Shown: positions 1 through 64,000 of the stretch, one piece after another | Position numbering within the stretch: position 1 is the stretch's first letter | Layout: each line of letters opens with the position of its first letter | NCBI GenBank assembly: GCA_031835245.1 | Contig: JAVKOQ010000141.1 | Span: 5,001 to 69,000 of the forward strand | Origin: Balamuthia mandrillaris | Taxonomy: Eukaryota > Discosea > Longamoebia > Balamuthiidae | DNA: 64,000 nt | Direction of reading: 5' to 3' | Program-made: the position numbers and the translations under genes | The notes under the pieces: model-generated | What the model saw: only the letters and a program-made list of their open reading frames with translations | Told to the model about the DNA's origin: nothing | Databases searched by the model: none

Positions 1-1023
1 TCTCTCTTAAGTCATTGTCAAGTACTCCATGGCATTAATCGTCTTCCAGCATAGTTAACATGTAAGGACTTAATAATGTCTCTCATTATCACTATAGTGT
101 CATCATCACTCTACTCTTCTATATTAATACACTCATAAGCTGCTTCCATGTTGACTATTACCTCTTCAGTGGAATTTCTCAGCAGGAGTGATTCACAAAT
201 GAGGTTACTATATTGGCGGCTGTTGATCCTCTAATGACTGCAGTTCTAACATATCAACAATCTTTTATCAACTGTCATCAATCATTTATATCAATTTGAG
301 CCATTTTGAAGATCTTTTTCTTGTTTTCCTTTCTTGAAACTTTCTTCATCTTAGAACTTAAGACATAAAAAACCAAGAACCTGATCTCTAATCCCAAGCC
401 TCTTTCTTTCCTTGGTTTGTTTCTTAACTATAAATACTTTCCCTTCAACAAAAATAGAACTAAGACAACAATATATACAAAAATACACTTTGTTTTTCTC
501 TCCTTTCATCAAATACATTTGAATCTCATCTTTTTCTTTGTTTCTTTTTGGTTTTTTTGGCAATTATTACTATGCATAATCAAGTTTTTCCAAATTTCTG
601 AATTTAACAGTATTTTCTCACATAAAATAAGTGGGAAAAAAAAGCATTTTGGAAAAACTTGAAAGTGCTGGGTAATATCAATATAACTAACTCTTTTCTC
701 TTACTTCTTCTTTTTTTCCCTCTTTGATCCTTTTCTGCTGACATTCAACATCATTTCTTTGATTAATCTTGTTGACACCAAAGATCAGCATTTATTCCAA
801 TATTATTTTCTTATTTTTTCTTTTATTTTTTTAATTTGACAAAAAAAAAGATCAAAAGGACAGTGCCTTGTTTTGTTGTTGTACACTGCAGTAAAGTGCT
901 TATATATACATCATGAGCAAAAATGTTTATCATGATTAGTCACTTTACATATAAAGTGAGTGTAAAAAGTATTGTTTTGCAAAAGAGCTACTAAAATCAT
1001 TATTCTCAATAAAAACTATGTTG

Positions 1024-2760
1024 ACTCTGTTGATTGGGGACAAACCTGGCAGATCAAGAAAGAGACAGCATGTAAGCAACTCTGGGCTTATTCACATGAA
1101 AAAGGGGTGTGGACCAAAGTATGTGCTTTGAATGTGTTATGAGGAAAAAGGGAAAGTAAAGAGATGAGAGAATTTAGAATACCCAAAAAAGTATCAACAT
1201 GAGGTCATAATGAAGTAAATCGTTGGTTTTCCAACAACTCTCTTACTTCCTTATTTATTTTTCCAATTTTTGGTATTGTCCTTTGTTTATCATCCTTTTG
1301 TTATTAAGAACTTGTTATTTTTTTCTTTTGTTTGTTAATTAATATTACTTGTTTTACATATTATTTATTTCTTTTTTCACCTTTGTTTCCTTGTGTTCTT
1401 TTTAGATTAATACATTGTCATTTTTTAATTATCAAAAAACTTTTATTTGATAGATTTTTTAAGTAATGAATTTTTTTATTTTTGTATGATTTTTTTTATA
1501 TGCGTTTTTTTTAACATTTATTTTTCTCACTTTTATGCTTAGGTTTTAACAATAAATTATTATAAAACTACAAAAGAAACAAAGAAAAAGTAGAAAACTA
1601 AATGTATTTAATGAGAATAAAAGTGTCATAACCTGGCCTTGGGTTGTGCCAATCCCCCTCTCTTTCACAATGATCACAAAGGAGAGATAAGATTGAAGTG
1701 GTTCTTGGTTTGCTCTTATTAGAAAGACCTGCTTCATGTGTACAGTTTTCTCTCTCTAATTCTGTTATTCTCTCCTTTTTCCCTCTTTTCCCTTCTCCTG
1801 TGGTAACACAATACTTAGAGATTCCATTGATTGGCTGGGTAATGTCATCCTATTGATCAGACCGAGATCGCACCACATGACAAAGGAAACAAGTGTATTT
1901 ATGTCTGCACTTGTCCAAGATCTTTTTTTTGTTGAAGAAAAATAAAGAAAAAAAGTATTTATAATAATAATGTACTTTCACATATTAGTTTTGTTATACT
2001 TTCTCTTTCTTTTCTTCTTGTTGACATCTATGTTATGGCTCAATTATGTTGACAAACATACACAAATAAAAAGAAAAGAAGGAATGGAAGTGTATATATC
2101 TATGTATTATATAAAAGATAAACTATTATTGTTACTATCCCTGTCTATCACCAAGTCCACTGTTAATAACTATATCAAAGGTAATTTAAAAACTTCTCAT
2201 ACATAAGCAAAGTACACTAGGAGAAACAAGGAGAGAAAAGCAATGTAAGAGACTCACTCTTGTTGTTCTTCTGCTATTTTCTTTAATACATTTCTTGTCT
2301 TTGACTTTTTTAATTCTAAGGTTGAATTAATTCAACAAAGTCTTTGTACTTGTTGATGGAGAATAACCTGCAGAAAAAAACAGCACGTAAAAGACTCTGG
2401 GTTTATTCACATGAAAAAGGAATGTGGACCAAAGTGGGTGCTTTGAATGTGTTGGAAAGGAAAAAGGGAAAATAAAAGGGACAAAAGAAGTAATTGGAGG
2501 TTTACATCACTCTGTTATAATACCTATCACATTCTCCTTGTATATATGTGGACCAAAGTGTGTGCTTTGAATGTGTTGCGAGGAAAAAAGGAAAATAAAA
2601 AAGGATGAAAGAATTTGGGGTATCCAGGGAGAGTGTTGACAGGAATGGAAGAAATGGTTGGTTTTCCAACACACTGTGGTGCCCTTCTGTTTGAAGCAGT
2701 TGGAGGTTTTATATCACTCTTTTATAATACCTATTACATTTCTTCCTATATATATGTTTC
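1024..2760. repeat. ~200-bp dispersed repeat, three direct copies
   Basis: Three copies share a recognisable core reading roughly 'gtggaccaaagt.tgtgcttt' followed by 'gaatgtgtt..gaggaaaaa' and a tail with 'ggttttccaaca'. They lie at about 1024-1260, 2340-2545 and 2548-2760, all in the same orientation. Copies two and three are almost head-to-tail. Copies one and two also share the upstream 'gactctggg.ttattcacat' segment. No open frame is conserved between the copies. They may be a non-autonomous repeat or a decayed satellite; the family is not recognised. Confidence 0.65.
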
Positions 2761-3462
2761 TGTTTTTTCATTCTATTTTTAGGTCTTTTTTCTGTGTCCT
2801 TAGAGTTGATGTCCATTAGGCTGTTCTTCTACTGTATTTTTCTGTTAAGGTTCACTCTGGTTTTGAACACCATTTCATCATAACTTATCACTATAGAGTG
2901 AACAGTTTCATGGAAGTCATCTTAAACTTGCTTACAAATAATATTAATAATAGTTTTCCTTCTCAATTTCATTATTATAAGGCAGTTCAGTACGCAATAT
3001 TTTTAGAATTGTGAGAATGGAAAAATTGTAAATATAAGAGTAAAAGAAAAAGCAAGAACAAAAAAGTAAAAAAAAAAGAAAACCATCTTTTTAAAAAGAT
3101 GGTTTGAATCTTGTTACTTTTGCTAGGCTTTATGTGTATAAACTTAAATTTAAAAGAAAAAAATGAAAAAAAAACTTAATTGTAATAATAAAAGGTACCT
3201 TAAGAACTATAGACTATGGATTTGTTAGCAAATCTACAATTAACATGTTCTAAACTAAAAAGGAGCTTTTTTTTAAAAATAATTATGGTCCAATGAAAAT
3301 GTTCTTAAAAAATAATTATTTTTTGAACCATTTATAAAATATTTTTTTAATTGAATTAAATAACAATTATTTTATCAATAATTAGCTCATACACTTTGTG
3401 ACTATGATACTATATTAAAATATAAACAAATGACAAGTAAAATAATTTAACAAATAACTTTA

Positions 3463-3960
3463 AACATGCATGCATCCTTCCTTGCTTTTTTTCTATCTGA
3501 GTATGCATGCACACTTTTTATCTTGCTTTCCTTTGATTTGCACACGCATACACATTTCCTTGCTTTCCCTTAATTTGCACATGCATGTGCACTTCCTTCC
3601 TTGCTTTCTTTTGATTTGTGTACATGTGTGCACTTCCTTGCTTTCCCTTGATTTATGCACACATGTGCACTTCCTTATTCTTTCTATTTGCACAAATGCG
3701 CACTTCCATTCCTTCTATTTGCATGTGGATGCTTCCTTTCTTTTCTTCTTTTCCTTTGATTTGTATATGTGTTTACATTTGCTTTCTTCCTTCTATTTGT
3801 GCATACATATGCACTCCCTTTCTTTCTTTTCCCTTGATTATTGTATGCATGTGCACTTCCTTCTCTTTTCTTTCTTTAATTTGTGTATGTGTGGATACTT
3901 CCTTTCTTTCCTTCTTTTCCTTTGATTTGCACATGTATGTACACTTCCTTTCTTTTTTTC
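3463..3960. repeat. CA-rich minisatellite, unit ~35-40 bp
   Basis: About a dozen degenerate units are arranged in tandem. Each contains an alternating purine-pyrimidine core such as 'gcacatgcatgtgcacttcc', followed by a pyrimidine-rich spacer ('ttgctttcccttgattt'). The array is open in more than one frame simply because its unit lacks stops; I do not regard it as coding. A shorter array with the reverse-complement motif lies at 4785-5010. Confidence 0.75.
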
Positions 3961-4784
3961 ATCCCTATTTGTGCTTAGTTCATATTTTTTCTATACATCT
4001 CTAGTAATGGAGTTCTTACCTTTTCCAATACTGGTAAGGAATATGACAGTCCAGCCTTGTTCAGTATAAAAATTTTTGTCATCCACTGCATATGCTCCTT
4101 TTCATGCTCAATTAATATCCTACAACAAGTATTGCTGCCTAGGGAAAGATATTTTGAACATTCAATCACATGCCCATTGGAAGCTTAGCCAAGATATTAG
4201 TAGTGTAATAAGGCTGGTGAGGAAACAACCCAACAGATACCAACTTGTTGTGTGCAGGGAGGGAAAAGACCTTTAATAGAATGAAAGAAAACTCTCCCAT
4301 AATACCTATCCCTATCTCATATATTTCATTCTATTAAAGGTCTTAATAAACAAAAAAGGGCACTCCTTTTTGGAAATTATTTTTTCTCTAATCAAAATAT
4401 TCACAAAAAATAATATTTAATTATTTTTAAAGCAAAGAAAAATTATTTTTCAAAAGAAAATTATTAAATTTAAAAATAATTTCAAAGGATATAAAAATAA
4501 ATATACTTGAAAGAACAAAGAAAACAAGAAGGAATCTCTGTCATTGCTTGAAAGTACACCAAGAGAAAGGGAAAAGGCAAAAAGGAAAAAAAGGAAAATG
4601 TAAGCACAGGCGCTTGAGTGCCATGAATGAGTAGTCGTGACACCTGTGAAAGAAAAGAGGAAAGGACAATAGAGCTGTTGAAAGAAAGGTTAGAACCAAT
4701 GACTAGTCTGGCTTTCATCCCATGAAGTCTTGTTGTTGTCAAAGAGGTGTTGGCTTTGTGTTATCAACATTAACATTTTGTTAA

Positions 4785-5010
4785 AAGTATACACACATGT
4801 GCAGATTGAAAGAAAAACAAAATGATTTGTTGGAAGTGTGTATGCATGCGCAGATTGAAGAAAAACAAAAAGATGGAGAAAAAATGATTTATTAAAAGTG
4901 CATACGTATACACAGATTGAAGCAAAACAAAAAAATGGGGGAAGAGAAATTTATTTGAGGAAGTGTGCACATCTGTGCAGATTGAAGAAAAATGAAAGTG
5001 CACACATATA
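4785..5010. repeat. Minisatellite inverted relative to the 3463-3960 array
   Basis: Four to five units of a motif like 'tgtgcacatctgtgcagatt' followed by 'gaagaaaaacaaaa' are present at roughly 50-bp spacing. On the minus strand the units read like those of the 3463-3960 array (alternating CA/TG core followed by a pyrimidine tract), so the two arrays form a large imperfect inverted repeat. Confidence 0.6.
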
Positions 5011-6979
5011 GCTTACAGAAAAATATTACCTCACCAACTTGAAGTTTGCAGCAGGCAGCAGACAACTAGCACATTTCCCGTTTTCTTCTTTCCTTTCTTT
5101 TCTTTCCTTTTACTTATGTCGACAAAAATCCAACCAGACACTGATGGAAGCAGGTAGTGATCTGCCAATCCTTTATTTCTTTATGATGGCATTCATCAGT
5201 GAGCTTCATGGCTATGACACTGATGGTAGTACCAGCACTCCTCATTCTTCTTATAGTTTGTGTTCTTTTCTCTTTCTTCTCTGTTTCTCTTTCTCATTTT
5301 TCTTTTTTTTTCTCTCTCTCTCTCTCTCTCTCTTGTTTTCTTGCTCTTGTCACATTCTCTCATATCTCAAGCATTTACTATGTTTACCCTGCCCATGACC
5401 AAGAGGAGCTCAGCAATGGTAAGAGAGCACATGCACACTCCAGTACAAGGACCTGCCCTAAGGGAGCAAAGGGCCGGCTGTAAAGTCTCCAAGGGCCTTG
5501 CTACCAGAAAGGGAAGGGTAGGAGAAGGCTGGTCAAGGCCGTGTTGATAGCTAAAGTGGTTCCACCAGGAGAAAAGCAGTGACCTACATTTTTTTTAAGT
5601 GCAGTGACCCTATTAGCTGTAGTAGTACAACACTGACCAGGACTTCTGATTCTGGCCAACATCCCAGTGAAAAATTTCTTTTTTGAAGAGAACTACACTA
5701 GTAGTATTATCTTTGAAGGTTTTACAATTTGTGTATCCTAGGCAATGTTACAAAAACTGGTATTTTGGCCCAGCTCACTTTTTTGTTTCTTTTGTTAGAT
5801 CAAGCTTCACAAACATTTTCAAGTTTACTAGTAAAAAGTTTCTTTTTTCTCTTTTTTTAAACAAAATAAACAATCATTAAAAACTTTTTTTATTAACATT
5901 ATAAATATTTGATATTCAATAACTATGAACACAAAAATGATCAACAAAATTAATTTCAAATGTTTTATATTCAATAGAAAAATATATATTTATTATTTTT
6001 CTATTGAAAATAATTAATAAATATTTATCAAAAATAATTTCCAAAAAGGGGCACCCTTTTTTGTTTAGAACGTGTTCATTGTTTTTTTAAATTTTTGTCA
6101 AAACATAAGCATCATAGTCATTGTTATAGTTTCACAAGAAATGTTAATCTATTTGGACCTCTTACAGTCTCTTGACCAAAGCAAAAGGAGGTGTATTCAT
6201 GAGCAAGGAATCTTTTTAGAATGTTCACTAATAGTTATAACCTCACTGAGCTCAATGTTTGTTTGTACTTAATGGTGTTTATATTATTGAAAAAGAGAGA
6301 AAGAGAATAGATGAAAAAGAAAAAGAAAAAGAAAAACAATATTATTATAATTAAAGAGGCAGCATTAAGATTTGATAAAAGCACTGCCTTAAGCTTCTTC
6401 ACTTTTGCTTTAACAAAAACTAGAGAAAGCAATGAAAAAGTTTGAAAGTTGAAATAGGTCTTTTTAATAAGAACAAACCAAGGACCATCCCAATCTTATC
6501 TTACAAATGACACCTTTCCAATGGGTACAATGAAAAATTATCCAAAAAAATGGGCTCACAATCCCACCCAAAATTTACTACCAATTTTTGGACGATTTTC
6601 CCCATCTCATACCCCCTTGCCATTGGGATATTGTCAAATAATATTTGGTGTTTCTTCCTTCATTCTTTTTTTGCATCAATACTTAGTCTAATTTAACTGT
6701 GTCAACAATTCAACTGCAATAACTTTCTTCAACCATCATGCTACTATTCTCTCTGACTTTCACCACAACTAACAACTAACAACAAATGCAACAATGCCAA
6801 CCAAGATGAACTCCAGCAAGTAATGAAGCCAGAGCACTCATCACCTAACAAGATATTAAAGGCTGGCATCAGCACTGTTAAACACTGTAGTTTACTTGTT
6901 ATTTTAAAAAAGCGACTGTACACACAGAGAAAAGCAACAATAAAAGGCAAAGGCAGTAGAAAAAGCGAGGAAAAATGTT

Positions 6980-9900
6980 TCAACCTGGCTTCAACAAGTT
7001 TGCTGTTGGTGCTACATGTTGCCAATCCTCAAAGTGTGTGGGCCTCCTATTCTCCAAGCTATTCCTGCTCTTGTTGTTAGGATTGTTCTGTTGGTCGTGG
7101 TTCTTGTTCTTGTTCTTCTGTCCAGACGGCCGCTGTAGCTCTGCCAGGGACATCTGTGTAAACTCTGGGGAGAAGTAGGATGTGTCAGTGTCAGACTTAA
7201 CCACGATCTTGCTGCGAAACGGCGACTTGGTCTTCTTCAAGGCCAGATCCTCCCAGACGATCCCCCGGAAGAAGGGATGGCACTTGACCTCCCTCGCTCC
7301 AGTAACACCACAGCCTAATCGACCTGCTGGATCCCTGTTGAGGAGTTGCTTTATAAAGTCGGTGGTGATGGCGTCGAGGTATTCTGGAAAGACGAGTGGC
7401 TTTTGCATGATCCATTGCATTGTTTGGTGAATGTTTTTACTCCGAAATGGGTTCTGTTTTTTGGATTTGCAGTTAGATACTTTTGCAACAAGAGAGAGAG
7501 AGAGAGATACATGTCCAGTAGCCATTTCTAATGCTAAAACTCCAAGACTCCACCAATCCACAGACTCACCATACTCTTGTCCTTTGAGGATTTCAGGAGC
7601 TATAATTATTTATTTTAAAAGAGCAAATAAGCCATTTCCAGTGAAAAAAAGGGGGAGGGGGGGGAAAACCAAGCAAAACACGAACATGACAAGAAAGAAG
7701 CTGAGACGAAGAAAGAATCAACAACAAAACTACGAGGTAGCATACCGAGGTAAGAAGGAGTTCCGCAAAGAGTTTTTGTTTTTTGTTCTTCTAGCTTTTT
7801 GCTTATTCCAAAATCTGTTAGACAAACGTGCCCTTCCCTATCGAACAATACCTGTTTTTGTTGGAACAAAATATAAACAAACAAAAACACGCAAACAAAA
7901 ACCAACTAACAGCAATAATGTATGACGCACGTTTTCTGGCTTCAAGTCCCGATATATGATTCCAAAGGAGTGGAGATGCTCCAAAGCTAACAAAATTTCT
8001 GCTGCAAAAAGTTGTGTGGCCTTTTGTGAAAACCGATCTAATTTAGATAGGGTTAGAAGAAAGCATTTGAGAAAACGCTATCTAAATGTAGTGCAAAGGC
8101 GGAGGGAGGGAGGGAGGGAGAGTAATAAAGCAAAGAAGAAGGGAGAAAAAAACTAAACACAGAACAAGAAAAAGAGATAAGAGAAACAAACAAACAAAAA
8201 TAAATGAAAAAAAAACTCACGATGTTTTCGCAAGTGGAAAAACATGTCTCCACCACTAATGTAGTCCATAACCAAGTACAAATTATTCTCGTCCTGAAAC
8301 GAGAAATGAAGATGTACCAAGAAGGGATGGTCGTTGGTGAGAATATCTCGCTCCGATCGCAAGTTTCGAATGGAGCGTTCGCTGATGGCCACATCCTCCT
8401 TGTGGATGACCTTCATGGCATAAATCTGGTTGTTGTCTTTCTTTTTCACCATCACTACCTTGCCAAACGCTCCTACCCCAAGAATCTTGAGCAGCTCAAA
8501 GTCCGTCAAGCTCACCACCTCCTGTGGTTGATCGTTCTCCATCTCTCCAGCAGCGAGAAAGTCTTCCTCGCTGTCCGAACTCGGAGCTCGAGCAGCGTTT
8601 TGGTTTTGAGAAGAAGAAAGCTTTCGTTGGGTGGGAGCGTCGATGGAAGAAATGTCAGCATCGCTGCCATCGCTGGATCCTTCGGAGGTGCTAGATCGTC
8701 GAGATCCTCTTTGTTTGCCTCGACTGTTCTTCAATGTGTTGAGAGTTTCTGACCGGTCCACTTTGAAGGAGTAGAACAGGTAGTCGTCCTTGAATTCCTT
8801 CTTCGGGTTGACCACGTGCACTATGTACCCCCTGTTTTGGAGTTTCTGTCCAATTACAATGGCTTCTTCCCTCGACCGCAACGGCAAATTTGTCATTAAC
8901 CAATCCACCAGTTCTGACGCTGCATAACACTCACAATGTTAGTTCTTTATATGCACAAAAATACACACGCACAAAACACTTCACAAAACATAACACAGAA
9001 TAGTGACTAAACATACCAACAAAACAGGAGGTATAGGTCTTCAACCGCCACTTGCGATCAGCCAAAGTAACGCCCTTTATTGGATCGCTAAGGGCAAGAT
9101 ACAGCTCTTCCATCGACCGTATGATGTATTGGGCATCCTTGTTCCTGTTACCGCCCTGATTTGTGTTAGGCGAAACCCGCAAGGAGTTAGTGACGTTGTT
9201 CATCATATCAGGAAAAAAGAGATGATAAACAAAAAAGAAAAAAGAAAAGATGGTTTCTTTAGGACTGGTTGACAAATGCTAAAGCAACGTACCATGAATT
9301 TGTAGAAAAGGTACTCATCGAGAAACTCCTTGTCGTCATCAACCACGTGGCGAAAGTATTTGAGACGAAGCAGCTCCTGACCTACCGACACAGCGTCTAC
9401 CCTGTCCTCCAGTTTCAAATACTGCACCAACCAGTCCACCGCTTCCCGTCTGTCACACAAACAGATAAAGAAGTGGGCGAAAGAAAAGAAGTAAGAATAA
9501 AGTGCAAGAGAACAAGAGAAGTGAGGAAAAGGAGAAAGGAGACGCGAGTGATTCTGAAAAAAAAAAAAGAGAGAAAGAAGATTTACCCCACAAAACACTT
9601 TTTGTAAGTTTTAAGGTGATATTTGCGGTCCTTGACAGAAACGCCAGTGGCAGGGGAGGACATGGCATCGATGAGGTCCTCCACGCCGACCGTCAGTCGC
9701 TGCTGCGTGGCGTTGCTGATGGTGATGGCGCCACCGCGGTCGTGCCTCTTGAAGGTACCTGACAGAAGCATGGGCGGTGTGTTGCTGCCCGGCGGGGTGT
9801 GTTGCAGTTGGAAGCGTGAAGAACCTCCACCGCCACCAGCAACACCGCCTCCTCCTCTTTTGCGAGCACTTCCTTTCTCCTCCTCCGACTCCTCGTCCTC

Positions 9901-10389
9901 CTGAGGATCCTTTCCTCCCGTTCCGTTCATTTTCACGGGAATGGTCATGGAGCAGCTTCTCTCCACCAAGGCGGCCGACTCTTTGGTGTTGCGGTACTCG
10001 TTGTTGGATTGAAGGGTGGGCAAGGAAGAGGAGAGGTAGATGGAACCTCCTTTACCCGCTGAAGAAGGAGAAGAGGTGGGGGAGGAAGCCGAGGAAGAGG
10101 AGGGAGAGTAGTGAGAGGAGCGTTGGTGTGGGTGATGATGATGATGATGGGGTTGCCCGGTGGGTATGGGACCCGACTTTTCGTGAAAGACCGCTGCTCC
10201 CTCTTCTTCCTCCCCCTCTCCTTCCTCCTCCTCCAAGTCAGCAGCCAGCAGCTGGCAGGAGGGCGCTGTGGAGATGTACGCGTCCACCGTTTGGGGGATG
10301 AGGGCGTCCTGCAGGAGCAGGCTCTGCGACCCCATTTCTGCCTCTTTACGCGCCTCCACTTCCAACCCTTCGCCTTGTTCTTCTTGCAT
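6980..10389 (-). CDS. AGC-family serine/threonine kinase with tandem DEP domains
   Basis: The ATG is at 10389 and the stop at 6980. Eight exons are visible, approximately 10389-9587, 9449-9293, 9154-9018, 8924-8223, 8015-7933, 7830-7748, 7602-7511 and 7454-6980. The N-terminus (about 270 residues) is low-complexity Ser/Pro/Glu-rich with a His6 run. Two homologous units follow; each ends in a DEP domain ([11 protein letters not shown]... and [11 protein letters not shown]..., both closing with DEYLFYKF or DDYLFYSF). The kinase domain has glycine loop [15 protein letters not shown] lysine, IYRDLKPEN catalytic loop, LTDFGISKK, activation segment TLCGTPSYL and APEIL. An AGC-type C-tail ([11 protein letters not shown]) follows. 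All catalytic residues are present. DEP domains usually bind membranes or GPCR/G-protein partners, so membrane recruitment is inferred. I do not recognise a named ortholog. Confidence 0.9.
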
Positions 10390-10958
10390 TCGCTGTTCGT
10401 ATGTGTGTGTGCGTTGTGTGTGTTTTTAATTTTTTGTCACTTTACGTATGTTTTTTTTTTCTCCTCCTCCTCCACCCCCCTTTTCACTCTCTTATAATTT
10501 GTTGAATTCGAACTATTTGCTTCTTCTTCTGCCCCTTATCTTATCCCAACGGTCAGAGAGACAGAGAAAGATAACCAGCTCCTCCCTCGGGGAGTCCAGT
10601 AGAAATGAAAAGCGTTGGCTGAACGAGCTCGCTAGGGTTTCCCTTTTGGTGGGCGTGTGGTGGTGGCGGTGGTCACCTATTTTTTGCTCTCCTTTTTTTT
10701 TAATTGCTTATTATTTCGTAGCATTTCTTTCTTCCTTCCCTCTTTTTTTTTTTTTTGTGGTGATGATGGCTAATAGCCGGCGGCGGCATTTATTTATTTT
10801 ATACAAATTCGCTCTAAATTCGGTAATAGCCGAGCATAAATTCTGCCGAAATTCGAACTAATGAATTTATTATCATGTCGTCGTGATAAGCGGAGGCAAA
10901 AAAAAAATGGTTTCCCCCTCTGATGAATCGCATCGTTGTGGTTGTGTAGAGGGTGGTT
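10390..10958. promoter_or_regulatory. Intergenic: kinase promoter and USP36-like 3' flank
   Basis: These 569 bp separate the kinase start (10389) from the upstream deubiquitinase stop (10959), both on the minus strand. The stretch holds long T-tracts (10447-10460, 10742-10756) and an AT-rich segment at 10790-10880, with no ORF of interest. It should contain the kinase promoter and the USP36-like polyadenylation region. No defined box is recognised. Confidence 0.5.
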
Positions 10959-13900
10959 TTACGAGTGGGATGCTCTGCGTCCGCCACCACCGCGTGCTTT
11001 GTTAAACTTGCCACCTCTACCCCTTCCTCCGCCTCTTCCTCCGCCTCTCTTTCCTCCTCCTCCACGACCCTTGGCTCCTTTGCCGGTCCTCTTACCGGCA
11101 AATTGATGCGGACTCCTCTGACCTTGATTTTGGAATGCTTGAAACACGTTCTCCTTCTTCTCGCCGTCGCCTCCCTCCTCGTCGAAATCTTTCTTTAACC
11201 TCACCTTCTTCACTTTGCCTTTATCGTACTCCACGTCCCATTCGTCTCTGGTGTACTTTCGCTTCTTGGGCATGTCGATGGCTTGCAGCGCTTGCTCCCT
11301 TACAAGCTGTTGAGCCTGCTTGCTTTGAGTTGTTCCGTCTGCTTCAGCATCATCATCCCATCCAGAAACAGGCACACCAAGCGCAGTCTCCGTCGTCGTT
11401 TTCTTATTCAACTGTCTTAGCAGTTTCTTCCATGCTACAGAGCCATTGTTAGTGTGGTGGGGTGATCCTCCATTGGCAGCAGAACCTTTGCTCTTGTTGC
11501 CCCCAGCGACGGCTCCTGCACCACCGTTTGAGGAGAGCCGCTCTCGCACTTTGCCTGTTCTGTAAACGGTATCGTCGAAGGAGATAATTGTGGGTTGTTC
11601 TGCGTCCTCTTCCTTTGACTTCTTGTCAACTGGTTCTGTGATGGCAGTAGTAGGTTTGTGCTCTTCTTTGTTGGCAGTGGTTTCTTTTTGCTTCTTCTTC
11701 CTGTCATCATCTGTTACAGTCCCGTTCGCGTGTCCATTTATGTTCAGTTTGTTATTGACATTCTTCTTCGTTTGCTTCTTTGCGGGCGTTGTATTACGGG
11801 CTGCATGATTACCGTTTTGTGCAGGAGTGTGCTGCTGTCCCTGCTTTGTAGGTTTGATTGGTGTTACTGGAGCTGAGGCAGAAGATGATAACAACGACGA
11901 AGACGAAGAAGATGATGAACTTGAAGAATGGCCGTTGACGGAAGGTGTGATGGTTGTGGAGGTAGTGCCACTAACTTTGGTATTGGAACCAAATAGCAGG
12001 ATTGGTGTGCGAGAAGCAAGAGTGGCCGTGGAACCAAAGATGGATCCAGAGGCCCACTTGGATGCACCAAATAATCCTAAACCTTGTTCTCCCAGTTGGT
12101 CCACTGACTTGGTATCAGATGTTTTGTTCGTAGGGATGGTAACCATAGCAGGGGACTCGCTTCCATTGGTTTGAAGTGTGGCGTTTGTAGAAGTAGAAGG
12201 TGGTTGTGATGTATTGGCTATAGGTATAGATGGAGATGAGGATGCCGTAGAAGGGGAAGAAGTACTTCTAGTTTGTGACGCTGTGATTACCGAGGAGCGA
12301 CTAATCTTCTGTCCAAGATCTTCGTTGGTACTATCAGCTGTTGTTTGACTATCGAGCGATAGCCGTCGTTGCTCCTCATTTTCCTGTCTTCTTTTCTTCC
12401 TTCTTTGTCGTTTAGACATCGCTCCTCCACTTGACTCCACAATACTATTTGATGTTGTGGAAGCTAGGGTAGTAGGAACAGAGTTGGAAGAAGTGGTACC
12501 GCTTTGTGGCGAGGTAGCGATTGAAGGAGGCTTTGGTGAATTGCCGTTAGATGAAAAGAGGAGAATAGGAGAAGGTTTAGTGGGTGTTGCTGGTGCTGCT
12601 CCCCCTGCTGGTTCTTTTTGCGTTTCTTTCTTTTCGTCAGAAAGATCGGTAGGCAGCGAATGATGCTGCTCTCGTTTGCGTTTCTTGGGGTTATGGTTGT
12701 CTGTAGGCTTAGTGTGAGTCATGTGTCTATTTGTGAGGGAAGACATCTTTGTGGATGAAGAAAGAGGAGAAGGAGATACAGGAGAAGAAGACGCAGTGGT
12801 ATTGTTTTTAGATTGAAGCTTTGATGTTTTGGGTGTAGTGTTAGGCGACGTGGTGGTAGAGGAGGGGTGAGATGAAGATTTGTTGCTACGGTTATTGGAA
12901 ACTTCCTTTTCGCTTTCGCTTTCCTCGCTGCCACTGCTGGAGTGGGTTTCAGGTAAAGAAGACGGCTCACGGACATAAAATAGCATGTATGCTTGCTGTT
13001 TGAGAACTGCTTGCTCGCTCACTTGCGAGCACTGTACGTCGCGTCAAGAAAGATTTGTCGGTAAGTTTCAGAGAGGATAAGAAAGGGAAGAACAAGAGGG
13101 AGCACCTACCGAACTATCATTCATTTCATACCAGATTCCATTCGAGTTCTTGATGAAGCAATAGTAGTGCCCTGCACGAGTATCATATCCACTATGCACC
13201 AACACGCCATAAAGAGTGTAGATTGGATTCTTATCACTCTATTACAGATGAGGTAAGTATTAGAATGGAGATGTGTAGGCAAAAAAAAACGAGTGGAGAA
13301 AATGCAGTCTTGCAAAGCAACAACAAACCTGATTAGCACTCATAAATGGTTTTAAGCAAAGCCGACGAGGAAATTGGATGTATTTGTTGATCTTTCCTCC
13401 AAACATACCACTGAAAGCAAAGCGTTTGAGTTGCACGGTTAGAACGCTTGGTGCCTCGAAAATAGTAAATTGCTTTGTGGCTCTACTTCGCTTATTACAA
13501 CTATAAAATGACAGCATGCAATTAGAAATCTAAGTGTTTAAAGGGCCTAAGGAAGAGAGGGAGAACCTTTCACACTTGTATAGGTTAGCGGTGTCTAGAG
13601 TTTCTCGTTTGGTGAAATGTGCAAAAGCATCCGCTAATGAGTTGCACTTGTTTTGACGTATCTCCAAAGACAAGTCCAGGAATGGATCGAATGTGTTTGA
13701 GTTGAAAGAGCATGCAGCGCAAGTTACCTGGCTCTGCAGGTAACCTCCAAAAATGCGATGTACCAATGATGTTTGTTGTATTAGCATCATCTTTGCTTTG
13801 TCTTGCTGCTCACTACTTTAAAAGGAAAAGTAAGTATGTCCATGAAGAGAAGCAAATGAAAGAAGCGAGCAGAAAGAAGAACGAACGGGAGTTTAGGTAA

Positions 13901-14123
13901 AGAGGCTTTGTGAAGTGATTCCACGAGGTAACGCAGAAACTCATGAGCATCTTCCTGCCTGCCTAGCCGAAAGTGGCGAACGATAGCTGTAATACCAACC
14001 AGTTAAAAATAATAAATCTTTCTTTCCGTTTAAGTTTTTTTGTTTTAATCTCGCTTTTTTGGTGTTCGTTTTGCTTTCTGCTTTCTTCTTTCTTCTTTCT
14101 TCTTTCTTCTTCAAATGTGAGTT

Positions 14124-14172
<49 letters not shown>

Positions 14173-15064
14173 AGAAGAAAAGTAACCTCGTAAGTTGGCA
14201 ACGATGGGTTTGGGAGCAAAGGCGCCACCAGGTGTCTTTAGAGCTTTGGCAATGTGACCCTCCATCGTACAAAACGCGCAGAAGCCTACCCGTCTGCCTA
14301 TTATCATCACCGCAACAATATATTAGCGACCGCATCAATAAGATCTACTTGATAGAACAAAGAACAAAAGGGCGAGGAGACGGTATCCTTAAAGAACGAA
14401 AACAAGAAAGAACGAAAGAAGGAAAGAAGGCAGAAAGAAAAATGAAGAAGGAAGATGAAAAACATCAAACAAGAAAGAAAGGAGGGTGAAAAAAGAAGGA
14501 GGAGGAGGTACAAGTTTTAGAATGAGAGCGTTGAAGGCAGTAGTTGGCTAGAGGCGGGGTGTACGTCAGGCACTGCAGGACGGAGTTGAGAAAGCAGGTG
14601 TTGCCGAGGTTGTGCAGGCCAGGCCCCAGCTTTCTGACCTGCTTCCACTCCAGCAGCTCCCACACCTTGGCCTTGGGGCACAGGGAGTACTCCGGGTTGG
14701 GCCCTTCCGCCTCTTCCAACCTTTGTGAGGACTTGGTTTTCGATTTCTTCCCCAAGGTCTTACTGCTGTTGTTTGCTCCGGAGCTTTGCTTGTGGCGTTC
14801 CAAGAAGGTAGCCAAGTCCTCGCCCTCGGCATCATCGTGGCCGCCGCCCCTGCTGCGGTGTTGCTGCCGGGCGCCTTGCCCGTAGGAGGGGTTGAGCGGG
14901 GCGTAGGTGGAGCGAAGCGTTTGCAGGGAGTCCACCCGTTTGGCTTTGTGGAAGGCGAGGCGGCGGGGCAAGAGGCTGGCGGAGGAGGCCAGCAGCTCGT
15001 CCACGTCCACCTTGCCGCCCTCCCCCATCGTCACGTTGCTCTTCTGCCTGTGCTTTTGCTCCAT
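10959..15064 (-). CDS. USP36: USP36-like ubiquitin-specific protease (nucleolar deubiquitinase)
   Basis: Peptidase C19 deubiquitinase that removes ubiquitin from substrates. The ATG is at 15064 and the stop at 10959. Exons are about 15064-14512, 14299-14188, 13980-13900, 13800-13567, 13501-13330, 13242-13111 and 13024-10959. The Cys box [18 protein letters not shown] is in exon 1 and the His box [20 protein letters not shown] is in exon 6. Between them lie [11 protein letters not shown] and [16 protein letters not shown], closely matching animal USP36/USP42. The 687-residue last exon is mostly Ser/Thr/Asn-rich. It ends with a motif [17 protein letters not shown]...NVFQAFQNQ, like the USP36 C-terminus, and an RGG-rich tail consistent with nucleolar targeting. 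Known USP36 acts on nucleolar ribosome-biogenesis proteins; the same role is inferred here. The splice donor after exon 3 is not canonical. Confidence 0.92.
14127..14168. repeat. (GA)n microsatellite in USP36-like intron
   Basis: About 21 GA dinucleotides on the plus strand, read as a CT polypyrimidine tract in the minus-strand transcript. It lies in the intron between exons 2 and 3 of the USP36-like gene. Confidence 0.9.
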
Positions 15065-15439
15065 GAGGGCGCCCAGTAGTGCTAAGCCTCTCTCTCCTCT
15101 CCTCTTTCTCTCTCTCTCTATCTCTCTCTAAATTATTTATTTGGCTTGCTGGACAAACTGCGTGGGCATACCCCTTCGACAAACAGAAATGTCAGACACT
15201 TTTTGTTTCCTTCTCGATTTCTTCTTCTCTTTTTCTTTTTGCCGATAGATGCTCCATAATTGGAAATTTCTGACAAATTTTTTCATCAAATTATTCATTT
15301 TTCATCCATATCGATTATTCAAAATGGGCATCGCATATAAAAAAAATTATCTCACAATAAAAAAACAGGAATATTTCTTGAGAAATATCGGCAGCCCGGT
15401 GTGAGAAGCCACAGCCACACATACAGACTCACACCAACA
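15065..15439. promoter_or_regulatory. Divergent promoter region, USP36-like / alpha-beta hydrolase
   Basis: These 375 bp lie between two head-to-head start codons (15064 minus, 15440 plus). The left part carries a CT-rich tract (15090-15131). The right part (15240-15400) is very AT-rich with several A and T tracts. Both promoters must lie here. No individual element can be assigned. Confidence 0.5.
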
Positions 15440-16781
15440 ATGTTTGGGAGCACGGCGGAGGCCAGCCTGGTGGTAGGGAGGGGGTGGTGGCTACGCCGAT
15501 GGTGGATGCAACACAACAAAGCGGTGCTGGTGGTCTTGGCGGTGGTTTGCGTTGCGCTCTTCTACGTCGTCAGCACCGGGCAACAAGCGCAAAAGCAAGG
15601 TGCCGTGTGGCCCTCCGCCGGGCAACAGGAAGGGAAAGGAGGAGGAGAGACGCTCGCCGCAGGAGGCTCACAGCAGCGGCATGGGAGGGATGAGTACTTT
15701 GCTGTCCCTGGCACCGACTCCATCATGCACGTGTTGTATGGCGGCGAGGAAGGAGAGGAAGCGTACGTGCTAATCTATTATTCTGTCTCAGAAGTTATTG
15801 TATATTTGTTTGCTTTCCTTCTTGTCCTTTCTTACTTTCCTTCCTTGCTTCCTTCATTCTTTCTTTCTTGCTTGTCGTTTCGTTTCTTTTCTTGTCCTTT
15901 CTTTCTTTCTTTCTTTGCCCGCTCAAGGTGGTTGTTGATTCATGGAGCAGACAAGAACCACCAGAACGCTCTTCACTGGAAGCCTCACCTCCCCTTCTTC
16001 GAGGGGCTAGGACGCTACTACGCCTTTGACCTGTTGGGCCACGGCCAGTCCCAACCGGGTCCCACCGCAAACCCCAGGCCCACTCTGAAGGAGAGGTTGG
16101 AGGCCCTTCGTCAGTTCATCACCCAGAAGAGACTCGCCCCTACAGAGGAGGAGGAGGCCGCGGCAGCCATCAAATTCAACATCGTGGCGAGGAGCTACGG
16201 CGGCAGACTTGCCATCGAGCTACTGCGAGAGTTCTCTGCCAACATCAAGCGACTCATCTTGATAGCACCAGGTATGCATGGCACCCTTCGCTAGCTTTAA
16301 CTTTTACTTTGGTTCTGAACAACGAAAAAAAAGCTATCAAACCATCTGATGTAGCAGAGCTCGAGAAGGAGCTGACTGACGTGCCTGTCCTTCTTCTTTG
16401 GGCTACTGAGGATACGGTACATTTTACACTGCCTCTTCTCCATTGCTATCATGTTTTAAAAGACCAACTTGTTCTCTCTCTCTCTCTCTCTGCTCTTCGC
16501 AACAATCAATAAGGTGGCGCCCTATCGCTATGCGGAGTTACTGATGGACAGTTTCAACGCAAACATGGCCAGCCAGCTGGTTACCTTTGAGCACGTTGTA
16601 ACCGATGTGGACGCGCTTCCTTTGGTGCCTTCCATCCTCTCCTTTTCATCTCTCACTCTTTACTTACCTCTCTCTTCTCTCTTCTCTGCTGCCAACAACA
16701 AAGGCGCATGTGCCAGAGCTGCAACGGGTGCAGCAATTCCAAGATGCGGTTACCGAGTTTGTGCACTCTACCAAGGAATAA
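15440..16781 (+). CDS. Alpha/beta hydrolase with N-terminal membrane anchor
   Basis: Five exons: 15440-15762, 15928-16271, 16334-16416, 16514-16624 and 16704-16781. A basic/Trp-rich start is followed by a hydrophobic stretch (VLVVLAVVCVALFYVV, about residues 31-46), predicting a single-pass membrane anchor. The hydrolase fold shows the oxyanion-hole HGA motif, DLLGHGQS, nucleophile elbow ARSYGGR (Ser nucleophile), an acidic residue in LLLWATEDT and a histidine in AHVPELQRVQQF near the C-terminus. The catalytic triad therefore looks complete. Substrate is unknown; ABHD-type lipases and esterases are the nearest idea. The gene converges with the CBS gene, whose stop is only 80 bp away. Confidence 0.85.
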
Positions 16782-16860
16782 CACGCCTCACTTTGTAAAT
16801 GTTTTTTTTTTGTTTAAAAGCAGGTTTTATAACACGACTCATTTCTCAATCGGTTGGCTT

Positions 16861-17752
16861 TTAGTTGGAGGAAGGAGCCAAAACATGAAGAAGGTCACGT
16901 CGGGTAAGCACAGCCTTGAGGATCTTCTTAGACTCCTTCTTCTCCACAACAAAGCAAGGCGACTGCCGAGCCAGGGAGAAGCGCGCACGAGTGAGGGGTA
17001 CAGATGGGTCCAATTCCCTAAACTCAGCAACACGAGCACTAAAGGCGGCGTCCTCGATGCCGCTGCCCTCTGCCTGAAGGTAAGCAGGAGGCTGGCCTCA
17101 TCCACAACGCCTCCAATCCTTTCTCCTCCGACACAAGAGGAGCAAAGGACTGACCCTGTTGGTCCATGAAGCTCAGCACTTCCTTGCAGGTGGCGGTAGA
17201 GGGAAGCACGGCAGGAGTGGGCAGGTCCAACTGGCCAATGGTCTTCTCACCGAGGAGAGGATGAGCGGGGGCATCGTAGAAGCCAAAGTCGATCATCCAG
17301 CGGTCGTCCAGGAACTTGGTGAGGTAGTTGCGCACAGAGTCGCAGACGATGACCACACAGCGCTGTCCTTTCTTCAGCTCCTTGGCCTCCTGCAGGGCGG
17401 TATACATGATGGAACCGGAGGAGCCACCGCAGAGAATGCCCTCCTCTCGGATCATCCTACGGGCCATCACGAAGGATTCCTTGTCCTCAGTCTTGACCCA
17501 CTTGTCCACCAAGGAGGTATCCAATACATCTGGAATAAAGTCGTATCCAATTCCTTCCACCTTTGTGTGAAGAGAGAGATCAGAAGAAGGAACAATGAAG
17601 AAAGCAAAGAATAAGCGCAGCGAGCACTTACGTGATAGGGGGTAATGGGACCTGGGCCTGCAAGGATTGAACCCACTGGATCAACACCGACAATCTATCA
17701 AACAAAGGTAAGTGATTTTAAGCCAAAAAAAACTAAGGCAGACGACACAGAG

Positions 17753-17794
<42 letters not shown>

Positions 17795-18712
17795 ACCTTG
17801 CAGTGAGGAAGCCTCTCCTTGAACTTTTTGGCGATACCGGTGATGGTGCCACCAGTGCCTGCCGAAATAACGACCATATCTATCTTTCCGTCGCACTGTT
17901 GAATGAGTTCCTCCGCCGTGTTCTCATAATGAGCGTTGGGGTTGGATGGGTTGCCATACTAAAAAATCCGAAACAAGTAAGACATTTTCCCTCCGTCGGG
18001 ATTGAGAGAGAGAGAACGCACTTGATCCAAAATGTGGGAGTTGGGGATTTCATTCAGAAGCTTCTTGGCTACGCCAATGTGAGACTCAGGAGCGTCCCAA
18101 GCAGCCTCCGTAGGTGTTCGAATAACCTTAGCGCCCAAACCTTGCAATGTGGCAACCTATAAGTAAAGTAAGAGCGTTGCATTTGGTTTTTGTTTTTTGT
18201 TGTGGCAGCTTTGAGAAGGGCAAAGAGACCTTTTCTTGGCTCATCTTTTGCGGGAGGGTGATGATCATGTTGTAGCCTTTGATGGCAGCGGCCAAAGAGA
18301 GACCAATGCCAGTGTTGCCGGAGGTGGGCTCGATGAGAGTGTCCCCAGGCTTTATGCGGCCGCTGGCCTCTGCGTCCAACAGCATTTGTTTGCCGATCCT
18401 GTCCTTCACAGAGCCACCCGGAAGCATGTACTCACATTTGGCCCCTATCATGTGAAGTCGCTGTTCAGATGGAGAAGTGGGAGAAGAGGGACAGCGAGGA
18501 AGGAGGAGAGAAGAGAGAAGAGAGGGAAAGGTGGAGAGAAAATAGAACGTACACAGCTCACACTCCAAGTCTTTGCCGAGCTTGTTGATGCGAACCAAAG
18601 GAGACCAACGGATCATGGAGAGACAGTCATGGAAAACTTGCTTCTCGATCGACTCCCTACCGTGAGACAAAAAATGGTTTTAAGCGTTTGCTTGCGAAAC
18701 CAAAAAAAAAAA

Positions 18713-18773
<61 letters not shown>

Positions 18774-18848
18774 CAAAACAAAACAAAACAAAACAAAACA
18801 AAACAAAACAAAACAAAACAAAACAAAACAAAACAAAAGACACGATTG

Positions 18849-18892
<44 letters not shown>

Positions 18893-18940
18893 ACAAACGT
18901 ACTGGAGGGTGTTGTTCTCAGTTTGTTCGGATTGTTGCAT
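16861..18940 (-). CDS. CBS: Cystathionine beta-synthase (PLP enzyme with C-terminal CBS region)
   Basis: Condenses serine and homocysteine to cystathionine in transsulfuration. The ATG is at 18940 and the stop at 16861. Exon 1 (18940-18903) is only 38 nt, and seven or more exons follow. The PLP lysine lies in GGSVKDRIG; other fold-II motifs are [35 protein letters not shown] and the [10 protein letters not shown] loop. There is no N-terminal heme-binding extension like that of vertebrate CBS, so heme regulation is unlikely. The C-terminal CBS (Bateman) region is recognisable but needs two single-base corrections near 17075-17108 to read through, or a 61-nt intron at 17074-17134. Intron 1 contains an (AAAAC)n array. 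Plant-like cysteine synthases are excluded by the CBS region and length. Confidence 0.93.
18717..18889. repeat. (AAAAC)n and (GA)n microsatellites in CBS intron 1
   Basis: Positions 18717-18838 hold more than twenty AAAAC units with one interruption. They are followed by an uninterrupted (GA)n run at about 18854-18888. Both are in the first intron of the minus-strand CBS gene. In the transcript they read as GTTTT and CT repeats. Confidence 0.95.
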
Positions 18941-19205
18941 TGTGGACCGGTCGCGTTTTGTGAGGGAGCAAAAGGGGAGGGGTTGAAGGGAGGCAGGCAG
19001 CAAAGCACAAAGCAAAAAAGACTATTATTTTTTGTGTTTCCTTTTTTTTTTCTTTTTCGGTTTCTTTTTCCTTTTCAGTTTGAGGGTTCGTTTCGCCCCA
19101 CTCCATCAAAAAAAAACCTGGTCATTTATGCGGTAGGAACATCCTGGTGCGTTCGTTTCTGCTTCGTGGCGGCGGCGGTGGTGGTGGTGGTGGTGGAAGC
19201 GGTTA

Positions 19206-19533
19206 TTACTTGGTTTTAAGTTGGCTGAATATCCAGCCGTTGCGAAGGAAGTAAGCGATGTTGTTGAGGGAGGTCCGAATGTTGGGGTCGTTGCTGCGCT
19301 GCTTCTTGGTGAAAATGGCGACGAGGGTGATGGCGGTGTCCACCCTTGAGATGAAGTAGGTGCAGTCCACCGTCTTGTCATAGTAGTAGAGCGGGGGTTT
19401 GTATTGTTCCAACTGGGATTTGTTGTCCAATGTAATGGCGATGAGATTGGGCCAATGCTCCAACCTCGGTTCCTTTGATTGTTGCATTTGTTAAGTCAAG
19501 AATATCTCACAGAAAAGAAAGAAAAGAAGAAAG

Positions 19534-19586
<53 letters not shown>

Positions 19587-20281
19587 CTGCAGGATAGCTG
19601 AATATTGCAGGCCATGAGCTAAGGCCAGTGGGTGCTTGATGGGCAGCCTCGGCTCCCTGTGGAAGGACGTATCCACTTAAACTGAACTCCGCCCCTTTTT
19701 CTTGCACACGAGGTACCTCGTACATCAGGCAAACGCTCGTAGCTTCCGTCTTTTGAGCAAAGCCTTCGATCCTGGGAATAAGTACGTGAGCTTTTTTCAA
19801 TAACAACAAAAGAACATTACAGATAGAAAGAAAGTACATGGAATAAAAGTCAGGACGACAGTTGGAGGTAAAGCTGCGCATGTCTACAGGTTTACCGTTG
19901 CCTAGTTTTTGTTTTTTGTAGATGTTGAAGAAGTAAAGCACCATCTTAGCGGTGGTGTAAAGGTTGAACTCCCGCAGCCACACGTAGATATCGCAGGACG
20001 TTTTTTGCTTAGAGGGAGATGCCAGCTCCACGATAGCCTGCCCTTTGTCCAATGAGAGAGCGCGCATCCATGTGTCCAACAGTGTCTTCGTGTGAAACGT
20101 CAAAAACACACAATCTTTGAATTGATATTTGGATAATGCTATCTGCGCTTGTAACAGCTTTTCTAACACTGTGGTTTCCAAACTGTGACCAAAGAAATAA
20201 GGTACATTTAACCAACAAGTGAGATAGAGAGAAGAGAGAAGGGAGAAGAGAGAAGGGAGAAGAGAGAAGAGAGAAGAGAGA

Positions 20282-20323
<42 letters not shown>

Positions 20324-21603
20324 CATTGTGTTTTCACGAATCAAGGAGAGCCATGGATGCAGCAAGACTTGAGTAGTGCCAGAAAAACGTTCAACCACCG
20401 CACTAACAGTACTCACCAAGACATCGTATGGCGGTGGCGTTGATGTTGCACTTGCCAGAGCAACGTAACTGCGTTTCATGATAGTTTTATCATTCAAAGA
20501 ATGTAAGCAATACAACATGGCTCTCTCTCCTCTTTGGAGAAGAATAAAAAGAAAAGGAACGAACAATGAGGCTGCTTACACGTTAATCATTTTCAAGCGG
20601 CATTGAATTAGGTCACAACAATCGCGAAGAATGACGGAAAGAAACGTAGAAGAAGCTTCCGGAGAAGAGGATGACAAAAGTGATTCAACAGAAGCATTAT
20701 GTGTTGCATCCGATGAAGCAGAAGAAGAGGTTGCTCCCGATGATAAAGCATCTTGATTGGATGTCAGAGCATCAGAAGCTTGCGTTGAGAGTTGTGAATT
20801 TACAAAGACGGAAGCAATTGAGGAAGAAGAATAAGGAGAGGATGATGAAGTGGAAGAGCCAGAGTGATGTAAAGACGTGTGGGAAAGAAGCTGTTGAAGG
20901 GTATTGAAGACTTGTACATACAGCGTTCCGAGGCTCTTTGCGAGGAAACAACAAACGAACATATATAAAGAAACAGCGGTAAATATGGAAAGAAGATACA
21001 CCAGCAAAAGAAGAAGAAGAAGAAGAAGAAGAAGAAGAAGAAGAAGAAGAAGAAGAACAAGAACAAGAACAAGAACAAGAACAAGAAGAAGAAGAAGGAA
21101 GAAGGAGAAGAAGAAGAAAGAACAAGAACAAGAAGAAGAACAAGAACAAGAACAAGAACAAGAAGGAGAAGCAGCATTACCTCCTTTTTCAACCATTTAG
21201 CTTCTGAAAACGAAAGAAAGGAAAGTGAGTAATAGTGACTCTCGCAAGAAGCAAGGGCGTTGAGAGCTGCTATCAATGAGGGCCACGGTGCCTCCAGTGA
21301 CTGGTTCTGCGCTCCAAACAAACAAGTGAGAAAAGAAGAAAAAACATCTCGTCTTAAGTGAGGCGGAAGGCTATGATGGTATACCCTTTTGTCCTTGAGT
21401 AAAGCGGAGACGCCGCCAAAGTGAAGGCGAGCAAGCGAATGGAAGTACTGTTGAAGCAGCTTCCTTGCGTGAAGGTCGTTGGACTGCGCGGAGGCCGAAC
21501 CTGCATGACTCGAATGACCTGTCTGTGCAGAGGCACCACCACCTCCAGGAGCCGCAACGTGTGGTGATTCTCCGTCCGCCTTCTTTCGCGAGAACAAGCG
21601 CAT
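19206..21603 (-). CDS. KICS2: KICSTOR subunit 2-like protein (C12orf66/KICS2 family)
   Basis: In animals KICS2 is part of KICSTOR, which tethers GATOR1 to the lysosome so that TORC1 responds to amino acids. The ATG is at 21603 (MRLFSRKK) and the stop at 19206. Exon 1 is 21603-21181 and at least five exons follow. The family C-terminus is clear: EPRLEHWPNLIAITL, then YYYDKTVDCTYFISRVD, TLVAIFTKKQRSND and a final SQLKTK. This aligns in order with the animal HWPNVIMIMTD / FYDDKVQSTYFLTR / IVIIFESKKSERD block. Upstream segments FNLYTTAKMVLYFF and SNCRPDFYSM match the LMKLKNMLLAKFSFYF and KANPDFFGKISSF stretches. A serine-rich insert in exon 2 is lineage-specific. Assignment rests on remembered family sequence; a profile search would settle it. 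Confidence 0.82.
20221..20319. repeat. GA-rich microsatellite in KICS2-like intron
   Basis: Plus-strand purine repeat (gagaagag units then a pure GA run). In the minus-strand transcript it is a polypyrimidine tract near the 5' part of an intron. A similar tract lies at 19529-19581 in the next intron. Confidence 0.85.
21007..21165. repeat. (GAA)n/(GAACAA)n microsatellite in KICS2-like intron 1
   Basis: About fourteen perfect GAA/AAG units are followed by ACAAGA and AAGAAG mixtures. The whole tract is purine on the plus strand and pyrimidine in the gene's sense. It lies between exon 1 (ending 21181) and exon 2 (starting about 20936). Confidence 0.9.
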
Positions 21604-21822
21604 GGCCAGCGGGAAGGGCGCCGCGGTGAGCTTAACTTTCTTCTCTGTGGTCTTTTGTATACAGGGGATGTTCGGGACGACATGAATTATGTCCGTGTCG
21701 ACGCGATTAAATATTATTTTGACGACATGAAAAATACGGAACCGCTCCTCAAGCATAGCAAAACAAAGAAAGCAAAGCCAAGCGAGAGAGAAGAAAGAAG
21801 CCCGTGTGGTTGTGCGGCCATC
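21604..21822. promoter_or_regulatory. Divergent promoter region, KICS2-like / TAF5
   Basis: Only 219 bp separate the two head-to-head start codons, so the promoters must overlap or be shared. No TATA-like box stands out. Confidence 0.45.
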
Positions 21823-24605
21823 ATGGAAGACGCTCGCAAAGCCAAGGAGATGGACGCCGCGGTGCTGAACTACCTCAAGTTGAAAGGGTATAGGCAGGCG
21901 GAGGCCATATTCAAGCAGGAAAGCAAGATGGAGACGGAGGTGTCGCGCGAGCAGATGGCCTTTGAGGGAACGTTGGACAAGGACGTATGCGCCAGCAACT
22001 ACATCAGAGCCTACAACCACTTTGAGTCGTTGCTCTCTCGTTACGAGGACAGCTACACTCACTTGCGAGAGTGGATTTATGCCTCCTTAGACCGCTACAA
22101 GGTTTCATTCACGCTTGCCTCTTTTTTCTTCTGTGGTTGTTGTGGTCGTGGTGGTCGTGGTTGATTAACACTTTTCGATCGTTCTTTCGTTGTTTTAATG
22201 ACATCTGCAGAACGAACTGGTGGCCACTCTTTATCCCATCTTTGTGCACTGCTATCTCAACATGGTTGAAAAAGGAATGCTAGATGAAGGTAGGAGGAAG
22301 GCTCCGCTTCTTGCTTTCTCTCCTCATTTGCTCACGCCGCCTTGCTCCCCACTGAAATAAAACGGCAAACCTGTGCAGCCAAAGAGTTCATGCGAGACCA
22401 TCAACACGAACACATGGAGTTACACGCCGATGAGATGGTAAGGTTTCAGAGCGTGACCACGCCAGGTCAGCTGGAAGAGAACGACCTCGTTCGCAAGTTT
22501 CGCACGTTCAAGTACAACGTGAAGCTCTGTAATTACAGTTATGAACTGTTGATAGGGTTCCTGCAACAGGCCAGCTTCATGCTGCTTCTTGGCATCGTCA
22601 ACCAATATCTTAACGTCAATGGTACGTGGTTGCTTTGCTTCTTGAGCTGCCCTTTTCTGTTCCTGATGTTAACGATGCAACCGTTCTTGCACCATCATTA
22701 CGCTCTTCTTGGACTATTTTACCAGTATTTAGCGGAGAGCCGGACGAATATGCGGAGGAAGACTACATAGCAATAACAGGCGCGACGGAGGAGGAATTGA
22801 AAAACATGAACAAAAAGAAGGTGCAATGGGGGCTTTTGCAAGACCGGGTGCACGAGTACTTGCCCTCCACAAAGGACGGCACGCCCGCCCCCACTGCTGC
22901 ACCAGAGGATAAGGCAGCTGAGGAAGAGAAAGCTCCCAAAAAGGCTAAAGTGGAGGTTGCTCCACAACAGAAACCAGCCGTAAAAACTATAACTTCTCAA
23001 ATACCTTTGCCTACTCTGTATGTACCCTTTCAATCTCATGTCTTCCATTTCCACTAATGCACTGTTGTTGCCTTGAAATCTTGTGAACAGGAACGAAAGC
23101 GTGGAGCTTCAAATACTAGAAGACATTCGCAAGCGGGTCAATTTGACTAGCACAGCTCTTCCCTCCATCTGTTTTTTCACTTTCTTGAACACACATCAGA
23201 GGCACGTTCTCCTCCTTGCATTCTTTTCGTTTTTTGCTAATGCAAATCCGTTATTCTTCTCGTTTTCTCTTTCCATTCTACATACAGCCTAAATTGCATA
23301 GAAATAAATAAAGAAGGCTCACTGGTAGCGGGAGGGTTTGCGGATTCGTCCATAAAACTGTGGGACTTGAAGAAAGATCATTCCCGCATATTCGGAGATT
23401 CCAGCAGCTCAAGCACCGGTGGACGTAGCAAGATCAGAGGCCGAACAACGGACTACGTTCCTTTGCTTGGCCACTCGGGTCCAGTTTATGCTTGCTCTTT
23501 CAGCCCCGACAACAACTTTTTGATATCTGCCTCCGAAGATAACACAGGTATTGTCTCCTCGCCATTTTTCTTATTTTTCTGACGTTGTATTTTTCTTGAA
23601 TATCTAGCACGTTTATGGAGCATGGAAACACGGACAAACGTAGTGTACTATCGAGGCCATAACTATCCGGTGTGGGATGTGCAGTTCAGCCCGCTTGGCT
23701 ATTACTTTGCGACAGCCAGCCACGATCGTACTGCACGGCTTTGGGCAACTGATCAAATATTTCCTCTTCGTATTTTCGCTGGTCATTTGTCCGATGTTGA
23801 TGTACGTATCTTCTCTCTCTCTCTCAATTTATTTATCAAACAGCGTTGTTTATCATGAACTATAGTGCGTGAAGTTCCATCCTAATTGTAATTATGTTGC
23901 CACGGGAAGTAGCGATAAGTCCATCAGGCTTTGGGAGGTCAACAGCGGCGCCTGCGTGCGAATCTTTACTGGCCACTACGGTCCTATCTACGCCCTTGCC
24001 TTCTCACCTGATGGCAGAATCCTTGCTTCTGCGGGTTCTCTCCTCCCTTTCTTTTTTTTTTTTTTTGTAATTCTGTCTTCATTTTGCTCACGAAAGAAAA
24101 AAGGTGAGGACCGCTCGATAATACTGTGGGACTTGGCATCGGGCAAGAAGTTAAAGACACTGGGCTCTCAACATGAAGGCACCGTATGGTCTTTGGACTT
24201 TAGCGCAGAGGGCAGCCTGCTGGCCTCCGGCTCCGCAGACCAGACGGTAATGCTATGGGACATTAACAAGGCCAGAGGCGTCTCCGCAGATAGCGGCGGA
24301 AAGAAGCACAGCGGCAGCACTGCTAGCACCAGCGGCAGTGCCTCCACCAGCAGCAAAACGCCTGCCAAGAAAAAGACAAAGAGAAAAAAGAAAGAGCGGT
24401 AACTTTACCCCATTATCTTGCTCCTCTACCCCTGATTGATTGATGACTAATGCCCACTCTCTCTATCATCGGGATCAGTGGAGGGCCAACCACGGAACTA
24501 CTTAAAACATTCCCAACGAAGAAGACACCCGTCTATTGCGTCAAGTTCACACGGCGTAACTTGTTACTATGTGGCGGCGCCTTTACCGCTTCTTCCTTCC
24601 ACTAG
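21823..24605 (+). CDS. TAF5: TFIID/SAGA subunit TAF5 (WD40 repeat)
   Basis: Scaffold subunit of TFIID, and of SAGA in some lineages. The ATG at 21823 begins [12 protein letters not shown] LisH motif follows ([20 protein letters not shown]), then the helical TAF5 NTD2 ([18 protein letters not shown]...ELLIGFLQQ) and a charged linker with KKAKVE. About six WD40 repeats follow, the clearest being [30 protein letters not shown] and [10 protein letters not shown]. The last coding exon (24479-24605) is reached by splicing a 79-nt intron right after [11 protein letters not shown]. It supplies the diagnostic tail [19 protein letters not shown], matching animal TAF5. Without that exon the protein would stop at 24402, so 24402 is not the true end. 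At least ten exons are present. Confidence 0.95.
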
Positions 24606-24938
24606 GCGGGCGGGCGGGCGGGCAGGCAAGGGAGGGAGAGTTGCTGGCGCCCCTCTATATTGCAACCCCTTATTTTTCTTTTGTGCAAAAATCATGACGA
24701 CACGATAGGAAATGACCCCTCGTGCGGCTTGGGAAAAAAAAACCAAAAAAAAAAAAACCAGGGGGGCAAGAAAGCGGCGGCATTTTTTATTTTGTCTTCC
24801 CTCCTCCTCACCGCTCTTCTTGGCGTGAAGCCTTTCTGAGCCTGCCCTCGCCGTTTGATTGCGGAGTCGTTTTCATTCTGTTTTTTTTTGTTTTGTTTTT
24901 GTTTTTTTGGAGTAGGCGCTCCTCCCGCACACAAAAAA

Positions 24939-26099
24939 ATGTTGAAAAGATTAGCCTACAACCTTGGCAACGGTTTCCGTGAGACCGGCCAAACCCTGGA
25001 CAGAATCGGTTCCGCCATGCAAGGCAACTTTGCCTACAAGGAACAACGTACGTTATGCAGTGTCACACCACTCTCACAACAGCACCGGGCTTCCTTTTTT
25101 TTTTTGAACGTGCTTCTATTTGGGGCAAAACTCATTCAAAAAAAATAACAATAATAGTGTGCAGGCACCGCCGTGTGATGCCACTCTATGACTTGAGACC
25201 AAAGCTGGCTCACAACGTCTTTGTGGCACCAAACGCCACCGTGGTTGGAGATGTCAAGTTGGGAGAGGGCTCCAGCGTTTGGTACGGCACTGTTGTCAGA
25301 GGTATGGGTCCCACTGCCCTTTTATTTTTTTTACCTTTTTTTTGTGTAGCTTCTTTTTCTCTTTCTTCTTTTTATGTGCGTGAGTTCATAAACAAATGAA
25401 CAAAATTTCACAAAACATGAACAAAAAAGGCGACGTAAGCCCAGTGGAGATTGGCGAGAACAGCAGTATTGGTCACCGAACGGTGGTTCACGTAACGGGC
25501 GGTTCTCAAGACAAGAAGAAGCCAACGCGCGTGGGCAACCGCGTCGTTGTCGGTAAGTTTGTCCTTACCTCACTCGTCTGCTCCTCTTCCTACCGCTTTC
25601 TATCAAGGAGAGGTACTATAACTTCTTTTCGTCTCTGTGCGTCGTTTGATAAACCAACAGGAAACGGAGTAATCCTCCACGGCTGTACCTTGGAGGATGA
25701 AAGCAAGGTTGAGGATGGTGCTATTGTTTACGACGGTGCTGTAGTTCAGAAGCACGCCATCGTGGGTGCTGGCGCTGTTGTTACACAAAACAAAGTTGTT
25801 GGCAGTGGACAGGTCTTTATCACTCTCTCTTCCTGTCTCTCTCTTCTCTCTCCTCCTTTCTCATCCCCGTTTTTGGTTCTGACTTTCCTCATCGATGACA
25901 GTATTGGGAAGGCAATCCAGCCAAGCATGTAAGGAACGTAACAGAGGAAGAAAAACAACAGCTGTTGGCTGCTGCAGGAAAGCTTCAGGAGCTTGCCCTC
26001 CTTCACGCCAAAGAGACACAGAAGAGTACTCAAGACCTTGCATTTGACGATATGGTTGAAGAGAGTTATGCGTTGAAGCCTGGCACTCGCCTTGATTAA
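24939..26099 (+). CDS. Gamma-type carbonic anhydrase (mitochondrial complex I-associated family)
   Basis: Left-handed beta-helix protein of the gammaCA family, which in plants and many protists forms the matrix arm attached to complex I. The ATG is at 24939. Six exons give a start MLKRLAYNLGNGFRETGQTLDRIGSAMQGNF that matches plant gammaCA1/2. Hexapeptide repeats follow (FVAPNATVVGDVKLGEGSSVWYG, IGENSSIGHRTVVHV, AIVGAGAVVTQNKVVGSGQ), then YWEGNPAKHVRNVTEEE and an alpha-helical tail ending GTRLD. Arg in VVRGDV and the VVHV and LHGC histidines are retained. The residue expected to be the second zinc histidine (GHsxxLHGC) is Asn here (GNGVILHGC), so catalysis is doubtful. The family is generally absent from animals and fungi, which helps place the organism. 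Confidence 0.93.
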
Positions 26100-26273
26100 A
26101 CAAAAGATTCCTCTGCTTGTTCTGTTTTACATCTCTCTCTCTCCTCTCTCTCTCTCTCTTCGAGAAAGGCTGAAGTAGAATGAAGCTTACAGCATAACGT
26201 ATATCCACAAAATATAGCAACATCAGCTTGAAACTGTCCCTTCTCTTTCTGCTCTTCACGTAGGACATCAACT
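26100..26273. terminator. Convergent 3' region, gamma-CA / SWR1-type ATPase
   Basis: These 174 bp separate converging stop codons. They contain a CT microsatellite at 26132-26160, in the sense of the gamma-CA transcript, and an AT-rich segment at 26185-26225 that could serve polyadenylation of either gene. Confidence 0.4.
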
Positions 26274-29200
26274 TCAGGTGGTGGGGGCAGAAGGAGGGGC
26301 AGCGCCACCGGCACTGCCACCAGGAGGGGGAGGCGGCTGAGGAGCGGCTGGTTTGTCCGCGGAGGAGGACTTGGCAGCACTGGCAGCAGCGGTGTGCTCT
26401 TGAATGACTCTGCGCAGCATTTCCACTTTGGTGGCTTCAGGAATGTCCTTTCTGCGCACAATTTCTTGGATGTGTGGGGTTGAGGAAGGCAGCTGCGTAA
26501 TGGAGTAGAGGGCAAGCATTGTGGACCATGGCGTTGTTGGAGATGACTGAGGTGCACCTGCCCCTCCAGCTGCATTGCCGCTTGTTGGTGTGGTGGTGGC
26601 GGATGGGGCAGGTGGGGCAGTGCCAGCTGCTGATTGTGGTGGTGGAGGGCGTTGATTTGCTTGTTGTGGTGTTGGAGGTGAGGAATGGGCGGGTTGGTGT
26701 TGTCTAGCAACAGGCTAAGGGAAAGAGGGTCAGTACAGCCATGGTAATGAGGAAGGGCAAGCAATGGAAAAAAATTGAAGGCAGCAAGTACCGAGCTCTG
26801 CTGTAGCACTTGGTTAATGTGTGCCATGGTAGTGCGCTGCCCTGTTGAAGACCCGGAGTTCAAGATGATGCTATTGGAACCGGCGGTAGACGTCACGGAG
26901 CTCACTGGCACCGCAGTGGTTGTACCGGAAGGTGCAGCGGTAGAAGCAGCTGTAGGGGTAGGAGTGGCAATTGGCGCTGAGGAGGCAGCCGCGACAGGTG
27001 TTTTGGTTGGCGGTCTAGTGGCTTGGCTTCGGCTCTTCGGCTCATTTTTCGGTGAGATTACGCCTGTTTTGTTGTGTGTGTATGTTTTTTTTTTTAAAAA
27101 GAGGAGGGACAGAAGTGTTATACAACAAAAGTGAAAACGGAGCAGAGGAAGAAGAAACAGGAGTTAATACCTCGCAGGACGGAGCTGCAAGCAGAAGAGG
27201 GGGAGTGTTGTGCACCAGAACCTGCAAGCTTAGCATCCATAGAGCGAGCAGATGTTGATGGAGCTTGGTTAGAGGGTGTGCTGCTGTTAGTGGCAGTTGT
27301 TGGGGTTGAGGCAGGGCCTGCACCAGTAGGAGGAACAGAGGTCGGAAGATGGTGATGGTAGGAAGTAGATGCGAGGGGAACAGGAGGAGTGGTGGGCATT
27401 TGGGGCGTGGCAGAAGGAAGCACTCTCCTAATTTTCTGCATAAATACATCGAGGGGAGTGCGGGCAGGTTTGGAGGGCAAGGAGCCAGCTGCGGCGCTTG
27501 CTTGAGCATGTGAGATGTGAGCGTGCGGCATTGCTTCTTCTTTAGGCGAGGCTTGTTTTTGTGACTGTGATGCTGATTCTGGAAGCACAGAAGAGAATAG
27601 AAAAGAAGGAAACATTTAGAACATCGACACTAAACAAAACCAATCGTTGGTGTGAACAAAAACGTACTCGTAGGTCGTCCAGGTTTGCTATGGGGTTGAT
27701 CGGGAGAGCGACGAGCAATGGCCAGAATAGTAACGAAGGGAAGAGGCGGCAGTGGAGGTTGGGGACTGGTAGTGGTGGTAGATGCCTGGCCTTTGGACTT
27801 GTTTTTGCTTGTTGTTTGTGTGTCAATCTCCACAGAAGCGGTGGAACCCTTTTGGAGTTCAACCCAATGCTCTGCACAATCCGAGGGAGCGTGAAAGCGG
27901 TAGCGCATTGCACCAAAGGGGGAAGGGTTCACATAGTCAGAAATAAGTTCCCAATTCTTATCTCCAAATAGGCGAATGGCCTCCCGCAGCAAGGCATCTT
28001 CACTCGGTAGCCACAGCATTTGTGGTGTCTTGAGAGTGCTCCTGCTCTTGCGGCGTGCACGACCCGTCCTGTTGATGGTCACATTTTTAATTAGAACAGA
28101 AGATAATATGTACATAGAGAGAAAGGGAGAGAAAGAGAGAGAAAGAAAGATAGAGAACAAACCCTGAGATAGTTTTGCCATTAGGAGAGGCGTCCAGCCT
28201 ACCGTGCTTCTTTTTCTTCTTTTTCTTTTTTTTCTTGTCAGTCTTTGACGTTTTTCTTTGTTTCTTATCATCCAAGTGTTTGCGTTTACGACGAGATGTG
28301 GTCCCGCTATCCTCCTCCTCCTCTAATTGTTCGAGAGAGCCATTCGGGCCCAACTAAAGAGAAGAAAACCACAAATGTCTACATCAGCAGGACGGCAAAG
28401 GAGAACAAAAAAAAAAAAAAACGCGTTACCTTCAGGCTTTTATGGCGCTTCTCTGCTCCCTTGCCAAGAGTAAGGCCTAACAGAACATCACTGAAGAGCA
28501 CATCAACAGAGAAGGGATACGGTTCTTCCTCGTACGGTGGCACATACAGGTCATCCGATTCGGGAGTAGGTGGACCATATATTTCCAGCTCTCTGGCCAT
28601 GGCTGTGGCGTAGGCCTGCGCCATGAACTGTGGGTAGCCGCTATCTTCCACTTCTTCACCTTCTTTCCCTCCTCCTGATGCTGAGCATGGCACCTTATAC
28701 AACCAGGAAGAAATACAAATTGAAAACAAATCAGCAATATGTTACTCAGAAAATCGTTCCCATGAACGCACACAAAGCACACACCGCACACAAAGAGAAT
28801 GAAGCTGGCTGCGACGTACGCCGCAAACACAAGGTGACAGCACAGGACACCACATGAGCGAGGTACCTCGGTTATGTGACTACCTCATAAAAAAGCATCT
28901 CGTCGTCCTCCTCCATGCGCTGTTCTTCTTCCTGCCTAATTCGTTCAAGCACATCGAGCTCCCACTCCTTTTCTTTTATTTCGGCTTCTTCCCGCAATGC
29001 TTCAAGCTCGTGTAGATCAACCACCGGATCAACTTCATCAAGATACTTGAAAGCATATCTGGAGAGAATAATATTTAGGATTGCAATTAGTAACAGGCAG
29101 AGAAAAGAAGTATTGGCGAAACCGCACCTTTGAATAGGAAGCAGCTTCTCTACGAATGAATCCAGCCTGGTGGACGGTAATGATTCTTCGCCATTTGCTT

Positions 29201-32200
29201 GCTGCGATCCTCTGCTCTGGCCATTGCGAGATAAATCCTGCAGAGTGAGATATAGATAGGGTCAGGCATAACTATTTTAGCTTTGAAGGATAATAAGGAA
29301 AAACATGCTTGAAGAGGGACATCATCAGCAAACTCAGACATTTCGCTAGCCTGTTCTGCTTTCACCGCATTCAGCGCTGAAGTTCAAAAAAAAATGGGTT
29401 ACTGCGTAAAACATCTGAAAAGCAAGCATTCTAGGGAAGGAATACGAACCCATTACGTCGTTCTCGTCTTCTGCTTCAGCAACGGCTTCTTCCCATCGCT
29501 TCTCGATTTCCTCTGGGGATTGAGTTGGTGCAAGGGCTTGCTGCTGGTTCGTAGACTTTGATATGGGAATACCCTCAATAAGATCTTGAATGTTGACTCG
29601 CTTGAAAGAGTCAGTTGTGAACCGGCCTTCCGAGATCACCACGTCATGAAGTTGTCGTTTTTGGTTAGCTTTTTTGAGAATATTTTCTTCGATAGTGTGC
29701 TGTGTTACAAGCCGAAAGATGTTAACCTCTCTGGTTTGGCCTATTCGATGGCAGCGATCTTGGGCCTGTTAACCAACAGTTAGTCGAACGGAAGAGAAAA
29801 AGACGCAGGAGAGGGAGAAAGAGAAACAGACTTGTTGATCCATGGCAGGATTCCAATCGGAATCGTAGAATATAACAGTATCCGCACCAGTAAGGTTGAC
29901 ACCAAGACCACCAGTGCGTGTAGAGAGAATAAATAGGAAAATGCGGTCATCAGCGTTAAACCGCTCCATAAGACGTTGCCGTTGCTCAACATTGGTAGTT
30001 CCATCCAACCGAACGTAGGTATGACCATGAATGTTGAGAAAGACCTCCAACACATCCAGCATGCGAGTCATTTGAGTGAATATAAGGGCGCGGTGACCTC
30101 CACTTTTCAGCCGGCGCAACAACGGATCGAGTTGCTGGAGCTTTCCACAGTCGTATTGCACCAACCGTTTGTCAGGGAAGTAGAGTTGCTGCCGAATAAA
30201 GGCGGGGCGATAGAGGGTAAGGGCAGGGGAGAAGGCTTGGAGAAATTCTGGCGAGTCAGGGTTAAAATTAGGATCTTGGTGGGGGACAGTGCGGCGTGTG
30301 TGAAGAACGGGCGGAGGGGTTCGTGCAGGCGGGATTATGCATACAAAGCTTGATATGATGGGCATCAGTGACTGGACGCGCTCTTCATAAGAGAGCACGG
30401 CAGACTGCAAGGCTGAGGAATAGTCTAAAGGATGGCGAATGGCGGTAGCGGATGAAAAGAAAGACTGCAGGGTTGTTGGTGAGTAGAAGCTACCGATAGC
30501 GTCTGCCATCGTCAGACACCGGCGTAAATCCCAGCCATAGAGAGGCTTGGCAGCACACCGCCATTCATTTAGATAGGCCAGATGAGCATAGAAGGCACAA
30601 AGCTCGTCCCGCCGATGGCGCACCAAGTTGCTTGGCGGTGGTAGCAGCAAGGCGGAAAGGGGTTGGCGCTGCTGCTCAGCCGCTGTGAAAGAGGGGCCAA
30701 GGGAGCGGATAGAAAAGGGATCGACGTGCAATTGCGAGGTACGTTGGGCTTGCCACATGCTCATGTGTTGTTCATTGCCGGAAAAAATAAGGTTCATGAA
30801 GGAGAGGCTGATGTCCTTTCGAGGATCCGTATCCAGCAGGCCTACCACGGCGGGACTCGTGCAATAGACAAGAGGTTCCATGTCCAAAGGAGAGATGATG
30901 GGGCGACCCTCGAACAAGTCGGGGTGGTTGCACACTTTACGGAGTTGCATAAGTACGTTGGCGATGGATATGAAATTCCCTGACGCCAATTTCTCTTGAG
31001 TGGTGCTGTTGTTGATGAACTCTTCGTAGAGCAACCGCTGTCGCTTGGAAAGCTTGCAGGGAAGAACATGCTCAACTTTACGAGGTAGCTGGTGCTCCAC
31101 CTCGCTCTTAAGGCGCCGCAGGAGAAAGGGACGGAGTACAGAATGCAAACGGTTGATGAGGTGGTCGCTGCCCTGGAGGTCCTGTTGGTCTTCCGGAGTG
31201 ACGCCTTCGATGAGGCTGTTCACCGGCTTCGAAAACCATTTCTTGAATTGAGAGTGAGATTGGAAGATGTGAGGCATAAGAAAGTGCATGAGGGACCACA
31301 ACTCCATCAGATCGTTTTGCAATGGCGTGCCAGTTAGTAGCAGCCGTCGTTTGGCGTTGAAGTTGAGAAGAAGCTGCCACCTTTTGGAGCGAAAGTTTTT
31401 GATGTGATGCGCCTCGTCCAGGATGAGATACTTCCATTTCTTACGACGGAAGGCCTGGTGGTCCTGCAACACCAAGGTGTAGGAGGTTATACAAACGTGG
31501 AAAGAGTTGGTCTTGGACCATCCCTGGCGCTTCAGCTTCCGCTCCTTTGGAGTGCCATAGTAGGTCAGGATTTTGAAGGCGGGGCACCATTTCCTGAATT
31601 CGCACTCCCAGTTCAGCATCACACTGGTGGGCACTACTACCAAGTGAGGGCCCCATATCCCTCGTTCACAAGCGAGGTGCGCTAACAGAGCTATTGTTTG
31701 AATAGTTTTGCCCAATCCCTGGAAATTTGAGGGAAGCGATAGAAACAGATAAAGGTCAGTATTTAGATGCTCTGCCATAACATCAGAAAAAGGAATAATG
31801 TACCATCTCATCAGCAAGGATGCCGTTCAGCCTCTTTTCGTACATTGTGACAAGCCAATCCAAACCAATGTGCTGGTATTCTCGCAACGTGTGTTTCAAC
31901 AGGAAGGGGACCTTTGTCTTTACTGTTGTTGTGGAAAGGGTGTTGCCTGTGGGCTGTGCTTCAGTAGCGGCCTCTGACGCTGCGGTTATCTGTTTTTTGC
32001 TCACAGCGTCTTGCTCATTGGTCTCTTCCATGTCTTCTTCAAGAGCTCTGATGGTAGAAGAGCTTTCTTTCTTAGGGCTTGCTTTGTGTTCTTTGGAGCT
32101 GAACTCGTTTTCAGAAAAAGGCTCCTCTTCTTCGTCCTCATCTGCCTCTTCTTCTTCCTCTTCCTCTTCCTCTTCTCCTTCCTCAACTCCTTTATCTGCT

Positions 32201-33714
32201 TGGTCTTCGCCATCCTCTCTGTCATTCTCAGAGTCGCTTCTTTCTGAGTCTTCGTTTTCGTAGCCATAATAAGACCGTAACAACTCCTCCAATGGCACTT
32301 CGCTTTCTCTTTGTAACATTCCTATTTCTTCCTCATCCTCCTTCAAAGGATCTTGCTCCATTTGCATCCGTTCTTCTTGTTCCAATGTGCTTTCATCATC
32401 TTCTTCTTCCTCTTCCTTGGCAACAAAGGCATCGCGATCAGATTGCTCTTCCTTGACGTGTACTACTGTCTGTTCAGAAGAAAACGGTGTGGTGCTTAGA
32501 AGGGTGGCTTCGTTCTCCGGCGCTAATGAGCCAGCATCAGGCTGGGTGGAAGAGGCAGAGGAAGAGGTAGGGACGGTGAAAGAGGTGTTAAGGCCTTCAG
32601 CGAGCATGGAAGAATATCGCTCAGTCTGGCCAACTAAAAAGTCGAGATGCTTATCTAGCACTTCCTTCTTCTTTTCCTTGAGTTTGTTTTGGTGACGGGT
32701 AACAACCAAAGTCTCGATATTCTGCCAAAAGCGCTTTACTTCTCCAGCAACAAAAGCAGCCGTACGACGAAGAGCTCGTTCCTTCTCCAGCGCTACTCGT
32801 TGGAGTTCCGCCTTCTTCGCTTGGTGGTACTTCATGACCTGACGTGAGATCTTCTTTGCTAGTGCCAATTTCCATTTCCGCTCCTCCTGGAAGTCGCAAG
32901 CAAGCCAAGTTGCTTCTTCCAACAAAAAATCCCAGTGGGTTTTCTTGCGGGGTTGCTCTGGGATCTTAGGTAGTTTTTGAAGGCTCCAAAGACCTTGGCG
33001 TTTCAGCTCGCTAGCTCTATTGAGCACAGCTGCGTCGTGAGCGGCCTTCTCTGCAAGCTTGCTCTTGCTCCCTCCGCCCTCGTAAAGGAGAGCGTTGAGG
33101 GGTAGTGGTCGCTCCGAGTGTACCGATAAGAGGGTTGGAGGTGAGGCACATGCTGCTGCAGCTGAGGGTGCTGACTGCCGCGGTGGGGTTCTCGCTCCTC
33201 TTCCTGAAGCCGGTTGGGCTTCCTCTGCGAGCGCAGAGCCAGTCTCGTAAGCTCTCAACGCCTTCAGGGTAGCAGGCGACTGTGGATCAAAAGCCAGCAT
33301 GCTGCCACCAGCGCTGAGGTGGAGCAACTCCTTCAGGTCAACCTCTCGTTTGGACAAAACCTGTCCCAGCTTCTCGCTCCACTGGCGAATCTCGCTGCTT
33401 CTGGACTCTCGACTGCGCTTGAGCGGCCGCTTTTCTTCGTTCATGTCCGTGGCTGAGTCAGCAGCAATGCCCTGTTCAGCGCTCTGTTGCTGCTGGTGTT
33501 GTGAGTAAGAGGGGGAGTCATTGGAGGGAGTTGGAGTCTTGCGCTTCAATGAGTTCTTGTGCTTGCTGTTGTTGAAAGGTCCTTGCCCTCGGTTTTTTTC
33601 TTCTTCTTTTACGGCAGTGGCGGCAGCAGAGCCGTTCCCCATGGTGGTCGATCCTTCCTCCACAGTAGTCGTCTCAGCATTGGGTGAGTAATCTTCCGTG
33701 TAGGCTCGGAGCAT
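26274..33714 (-). CDS. SWR1/p400-type chromatin-remodelling ATPase (HSA, split SNF2, SANT)
   Basis: INO80/SWR1-family ATPase predicted to exchange H2A.Z, with NuA4-type p400 as the alternative. The first in-frame ATG is at 33714 (MLRAYTEDYSPN). Exon 1 (33714-31804) has an HSA-like region (KTHWDFLLEEATWLACDF...KIS) and a long acidic segment. Exon 2 (31718-29832) joins to make the Walker A ADEMGLGKT. Then come LDEAHHIKN, the insertion typical of split SWR1 ATPases, and LVQYDCGKLQ plus TRTGGLGVNLTGAD of helicase lobe 2. The next exon carries QDRCHRIGQT. A SANT/Myb domain (LWLPSEDALLREAIRLFGDKNWELISDYVN) lies near 28020-27930, followed by a Pro/Ala/Gln-rich C-terminus. HSA plus SANT order resembles p400/Domino and plant PIE1. 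More than ten exons are present. Confidence 0.93.
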
Positions 33715-34422
33715 TGACGACAGGGATGTTTGTGTGCCTCCTAGTGGGTTTTTTTGTTTTTTTTTTCCTGTTATTGAACAAAATGCAAAATCCAATACTG
33801 CTACTTAAAAGGGTACAAACCTCCTCAGTTGCAATAAAAGAGGACTGACGTGCTTCGCTTGCCTTCTTCCAGCACCAATTTTTTTTTGTGTGTGTGGTGC
33901 AGCACAGAATGATTTTGCTTTGCAATTTAAAAAAAAATAAAAAAATAAACAATAGGCAGTGGCGGCAGCAGATCAGCCAAAATAGCAGCACCGTGTTGCC
34001 AGACGAATGATACACGAGGAGGCTGGCACCAGCGCGTGTGTCAAAAGTGAAGGCTGCGTGCGTGTTACCACCCTCTTCTTCTGCACGCCACCAAACCAAA
34101 AAGAAAAGGAGGAGGAGAGCCGCACCAGCCACACGCGCGCACGCTCCCCCCTTCGTTCCCCCCCTTCTCCGTTGTGCCACCTGCTTGAGGGGTGGTTTTA
34201 TCTTAAGATTTGGCAGAGGCAGCATTATGTCCAAGCTCCCCCTGCATTTAATGCATACGGCGGCTTGGACTAGTTTCTTGGAAAACCAGCAATGACCGTC
34301 GTCCCGTGCGTTTGTTCGCGACGACGTGGGGAGATAGATTAAAACACAAAGAAGAGAGGAGAAGGAGAGGGGGCCAGCTGGTGGTTGTTGGTCGTTGTTG
34401 CCAACTGTTCTCCTTGTTCTCC
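33715..34422. promoter_or_regulatory. Divergent promoter region, SWR1-type ATPase / TBC1D22
   Basis: These 708 bp lie between head-to-head starts. The frame of the ATPase stays open upstream to about 33795 but has no further ATG, and a possible splice acceptor lies at about 33775. The frame of the TBC gene is also open upstream to an in-frame ATG at 34306; the later ATG at 34423 was preferred because similarity to animal TBC1D22 begins there. The middle section contains A and T tracts and a C-rich patch (34140-34170). Confidence 0.5.
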
Positions 34423-37400
34423 ATGAAACCTACAAACTCGCCCGACTCTTTCTGGAAGTCAAAGTACAATGTACCTTTGCCAGGCACCATCAAACAGGTG
34501 AAAGGAGCCACGTTCGCCAGCTCAACTAAACAACAGGAAAGCAAGGACAGCAGCGGTGGGGGAAGTGGTGGTGGTGGTGGTGGTGGTGGTGGTGGAGGTC
34601 TTTCTGCCTTCTTCAACAGTCTGCGCACAAGCGGCATCGGAGGAGGAGGCAAATCCACCAATTCGGCCCTGTTGGACATCAGTGCTGCTTTTTCGGCCGA
34701 CACAGAAGACGACGACTTGGGAGAGGAGGATTACCTTCAAACTCATCAACAACCACAACAAAAAGGCAGAGGCAAGCAAACCACGAAAGCAAAGAAAGAC
34801 ATAGATGTAAAACAAGAGGAAAGGGAAGGGGGAAAAGGAGAGGAGGATGGCAGCCCTCCTCGCCGCCCTCCCAGGGGGCTAAACAGTAGAAAGGAAGAGC
34901 ATAAGCAGAGGCAGCAACAGGAGGAGAACGCAGAAAAAGGGAAAGAGGAGGAGGAGGAGAGTTTGGCTTTGGCTGCTGAGAACGCACAGCCACAGATACC
35001 TCCTAGCCAAGCCAACGCCTCCTCCTCCTCCTCGTCCCCGCAACTTGGCTCTGCCAAGCTTAAAAAGTTTGAGGCCTTGCTCGCCGAGCCTGTGGTGGAC
35101 CTTGGTACCTTTTCCCTTTTTGTTTTTATATTTTGTTTGTTGTAGAGGTGATGATAGTGGTGTTTCTGTTTGTCGATAGTTTGCTGATCTAGCGAACTAC
35201 AATGAATGGTTTATCGTGTATGATGCAGTTGCGTTGCGGAAAGCGAGTTGGTCAGGCATTCCTGCCTCTATGAGAGGACTCGTCTGGAAACTTTTACTGG
35301 TACTATTATCTTCCTTTCTTTTCGTTGGTAATGTGATGAGGATGTCATCATGGCAAGTAACTTCTTAAATTTATCCATATAAAAGGGATATCTTCCTAGC
35401 AACATGGATAGACGCGATAGCACTCTTCATCGGAAGAGACAGGTAAGTGAAATATCGTCTTTCTCCCATTTTCCCCAAAACACCACACACCTTCCATGGG
35501 CGGCTAGCTCCGAGTTTTCTCTGGCTCGATGACAGCTTTTGCTTTGTTGTCGGGCCAGGGGAGAACTATTTAAGCGCACGATTTCAGTCGTATTCCCACA
35601 TTCCCCACACATGTCACAAACCACACTACGAGAACCTACACAAGACTTACACTACATCGCCCCTGCCGAACTCATCGAACGCTGTGGCATCTCACACAGC
35701 GGCCTCGGCAAGTGGCACCAAGCGGGCAAGGTCGCAGCCCTTCGCACGCCGGGCGGCCACCGCCGCTATGCGGCAGAACACGTTAGATAGCTTCTTGGCT
35801 TCCCCGCCGACGCCGCGCCCGCTCAAAAGACCAAGGCCCTCTACTGCCGCACCTCTGACGAACGTATCCAACATCAGATTGAGAGTCTGCGGCAAGCCTA
35901 CCCAGACCACAAGGTTTACAGCGACACTGGGTCGGGCCTGACAGAACTGTCGAAGAGGTTGTGGTTGCCCACCGAGATCAGCTCTGTCGGGTCTCCTTCG
36001 AGCTCCTCGAGCTATAATGCTTATCTTCCGTAAACGTGGAACCCGTATCGTGGTGCACCATGCGCACGATGCGGAGGACGATTCCAGACCCGACCACGAG
36101 CTTGCTGAGGACTTCTTTACCCTCGCCGCCGACTTTGTCCGTGAACGACAGCGTCAAGGACGACATCCAGCACCACAAAGAGGCGGACCAAGCTCGTCAA
36201 CGAAGACGCAGTCGAGTGGGCAAGAAACGACTCGTAAGCGGAAACGACAACGGGACAGTGGCAGAGGAAGAGGAACTCAAGAAGACGGGAAGATACGACT
36301 CTATCCGAATAGGGAACAGTCTCAAATCCTCAATCGTTGGTTTGGCGGTGCGAGGAAGGTCTGGAACACCACCCTCCAAGAGCTGAAGAAGGAACAGATC
36401 GGGTGGAACCTGAAGGAGATGCAGAGCGTTTGCGTGGTTAAGCCGGCCCGTCACTCTTTCGACTACCTCGACGATGTGCCCTACAGCGTCCGTCCAAGGA
36501 TCCTTGGTCAGTACATCCGCTGGTGGGAGGGCTTCATCTATCCCGACCTGCTACATTCCAATCCAAGGAAAACAAGGAGGTCCTCTTCACCAAAACACCA
36601 CCGCCCGCTCTTCGATCCGCAGCCAGTTACTCACGAGGATGTGGAAGTGGACGAGAGAGGCCGGTTGAAGAGAACGTGCACCATACATAAGGACAAGCGA
36701 CAGCGATTCTGGTTGTGTGTGCCAATCCCCATCAAGCGCCATGAAAGGACCTCTGATAACCAAGGGGGTATCGTGGTATTGGATCCAGGGGTTCGCACCT
36801 TCTTGTGCGGCTACAGTCCTACGGAGGGAACGGTTCGGGAGTTTGGACGCAACGACGTTGGCCGCCTGTGGCGCCTTGGCAAGCACGCCGATGACCTGCA
36901 ATCCAAGATCGATAACAGCCCACTCAATCGACGCAAACGGATGACCCGAGTCCTGCTGAAGCTACGGAAACGGATCACGAACCTGGTCACCGAGTTTCAT
37001 CGCAAAACGGCACTCCTTCTTTGTCGGCACCACGACCACATCATCCTTCCCTCCTTTAGCACTAGGGGGATGACCGTCACGAGAGGGAACGGAGACGGAA
37101 GACCGGCAGAAAGACCGCCCGCATGCTGTACTCATGGGGACACTTCCGCTTTCGCGAGTGGTTGATGAATGTCTTCGCGTGACTCATCAACAGAGGGCCG
37201 ACAACCGACGCAACCGGATCTTCGAGTGTGGTTACGGGGACTGTGGGATACGACTGGATCGTGACGTAAATGGAGCGCGCAACATTCTTCTTCGGAACCT
37301 TGTTGCGTAGCGTTGCCCGATAGTGGCCAGGGGTGGGAACAATGGGGTGGGCGGGCGATTTATAAGCCTCATAGTCCTACCACTTGCGACCCCACTTCCT

Positions 37401-38545
37401 GCTAAAACATTCAATTTGTGAAAATACTCACTTTTGTGAATTTGAACCTATCAGGAGTACTATGACGCTGTTCCCAAATATTTTGACATTGCTGAAGAAG
37501 ATAAAACAGAATATGAACGAGCACTATTTCGGCAGGTCAGCAGTGTTGCTTTTCCCACCTTTTAAAGCTATTCAATGCTGACAACCTTCTTTATGTATTA
37601 CCATTGGTGGATGATACAGATACACATTGACATTCCTCGTACGCATCCCAACGTATCGCTCTTCCAGCAAGAAAAAGTACAACAGGTAGGTGTTGTTAGG
37701 ATATGGTGGTTCTGACTAGACGTACAGAGCTAACAAGTTGGACTATGGACAGTGCATAGAGCGGATACTTTACATTTGGGCGATTCGGCATCCTGCAACA
37801 GGCTATGTGCAGGGTATCAACGACCTCGCCACCCCCTTCTTTGTAGTTTTTTTGTCCACAGCCACCGGTTTGTTGCTCCTTGCTTTTTAAAATGGTGAGA
37901 ATGGAGAGAAAAAAAACTATTGGATACTCACACTTTTGTCATGAGTAGGCGAGGATTGGCAAACGTGCGATGTTTCGAAGGTGCCCACCGAAGTTTTGGA
38001 TGCTGTTGAAGCAGATTCCTACTGGTGCCTTTATGCACTGCTTGACGGTATTCAAGACCAATACACCACCTCTCAACCTGGAATACAGCACATGATTTAC
38101 AAACTTAAAGAGTTGATTCGCCGCATAGATAGTACTACTATTCCTCCTTTTGTGTTGTTTGTTTTGACCCACCATCTCATGTACTACGACTGTAGCACCT
38201 CTGGATTTGCATCTGGAGCAACAGGAAGTACAGTTTATTCAGTTCGCCTTTCGGTGGATGAACTGTTTGCTTATGCGAGAAGTCCCACTGCCGCTGGTCA
38301 TTCGGATGTGGGATACTTACCTGGCGGAAGCAGATGGCTTCAGCATCTTTCACGTTTACGTTTGCGCCTCGTTCTTGACCATGTGGTCGGATCAGCTGCA
38401 GAGCCGCGACTTTTCAGGCATCATGCTTTTCTTCCAACACCTACCAACCAGCCAATGGAGTGTCAGTGACATCGAGATGTTGCTCTCTCAGGCCTTCATG
38501 CTAAAGACCTTGTACCATGACTCCCAAGCTCACCTCAAGCCGTGA
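34423..38545 (+). CDS. TBC1D22: TBC1D22-family Rab GTPase-activating protein
   Basis: Rab-GAP acting at the Golgi/endomembrane. Exons: 34423-35103, 35229-35299, 35386-35442, 37455-37534, 37620-37685, 37753-37867, about 37949-38136, and 38200-38545. The start FWKSKYNVPLPGTIKQVKGA matches animal TBC1D22. Low-complexity Gly, Glu and Ser runs follow, then KKFEALLAEPVVDL. The TBC domain begins LRKASWSGIPASMRGLVWKLL. It has both GAP fingers: Arg in IHIDIPRTHPN and Gln in GYVQGINDLATPFF. It ends with QFAFRWMNCLLMREVPLPL and WDTYLAEADGFSIFHVY. Intron 3 (35443-37454) is 2,012 nt, far longer than its ~60-125-nt neighbours, because it holds a decayed IS607 element in the same orientation. The gene itself looks intact. 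Confidence 0.93.
35611..36200 (+). pseudogene. tnpA: IS607-type serine recombinase TnpA remnant
   Basis: From ATG 35611 a MerR-like helix-turn-helix domain is intact (IAPAELIERCGISHSGLGKWHQAGKV ... RTPGGHRRY, shown abridged), but a TAG at 35788 ends the frame. Resolvase-type segments continue in other frames: ALYCRTSDERIQHQIESL with the expected active-site Ser, YSDTGSGL, VVVAHRDQLCRVSFELLEL, then FRKRGTRIVVH and HELAEDFFTLAADF. The segment normally found between SGL and VVVAH (about 17 residues) is missing. At least one stop, one deletion and one or two frameshifts therefore separate it from a working gene. A TATA-like 'ctatttaag' lies about 45 bp upstream of the ATG. Confidence 0.82.
36280..37310 (+). 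pseudogene. TnpB/Fanzor2-type RNA-guided nuclease remnant
   Basis: A long frame starts with the family N-terminal motif KIRLYPNREQSQILNRWFGG (from about 36284). It runs through WLCVPIPI, the RuvC-I motif VVLDPGVRTFLCGYSP with its Asp, GRNDVGRLWRLG and ILPSFSTRGM, the RuvC-II position. The Glu of bacterial TnpB RuvC-II is not at this position (ILPSFS), in line with the rearranged RuvC-II of Fanzors. A frameshift near 37085 moves to KTARMLYSWGHFRFREWLM. A stop and deletion follow, then FECGYGDCG and the RuvC-III motif DRDVNGARNILLRN, ending TAG 37308-37310. The first zinc-knuckle CxxC is missing. Overall the nuclease is inactive as read, but decay looks modest. Confidence 0.85.
37311..37410 (+). 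ncRNA. Possible guide-RNA-like structured end of the IS607 element
   Basis: Immediately after the RuvC-III coding remnant is a GC-rich ~90-bp stretch with short complementary blocks: AGTGG with CCACT and TGGGGT with ACCCCA, in interleaved order that would permit a pseudoknot. TnpB and Fanzor elements carry their guide RNA at the 3' end overlapping or following the nuclease gene, so this is where it would be. The call rests on position and a few base pairs only. Confidence 0.25.
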
Positions 38546-38806
38546 TATTGTGGGCTTCTGCTCTCCTTCCCTCCAAGCTGCCTGCTGATATGAAGTGTTG
38601 CAAGATGGAAGCTTGAAGCTTTTCTTGATCGCCTGCCATTATATTAAACTTGCAACTTTTGCAGATCTTGCGTGAATGATGCACCTTAGTGGGTGTATTT
38701 ACGGGCGGGTTGTTCGCCCCCAGAGCGAGGAGGATGCTCCTGGCCATGCATGCAAGGTATCAAAAATATTTTAGCTTTATTTGTGATCTTATTGGCCAAC
38801 CGGGGG
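38546..38806. terminator. Convergent 3' region, TBC1D22 / RhoGEF
   Basis: These 261 bp separate converging stop codons. They hold an AT-rich segment (38757-38790) suitable for polyadenylation signals, and no gene. Confidence 0.45.
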
Positions 38807-39999
38807 CTAACTGTGCGTCGACGCACGAGCAGACAACGAGTGCTGGCGCACAACAGGTGCTGCTGTTGTGGGGAAGGGAGGAGTGGAGGAAGGGGTTAGC
38901 GTGTTGTAGTTTTTTAGGTTAGTCTTAGTGTTGTTGTCAGCTGGTGGCGTTCGGGGTTGTGGTTGGTTCAGTTTAGCAATCGTAGATGCAATAGCGCTGG
39001 TCCCGGTAGCAGTGGGGCTTGCTGGGCCTTCAGCGTCTTTGCGCTGGGGTGGTGCTGGGAGAGGACGATTTATCCGACGAGGCTGTAGTTCCGGGGATGG
39101 TCGTTGACGCACCGAATCCTGCTGCTGCTGCAATTGCTGCTGAGGTTGTGATAGGGGCATCGCTACAGTTGGTTGGATGGCTTCGGAACTCTGGGAACGA
39201 GGGCGTAAAGCGGAGTTGCCTCCCTCCGTACCATGAGGGCTTAACAAAGCATTGTTTTTATTGTCAATCCTATTGCTTTTGTTAGGAGATACTAGGCTTG
39301 GTGTGCGCTGTGATGGTGTCGATGATGGAGAACCAGCACCATTTCCAGGGTGAAGCGTTCTCAAGCGAACTTGTGGCGGTTGCGGTCGTGGTTGTGTCGC
39401 TGGTGGTAAGTGTTTTAGGAGTGGTGATTGGGTGTTGTGCTGATTAACAGTGACGCAGGAGGGGGTGGGAACGGGTGAACTATGGGAGGTAGCGCTGTCA
39501 GGAGAGTCCCAAGGGGAAGGACTTTTACGGGGGCGGAATGTTCGCGGAGGAACCTTGGGGCTCACTTTCTTCAGGCCAGGATGCGATGCAGTACCAAATT
39601 GGGTGCTGTGGGCAGCATCACCGCTGGCGGCAAGGGGTTTTGGCCTCATGGTGGCCGAGTACTGATATGAAGGCCTTGATGGCAGTGGTTGCGAAGAAGA
39701 GGCAAAGCGTGATGGACGTAGTGCCTCTCCGGATGGTGTGGTTTGGATCGGAGTATTGCTCTTGTTTGTAGCCGCAAGAGAGCCAGCATTGGCAGGAATG
39801 GGAAGAGTGGGCATCGAACTGAAATGACCAAACGGACCTGGCCGGGGCCTTCCTCCCGAAGAGGATGCTGTGTTATTGGTAGCGTTGTTGTGGATGATGC
39901 CTTCTTTCTGGAGCGGTTGCTCCAGCTTGTTATTATTTTGAACAGGCCGAGGAGCAGAACTGTTGATGTTGTTGCTAATGTTGGGGCCTGATGTTGGGG

Positions 40000-40072
<73 letters not shown>

Positions 40073-42423
40073 CTTGTTGTTGTTCTTGTTGGGAACTGCG
40101 TTAAGTTCAAATGGCGAGGGAGCAGAAACACAAGTGGAGCCATTTTCACTAGCAGGTAGCTGCTGAGGTAGGACAGCCTTGGTCACTGGCACCAAGTTCG
40201 TGGCCACTAACCATTCCCCAGGGGAGAGGCTGGCCAACTCCTTAAAGTGTGCCTCCAATGCCGACGAAGTTCCCTTCTTCTTCCGGCCGCGCCTTGAGCT
40301 GCCTCCACCACCAGTATTGCCTCCAATTATGCTCTCGATAATGGCAGGAGTTATGGTAGGGGTATTCTCCCCCAAGGGGGCTGTATGCTGGTTGTCTTGA
40401 TCTCCAGTAACATCGATGCCGCTTGCATCCGTTTCAGAGGTATGGGTTCGAGGCGACGATCCGTCCGACTTCTTTTTGCTGGGTTGGCTGCTATTGCGTC
40501 CCCATTTTTTCTTGATTCTTGCAGAGGAACTTTTTGATGATTTGTTTTGAGAGGATTCCTCGGCTGCGGTTGGAAGAGGAGGTGAGCCTGATGAGGGAGA
40601 GACGGTGATAAGCTGCCTTCCGTCAGACTTTTTGGTGGTGCGCCCCCGGAGCGTCATGAACGAATTGGCTTGTGGCGATTGATAAAGTTGTGTTTGTTGA
40701 GATTTTCGGATGAGTTGCGCTGCTGGAGAGGCCAACAAGGCTTGCACCTCTTCAGATAGTGGGGAGGAATCCTCTTCCTCAGCCTCTTCATCCTCTTCTT
40801 CGCGGCAACCATCCAAATAAGCTCCTATGTGTATGGACTTAGCTCGGCTCACGTCTTTGGAAAATAACTTCCACAGTCCTTTGGGATTGTTCACTTTCAC
40901 CGAGCTGCGGTGTGCTGTTATTTAACGTGTGGTCAGTAGGAATGTCCAATGCAAACAGAGTGGCGTTGCAGGTCCCATTGTCAACAAACACACGTCTGTT
41001 GAACAAGTGTACTAACCTTTATATTGTGGATTGCTTTCTAAGTATTGGTCCAGCGCCTGGTGAATGGCTTGTATCCAGTCCTCTTTTTCTTCGTTTGTCT
41101 TGGTGAAGATAGTATAGGTTTTTGTTATCGATACTATTTGAAAGGCATTTTTTAACTCGTCGGTGTCCTGCAAGTTTCGGATCCACATCATGGGAAGGGG
41201 CACCAGCCCTTTGTAGTTTAGTTGAGAGAAAGATTTGAGGCTGCGATGAGAGTATACAATTATATCGGAGAAGAGGAAAAGCGTGCAGTTGACCACCCAA
41301 CGTGATGTCACCTTCAAGACCACTCCTTCTTTCAACAACGATCTATGCGTGGCCGTTAGATTCTGATGGCATTCCAGACGATGAGCGTTAGCCAACACAA
41401 CTGGGTGTGAACAGGAGAGGATCCATACCGGACATCCAGTTAGCCGTTTTTGTACTTCGTACACTCTATTCTTGTTCTCAATGACTTTGAGATTCTGATC
41501 AATGCGCTCCGCAACTTCTCGCATCAACTCAGCAGCCTTGCAGATATTATCAAAGTCGGGGTGGTCTCTTTCCGTATGGTCAGCCAGGGTTTGTAACAGC
41601 AGCTGATACCTGTAGAGGTAATGCAGTTTATCAAACCCGTAAGATGTTAAAACGAGACGATGCACCTAAAAGGGAATTGGAGAGGTGTTACCTGGGTAGT
41701 CTTTGGACCGGTAATATGAGTCTAGACATTAGTGTTAAGCTTCTGCATTCTGGTATTTGGTGTTGTTCCTTTTTTGAAAGTAATCCCCGTTAGTAACAAC
41801 ATTGCTCACCCAACAAGCATATTTTGAAGTTCAGGCATGAGCGAAAACCAACTGTACCTGCAAGAATTGTTGGAACCCCTCGTTGTTTTGTTCCAACGCT
41901 TCTAAAGTCTCCACCGCTGTATCGTAATTACCGTAGTAAAGATCATACATTTTGAGGAATGGCGTCTGAGAAAAAAAGTGAAGCCGTCAGAAAAGTGCAA
42001 AAGAGAAACAGAAGCAAGAGCTTACCAAGTTCAAGAAAACATCCGCGATTCTTCGAGTCTCCGACCAGTGCCTCACCCTCTCCTCCAGAGCCCAGAGCAA
42101 CTCTGAATTGATGCTCAGCAGCTGTTCTGAATTTGAGAAAAGCTTTTGTATATCTTCCGCCTTGACTAACCCCGTCATCTTCAATGGGTACAGATAAAAC
42201 TAAAACACAGAGGGAGCCACAGAGAGAGAGAGAGAGAGAGAGAGAGATTAGGTTTAGAAAATCTTGTAAACTCTCAAGTGAGGTGGCTAACCTCCACTAA
42301 TACAGTAAGATGGGTTACATAAATCCTCTCCGAGGCAAGTATTTCTTCGACAATCTCTGTTCTTCGGGCATGTTGGTTGTCTTTTGTCTTGTCCTTCCCT
42401 CCGACAGCTCCCGTGCTCAACAT
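38807..42423 (-). CDS. Rho guanine-nucleotide exchange factor (DH-PH) with long disordered tail
   Basis: Activates Rho-family GTPases. The first certain ATG is at 42423. The DH domain is spread over several exons: RRTEIVEEILASERIYVTHL (42423-42292), KMTGLVKAEDIQKLFSN (42199-42026), FLKMYDLYYGNYDTA, a short PELQNMLV exon, LILPVQRLPR, and YQLLLQTLADHT. The PH domain (VLKVTSRWVVNCTLFLFSDIIVY, abridged) ends with the expected Trp in KEDWIQAIHQAL. The last exon (about 40905-38807, ~700 residues) is low-complexity, with a poly-Asn run and many Pro/Ser-rich PxxP stretches, typical of SH3-binding tails. An additional 5' coding exon up to about 42780 is possible (LLAELLHRVDKAIFFFED...) but needs one base added to a C10 run. 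Confidence 0.9.
40000..40090. repeat. (GTT)n trinucleotide repeat encoding poly-Asn
   Basis: About 28 GTT units on the plus strand with two CTT interruptions, inside the last RhoGEF exon. In the sense of that gene they are AAC codons and produce a run of Asn with two Lys. Confidence 0.95.
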
Positions 42424-42900
42424 GACGGTCGTTTAGTTTGCTTTGTTTGATATGAGCAGGGTGCAGAACCTCATGTAGCCCAAAAAACTTACAATGACTT
42501 GTTGCGGGCAGCTGTGCAGCGCATATCCCCTGCCTTGCAAATATACTATCTTCGAAGAAAAATATGGCCTTGTCTACGCGATGCAGTAATTCGGCCAACA
42601 AGGTGATGCACCTGGGAGAGCTTTGTGGGGGAAAGGGGGGGGGGTATTGGTGGTAGGGTTTGGTGGCTCTATTGGTTGGTGCTCTTCGGTGGAGGGTGTT
42701 CGGGACGGTTGCTTGTTTGGCGAAACGTCACTTGAGGGGCACTGCTGTTTACGCGGGGGTCCATTTTCGGGTCGACACAAGCAGAAGGGATAAAGGCCCC
42801 AGAAGGTCCTGCCACGGCTGTAGTGTGGTTAGTTTCCTTCCTGTATTATTTCGTACAACCCCAGTAGTTTCCTTCCTTTATTGGTTGTGTTTGAACTAAT
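42424..42900. promoter_or_regulatory. Intergenic / possible 5' exon of the RhoGEF gene
   Basis: These 477 bp lie between the RNB-nuclease stop (42901) and the first certain RhoGEF ATG, both on the minus strand. Two minus-strand stretches look coding: a Pro-rich one at 42640-42770 (PNKQPSRTPSTEEHQPIEPP) and a following one at 42500-42610 (LLAELLHRVDKAIFFF). They are in frames that differ by one base at a C10 homopolymer (42637-42646). A donor (gtaagt) at about 42492 and an acceptor before CTGTCGG would join the second stretch in frame to the DH exon. Confidence 0.4.
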
Positions 42901-45900
42901 TTAATGCAGGCGCTGGTTGCGGGTAATTGGCACCAACGATAGATGATCTTGCCCGACATCAAGCGTTGAAATGCCCAGAGTGAGCTACAGAAAAACGGCA
43001 AGTGAGTGAGCACCAAATCCCGGTTTTTTTAATTGAAAAAAAAAACGCAAGCGCATACCTTGTCTCCAGGTTGGACATTATTTCTCGGAGCATCAATGAT
43101 GGTCACCCAATTTAACTCTTGCAAGAGGACAGTTGCTCTTGTGGGGGCTAGGTGGTTGCCACCAGCCACAACTGGAGTGCATTGAAGAACGAGCGCTTGG
43201 AATGCAGTACCTTTGGGAAGCGAGGCCAAATACTGAAGCATTGCTTGCCTTTGTGCTGTTGCTTCAACTTCGCGTTTTTCCTAATGGCGGAGTACAAAAT
43301 AATATTAAGGTGATGGATATCAGTGAAGTATAACCAGGCGAGCAAGGTAGGCTGAATACGAACCTGGGCTTTCTGCTCTAGGCTCTGGATGAGGTGTACC
43401 AACTGCCACTCAGCAAAGGGCAACGTAGTTCTGGCCAAAGCGGCTTTAATTTGATAATGGGCCAAGAGGTCGCTGTACCGCCGAAGGGGAGATGATACTT
43501 GGGCATAGGCAGAGAGGCCTAGAGAGTAATGAGGCTGTGGGTAGGGCACGGAGGTAGAAGGGCGCAGGAATGACCTGATTTTCCAAGACCTCAATGGTTC
43601 GCTGTCCTCAGAACGTTGAATGTATTCAGTAAACTCCTCATGCTTGAATGGCGGCTCTTGTGCGCGGAAGGGTATGGAGATTTGGCGATTGCGAGCAAAC
43701 GTGGCTGCTACTTCCCCAGACAAAATCATCATCTCCTCTACAAGTATGTTGCTAAAACTGTTTGAGTTGGTCTTGAAAACTTGGACTTGGCCATCTGGAG
43801 CTTTTCGTGCTTGAACCTTTGGCACGATTACTAACTGGGCGCCTTTCGCCACTCTGCCTTGTCGTCGTAGGGTCGCTATGTCGTTCAATCGTTGTAATTT
43901 CTGATCCAAAATAAAAACATTGAGGTCAAAGGTTTGCAATGCGACAGCAAGAGGTTAGCTCATGCAATTTACGGAATATATTCTCAACAAGGACAAAGAG
44001 GTCACGTACAGAATAGGCCGAAAAACGCCCCGAAAGAAGCATGTCACATTTGTCATAGTCTAACGCGTGGATATCACGAGGTAGAATAGAAGGAGATATC
44101 ACGTGCCGCAATATTTTGCCAGTTTCTGGACAGAGCTTTGCTGCAAAGGTAAGGGCATAGTTTTGTTCTTCCGCCTGATTTCTGGGTCTGAGGCTTGCCT
44201 GTGAGACCATTGCAGGCGGGAGCATGGGAATAAGCTGCGAGGGAAGATATATTGTGTTTCCTCGTCTAAGCGCTTCCTCATCAATCACGCTATGGGGTGT
44301 TATCCACTTACTTGGATCAGCTATATGGACAAACACCCATTCCGCTCCGGTACTATCCTCCGCTATACTGAAGGCATCATCAATTTCAGTTGCGTCAAAG
44401 TTGTCCACCGCAAATACTTGATGGTCACGCAGATCCCACCTTCATTCCCACATACAACATTAGCAACAGTTATGAATGCACAAACAAAACAAAAACAATA
44501 CAAACAAATTCAGACATTGACTGAAAGGCTTTTCAAAAAAAAAAAAACCGTCATCGCGTACCTTTCCAATTCTGAGGGAGGGTTGATAAGCAACCGCTGA
44601 GCCTCCTCTTCGAGGTGCTGATCAAACTGCTCCGGAAGGCCAACAGCACTGATTTGACTTAAGTCTGTGGAGTTGGCAGTAGGTGGTACTGCTTCCAGTA
44701 TCGCTCTAGCCTTATCCGGTGGTACCTGTATGCCTAAAGCTGCCAAGGCCACCACAGCATCTGGATAGGAGGTAGCACTATCATCCTCCTCCTCCTCCAC
44801 AGAGCTGCAAAGACGAGTGAAAAGAACAGTCAGCAAACACAGGGGCAAGTGCACAGAACGAAGTTACTCACTCGATCAATGCTTGAATTTGCATATGATC
44901 TTGCTTCGACAACCGCCACGAGGATTCGGGTTTTTGTTGCATGGCTTGCCAATTGGTTTGTAACGCTGGAGGAAGCTTGGAGACAGCAGGTAACTGCAGC
45001 TTGAGCTGCACTTGCAATGTCTTGCGCAACCTGCACAAAAACTCCCACTGGGAGGTCTGCTCTTCGGCGGATTCAGCCTGACTTAGCGACTGGCGTGAGG
45101 TCACCAAATGTTCTTCTCGACAAGCAAACAGTCTACCACGCGGCCGGAAGTACAGCGACTCCTGCTGCAGCATACAGTGGACTGCATATATCTATTGTAT
45201 TAATAAGCGTCATTGGAGACACCAAAATTGTGCATTCGAACAATGAGTCAACAACAGAATAGAAGAGAGAAAGCAGAGAGAAGCGAAGCGAGAAGCGAGA
45301 AGCGAGAACAACAACAACATAAGACAACAAGAACAACAACAAGAACAACAACAAGGACAGATCGTACTTCCAGTGGAGCTGGTTCGCGGCTTTTGCCATG
45401 CAGGAAAAGGTGAGCAGCGGCCTGGCGAGCGGAAAACGGTTCGTTCTGGAATTTAGGAAGCATAGCAAGCCACAAGGAGCGAGGTGCCTCCTGGCTCAGC
45501 AACTTGGCCAACAGGCGTTGGCTTTCCTCTTTAATTGCAGCGAGCAGCATGTCTGGTTCTTCGTTCTTCAAAGCAACCTTCAGCTCCCTTGCCAATTTGA
45601 GGGGAATGGAGGGCGAAACGAAACTGATGCTCTCTTCCATGACGTTTTTTTGAGAGCCCATATGGTCCATCACTACCCACACATGTTTGTCTGCTCTTCT
45701 GCGGGCAAGCAGCAGCCTTTCAACGGCGAGGCCTAGCTTCCTTTGACCCCTTTCCTTGTACTCCACAAATGTAGGAAAGGTGAGTCGCGGAGCTTTTGTG
45801 GCGTCTCCACCATGCTGCTCCTCTTTTTCGTAGTGCTGTTGTGTTGGGGGAAGTTTCGTCCTGCTGCTAACAGTGGCGTAGCAGCGTGTGCCAAGAGCAC

Positions 45901-46090
45901 AGGTTGGGCAACGAGGAGGTGCCGAAACTACCCGCTGGGAGGAGGTGTTACGCCAAAGGGTTGTTGCGCTTCTTCCACAACCTGGCTTCAGTGCGGGGAG
46001 CGGAGTTCGTGTTCTTGGTGCGTGAAGAAGCGCTCGGATGGAGAAACGTGAGGTGAGATAAGTGGAAGCTAGTGGTAGGGGGAGCTCCAT
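42901..46090 (-). CDS. Organellar RNase II/R-family (RNB) 3'-5' exoribonuclease
   Basis: Processive RNA 3'-5' exonuclease of the RNB family. The ATG is at 46090 and the stop at 42901. Seven exons are visible. The N-terminus is Arg/Ser/Thr-rich with almost no acidic residues for about 50 residues (MELPLPLASTYLTSRFSIRA), which looks like a mitochondrial targeting peptide. The RNB domain carries the metal-binding signature NFDATEIDDAFSIA followed by FVHIADPSKWI. Later come NILVEEMMILSGEVAA and the family hallmark AYAQVSSPLRRYSDLLAHYQ. A short S1-like tail ends in TLGISTLDVGQDHLSLVPI. The resemblance to yeast mtEXO Dss1 and plant RNR1 suggests mitochondrial RNA turnover; this is inferred. Catalytic acidic residues appear intact. 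Confidence 0.9.
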
Positions 46091-46692
46091 TTTACTCGTT
46101 CTTCTTGTTTCTTGCAACCCCCTGGCCTTCCAGATAGAGGGTTAGGGTTAGGGTTAGAGTTATCAGGGTGACGTAAGCACGATAGTATGAACTATTAGGT
46201 TGGACGAAGAACTTGTGGAAGGCTCGAGTGGACAAGATTGGCTGCTCCTTTTCCCCTCCCTTTGTCTCAGCGAGAAATAAAGGACCCCTCAACACATTTC
46301 GTCCCTACCCTGCGGCACTACAATTTCAACTCCCAGCGCTGAACTGATGGCGAGGGTTGTCATGGAGCAGCTCCTCACCATCACGGAATATCTTTGTTGT
46401 TGCATTCAAATCCTACAAACGTTTGAGGACACCGCGGATAGGGGAAAAAAAAGACGTCGAGGGTCCATCCTCTGTATCTGTCTCAGTCTTCTTTGGTCTG
46501 GTCAACCTTCTCCTTCTCCTTCTCCTCTTCCTCCCCCTCCTCCAACATCTTTTCTCCGTTAAACGTTTTCTCCGTTGGCTGATTTATACTTGTCGGCGGC
46601 TTGAATGTTTTATTTGTCGATCCTTCAAATAAGCAACAAAGTAGACGCCGATATCGATGATAAGACTGCTATGGCCTGGAAGCTCGCTAAGC
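46091..46692. promoter_or_regulatory. Intergenic with interstitial telomere-type repeat
   Basis: These 602 bp lie between the RNB-nuclease start (46090) and the stop of the next minus-strand gene (46693). Three tandem GGGTTA units occur at 46139-46157, about 50 bp upstream of the nuclease ATG. A short plus-strand open frame (46347-46562) ends in a CT-rich microsatellite-like stretch and shows no similarity. Otherwise nothing is recognised. Confidence 0.5.
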
Positions 46693-47860
46693 TTACTTGC
46701 CGGGCACTAGGCCAAGGCGGATCAGAGCGTGAGCCATGTCAGAGAGAGACTTGGGGATGGGAGTGAACTCAAGACCGAGCACCTGCTTGGCCTTTTCGTT
46801 GGAGTAGGCGGGACGATGGACCACGGGGGCCTTTTCTTTGGTGGGGATGGGGTAGTTGGACAAGGAGGTGTCCTCAGCCAGCATCTTGGCGAGCTCCAGC
46901 TGGGATATGCCTTGCGGGGAGGAGAGGATGAACCTTCCGGAGGCCTCTGGTTTTTCCATTCCAAGGATGTGAGCTTTGGCTACATCCCTCACGTCCACCG
47001 CTCCAAAGCATGAGTTGGCTGAAAGGCAATAGATAGAGAGCTTGTACGTTAAGGAAAAAAAAAAGAATGGGAGGAGAGGGAAGGGTAGGTTGTCATACGT
47101 GTCTCAGTCACGGAGCCATCGAGGAAACCTTTGATAGAGGCCACACTGACCGAGTCAACGCGGGCAGAGTGGGGAGGACCTAGCACGAAAGACGGGTTCA
47201 TGACCACCAAGTCGAACCTTTCTTCCTCGGGCACATCGTCCTGTTCCTTGGCCACAAAATCCCAGGCAGCTCTCTCAGCAAGCGACTTGCTGAGGCGGTA
47301 GGGGGCGTTCTCAAGGGTGGAGTCGGTGTTCCAGTCGTCCTCCGTCCATACCTTGCCCTCAGGGGGGAGGGCCTGGGAGGCCACCGCCGCGCAGGAAGAG
47401 GTCAGCACCACCCTGCGCACCGTCTTGGCCTGCTTCACACAGCGCAACACGTTGAGGGTTCCTTTGAGGGCAGGGTCCACCAGATCCCTCTGCGGGTCCT
47501 CCACCTGCAGTTGGAAGGGCGAAGCCGTGTGCATCACATACTTGCAACCTGCATGGCAACAAGACACGTTTGTTTAAAAGATGTACGCGCACTCTCTCAG
47601 CTCCAATCACCCATATTCCCTTCACCTTCCTTACCTTCAAAACACTTTGCAAAACTGCCCTCAGTCAGTAAGTCGGCTTCAAAGAGCTCTAAGCCAGGAT
47701 ACTCCTCCAGGAGGTGCTTGGTTTTGGTGGCGTTTGAGAGGCTTCGCACGGTGCCACGCACATGATAACCCTTTTCAAGCAATTGCTTAATGATCTCCCC
47801 GGCAATGAAGCCAGAAGCGCCGGTTACTGCCACAATGGTTTTATCACCTCCTCCCTCCAT
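46693..47860 (-). CDS. NAD(P)-dependent dihydroflavonol-reductase-like short-chain dehydrogenase
   Basis: Extended short-chain dehydrogenase of the dihydroflavonol/cinnamoyl-CoA/methylglyoxal reductase-like group. The ATG is at 47860 and the stop at 46693. Three exons are visible (about 47860-47632, 47550-47098, 47020-46693). The nucleotide-binding motif is TGASGFIAGEIIKQLLEKGY. VMHTASPF and VLTSSCAAV follow, with the catalytic YxxxK in APYRLSKSLAE. Then NPSFVLGPP and VDVRDVAKAHILGME complete the family signatures, and a normal C-terminus ends with LIRLGLVPGK. Length (~335 residues) is usual. The substrate cannot be assigned; yeast GRE2-type carbonyl reductases are equally plausible relatives, and flavonoid metabolism is unlikely in this organism. 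Confidence 0.92.
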
Positions 47861-48386
47861 GATGCTTCACGGTTCAGTGTGTGCGGTGGTGGCCTCCTGG
47901 TTGTGGTTGTGGTTGTGGTTGTGACGAAAACTAGCCAATGCCCAAAACTTGGTTCGGGAGGAGGCCTGACCAAGCAAAAAGCGAAAACCGTACCAAAATG
48001 AGACAAAGCAAAACAGAAAAGACCTTTTTGTGGTAAGTTTATGCCTCTGTTTTGATTTTTGATTAGTGGTTTGAAACTTTCAGCTCCCTAATCTGAACTG
48101 GTGAGATCAGCATCTTCTCCAGCCCAGCCCTACTTGAGCAACAATGGAGCAGCAAATAGGGGGTGGTTCAGACGAAAATTACGGCGGCGGTGCCCCCTTT
48201 TGCAGCGGGAGGAGGAGAGGGGCAGTTTCGACTTTAATTGTGCACTTCAAGAAGGAGAGAAAAGCCATAAGGGACGCCTTTGTTCGTTCCCCGCCCCCCC
48301 CTGCCTGTAACCACTTACACCACACCTACCAAGGCAGGAGGCTCCTGGTCGTCCTAGGAGCCGCCCCTACTTTTTTTTTTCCCACC
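47861..48386. promoter_or_regulatory. Divergent promoter region, reductase / neurofibromin
   Basis: These 526 bp lie between head-to-head starts. A (GTTGTG)n run sits at 47897-47924. An in-frame ATG at 48144 would extend neurofibromin by 81 residues (MEQQIGGGSDENYGGG). The ATG at 48387 was preferred because it sits in ccaccATGG and similarity begins there, but both are possible. Confidence 0.5.
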
Positions 48387-51300
48387 ATGGAGGGAGATGA
48401 GAAGCTTATTGCCGACCTTGTGGAGCGAATCGGGAACATGGTAAGTTGTTTACCTCCACGCGTGTTGTAACGGTCGGTCGGTCAGGGCTAAGCAGTTGCT
48501 GTTCTCTTTTATCACAGGTGGTTATCCAGAGCTTGAATCAAGGTAGCCGAAGCTCCCACGAGGAAGTAAAGCAAGATGGGCTCAGAAAGCAAGCTGAAGA
48601 AGCCCTCCTGGAGCTGAGCGCCTCCAAAATAAACATAGTGGTAGGTGCCTTGCTCACCGCCACAGAATCTCTACCCAAGGTACGCAGGCCTTCCCACCGG
48701 CCTAACACTCAAGTTTTCTTGTCATTGGAGGAGAGGCCTTTCCTCCGCTAACACTTTTTCTTTCTCTGCTATTCGCCCAGCAATACAAACTTGAAGCAAA
48801 CGCCGACGAGAGTGAACACGCTGCCTTTGCTCAAGCGAAAACATACATGCTGCACCTACTCGGGCGAACCATGGCTGCAGCTTGGGACTTCATCGTACTG
48901 TCATTCATCTATTCGCTTCTTATTTTCTCTCATTTATTTCCGTTTATTCTTGTCTTTGTTTCGTTCATGATGTTGCTGTAGCCGTTATATTGGGGGCTGT
49001 TCTTTTTCTTTTTCGAACGGGAGGCAAGGTTACTCACTGGTTTTACCAACAGAAACGACAATTCAAAAATGTGGAAGGCCTGGATGAAAAAGAAAAAGTG
49101 CAACTAAAACAAAAAGAAGAACAGATTTTACCTCCTCCTTTGGAGGACGAGCTCGCTAAGCGGGTGCTGGATATCGCTTGGCATATTCTGCTGCGGCCCA
49201 ATCCTGCCTCAGCCGAATTGAAAGCCACAGCTGGAAAAATATTGTTTCAATTGTCAGCCAGCAATTACGAGAATGTTGCCAACAAAATTGATCTCTCATC
49301 TGCTGCAGACGAAAATACATCGCCACTATGCCTCATCGAGTATCTTAACGTCAACGCAGCTCATCTTTCTAGCCTGTTACAGAAGGTCACATCCGCAGCA
49401 AAAGCTGGAGCTTACAAAAAAGACCACCAAAAAACTTTGCTTTCTCGCGTACTCACCAAGGCCATTTGGTCCTGGATCGACCATTACCCAATGGAATTTG
49501 TTAATCTCTGTCAAAGTGGCTCTCGTTTGGATGGTAAATGGCGTTCTTTTTCCAACATATTGCAGCCTGCGCTCACCTTGTACTTCTAATGGCTATAGGG
49601 GAACCTGACGAACTCTTTGACATCTTTGCTGGTTGGTCTGGCAAAAATAAGAAGGGTCAATTCTGGCAACTGCAGACCATGTTGCTTATCTTGTGTCCAG
49701 ACATCATGCTCCAAGTTTCTTTGAAGAAAGGCAAACCAAAGGACGGGGGTCACAAAGTGCGCTTCGCTTTCATTCTCCTTTTTTCTTTTTTCTTTTTTCT
49801 TTTTTCTTTTTTCTTCTTTCTCTTTATAATTCTTGTTCTTATAATTCTTATTTTTTGCTGTTTAACTGCGGTTTCACAGGATAAATTCATGAATGACTTG
49901 AACAAAGCGCTCAAAGGGAAGCTGGCAGATGTTTCAGTTGTATGTTATGTGGATATCTGCAAAGCGTCTACCTTTGTATCCAAGCAAGACATGTCGGCGC
50001 TGCGTTACATCATCCCTTCAATCGAGACAGAGCTGAAAGAACGTCTCTTCAATCCAGAGCGACCCTTTCAGATGTCTGGTGGTGATGAAGTGCAGCTAAT
50101 GACCGATTGCCTTATTGCCACGTTTCGCTTATCTCCTCGAAAAGTGGTCAATTCTCTCTTTACAGATTTTCTCAGCAAGGAGTTTCCCCCAGTCTTTAAG
50201 CTTGTATTAGTAAATACTCTACAGAGAATAGTGGATGAAGGTACATACATACACTTTTTTCTCTCCTGAAGCTGGTCTGACAATCATCTTTGTCTTTCTC
50301 TCATGCAGGACAAAGCCTACCTTGGACCCCTACTATCGCGGACGCATATTCAGGTATTGCCCACCAGTTGCGCACCTTGTTCCAAGATTTGGTCAATCAT
50401 ACATCGGCCTACGATGAGCTGCGTCGCCAGAACGACAAAAATGCCAAGAAGCAGATAGAAAAAGTGGGCTATGAGGTGTCAATTGACATTCTTCGAAGGG
50501 TGATAGTCTTGTTCAACTCAGACCCTACCTTAGCGCTATTCCCCAAGGTGCGCAACTTCCTCGTAGCCGACACTTTCTCGCTTGTCAATGCTAAGATCTG
50601 TTCTCCACATAAATAGGACAAGTCAGACGTTGAAGCTATTCGTAACTTGCTTACAGGTCTCTGTACGTGTGCTTCCTTCTTTTCCCTTCCAGAACTTTCT
50701 GTTGCAGCCAGTGAAGCCTTGGTAGCGTTACACAAACCTGAAAATATTGCTCGGTGGTGTTCAAGTGATGTGATCAACGGGTTTTGGGATATCAGCTCTG
50801 CTGTAAACATCAGCATTGCTACTGTTTTGGCCGAAAGAGAAGACTTAGAAATCAATGACAGCCGTCAACTCATTGGCGTGCTTAAGCAAATATTGGAGCT
50901 ACGAAACGAGTTTCTTGCCAAACACAAGGTACACCTCTTTTACGTTTGTGCGTTAAAGAACGAGAATTATTCTTACTCCTTCCTCTGGTCATTGGACTCG
51001 ATTATAGGATGCACAACCTACTTCTGGCGAACACAGCAACACCAAAGCTCAAAGCAGCAAGAGTCTAGAAGTTGCTCTTCTTATTCACTTGTGCAGTAGC
51101 GAGACCGAAATTGTGAGCAAGGTAGAAACTTGCTTTGGACTTCTATGTGATGAAGTGGACATTCTAGGAGAAACAGACAGTGAGAATACTATTGTTGCTA
51201 ATTATGTCACTTATCGCAAGCTAGCTTCGACCTCGGTTATGTTCACAGGTGATGTCATTGCTCATATGTTTCCAATGAAAGTGTCATGTTTAACGGTCTC

Positions 51301-54300
51301 TTTCCTTCATCTAGGTCGAGCAGCCCAACAGCGTGCCATCCGTGTGGAGCTACGAAGAATAAGGGCTACTCCAGGGTACGTATTGCTTTCTCATTTGTGC
51401 ACCTCTACGGGCTTCTTTTAACGGGTAGCAACAAACAAACTTCTCTACCGATTTATAGAAACTTACAAGCGTGGCAACTAGTCGAAAAAAGATGGTCCCG
51501 GCTTACTCACTTGATCCTGAAGGCTGAGGAACAACGACTAGCAGAGCAAGCCAACGCGGTTAAGAAAACAGCAAAGACTGTAAAAGCAGGAAAAGCGCTC
51601 AAAGTACCGAAGCAATCCACTGCACCCGCACTTTCTATTCCAAATGACATCATAGTAGAATGGAACCACTATTCCGGATTTCTATGTGCTGCTGCAGGTG
51701 TATGTACTACAAAGAGCACACTCACGGGTAATTTCTACCTCTCGTTCAATAGTTGATAATGTAGCTCACACCCTTTTGCAGTAGAACAAAGCCGGAAAGT
51801 CAGTACAGAGAGCAAGGTGAAACACTTGGAGAAATTCATCTCCCAGCTTTTGGAGCTCATTGTAAGCCCCAGTGATGTCGTTCGTGAGACATCAACAGAG
51901 CTGACTGGGTCCACGCTCAGTCCTGCTGCCTATTGTATCCTTTTCTTAGATTTTTGTACACGTTCTTGTAGGAAAGCAGAGGGGGTAGTGAATAATGCGA
52001 TGTTTGTCTCTGTCCTTGACCAATTTACTTCTAGCTGATCTTTTTTATCAGCTGCATGCCAGAGTTCAACAATTTTTCGGCGGGGCTGGCCAAGTCAATT
52101 TTGGTGAAGATGCCAACAAGTTTGTGGATCAGGCCATATCAATCATCAAACACATACTTGAGTTGCCTCAGGTATGTCCCTTTGTTATTTTTTTAAAAAA
52201 GGCTTTTGACGCTCCTTACGCCGGCAATAATCCTTACCTGCTTTGTTTTTCTTGCTAGGATACTCATACTGCCGATGATTTGGCCTTGATAACCGATTTT
52301 GAGCCACTTATGGAAAATCTCATCAAATATGTCTCTCAACTGGTAAGCAAAGATAGCCCTACGTTGCCACTTCGTATCAAGGGCAAGCTTTGCGCGTGCC
52401 TCGAAGCCATGATGGGCAAGATCCAATGCATACCATTCAACAATGAGTTTGCTTTTCGGCAGAACGTTGTGGAAATCATAATGGAGTGGATCTCTGATTT
52501 TTCAGCTGTACTTAAATTCTTTCTCTTCTTTGTCTATCTCTCCCGTCTTGTGCACAGCTTTGCTGACTTCGTCACTTCAGAAACCTAAATCCTATTCTAA
52601 GCAACCTATTCTTGTGGATTTAAGCCCTGAAAAGAAAAAGGAGTTCGAGAAAGCTGCTCAAGTTTGTACTTCTACCCCGTTTACCTACGAATTTGCCCAT
52701 TAAACCTTGCTCGTCCAAATTCAAACCCAGGATGTTGACATCGCCGCTATTAAGGCCATTGCTTCATTGTTACGTGGGCTTACGCTTAGTAAAGATGAAA
52801 GGGAGGAAGCAGAAACAAGCACCCTTGGCAAATATTTCACCTTCTTTACCCGCCTTCTTACAAGGGCCAAGTCCGAGGTGAGCTTTCGATCTCAAAACGC
52901 TGAGACACTTCCTTCTAACGTGTTTCTTATTTTCAATTAATTGCTTAAACTGCAAACCCCTCAGCAATCCGGTTCTCCTCAGCAAGTAAAAGCGGACATA
53001 TCTGTTGTCGCCCTCAGCAACTTGCTCAGTACTAACATCGACTCTGCCTTGGACTACTTCACCACAATGGGCTATCATGAAGATCTTGAAACTAGAGCAG
53101 CGTTTCTTAAGGTCCTTACTAACATTCTTAATCAAGGCACCCAATTTGAACTTCCTGAAGAAGGCGAACGCTATGACAAGCTTGTGGAGGTATGCTCATC
53201 CTTACTGCTGCCTTCTGATATTGTATAATTGCCCATTCTGAAGCACATTGCAGCTGTTGCTTGACAAAAAATTGGATGTAGTTCTAGCCTTGTGCAATGC
53301 TATCCAAATCACAGAAGCTGATGAGGCTGCAAAGATACTTGTGCGTTTCTTCGAAGCAAATGAGAAGACTATGCTCTTGTTGAAGAAGACAATCGAGCAA
53401 GAAGTGAAGAGAACAGGTATCAAATTCATTTCCATGATGCATTTCGTCTTTTGCTCTCGGGTGCTTTGGTGCTAACTCGAAGTTTGCACCAGAAACTGAA
53501 AATACGTTGTTCAGACGGAATTCGATGGCAACCAAAGTGTTAGCGGCCTATACCAAGCTTATAGGCACTCGCTACCTCAAAGCCACCCTCAGCCCTGTGA
53601 TTCATAATCTGGTTTCCAACCCTCTCAACTTAGAGGTACCACTCATAAATGCTGTCCTTTACCGCTTATTTTCATGCACTAACATCCCTATTCCCTATCT
53701 CGTGCTGTCATTTCAAATTCAAAGCTGGACCCCCAGAAATTGCCCGAAGGCCAAAAACGAGAACAGAACATTGAGAACGCGACGGTCGTGGCCACCGATT
53801 TCCTCAACGCGATAATACAGTCTGTAGACTCATGTCCTCTTCCGCTAAGAGAAATTTGCCATTTCCTTGGCGAGTCTGTGAACAAACGATTCCCTGGCTG
53901 GGGACATAGTGCCATTGGTGGATTCATCTACCTGCGCTTTCTTTGCCCTGCCATAGTGGCTCCTGATGGGTATGGACTCATTCAATGTAAGTATACAGGG
54001 TTCTTACCATCGTTTTTTGAGAGCCACTGTTAAAAAGATCACGCAAACAACAACTCACGCCATTTCTCTACTACACTCCTTTAGCTTCGGTGTTAACTCC
54101 CGAACTTCGCCGGGGTCTTTTATTGACGACTAAGGTCCTGCAAAACCTTGCCAATAAGGTTATGTTCACAAAAGAGCCATATATGGAAGAGATGAACGCC
54201 TTTTTAAAGCAACACATGGACACCATTAGCGAGATTTTTGATCGCTTTGCGGTACGATTATCTCCATTCATAAGGTCGCATCCCCTAATTAATCCCCTCC

Positions 54301-54755
54301 CTAGACAATTCCTGACAAAAGCAAAGTTCCACCTTATCCGGCGATACATGTGTCCGAAGAACAGAGAGAAGAAGATCTTGCCAATCTGCACATTCACTTA
54401 AGTGCCAATCTCGAAAAAATTAAGAAGTACTTATCTGGACCCGAGCATAAGGTTACATTCCATACATTTTTTCCCATCAATTGCATTCGCTGACCCCTCC
54501 GTCTTTAGAAGCGTGGCCAAACTACAATCCTCCGATTGACGACATTACTGTCCCAACTGGGACCGCCCCCTGAACCTACTAAGAAGGTCTTTACCGCTGG
54601 TCCAGCAAGAAGTTTGCCCTCTGGCATGAAGGGAGTCAACGCCCGCCACGCCCAATGTACATACTTTGTTTCTGTCTCTTCCTCTTGCTATTTCTCTCTA
54701 ATTTTCCTCCTCCTCCTCTCCTCTCTCTCTCTCTCTCTCTCCCTCTCTCTCTCTC

Positions 54756-54795
<40 letters not shown>

Positions 54796-57700
54796 CCCCT
54801 CCAACAATATTATGTTTAATGGTTGGCTAACCATTGTGGGCAGTCATGAGTGATCACGCCAAACTAGATACCAAGGCTATTGAAGAACGGAAGTTATTCT
54901 ACAAACATGGCTTCACAAACGACAAACAGCCTGTCTTTTATTATATAGCCCGGAGGTTCGATGCCACTGAAGTAGGCCAATATCCTTTGTTGTACCATAT
55001 CATGAAGACAATGCAACCCGAGCTTGATAAGAAATATGTGATTGTCATCGACTGTACCTTATTTGATGTGGAACACGAAGTACCATTTGCCTGGATAAAC
55101 AAGTTCCGCCAAGTTGCGCCGAGTTTCCAAGGATTAACCAATGTCTACTTCATAAACGCCAACCACACCTTCAAGAAGTATTCCAAGCGCATAGCTAATA
55201 TCCTTTAATTTCGATGTTTCACCATCTCTACAATTTTAATGTCCTTCGTTCTCTCCTTAATCACTTTGCACAGGTTGTATCTCGTGCGCGCAACAAAATG
55301 ACTTTTCTATCCAGTGTTAAGGAACTTGCCAAAGTAATTCCAGAGAAAGAGCTTGGAATTCCTCCTTCAACAGGTGCGTGTCGCCGTCTCCTTCATTGTA
55401 CACGTCTTTGTTGACTGGTCTCCTATGATAGTGGCGGTGGAAAAGGATGTCAAGGCTACCTTCTCTCCTGTACAGAAAATTATGCAATACACAAACCAAA
55501 AAGAGGTTATTATCCGAATCAGGTAAAATCGTCCCGCTTTTTACCCATTTTATCTTTCATTGCTGACTAGGAGTCCACTTCTTCAGCAACAATCTTTTTG
55601 CTGTCATAACAACAAAACAGCACTGCATATTTGACAAACGGGTGGCCATGGTGGATCTTTACCATATTTCGAACATACGAGAAATCAATCTTTCTCCTGA
55701 CGACAACGAGCTTATTATCAAATATGATACAAAGTCCCAAAAAACAAACCTAACCTTTAAGTGCGAAAATGCCAACCGCATCATTCTTGTAAGCACCACT
55801 TATGCTACGACTATTTATTTATTTATTTATTTTAACAACTCTTTATGGTAACAATATCACTGCTCCTAGGCGCTGAAAGCCTCTAAAGCAAGATGGGATC
55901 TATCGAAGCCGGATACACTCCATGCCTCAAAGCGAAGCTTCCGTGCTAGCGAAGTCCCTGGCACCTTGCTCAATATGGCGCTTCTCAACTTAGGAAACCC
56001 GAATGCAGTTCTTCGTGTGGAAGCCTACAATCTTTTAACTGCTCTATGCTCTAGCCGTCTCTCTGCCCCTATTGCTCTCTGGGAGACAGCAGGTACCACA
56101 CGCCTCTTTCATTTCCACTAGCGAATCATGTTATTTGAATGATGCAGAGCTGACTTTGTTCTGTTAGGTTTGTGCATTCCTCGCAATACCACCAACTTTA
56201 CCGTAACGCTCAGCCAACGGTTGGCACAGACCGAGCCTGATATCACGTTGGAGTTCTTGATGGAAGCTCTGCATGGCATGGAAAAGATCAAAGAAAACCT
56301 CCCTGGTAAACAGCTCTGTTTAAGCTACATGAGCCACTGGATCTCGAACTTGCGACTTTTCTGTGCTCCAACAGACCAACCAGATAGTACTGTTAAGATT
56401 GAAAAAACTACGCAGATAATTAAGTCATTTATCGAGTTTACCATCAAGGAAGCAGGGGTCGCGTATCCTCCCCTCCCCTCCCTCCTCCCCTCCTCCCCTC
56501 CCTCCTCCCCCTCCCTCCTCCCCCTCCTCCCCTCCCCTCCCTCTCTCTCTCCTGTCTGTCTCTCTGTCTGTCTGTCTCTCTCGCTCTCTCTCTCTGTCGC
56601 TCCTCGGTTCTATCTTTGCTTATGTTTGCCTTTGTCACTCCAGATAACTGGGCCAGCAATTCAGGAAAAGATTTGGGAAGTGTTTGGAAATGTACCCGAA
56701 ATCTTAGATTTAACAATAGACTGCCTACTCGAAAGAGCGGAGCAAAAAAAGCAAGGAACAGCATTAAGTGTCATTGGCGATATGTTTGTTTCCATGGCTA
56801 GTTGCAGTCCAGGACTTGTTGCTGGTAAAGTTATTGCCAGATTAATGAAGGTACATGCATTTGCTAAATTTAGCTTGGTCCCTTGACTGATACGCTGCGT
56901 AAGGTTTTGGATTCTTCCAAAAATGGCCCGGTCTCTCGCTTGGATGAGCATGCACTGTGGAAGAAAATTGTTGTGCTTCTGCGCGTTCTCTTGATGCTCT
57001 CATTTAGTAATCTCCTTCATGTACAGCAGTTCCTTCCGGAGCTTTTATTCGCAATACTCTTATTATTCTCGACCGGCCCAAGCTTTGTGAGAGCAACTGT
57101 GCATGGCCTCTTCATCAATGTTGTTCAATCACTATACACAGCGCTTTTATCACCAGACAATAAGCTGCAGCCTCTAAGGTGAGTGTCCTATCCATTTATG
57201 TATAGCGGCAACCTTTTGTTCCGGGTATGGAATACTTAATTCCTTGCTTGATGCACCTATAAACTATTCCAGACTGCTTCTCTCCGAACTTAACCGACAA
57301 GAGATGCGAGTGCTTTTCGGTCTTGGTGGTTCTCCTGTTTCGCCCTTTTCAAAGCCATCGGACGACTCGGAATCTCTATCCTCAGCCGCTCCAGTTAGTG
57401 CTTCCCCACTTTGGCTCTCTGTTTGGGCCAACAGAAGACCATCCTCTAACCTGTTTTCATTTTTTCCATATAGTTGTCGATAACAACGGTAGAGACAGTC
57501 GCTACCAAGTTATTTTCTGTGCTTGGAGCCTGCTCTGCAGATGATAGCCCATGGCATGCCCGTTTGTTGAGGTAACTTACCCCATTTTGTTCGCGTTTTT
57601 TGAGTTTTTTTTCGACTTCTTAACCTCCATATTTTAGTCTCACCACAAGGACAGCCTATACTCCTAATCCTGCGTTGCAACCACGAGCCATTATTGCTCT

Positions 57701-59359
57701 TGGCGTTTTGTGCAACACTTCTTCCCTAGTAACAGATGACCTCATTTACCAAGTGTTGCGAACACTTCGAGATGTCCTCGGCGCACCGGTAGTCCACCTA
57801 TTCAAAACACCATTATGTTTTTATTGCTTAACACTTGCATGAAATGTAGGGACAAAGGCTAGACCATGACCTACCCTTGTCGCTTGTGATTTGCCTCACG
57901 CGCTTGTTGGAACACCTTTCCCCTAGTTCAAGATTCTTCAAACCGATGTTTTGGGTAGCAATAATTTTGTTGGAAATCGATGACTGCAAGCTTTTTGGAG
58001 TGGCAATCGGTCTATTGGAAGCTGTTCTCAAAACCATGGATTTGCATGAGTGTTTGGATGGTATGCTTTTTAGTATATTTTGCTTTTATTGTTTGATGGC
58101 TCAATTGTCTGTGAACTAGATGGTATTACCTCCTATTGCTTGGCTTGTCGCGAAGAGTGTGGCTTGGAGGCAATCCTTACCAAGGCCGATCAAGTTACCG
58201 GGATTAGCTTTAAAACGAGCTTTTCATTTGCAGTATCCGCTCATTTATTAAAGGTTCACAACCCTGCACCATTTCCTTCATATTTGGAGAGGCTTCGGCT
58301 AATGTTTTGATTCCAATATAGGGACTAAGAACTCCTGCAACGAAAACTGCTACTGCAAGAGTACTTTCCACCTTTGTAGATATAGCAGCTAAAAAGGGCC
58401 TTGGCACCAACGTGCTTGGCTACTTAGCGGCTTTACTTCCCGTTAAGGGAGACGACATGGACCATTTGCGCAATTTGTATGGTTTTCTCTTGCTGTTTTT
58501 ATTGTCTTTATTTCATGTTCTTGTTCTTCTTGTTCCTGTTCTTCTTCTTCTTGTTGTTCTTCTTCTGCTGCTGCTGCTTCTTCTTCTTCTTCTTATTAGT
58601 TCCTTATGTGAAACCTGCCCGCATTAAATAGATTGCTACCATCTGGTGAAGCTGGTTCTCCTCATCAATACTTGTTTACGGAGCAAATGCTTCCTGATAC
58701 TATGAATGCAGCCCTTTTGTTTACTCTGCTGGTTACCATTCTTAAATGTACGTATACACGACAATCTATCACTTCCAGCAATATGTAGTGGTTTGACATT
58801 TACCGTTGCTCCAGCATCAGATAGTGAGCATGAGCAACTCTTCATTTATGAATCCCTGAAGGAAGGAGTGCTTACAATGCCCGAAGCCTTTCCTGTCGTG
58901 TACACTTTCACTCTTTTTCATGGATACACTCTTCTTTGTGTTGGCTTGACATCTATTCTAAACTCTTCCATTCTTTTTGTTTTCACGTTCCATGATTTGA
59001 TTTCAAAGCTATGACATACTTTTACCCAAGATGGCTCAAGTTATCCAGAACAGCCAAAACGAACAGATTATAGACGCATGTCTCTCCATCATGAAGTCAA
59101 TTTTTTCGAGTGGTATGGAGTCCACCGTTTCAAAGAAGAGACTGCCCAGCAAAGACTATTTGGCTCAGAAAGTCGGCTTTCACGGTCTGGTTGATGCCGA
59201 CTCCTTCACGGTAAGGCTGGATTTAAAACCATATTCTTCTTGCGTTTGATTAACCCCGCTTGTGTTATGTAGAAACCCGTTCCCAAAACCGATGCCTTGG
59301 TTAAGATAGCATGTAACGTTCTAGATCAAATCTTCACTCTGTGTGGACCAAGAAACTGA
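48387..59359 (+). CDS. NF1: Neurofibromin (NF1/IRA-type Ras GTPase-activating protein), full length
   Basis: Accelerates Ras GTP hydrolysis. The gene spans ~11 kb with several dozen short exons; the ATG is at 48387 and the stop TGA at 59357-59359. The N-terminal HEAT-like region has KLCKASTY-type matches (VDICKASTFVSKQDMS, LFNPERPFQMSGGDEVQLMTDCL). Next is GYHEDLETRAAFLKVLTNIL. The Ras-GAP domain (about 53500-54260) carries the arginine finger in LFRRNSMATKV and the FLR-type motif YLRFLCPAIVAP. The Sec14-PH module (about 54850-55800) contains PVFYYIARRFDA and YVIVIDCTLFDVEHE. The long C-terminal HEAT region includes EVPGTLLNMALLNLGNPN and KVIARLMK. This matches vertebrate neurofibromin from end to end. 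Dictyostelids also have NF1, where it limits Ras during macropinocytosis. GAP residues look functional. Confidence 0.95.
54718..54796. repeat. (CT)n microsatellite in a neurofibromin intron
   Basis: About 79 bp of nearly pure CT on the plus strand, in the sense of the gene. It lies in an intron just before the exon encoding the start of the Sec14-like domain. A second, C-rich version (ctcccctccc then CT/GTCT) is at 56462-56606 in another intron of the same gene. Confidence 0.95.
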
Positions 59360-59931
59360 GGTGCTGTGTATCCATGTACTATGTTCTTGTTGAGCAGGGA
59401 ATCAGCGCAAACTTGCTCGTTTTCTCCCACCACGTAAGTGCAGTTTGGGATTACCTCTGTTTTCTGTTCTTTTTCTTTTTCTTCTTGTTAAACAAAGAAT
59501 CGAACCAAGAGACAAGAGAGTGCCGAGAGCCTAATGTAATTTAATGCAAAGAAAGCAAGAAGAGTGAGAGCCTGTGTAGCTTTGCCGTTTGAATTGAATG
59601 AAGATGTAAGAGGGGACGAAAAGAACAGTTAAGGAGAATAGCGTGACCCCTACTACTGAGAGCCCTTCTAAAGTCTCTAAAGCCCTGGTCCCAGGGCAGG
59701 GGGCTCTCTCTAGGATAGATGCAGACATAAACAAGCCTAGCAACCTGTACTTTACTACCCAAGCAGATGTTTGTTGTGCGTTGTTTTTGCTACCTCTTTC
59801 TCTTCTTCTTCCTCTGCCTCTCCCTTTCCCTTTGCCTTCCATATAAATTTCACCGGGTGGAAAAACTACCAATTTCCATCATAAAACTTTATGAGGACTG
59901 TAAGCTGGCACAAACACAACCACATTTTTTG

Positions 59932-60180
59932 CCATTGCTTTTGTTGTTGTTGTCATTGCCATTGTCTTTGTCCTTGTTGTTGTCATTGCCATTGTCTTTG
60001 TCCTTGTTGTTGTCATTGCCATTGCCCTTGCCATCTTGTCATTGCCATTGCCTTTGTCCTTGTTTTTGTCATTGCCATTGCTGTTGGCCTTGGCATTGCA
60101 AATGTCCTTGCTGTTGTCATTGTCATTGCCGTTGCTGTTGCTATCATCATTGTTAATGCTATTGTTGTTGTCCTTGTCAT
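59932..60180. repeat. Minisatellite, ~30-bp unit, degenerate TTG-rich
   Basis: Three near-perfect units (attgccattgtctttgtcct, then tgttgttgtc) are followed by several diverged ones. The unit length is a multiple of three, and one minus-strand frame reads as Asn/Asp/Lys/Gly-rich repeats. No convincing start or flanking coding sequence is seen. Confidence 0.8.
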
Positions 60181-61436
60181 TGGTGAAGGCCATCAAATGA
60201 TGATGGCCACAAGAGTCATCAAATGAACCACGATTCTTGGAAAGGAGCCCAAAGTATTCAATGAGTTCTCCGTAAGGAAGAGCATTGCATTGTTTGTTGT
60301 TTGAAGAACAAAACAGAATAGAATGAAAAAAGCAAGAGATTGTTTGAAGGAAAGAAAGAGAGAGAGAGTACAACACCAATAAAGAGACTGTATTAAGCAT
60401 CCTTGTCCAAGTCTTTGTCAGTGAAATGGACGTCCTCCACGTTGGCTTCCATGACAAATATGACATGGACAAAGGTCATTGATCTTTAGCTTCAACAGCA
60501 GCTTAGAACAGTCCTTGTAACATCTGTAAACTGTTGTTGTTAAGGATTAGAAACAAGACAAAATTGTTATAAGAGAGAACAAAAAGAACATATATTCAAT
60601 GGTGTTTCCTTACAATCCATAAAGGCACAACTTGAAGTCATTGCCAAGTCCTGCCAAGTTACTATCTACTTCATCACTCAAGGAGAACTGCTGCGCCCTG
60701 GCAAGCAGTTATACACAGCTGTGGATAATAGTTATGAAGCAAACAGCCATATTATTCATGCCTGTTTAGTCATAAGAAGTTTATTTGCTCTGAGAACAAC
60801 ACCAATCTATACATAAAAAGTAAGCATTGTACATACATAGTGTACTTTTACTTCTCTTACTCCCTCATCCTCAATGCCTTCCCAATTGTTACTCAATTCA
60901 CAAGTGAAAGGTGTTGAATGAGATTTCAGACCAACTTTGTATCATCTAGCTATCCTTTTCTTTCCCTTTCCTTTCTTCTCTTTTCCTTGCTATTACATTA
61001 CTTCCAAAGATTGGTAAAATGCAGAAGAACTTCCATGCTTCCAACTTGCTTTTGCTGCCCATAATCTCCAGACTCGTTTACAACTTTGCTTACATTGTTC
61101 CATCTCTTGAGCTCTGTTGCATTTCTTTTCACTTGACAGGAGCTTTGTTGTACAGTTTTCTATAATCAGCTTTCTGACTTGTTCTTCATTTCCATGATCT
61201 TTGGTTGTTGTGAAGAAAAGACACTCATGTGACGCCTTATTCTCACTTATAATCATCTAAGGAACCAGTAGACAATTAAACAGGCATGAAGGTTAAAAAA
61301 TGAGTAAAAATAGGACTCAAAAGTATGACACATAGTGCTTGCAGTTCTTGTCCCTCTTTTTTCCTCCTTTCTCTCTGGCCTTTTGCTTCTATCCCTCTTT
61401 TCTCTTTTTTTTCTTGCTGTTTTCTTTGTGCACAAC

Positions 61437-63275
61437 AATGAAAGGGGAAAGGTAAGGCAACAGGAGGTATTTGCTGCTTATTAATCATTTTATCAAAAGA
61501 AAGGCTTAAGGGCATGTAGTTATCTGCCACCTCCTTTACCTTTTGTTTTCCTGGTGCACAGTAGGTGGGGCAAATTGAACCAGAGCGAAGTTCCAAGGGG
61601 CAGTCATCTTGCTTTCCTTGATACACCTGTTTCAAGTTTTGTTGGAGGAAGTTAGCAAAGTGTAAAGATGAAATGGTGAATTTTACATTACTTGCTATGT
61701 TCTCTCAATGGATAGGGACTCTCTTTTAATATACCTAAAACACTCCAGTAATCTTATAGTTTGTTGTGATACACTCTCTATAATCCTATCCCATTCTCTT
61801 AATATATTTCTTCTTTTCATTCTATCAAAGGTCTTTTTCTACATCCACTGAGTTGTCCATTAGGTTTTCCTACTGGCCTTTTTACACTTGTCAACATCAA
61901 CTTACTTTTTCTTGGTAAGTTCAGTTTTTGGGTAATTAACTTATATTGGATACTTGGGGTTTTTTGGAGAAAACTTGGAGCACTTTCATAGTAGTGTCAA
62001 GTGGACTGCTCTGAGTACCAAAAGAAGGTTGTCAAGACGGCCAAAAACAACACTGGTGACAGCTGCTTGGGGGATGTTCAGTTGACACAGTTATGATGCT
62101 GAAAACAGTTAATAGCTGTGTTTTTGCTTCTTTAGGCATTTATAGGATGCCACTTTTTGTTCAAGAAAGGGGCAAACAATGTAAGCATTATCACAAAGTT
62201 GTCCTTTAAAATGAAGGATACAGTCCTGATTAGTCCAGCCAGCAGCAGTTGTATAGTGGTTAAATAAGGTCAAAAAGATGTTTGGGTCCTCAGGGCATCA
62301 GCCATATTAGTAATGTCCTTTCAAGGAAGTAATTTTTCCTTCAAGTCCAAAACAGCTCCTGCAACAAACTTCTCCAAGACCTGGGTCTCATTGAAATCCA
62401 TGAGGATAGTCTCTTGTAGTATTGTTTGTACTCACAAGTTCCAAGCATCCACAGACGCATCAATGTTCATGTAAGAGTTCCAAGCTTCATGATCTTAGCA
62501 ATTGCTCAGTCATGATATAGAGACTGGGAAGGATGATGCCACATAAAAAAAAGCTGGGACCATCAGTCAAGGAGCTCTTGATTGGATAAGAATAATAATG
62601 AGGGCAATAAAAGGAAGAAGAAATGACCCTTTTGCTACAACAGCCTAGACTCCCATAGGGAGCAATGGCAGCCAGGTATAAGTTTAAGATTCAAAAACCC
62701 ATCTCCTATTATAATGACAGCAGATCGGTACGCTTTGTTTAGCATCAAGTTAATGAATGAATAAAGATTAAACTTTCATGGAAAAAGATTTTATATTGAC
62801 TGATTGCATAAGCATTTTAATCAGTAACCAATCACAGTCTGGATCATTAAGGTCCATAAATAATAGATTGCTGGATGGAAGTTGGCTGGAGAGGGAATCA
62901 AAGAAAAAGCTCTTGCCCTAGTGCAGAATAACTGGAGTCCAATCTGTAATGTGAGATGAAGCTTGATGCTTGAATCATCTGCAACTTCTTGAATTCTGTG
63001 ATGAAGAGGAACTATCATTATCATTATATTGAAAAGTTCTTTGTTCTCTTTGTGAGCAATGGTGAGAGGGAAAGGTGAGGCAGCAGGGGTGTTTGCCTAT
63101 TGTTAAACACTCAGTCAAAAGAAAGGCTCAAGAGAGTGCAGCCATCTGCCACTTCCTCCCTCCTTTTGTTCTCCTGGTGTACAACAGGTGAGGCAAAATG
63201 AACCGAAGTGAAGTGGTTCAGAGGGGCTGCCATCTTGCTTTTCCTTGATGCACCTTGTTCACGTTTTGTTGGAAG
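61437..63275. repeat. ~215-bp dispersed repeat, two direct copies
   Basis: Copies at 61437-61650 and 63058-63275 match along their length with scattered differences: aaaagaaaggct-aag, atctgccac-tcct, cttttgtt-tcctggtg, ggggc-g-catcttgctt, tccttgat-cacct. On the minus strand both carry a similar open frame (QGK...P...EVAD...LLSLSFD-like). It is closed by a stop in the second copy, hinting at a decayed coding repeat such as a transposon fragment. The family is not recognised. Confidence 0.7.
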
Positions 63276-64000
63276 AAGCCAATGCCAAAAGCCAAATCCC
63301 AAGGTTCAATGGTCTGAAAATAGTCATATTGAAGGACAGCCCAATCTCCAAAGCTGCAGGCTTGCCGCTGACGTTGCATGCTGATGTATCTAATATGACT
63401 AGCCAAAATAAAGTGATGTATTACTGATTGAGGGAATGTTTGGCTCATTACCTCAAACATCACTTGAGTAAGTTCACAAATAACCATCCAAAGCAGTGAC
63501 TGTCATTCATGAAGTGTCCAGGAGACCATTGATGCTGCCATGGACAACATATGGGCATCATTTGCAAATCTGTCAGCAAGTCAATCATCAAACAAAGCAA
63601 AGTCAGGAAAAACGCCACCATTGTTGGAAAAGTGCAAAGGCAGAACAGTGGCTCCTGCTTTACTTACCATCTTCCATTGCTATGGTAGGAACTCTCTCTT
63701 TCTCTTTTGCTCTTTCTTTCTTTCTCTCTCTCTCTCTTTCTCTCCTTCCTTCCCTCTCACTTTCTCTCTTTCTCTCTCTCTCTCACTATTTTTTGTATTC
63801 TACTTGTTGCCTAAATCAATCCAGTAGTATTGTAACTTGTAATAATCTATCAACACACATTGCTCATGGGCTGTTCATGGGAACTCATTGTCCACTGTGG
63901 CCTTTTAAGCAGCAATAGGATATTATCACTAATTTCTCTCTCTTTTCCTACTATTGGTACATTCCCTCTCTCTTTCTCTCTCTTCCTCCCTCTCTCCCTC

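Follow-up and report, generated by a model that had tools for sequence, protein, structure and literature searches.

A decayed IS607-type element as the third intron of a TBC1D22-like gene of Balamuthia mandrillaris, probably a copy of an autonomous introner

The window, a 64,000-nt stretch of contig JAVKOQ010000141.1 of Balamuthia mandrillaris, contains on its + strand a gene for a TBC1D22-like Rab-GAP (34423–38545), which according to the gene model has eight exons and encodes a protein of 534 aa. The third intron of this gene (35443–37454) reads GTAAGTG...CTATCAG and is 2,012 nt long, whereas the remaining six measure 64–124 nt, and its GC content is 0.553 as against 0.458 in the flanks; the unusual length and the GC shift at the intron edges, both pointed out in a sequence-only reading of this DNA, were thereby confirmed. 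When spliced in silico, the host protein aligns with TBC1D22A (PDB 2qfz) at an E-value of 2e-115 and without a gap at the junction, and its RabGAP-TBC domain (PF00566, residues 241–486) bridges the intron junction at residue 270. The predicted spliced protein thus agrees with the proposal that a removable insertion leaves the host gene open. Element and gene lie, as had been stated, in the same direction.

Within the intron, remnants of two transposon proteins are encoded on the + strand. The TnpA remnant (35611–36033) comprises a MerR-type HTH followed by what is left of a serine recombinase, with an in-frame stop and frame changes. In this copy, the MerR HTH (PF00376) scores above its cut-off on 35611–35787 and the IS607 transposase family (NF033518, transpos_IS607) matches 35668–35958 with one TAG within, which bears out the assignment to the IS607 family; a family search with 35791–36033 on its own gave no match. 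The TnpB/Fanzor2-type remnant (36239–37310) loses its frame ahead of the zinc-ribbon part. HTH_OrfB_IS605 (PF12323) and guided_TnpB (NF040570) were found on 36239–37162, the latter with 55.7 bits and hence under its cut-off of 100, and the TNB zinc-ribbon part (PF07282) on 37074–37310 in a different frame and above cut-off. By these profile matches, the predicted protein is of the TnpB/Fanzor2 type, as had been proposed.

The genome search for intact copies suggested by the sequence-only reading was run, and in the copy L016 both frames are open. Its TnpA reaches 150.1 bits for NF033518 (cut-off 110), with PF00239 also above and the MerR match under the respective cut-offs, and its TnpB reaches 144.4 bits for NF040570 (cut-off 100). 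Open TnpA frames occur in several genome copies, and TnpA matches the solved catalytic domains of ISC1904, ISC1926 and IS1535. In TnpB, the residues D289, E432 and D473, which we take to be the catalytic RuvC residues, and the zinc-ribbon cysteines C439, C442, C461 and C466 are invariant in all eight aligned sequences; its best solved match is the PDB entry 'TnpB-like protein L79', from mimivirus. The dN/dS ratios of three diverged copy pairs are 0.135–0.26 for TnpB and 0.29–0.50 for TnpA, blurred in the overlap because the two frames overlap there, and by this measure the predicted TnpA and TnpB frames of other copies are under purifying selection. An evident start codon is absent near the start of the conserved TnpB frame. 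In the public gene model P0001, the TnpA and TnpB domains stand in one protein and part of the overlap is absent; this model was kept out of the evidence. Among the best 120 of 1,449 TnpB relatives, those of near full length are ~30–37% identical, except P0001 and P0002, which are Balamuthia records, and P0003, which is 57% identical; one scan of viral contigs, with 221 pattern matches, gave no viral relative. Within the genome, the family has diverged down to ~65% DNA identity. With these values, the suggested recent transfer from bacteria is unsupported, while live relatives elsewhere in the genome, which had been offered as another possibility, are indicated by the open TnpA and TnpB copies. 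Beyond the one copy of the sequence-only reading, the right-end pattern has 112 matches genome-wide.

Searched against its own genome, the window intron gives 78 DNA matches, the self-match counted, and across 36 fetched stretches the similarity generally breaks off where the intron begins and ends; chance can therefore be ruled out for this element. Measured copies have the form CAG/GT...YATCAG/N, the slashes marking the edges, and range from 68 nt, in a myosin gene, to 2,371 nt. Both edges are common to many copies, the exons outside being unrelated, and at unrelated sites the ends of the element coincide with the predicted splice sites. An ordinary IS607 element that entered an older TBC1D22 intron, as the sequence-only reading had it, would suit the shortness of the other TBC1D22 introns, and introns are a common location for transposons. 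The shared edges with unrelated exons argue against it, however, and so does another copy of the gene in the same assembly, which has no intron at this place. Because of this copy, the element is not inside the intron but is the intron itself; an older host intron is refuted unless that copy precisely lost it, and we find it scarcely credible.

For 14 of 25 sites, the assembly also contains an intron-free counterpart that is contiguous over the junction and 95.4–99.5% identical; for eight, none was found. The 25 sites leave out L035, L039, L016/L017, L025, L038, L088 and L089, and among right-end-only copies the search covered L051 and L066. For L067, the other copy has the intron in the same position but in a shortened form, and the counterpart of L066, with 12 nt of extra exon, was left out of the 14. 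The empty-site alignment that had been proposed was thus carried out within one assembly, where the TBC1D22 copy is contiguous and locates the ends of the element at the splice sites. This copy retains its other introns, so a retrocopy was rejected as its source (the window gene being the one checked). In 12 aligned sites, the filled copies read CAG at both edges and three of the intron-free copies have C or T instead of A at -2, which fits a core brought in by the element. It might be argued that the intron-free copies are derived, by precise loss of the intron through TnpA excision or cDNA, rather than ancestral to a recent gain, and IS607 excision does reseal the donor (available part of PMC4058570). 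The bases other than A at -2 in three of 12 sites speak against this, and loss through cDNA is improbable where other introns remain; we consider derived loss unlikely overall, and at some sites loss rather than gain may have occurred.

Coding continuity was also followed over a set of sites. Once the flanks had been joined, a Pfam domain bridging the junction scored above cut-off at nine of 17 sites and none did at eight, and at the nine sites the host gene runs in the direction of the element (sense frames scanned in each case). This common direction, like the exactness of the splice boundaries, would be expected had the introns multiplied through RNA, with reverse splicing followed by reverse transcription, and had the IS607 genes been passengers. 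Four observations weigh against such a spread and make it very improbable: the neighbouring introns persist in the window gene's intron-free copy, several copies have an open TnpA, which is under selection, inner scars with exon-DNA filler (see below) resemble DNA repair, and the base change at -2 agrees with a crossover.

The three exon bases immediately ahead of the left end (35440–35442) are the target CAG, identical to the right terminus of the element. It precedes the left end in 11 of 11 alignment-fixed cases, two pairs of which are near-identical contig copies, and in 18 of 19 cases in an unconditioned motif scan (0–1 mismatches, minus L031+6878, which was judged chance); the left end of L029 is preceded by AAG. 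A further edge survey (20 rows, including the near-duplicate site pairs L023-/L039 and L035/L037) required AG before GT, so that only position -3 and beyond are free evidence in it. The left end, GTAAGTGAAATATCGT (35443–35458), is conserved in copies and is also the predicted 5' splice site. With at most one mismatch, the left-end pattern has 30 matches in the genome and the right-end pattern the 112 mentioned above, at least one of which (C52) looks like chance; the reversed control gave 0 for each. The CAG at the right terminus (37452–37454) is the predicted 3' splice site, and YATCAG is found in 29 of 31 right ends, near-identical contig copies counted, with CTATAAG in one and L041 unclear. 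In several right-end copies a left end could not be recognised, and these copies may be situated outside genes. A target duplication beyond the short core is absent, only CAG or CNG being shared at the 14 contiguous intron-free sites, and no terminal inverted repeats were seen by eye. IS607 elements likewise have neither TIRs nor TSDs and exchange over a 2-bp identity (available parts of PMC6188088 and PMC4058570). A short-core crossover without target duplication would account for CAG at both edges. The CNG core with its variable middle base departs from the plain identical dinucleotide of IS607, which counts against the explanation that we prefer.

The right end of ~147 nt (37308–37454), delimited from an 18-sequence alignment and a consensus structure, is proposed to hold a guide-RNA scaffold, a branch site, the 3' splice site and the recombination end. 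CTCAC (37427–37431) does not vary among the 18 right ends of the alignment, fits the branch-site consensus yUnAy and is the candidate branch site; it is missing from the 79-nt copy L045. A proposed terminal pairing joins a 5' arm (37319–37325) with a 3' arm (37447–37452) that adjoins the terminal AG, and 98.1% of cells pair as against 20–56% in slid controls. Two of five measures of this pairing do not exceed shuffles: both-sided changes occur in two of six pairs, are due to three rows that are related to one another (window, L009 and L018) and are reached by 170 of 500 shuffles, and further pair types by 443 of 500. An Rfam search of 35400–37600 gave no match to a known RNA family up to E 1, and none to a group I intron ribozyme in this decayed window copy.

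We propose, with a probability of about 0.85, that the intron belongs to an autonomous introner, i.e. that a whole IS607-family transposon provides the 5' splice site with its left end and the branch site and 3' splice site with its right end, and that the window holds a decayed copy of such an autonomous element. TnpA, whose activity, like splicing and the activity of the nuclease, we infer from sequence, would insert the element behind CNG, mostly CAG, by a short-core crossover; the presence or absence of the element at sites is observed. Where an insertion falls within a gene in sense orientation, the spliceosome would remove exactly the inserted DNA, as coding continuity suggests, and the protein would thus be unchanged. 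The insert would then lose its inside and leave introns of ~70–330 nt, at least three copies apparently having shrunk on site by break repair with filler from the neighbouring exon, whereas short units may themselves have moved to give rise to other short forms. An RNA-guided nuclease is probably constituted by TnpB together with the conserved right end, and it would aid persistence as in other IS607 elements.

The short copies are internally deleted, and most of those mapped retain both ends. L064, L047 and L051 contain exact copies of their own exon flanks, of 41, 32 and 18 nt respectively, whereas among 20 copies the flank of a different copy is matched over at most 13 nt; these three were therefore reshaped in place. 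Many short copies may instead move as non-autonomous units, which would be compatible with an autonomous introner. Known introners are often non-autonomous (available part of PMC9860276), the inner segment GCCAATGCATANGGAGTTTA of the third subfamily is common to the unrelated sites L023-/L039 and L035/L037 but was seen in no long copy, and on either side the breakpoints of L047 and L056 are no more than 3 nt apart. In-place deletion can thus not account for every short copy. The own-exon filler in three copies, however, points to reshaping on site, and when 23 internally deleted copies were compared, at least 80% of both lengths aligned in L018/L034 (73% identical) and in two pairs of near-duplicate sites (88 and 93% identical); we rate movement of many short copies as somewhat short of even odds. 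Target duplications of 8–10 nt in L051 and L066, considered as a second insertion pathway, were not upheld. Given own-exon filler and the intron-free alignment, the former is better read as downstream-exon filler after loss of the left end; the intron-free counterpart of the latter has the 12 nt of extra exon noted above.

As an extension of the autonomous introner, the right end could serve three roles, as recombination end, as branch and 3' splice site and as 3' end of the TnpB guide scaffold. The downstream exon would then act as the guide, with the CAG proto-splice site as the target motif of the nuclease, and TnpB would cut intron-free alleles, the repair of which would install the intron. 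Complete repair would copy the intron in, amounting to homing of a spliceosomal intron by means of an RNA-guided nuclease, and aborted repair would leave short introns that have bases in common and contain filler from the exon. Since splicing would part scaffold from guide, splicing and guide-making would compete, and such a competition has been proposed for bacterial IStrons. Several short copies begin close to, or exactly at, the start of the scaffold, CGTTGCCCG (L018, L034, and the part that L023- and L035 share), which agrees with the three roles without proving them. We put this extension forward tentatively, as one that is rather doubtful.

Many introner families derive from non-autonomous transposons, with TSDs in 49 of 130 and TIRs in 72 of 177 (Gozashti 2022, PMC9860276, available part). 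The Balamuthia copies resemble the introners of that paper as repeated gene-entering introns with similar ends that mostly leave mRNA length unchanged, both splice sites being carried by some families; in contrast, full-length copies here hold a serine recombinase and TnpB, and no TSD or TIR was seen. Bacterial group B IStrons combine IS607 with a group I intron (PMC4227781, available part) and likewise have IS607-type ORF A and ORF B within a self-removing intron that hides the insertion. However, they employ a group I ribozyme and GG-containing targets, whereas here removal by the spliceosome is predicted and the target is CAG/CNG. As an autonomous introner of the IS607 type, the Balamuthia element would be a spliceosomal counterpart of bacterial IStrons. 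It shares the TnpA plus TnpB/Fanzor2 architecture with the IS607-type elements of eukaryotes and giant viruses (PMC3627910 and PMC10711439, available parts). In the available main texts, 'intron' and 'splic' have no occurrence in the latter two papers, nor have serine recombinase, TnpB, Balamuthia or Amoebozoa in PMC9860276, or 'transpos' in the Balamuthia genome paper (PMC4665321). No paper that connects introners with IS607 or with Fanzor turned up in our literature search. A 2025 paper reportedly deals with introners and diverse transposons and may bear on novelty.

The origin of new spliceosomal introns is a long-standing question. Since a single genome holds open long copies, intron-free sites and shortened copies, insertion, splicing and shrinking are each testable, and the birth of introns becomes accessible through gene copies that differ in having or lacking them. 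Should splicing be confirmed, the IS607/TnpB lineage would have turned into a hidden intron on at least two occasions, in bacteria by means of a group I ribozyme and in a eukaryote by means of the spliceosome, and a Fanzor2-type nuclease would be linked to intron gain. A second IS607 lineage of the same genome (L075, L076) appears to end in ...TAGGCG, with no AG 3' splice site.

The TBC1D22-like gene of the window (34423-38545) is modelled with 8 exons encoding 534 aa; its introns measure 124, 86, 2,012, 84, 67, 81 and 64 nt in gene order. Residues 210-533 of the product match TBC1D22A (E 2e-115), and this alignment crosses the exon 3/exon 4 junction gap-free. The sequence-only reading had located the remnant of an IS607/Fanzor2 element within intron 3 (35443-37454). 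The remnant itself holds up, as a TnpA remnant of IS607 type broken by an in-frame stop and frame changes, and a TnpB remnant losing its frame before the zinc ribbon; its placement does not, as sequence comparison indicates that the 2,012-nt intron is not host to the element but is the element. Searched at the DNA level, the same genome gave 78 matches to this intron, and in the 36 stretches fetched and compared with it plus 500 bp per side, matches that reach an end break off no more than a few bases from the intron edge. At left ends placed by alignment, exonic CAG is followed by GTAAG of the element in 11/11, and right ends finish in YATCAG in 29/31 (CTATAAG in one, unclear in one), near-identical contig copies being included in both counts; any base can follow YATCAG. 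Among 20 paired copies, two site pairs of which are near-duplicate, the third base before the left end (-3) is C in 20/20 and the fourth (-4) A or G in 19/20, while CAG precedes 18/19 left ends in a scan without flank conditions. The right-end pattern (≤1 mismatch) has 112 genome matches and the left-end pattern 30, with 0 for either reversed control. The 64.8-Mb assembly (G000), in which gene copies differ by a few percent and certain contigs (C39, C43) are nearly identical, thus seems to hold diverged haplotypes; these and other copy counts may include both. The variant CAGGTGAGTGAAATATCGT is common to four of the left-end matches (C36:280175, C222:6063, C260:48299, C296:59038), which may represent a further subfamily or gene duplication.

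Many genes seem to be present in the assembly as diverged versions, and intron-free sites were sought with joined 75+75-nt flanks of 25 sites (5 + 14 + 6). At 14 of these (window, L009, L015 (two), L018, L026, L030, L042, L045, L055, L064, L011, L051 and the L023 plus-strand site) a counterpart is contiguous across the junction; 12 align over 201-220 nt at 95.4-98.6% (five of them with one or two small gaps) and the remaining two at 97.3 and 99.5%. The intron-free TBC1D22 copy, L077, aligns to window 34423-35443 and 37452-38629 with the other introns included, which rules out a retrocopy of the window gene. The L066 counterpart is also intron-free but differs by 12 nt of exon, that of L067 holds a shorter version of the element, and that of L070 is empty at the L070 site and carries its own introner 13 nt downstream. 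L089 and L070 are two versions of one gene, and their introners, 13 nt apart, are apparently independent insertions. No intron-free counterpart was found for the other 8/25 sites (L023 minus-strand, L037, L047, L056, L014, L054, L034, L024). A Pfam scan limited to sense frames covered the joined flanks at 17 distinct sites, and at nine of them a domain above cut-off spans the junction: TBC (window), OGT-type Glyco_transf_41 (L018), RF-1 (L055), myosin head (L054, 68-nt copy), FAT (L034), RasGEF_N_2 (L015, 2,371-nt copy), PMM (L011, 2,347 nt), Vps5 (L030, 27.7 bits versus a cut-off of 27) and HGTP_anticodon2 (L024). The spanning domain of L067 falls below cut-off, and 7/17 joined flanks gave no domain or only an off-junction one (L051).

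Filled and empty copies differ at 73/2,583 positions and, over the four bases preceding the element, at 5/48 (p 0.009 versus the rest, in a test chosen post hoc); in 3/12, position -2 is A in the filled copy and C or T in the empty one. L089 resembles a fourth such case. IS607 is described as lacking TIRs and TSDs and using a 2-bp identity (PMC6188088, PMC4058570), and as resealing its donor (PMC4058570). We hypothesize that the element delivers the core at insertion, which would account for A at -2. Placed among IS607 elements, this is one with ends that are predicted spliceosomal splice sites; placed among introners (PMC9860276), it is a family whose long members carry a serine recombinase. 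The element would work much as group B IStrons do (PMC4227781), but assignment to them was rejected, since no group I intron was detected in an Rfam search of window 35400-37600. No paper pairing an introner with IS607 or with Fanzor was found in searches of the main texts available.

NF033518 matches 20 places in the genome, 10 over cut-off, other IS607 lineages and near-identical contigs among them. In L016 both frames are open, TnpA scoring 150.1 bits (cut-off 110) and TnpB 144.4 bits (cut-off 100). TnpA matches solved serine recombinases, including ISC1904, ISC1926 and IS1535, and for TnpB the best solved relative is the TnpB-like protein L79. Three diverged pairs drawn from L016, L011 and L010a give dN/dS of 0.135, 0.187 and 0.26 for TnpB and 0.495, 0.29 and 0.306 for TnpA, values indicating that selection has acted on both proteins, most strongly on TnpB. 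Conservation of the TnpB frame starts at about DTTVKDDIQ, and no start codon lies nearby (L016:2706-2750 and equivalents); TnpB might be fused to TnpA, internally spliced or read through a frameshift. Across 18 right ends, bases near the TnpB stop form six pairs with bases adjoining the terminal AG, and 98.1% of cells pair versus 20-56% in slid controls. Two of the six pairs change on both sides; a single group of related rows accounts for these changes, and on two of five shuffle measures the terminal pairing is unexceptional. Hence the pairing is only suggestive of a guide RNA at the right end. If so, the downstream exon would serve as the guide.

Measured copies (n=27) span 68 to 2,371 nt, with a median of 175. 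Mapped on long copies, the short ones lack inner parts, and 1-4 bases are shared at several inner junctions. Three contain a stretch identical to their own neighbouring exon (L064 41 nt, L047 32 nt, L051 18 nt); across 20 copies, matches to the flank of a different copy reach 13 nt at most. Break repair with copied filler leaves such a picture, and filler from the own exon indicates that these three copies were reshaped in place, once inserted. The breakpoints of L047 and L056 lie ≤3 nt apart on both sides, and in a third subfamily an inner segment is common to two unrelated sites, L023 (minus)/L039 and L035/L037, suggesting that some short forms may move as units. This subfamily, with the end TTTTGAATCTATCAG, comprises short copies only (L023 (minus), L039, L035, L037, L034, L055); no long member was found among the copies examined. 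At L010:1475-6078 a near-complete copy apparently lies within the TnpB portion of a second one, so that one introner would contain another, and in L060 a right-end copy is flanked by the host sequence GCCAGCACTCTTCTA and, on the opposite side, by the reverse complement of that sequence.

A second IS607 lineage of the same genome (L075 on C774, L076 on C622) has long TnpA and TnpB frames, and its right end appears to be ...GCAAGTTTAATGTAGGCG, with no AG 3' splice site. In both gene copies, TBC1D22 is closely followed by a fragment like this right end, at window 38640-38671 on the minus strand (87.5% over 32 nt) and at L077:8-159 (86% over 158 nt).
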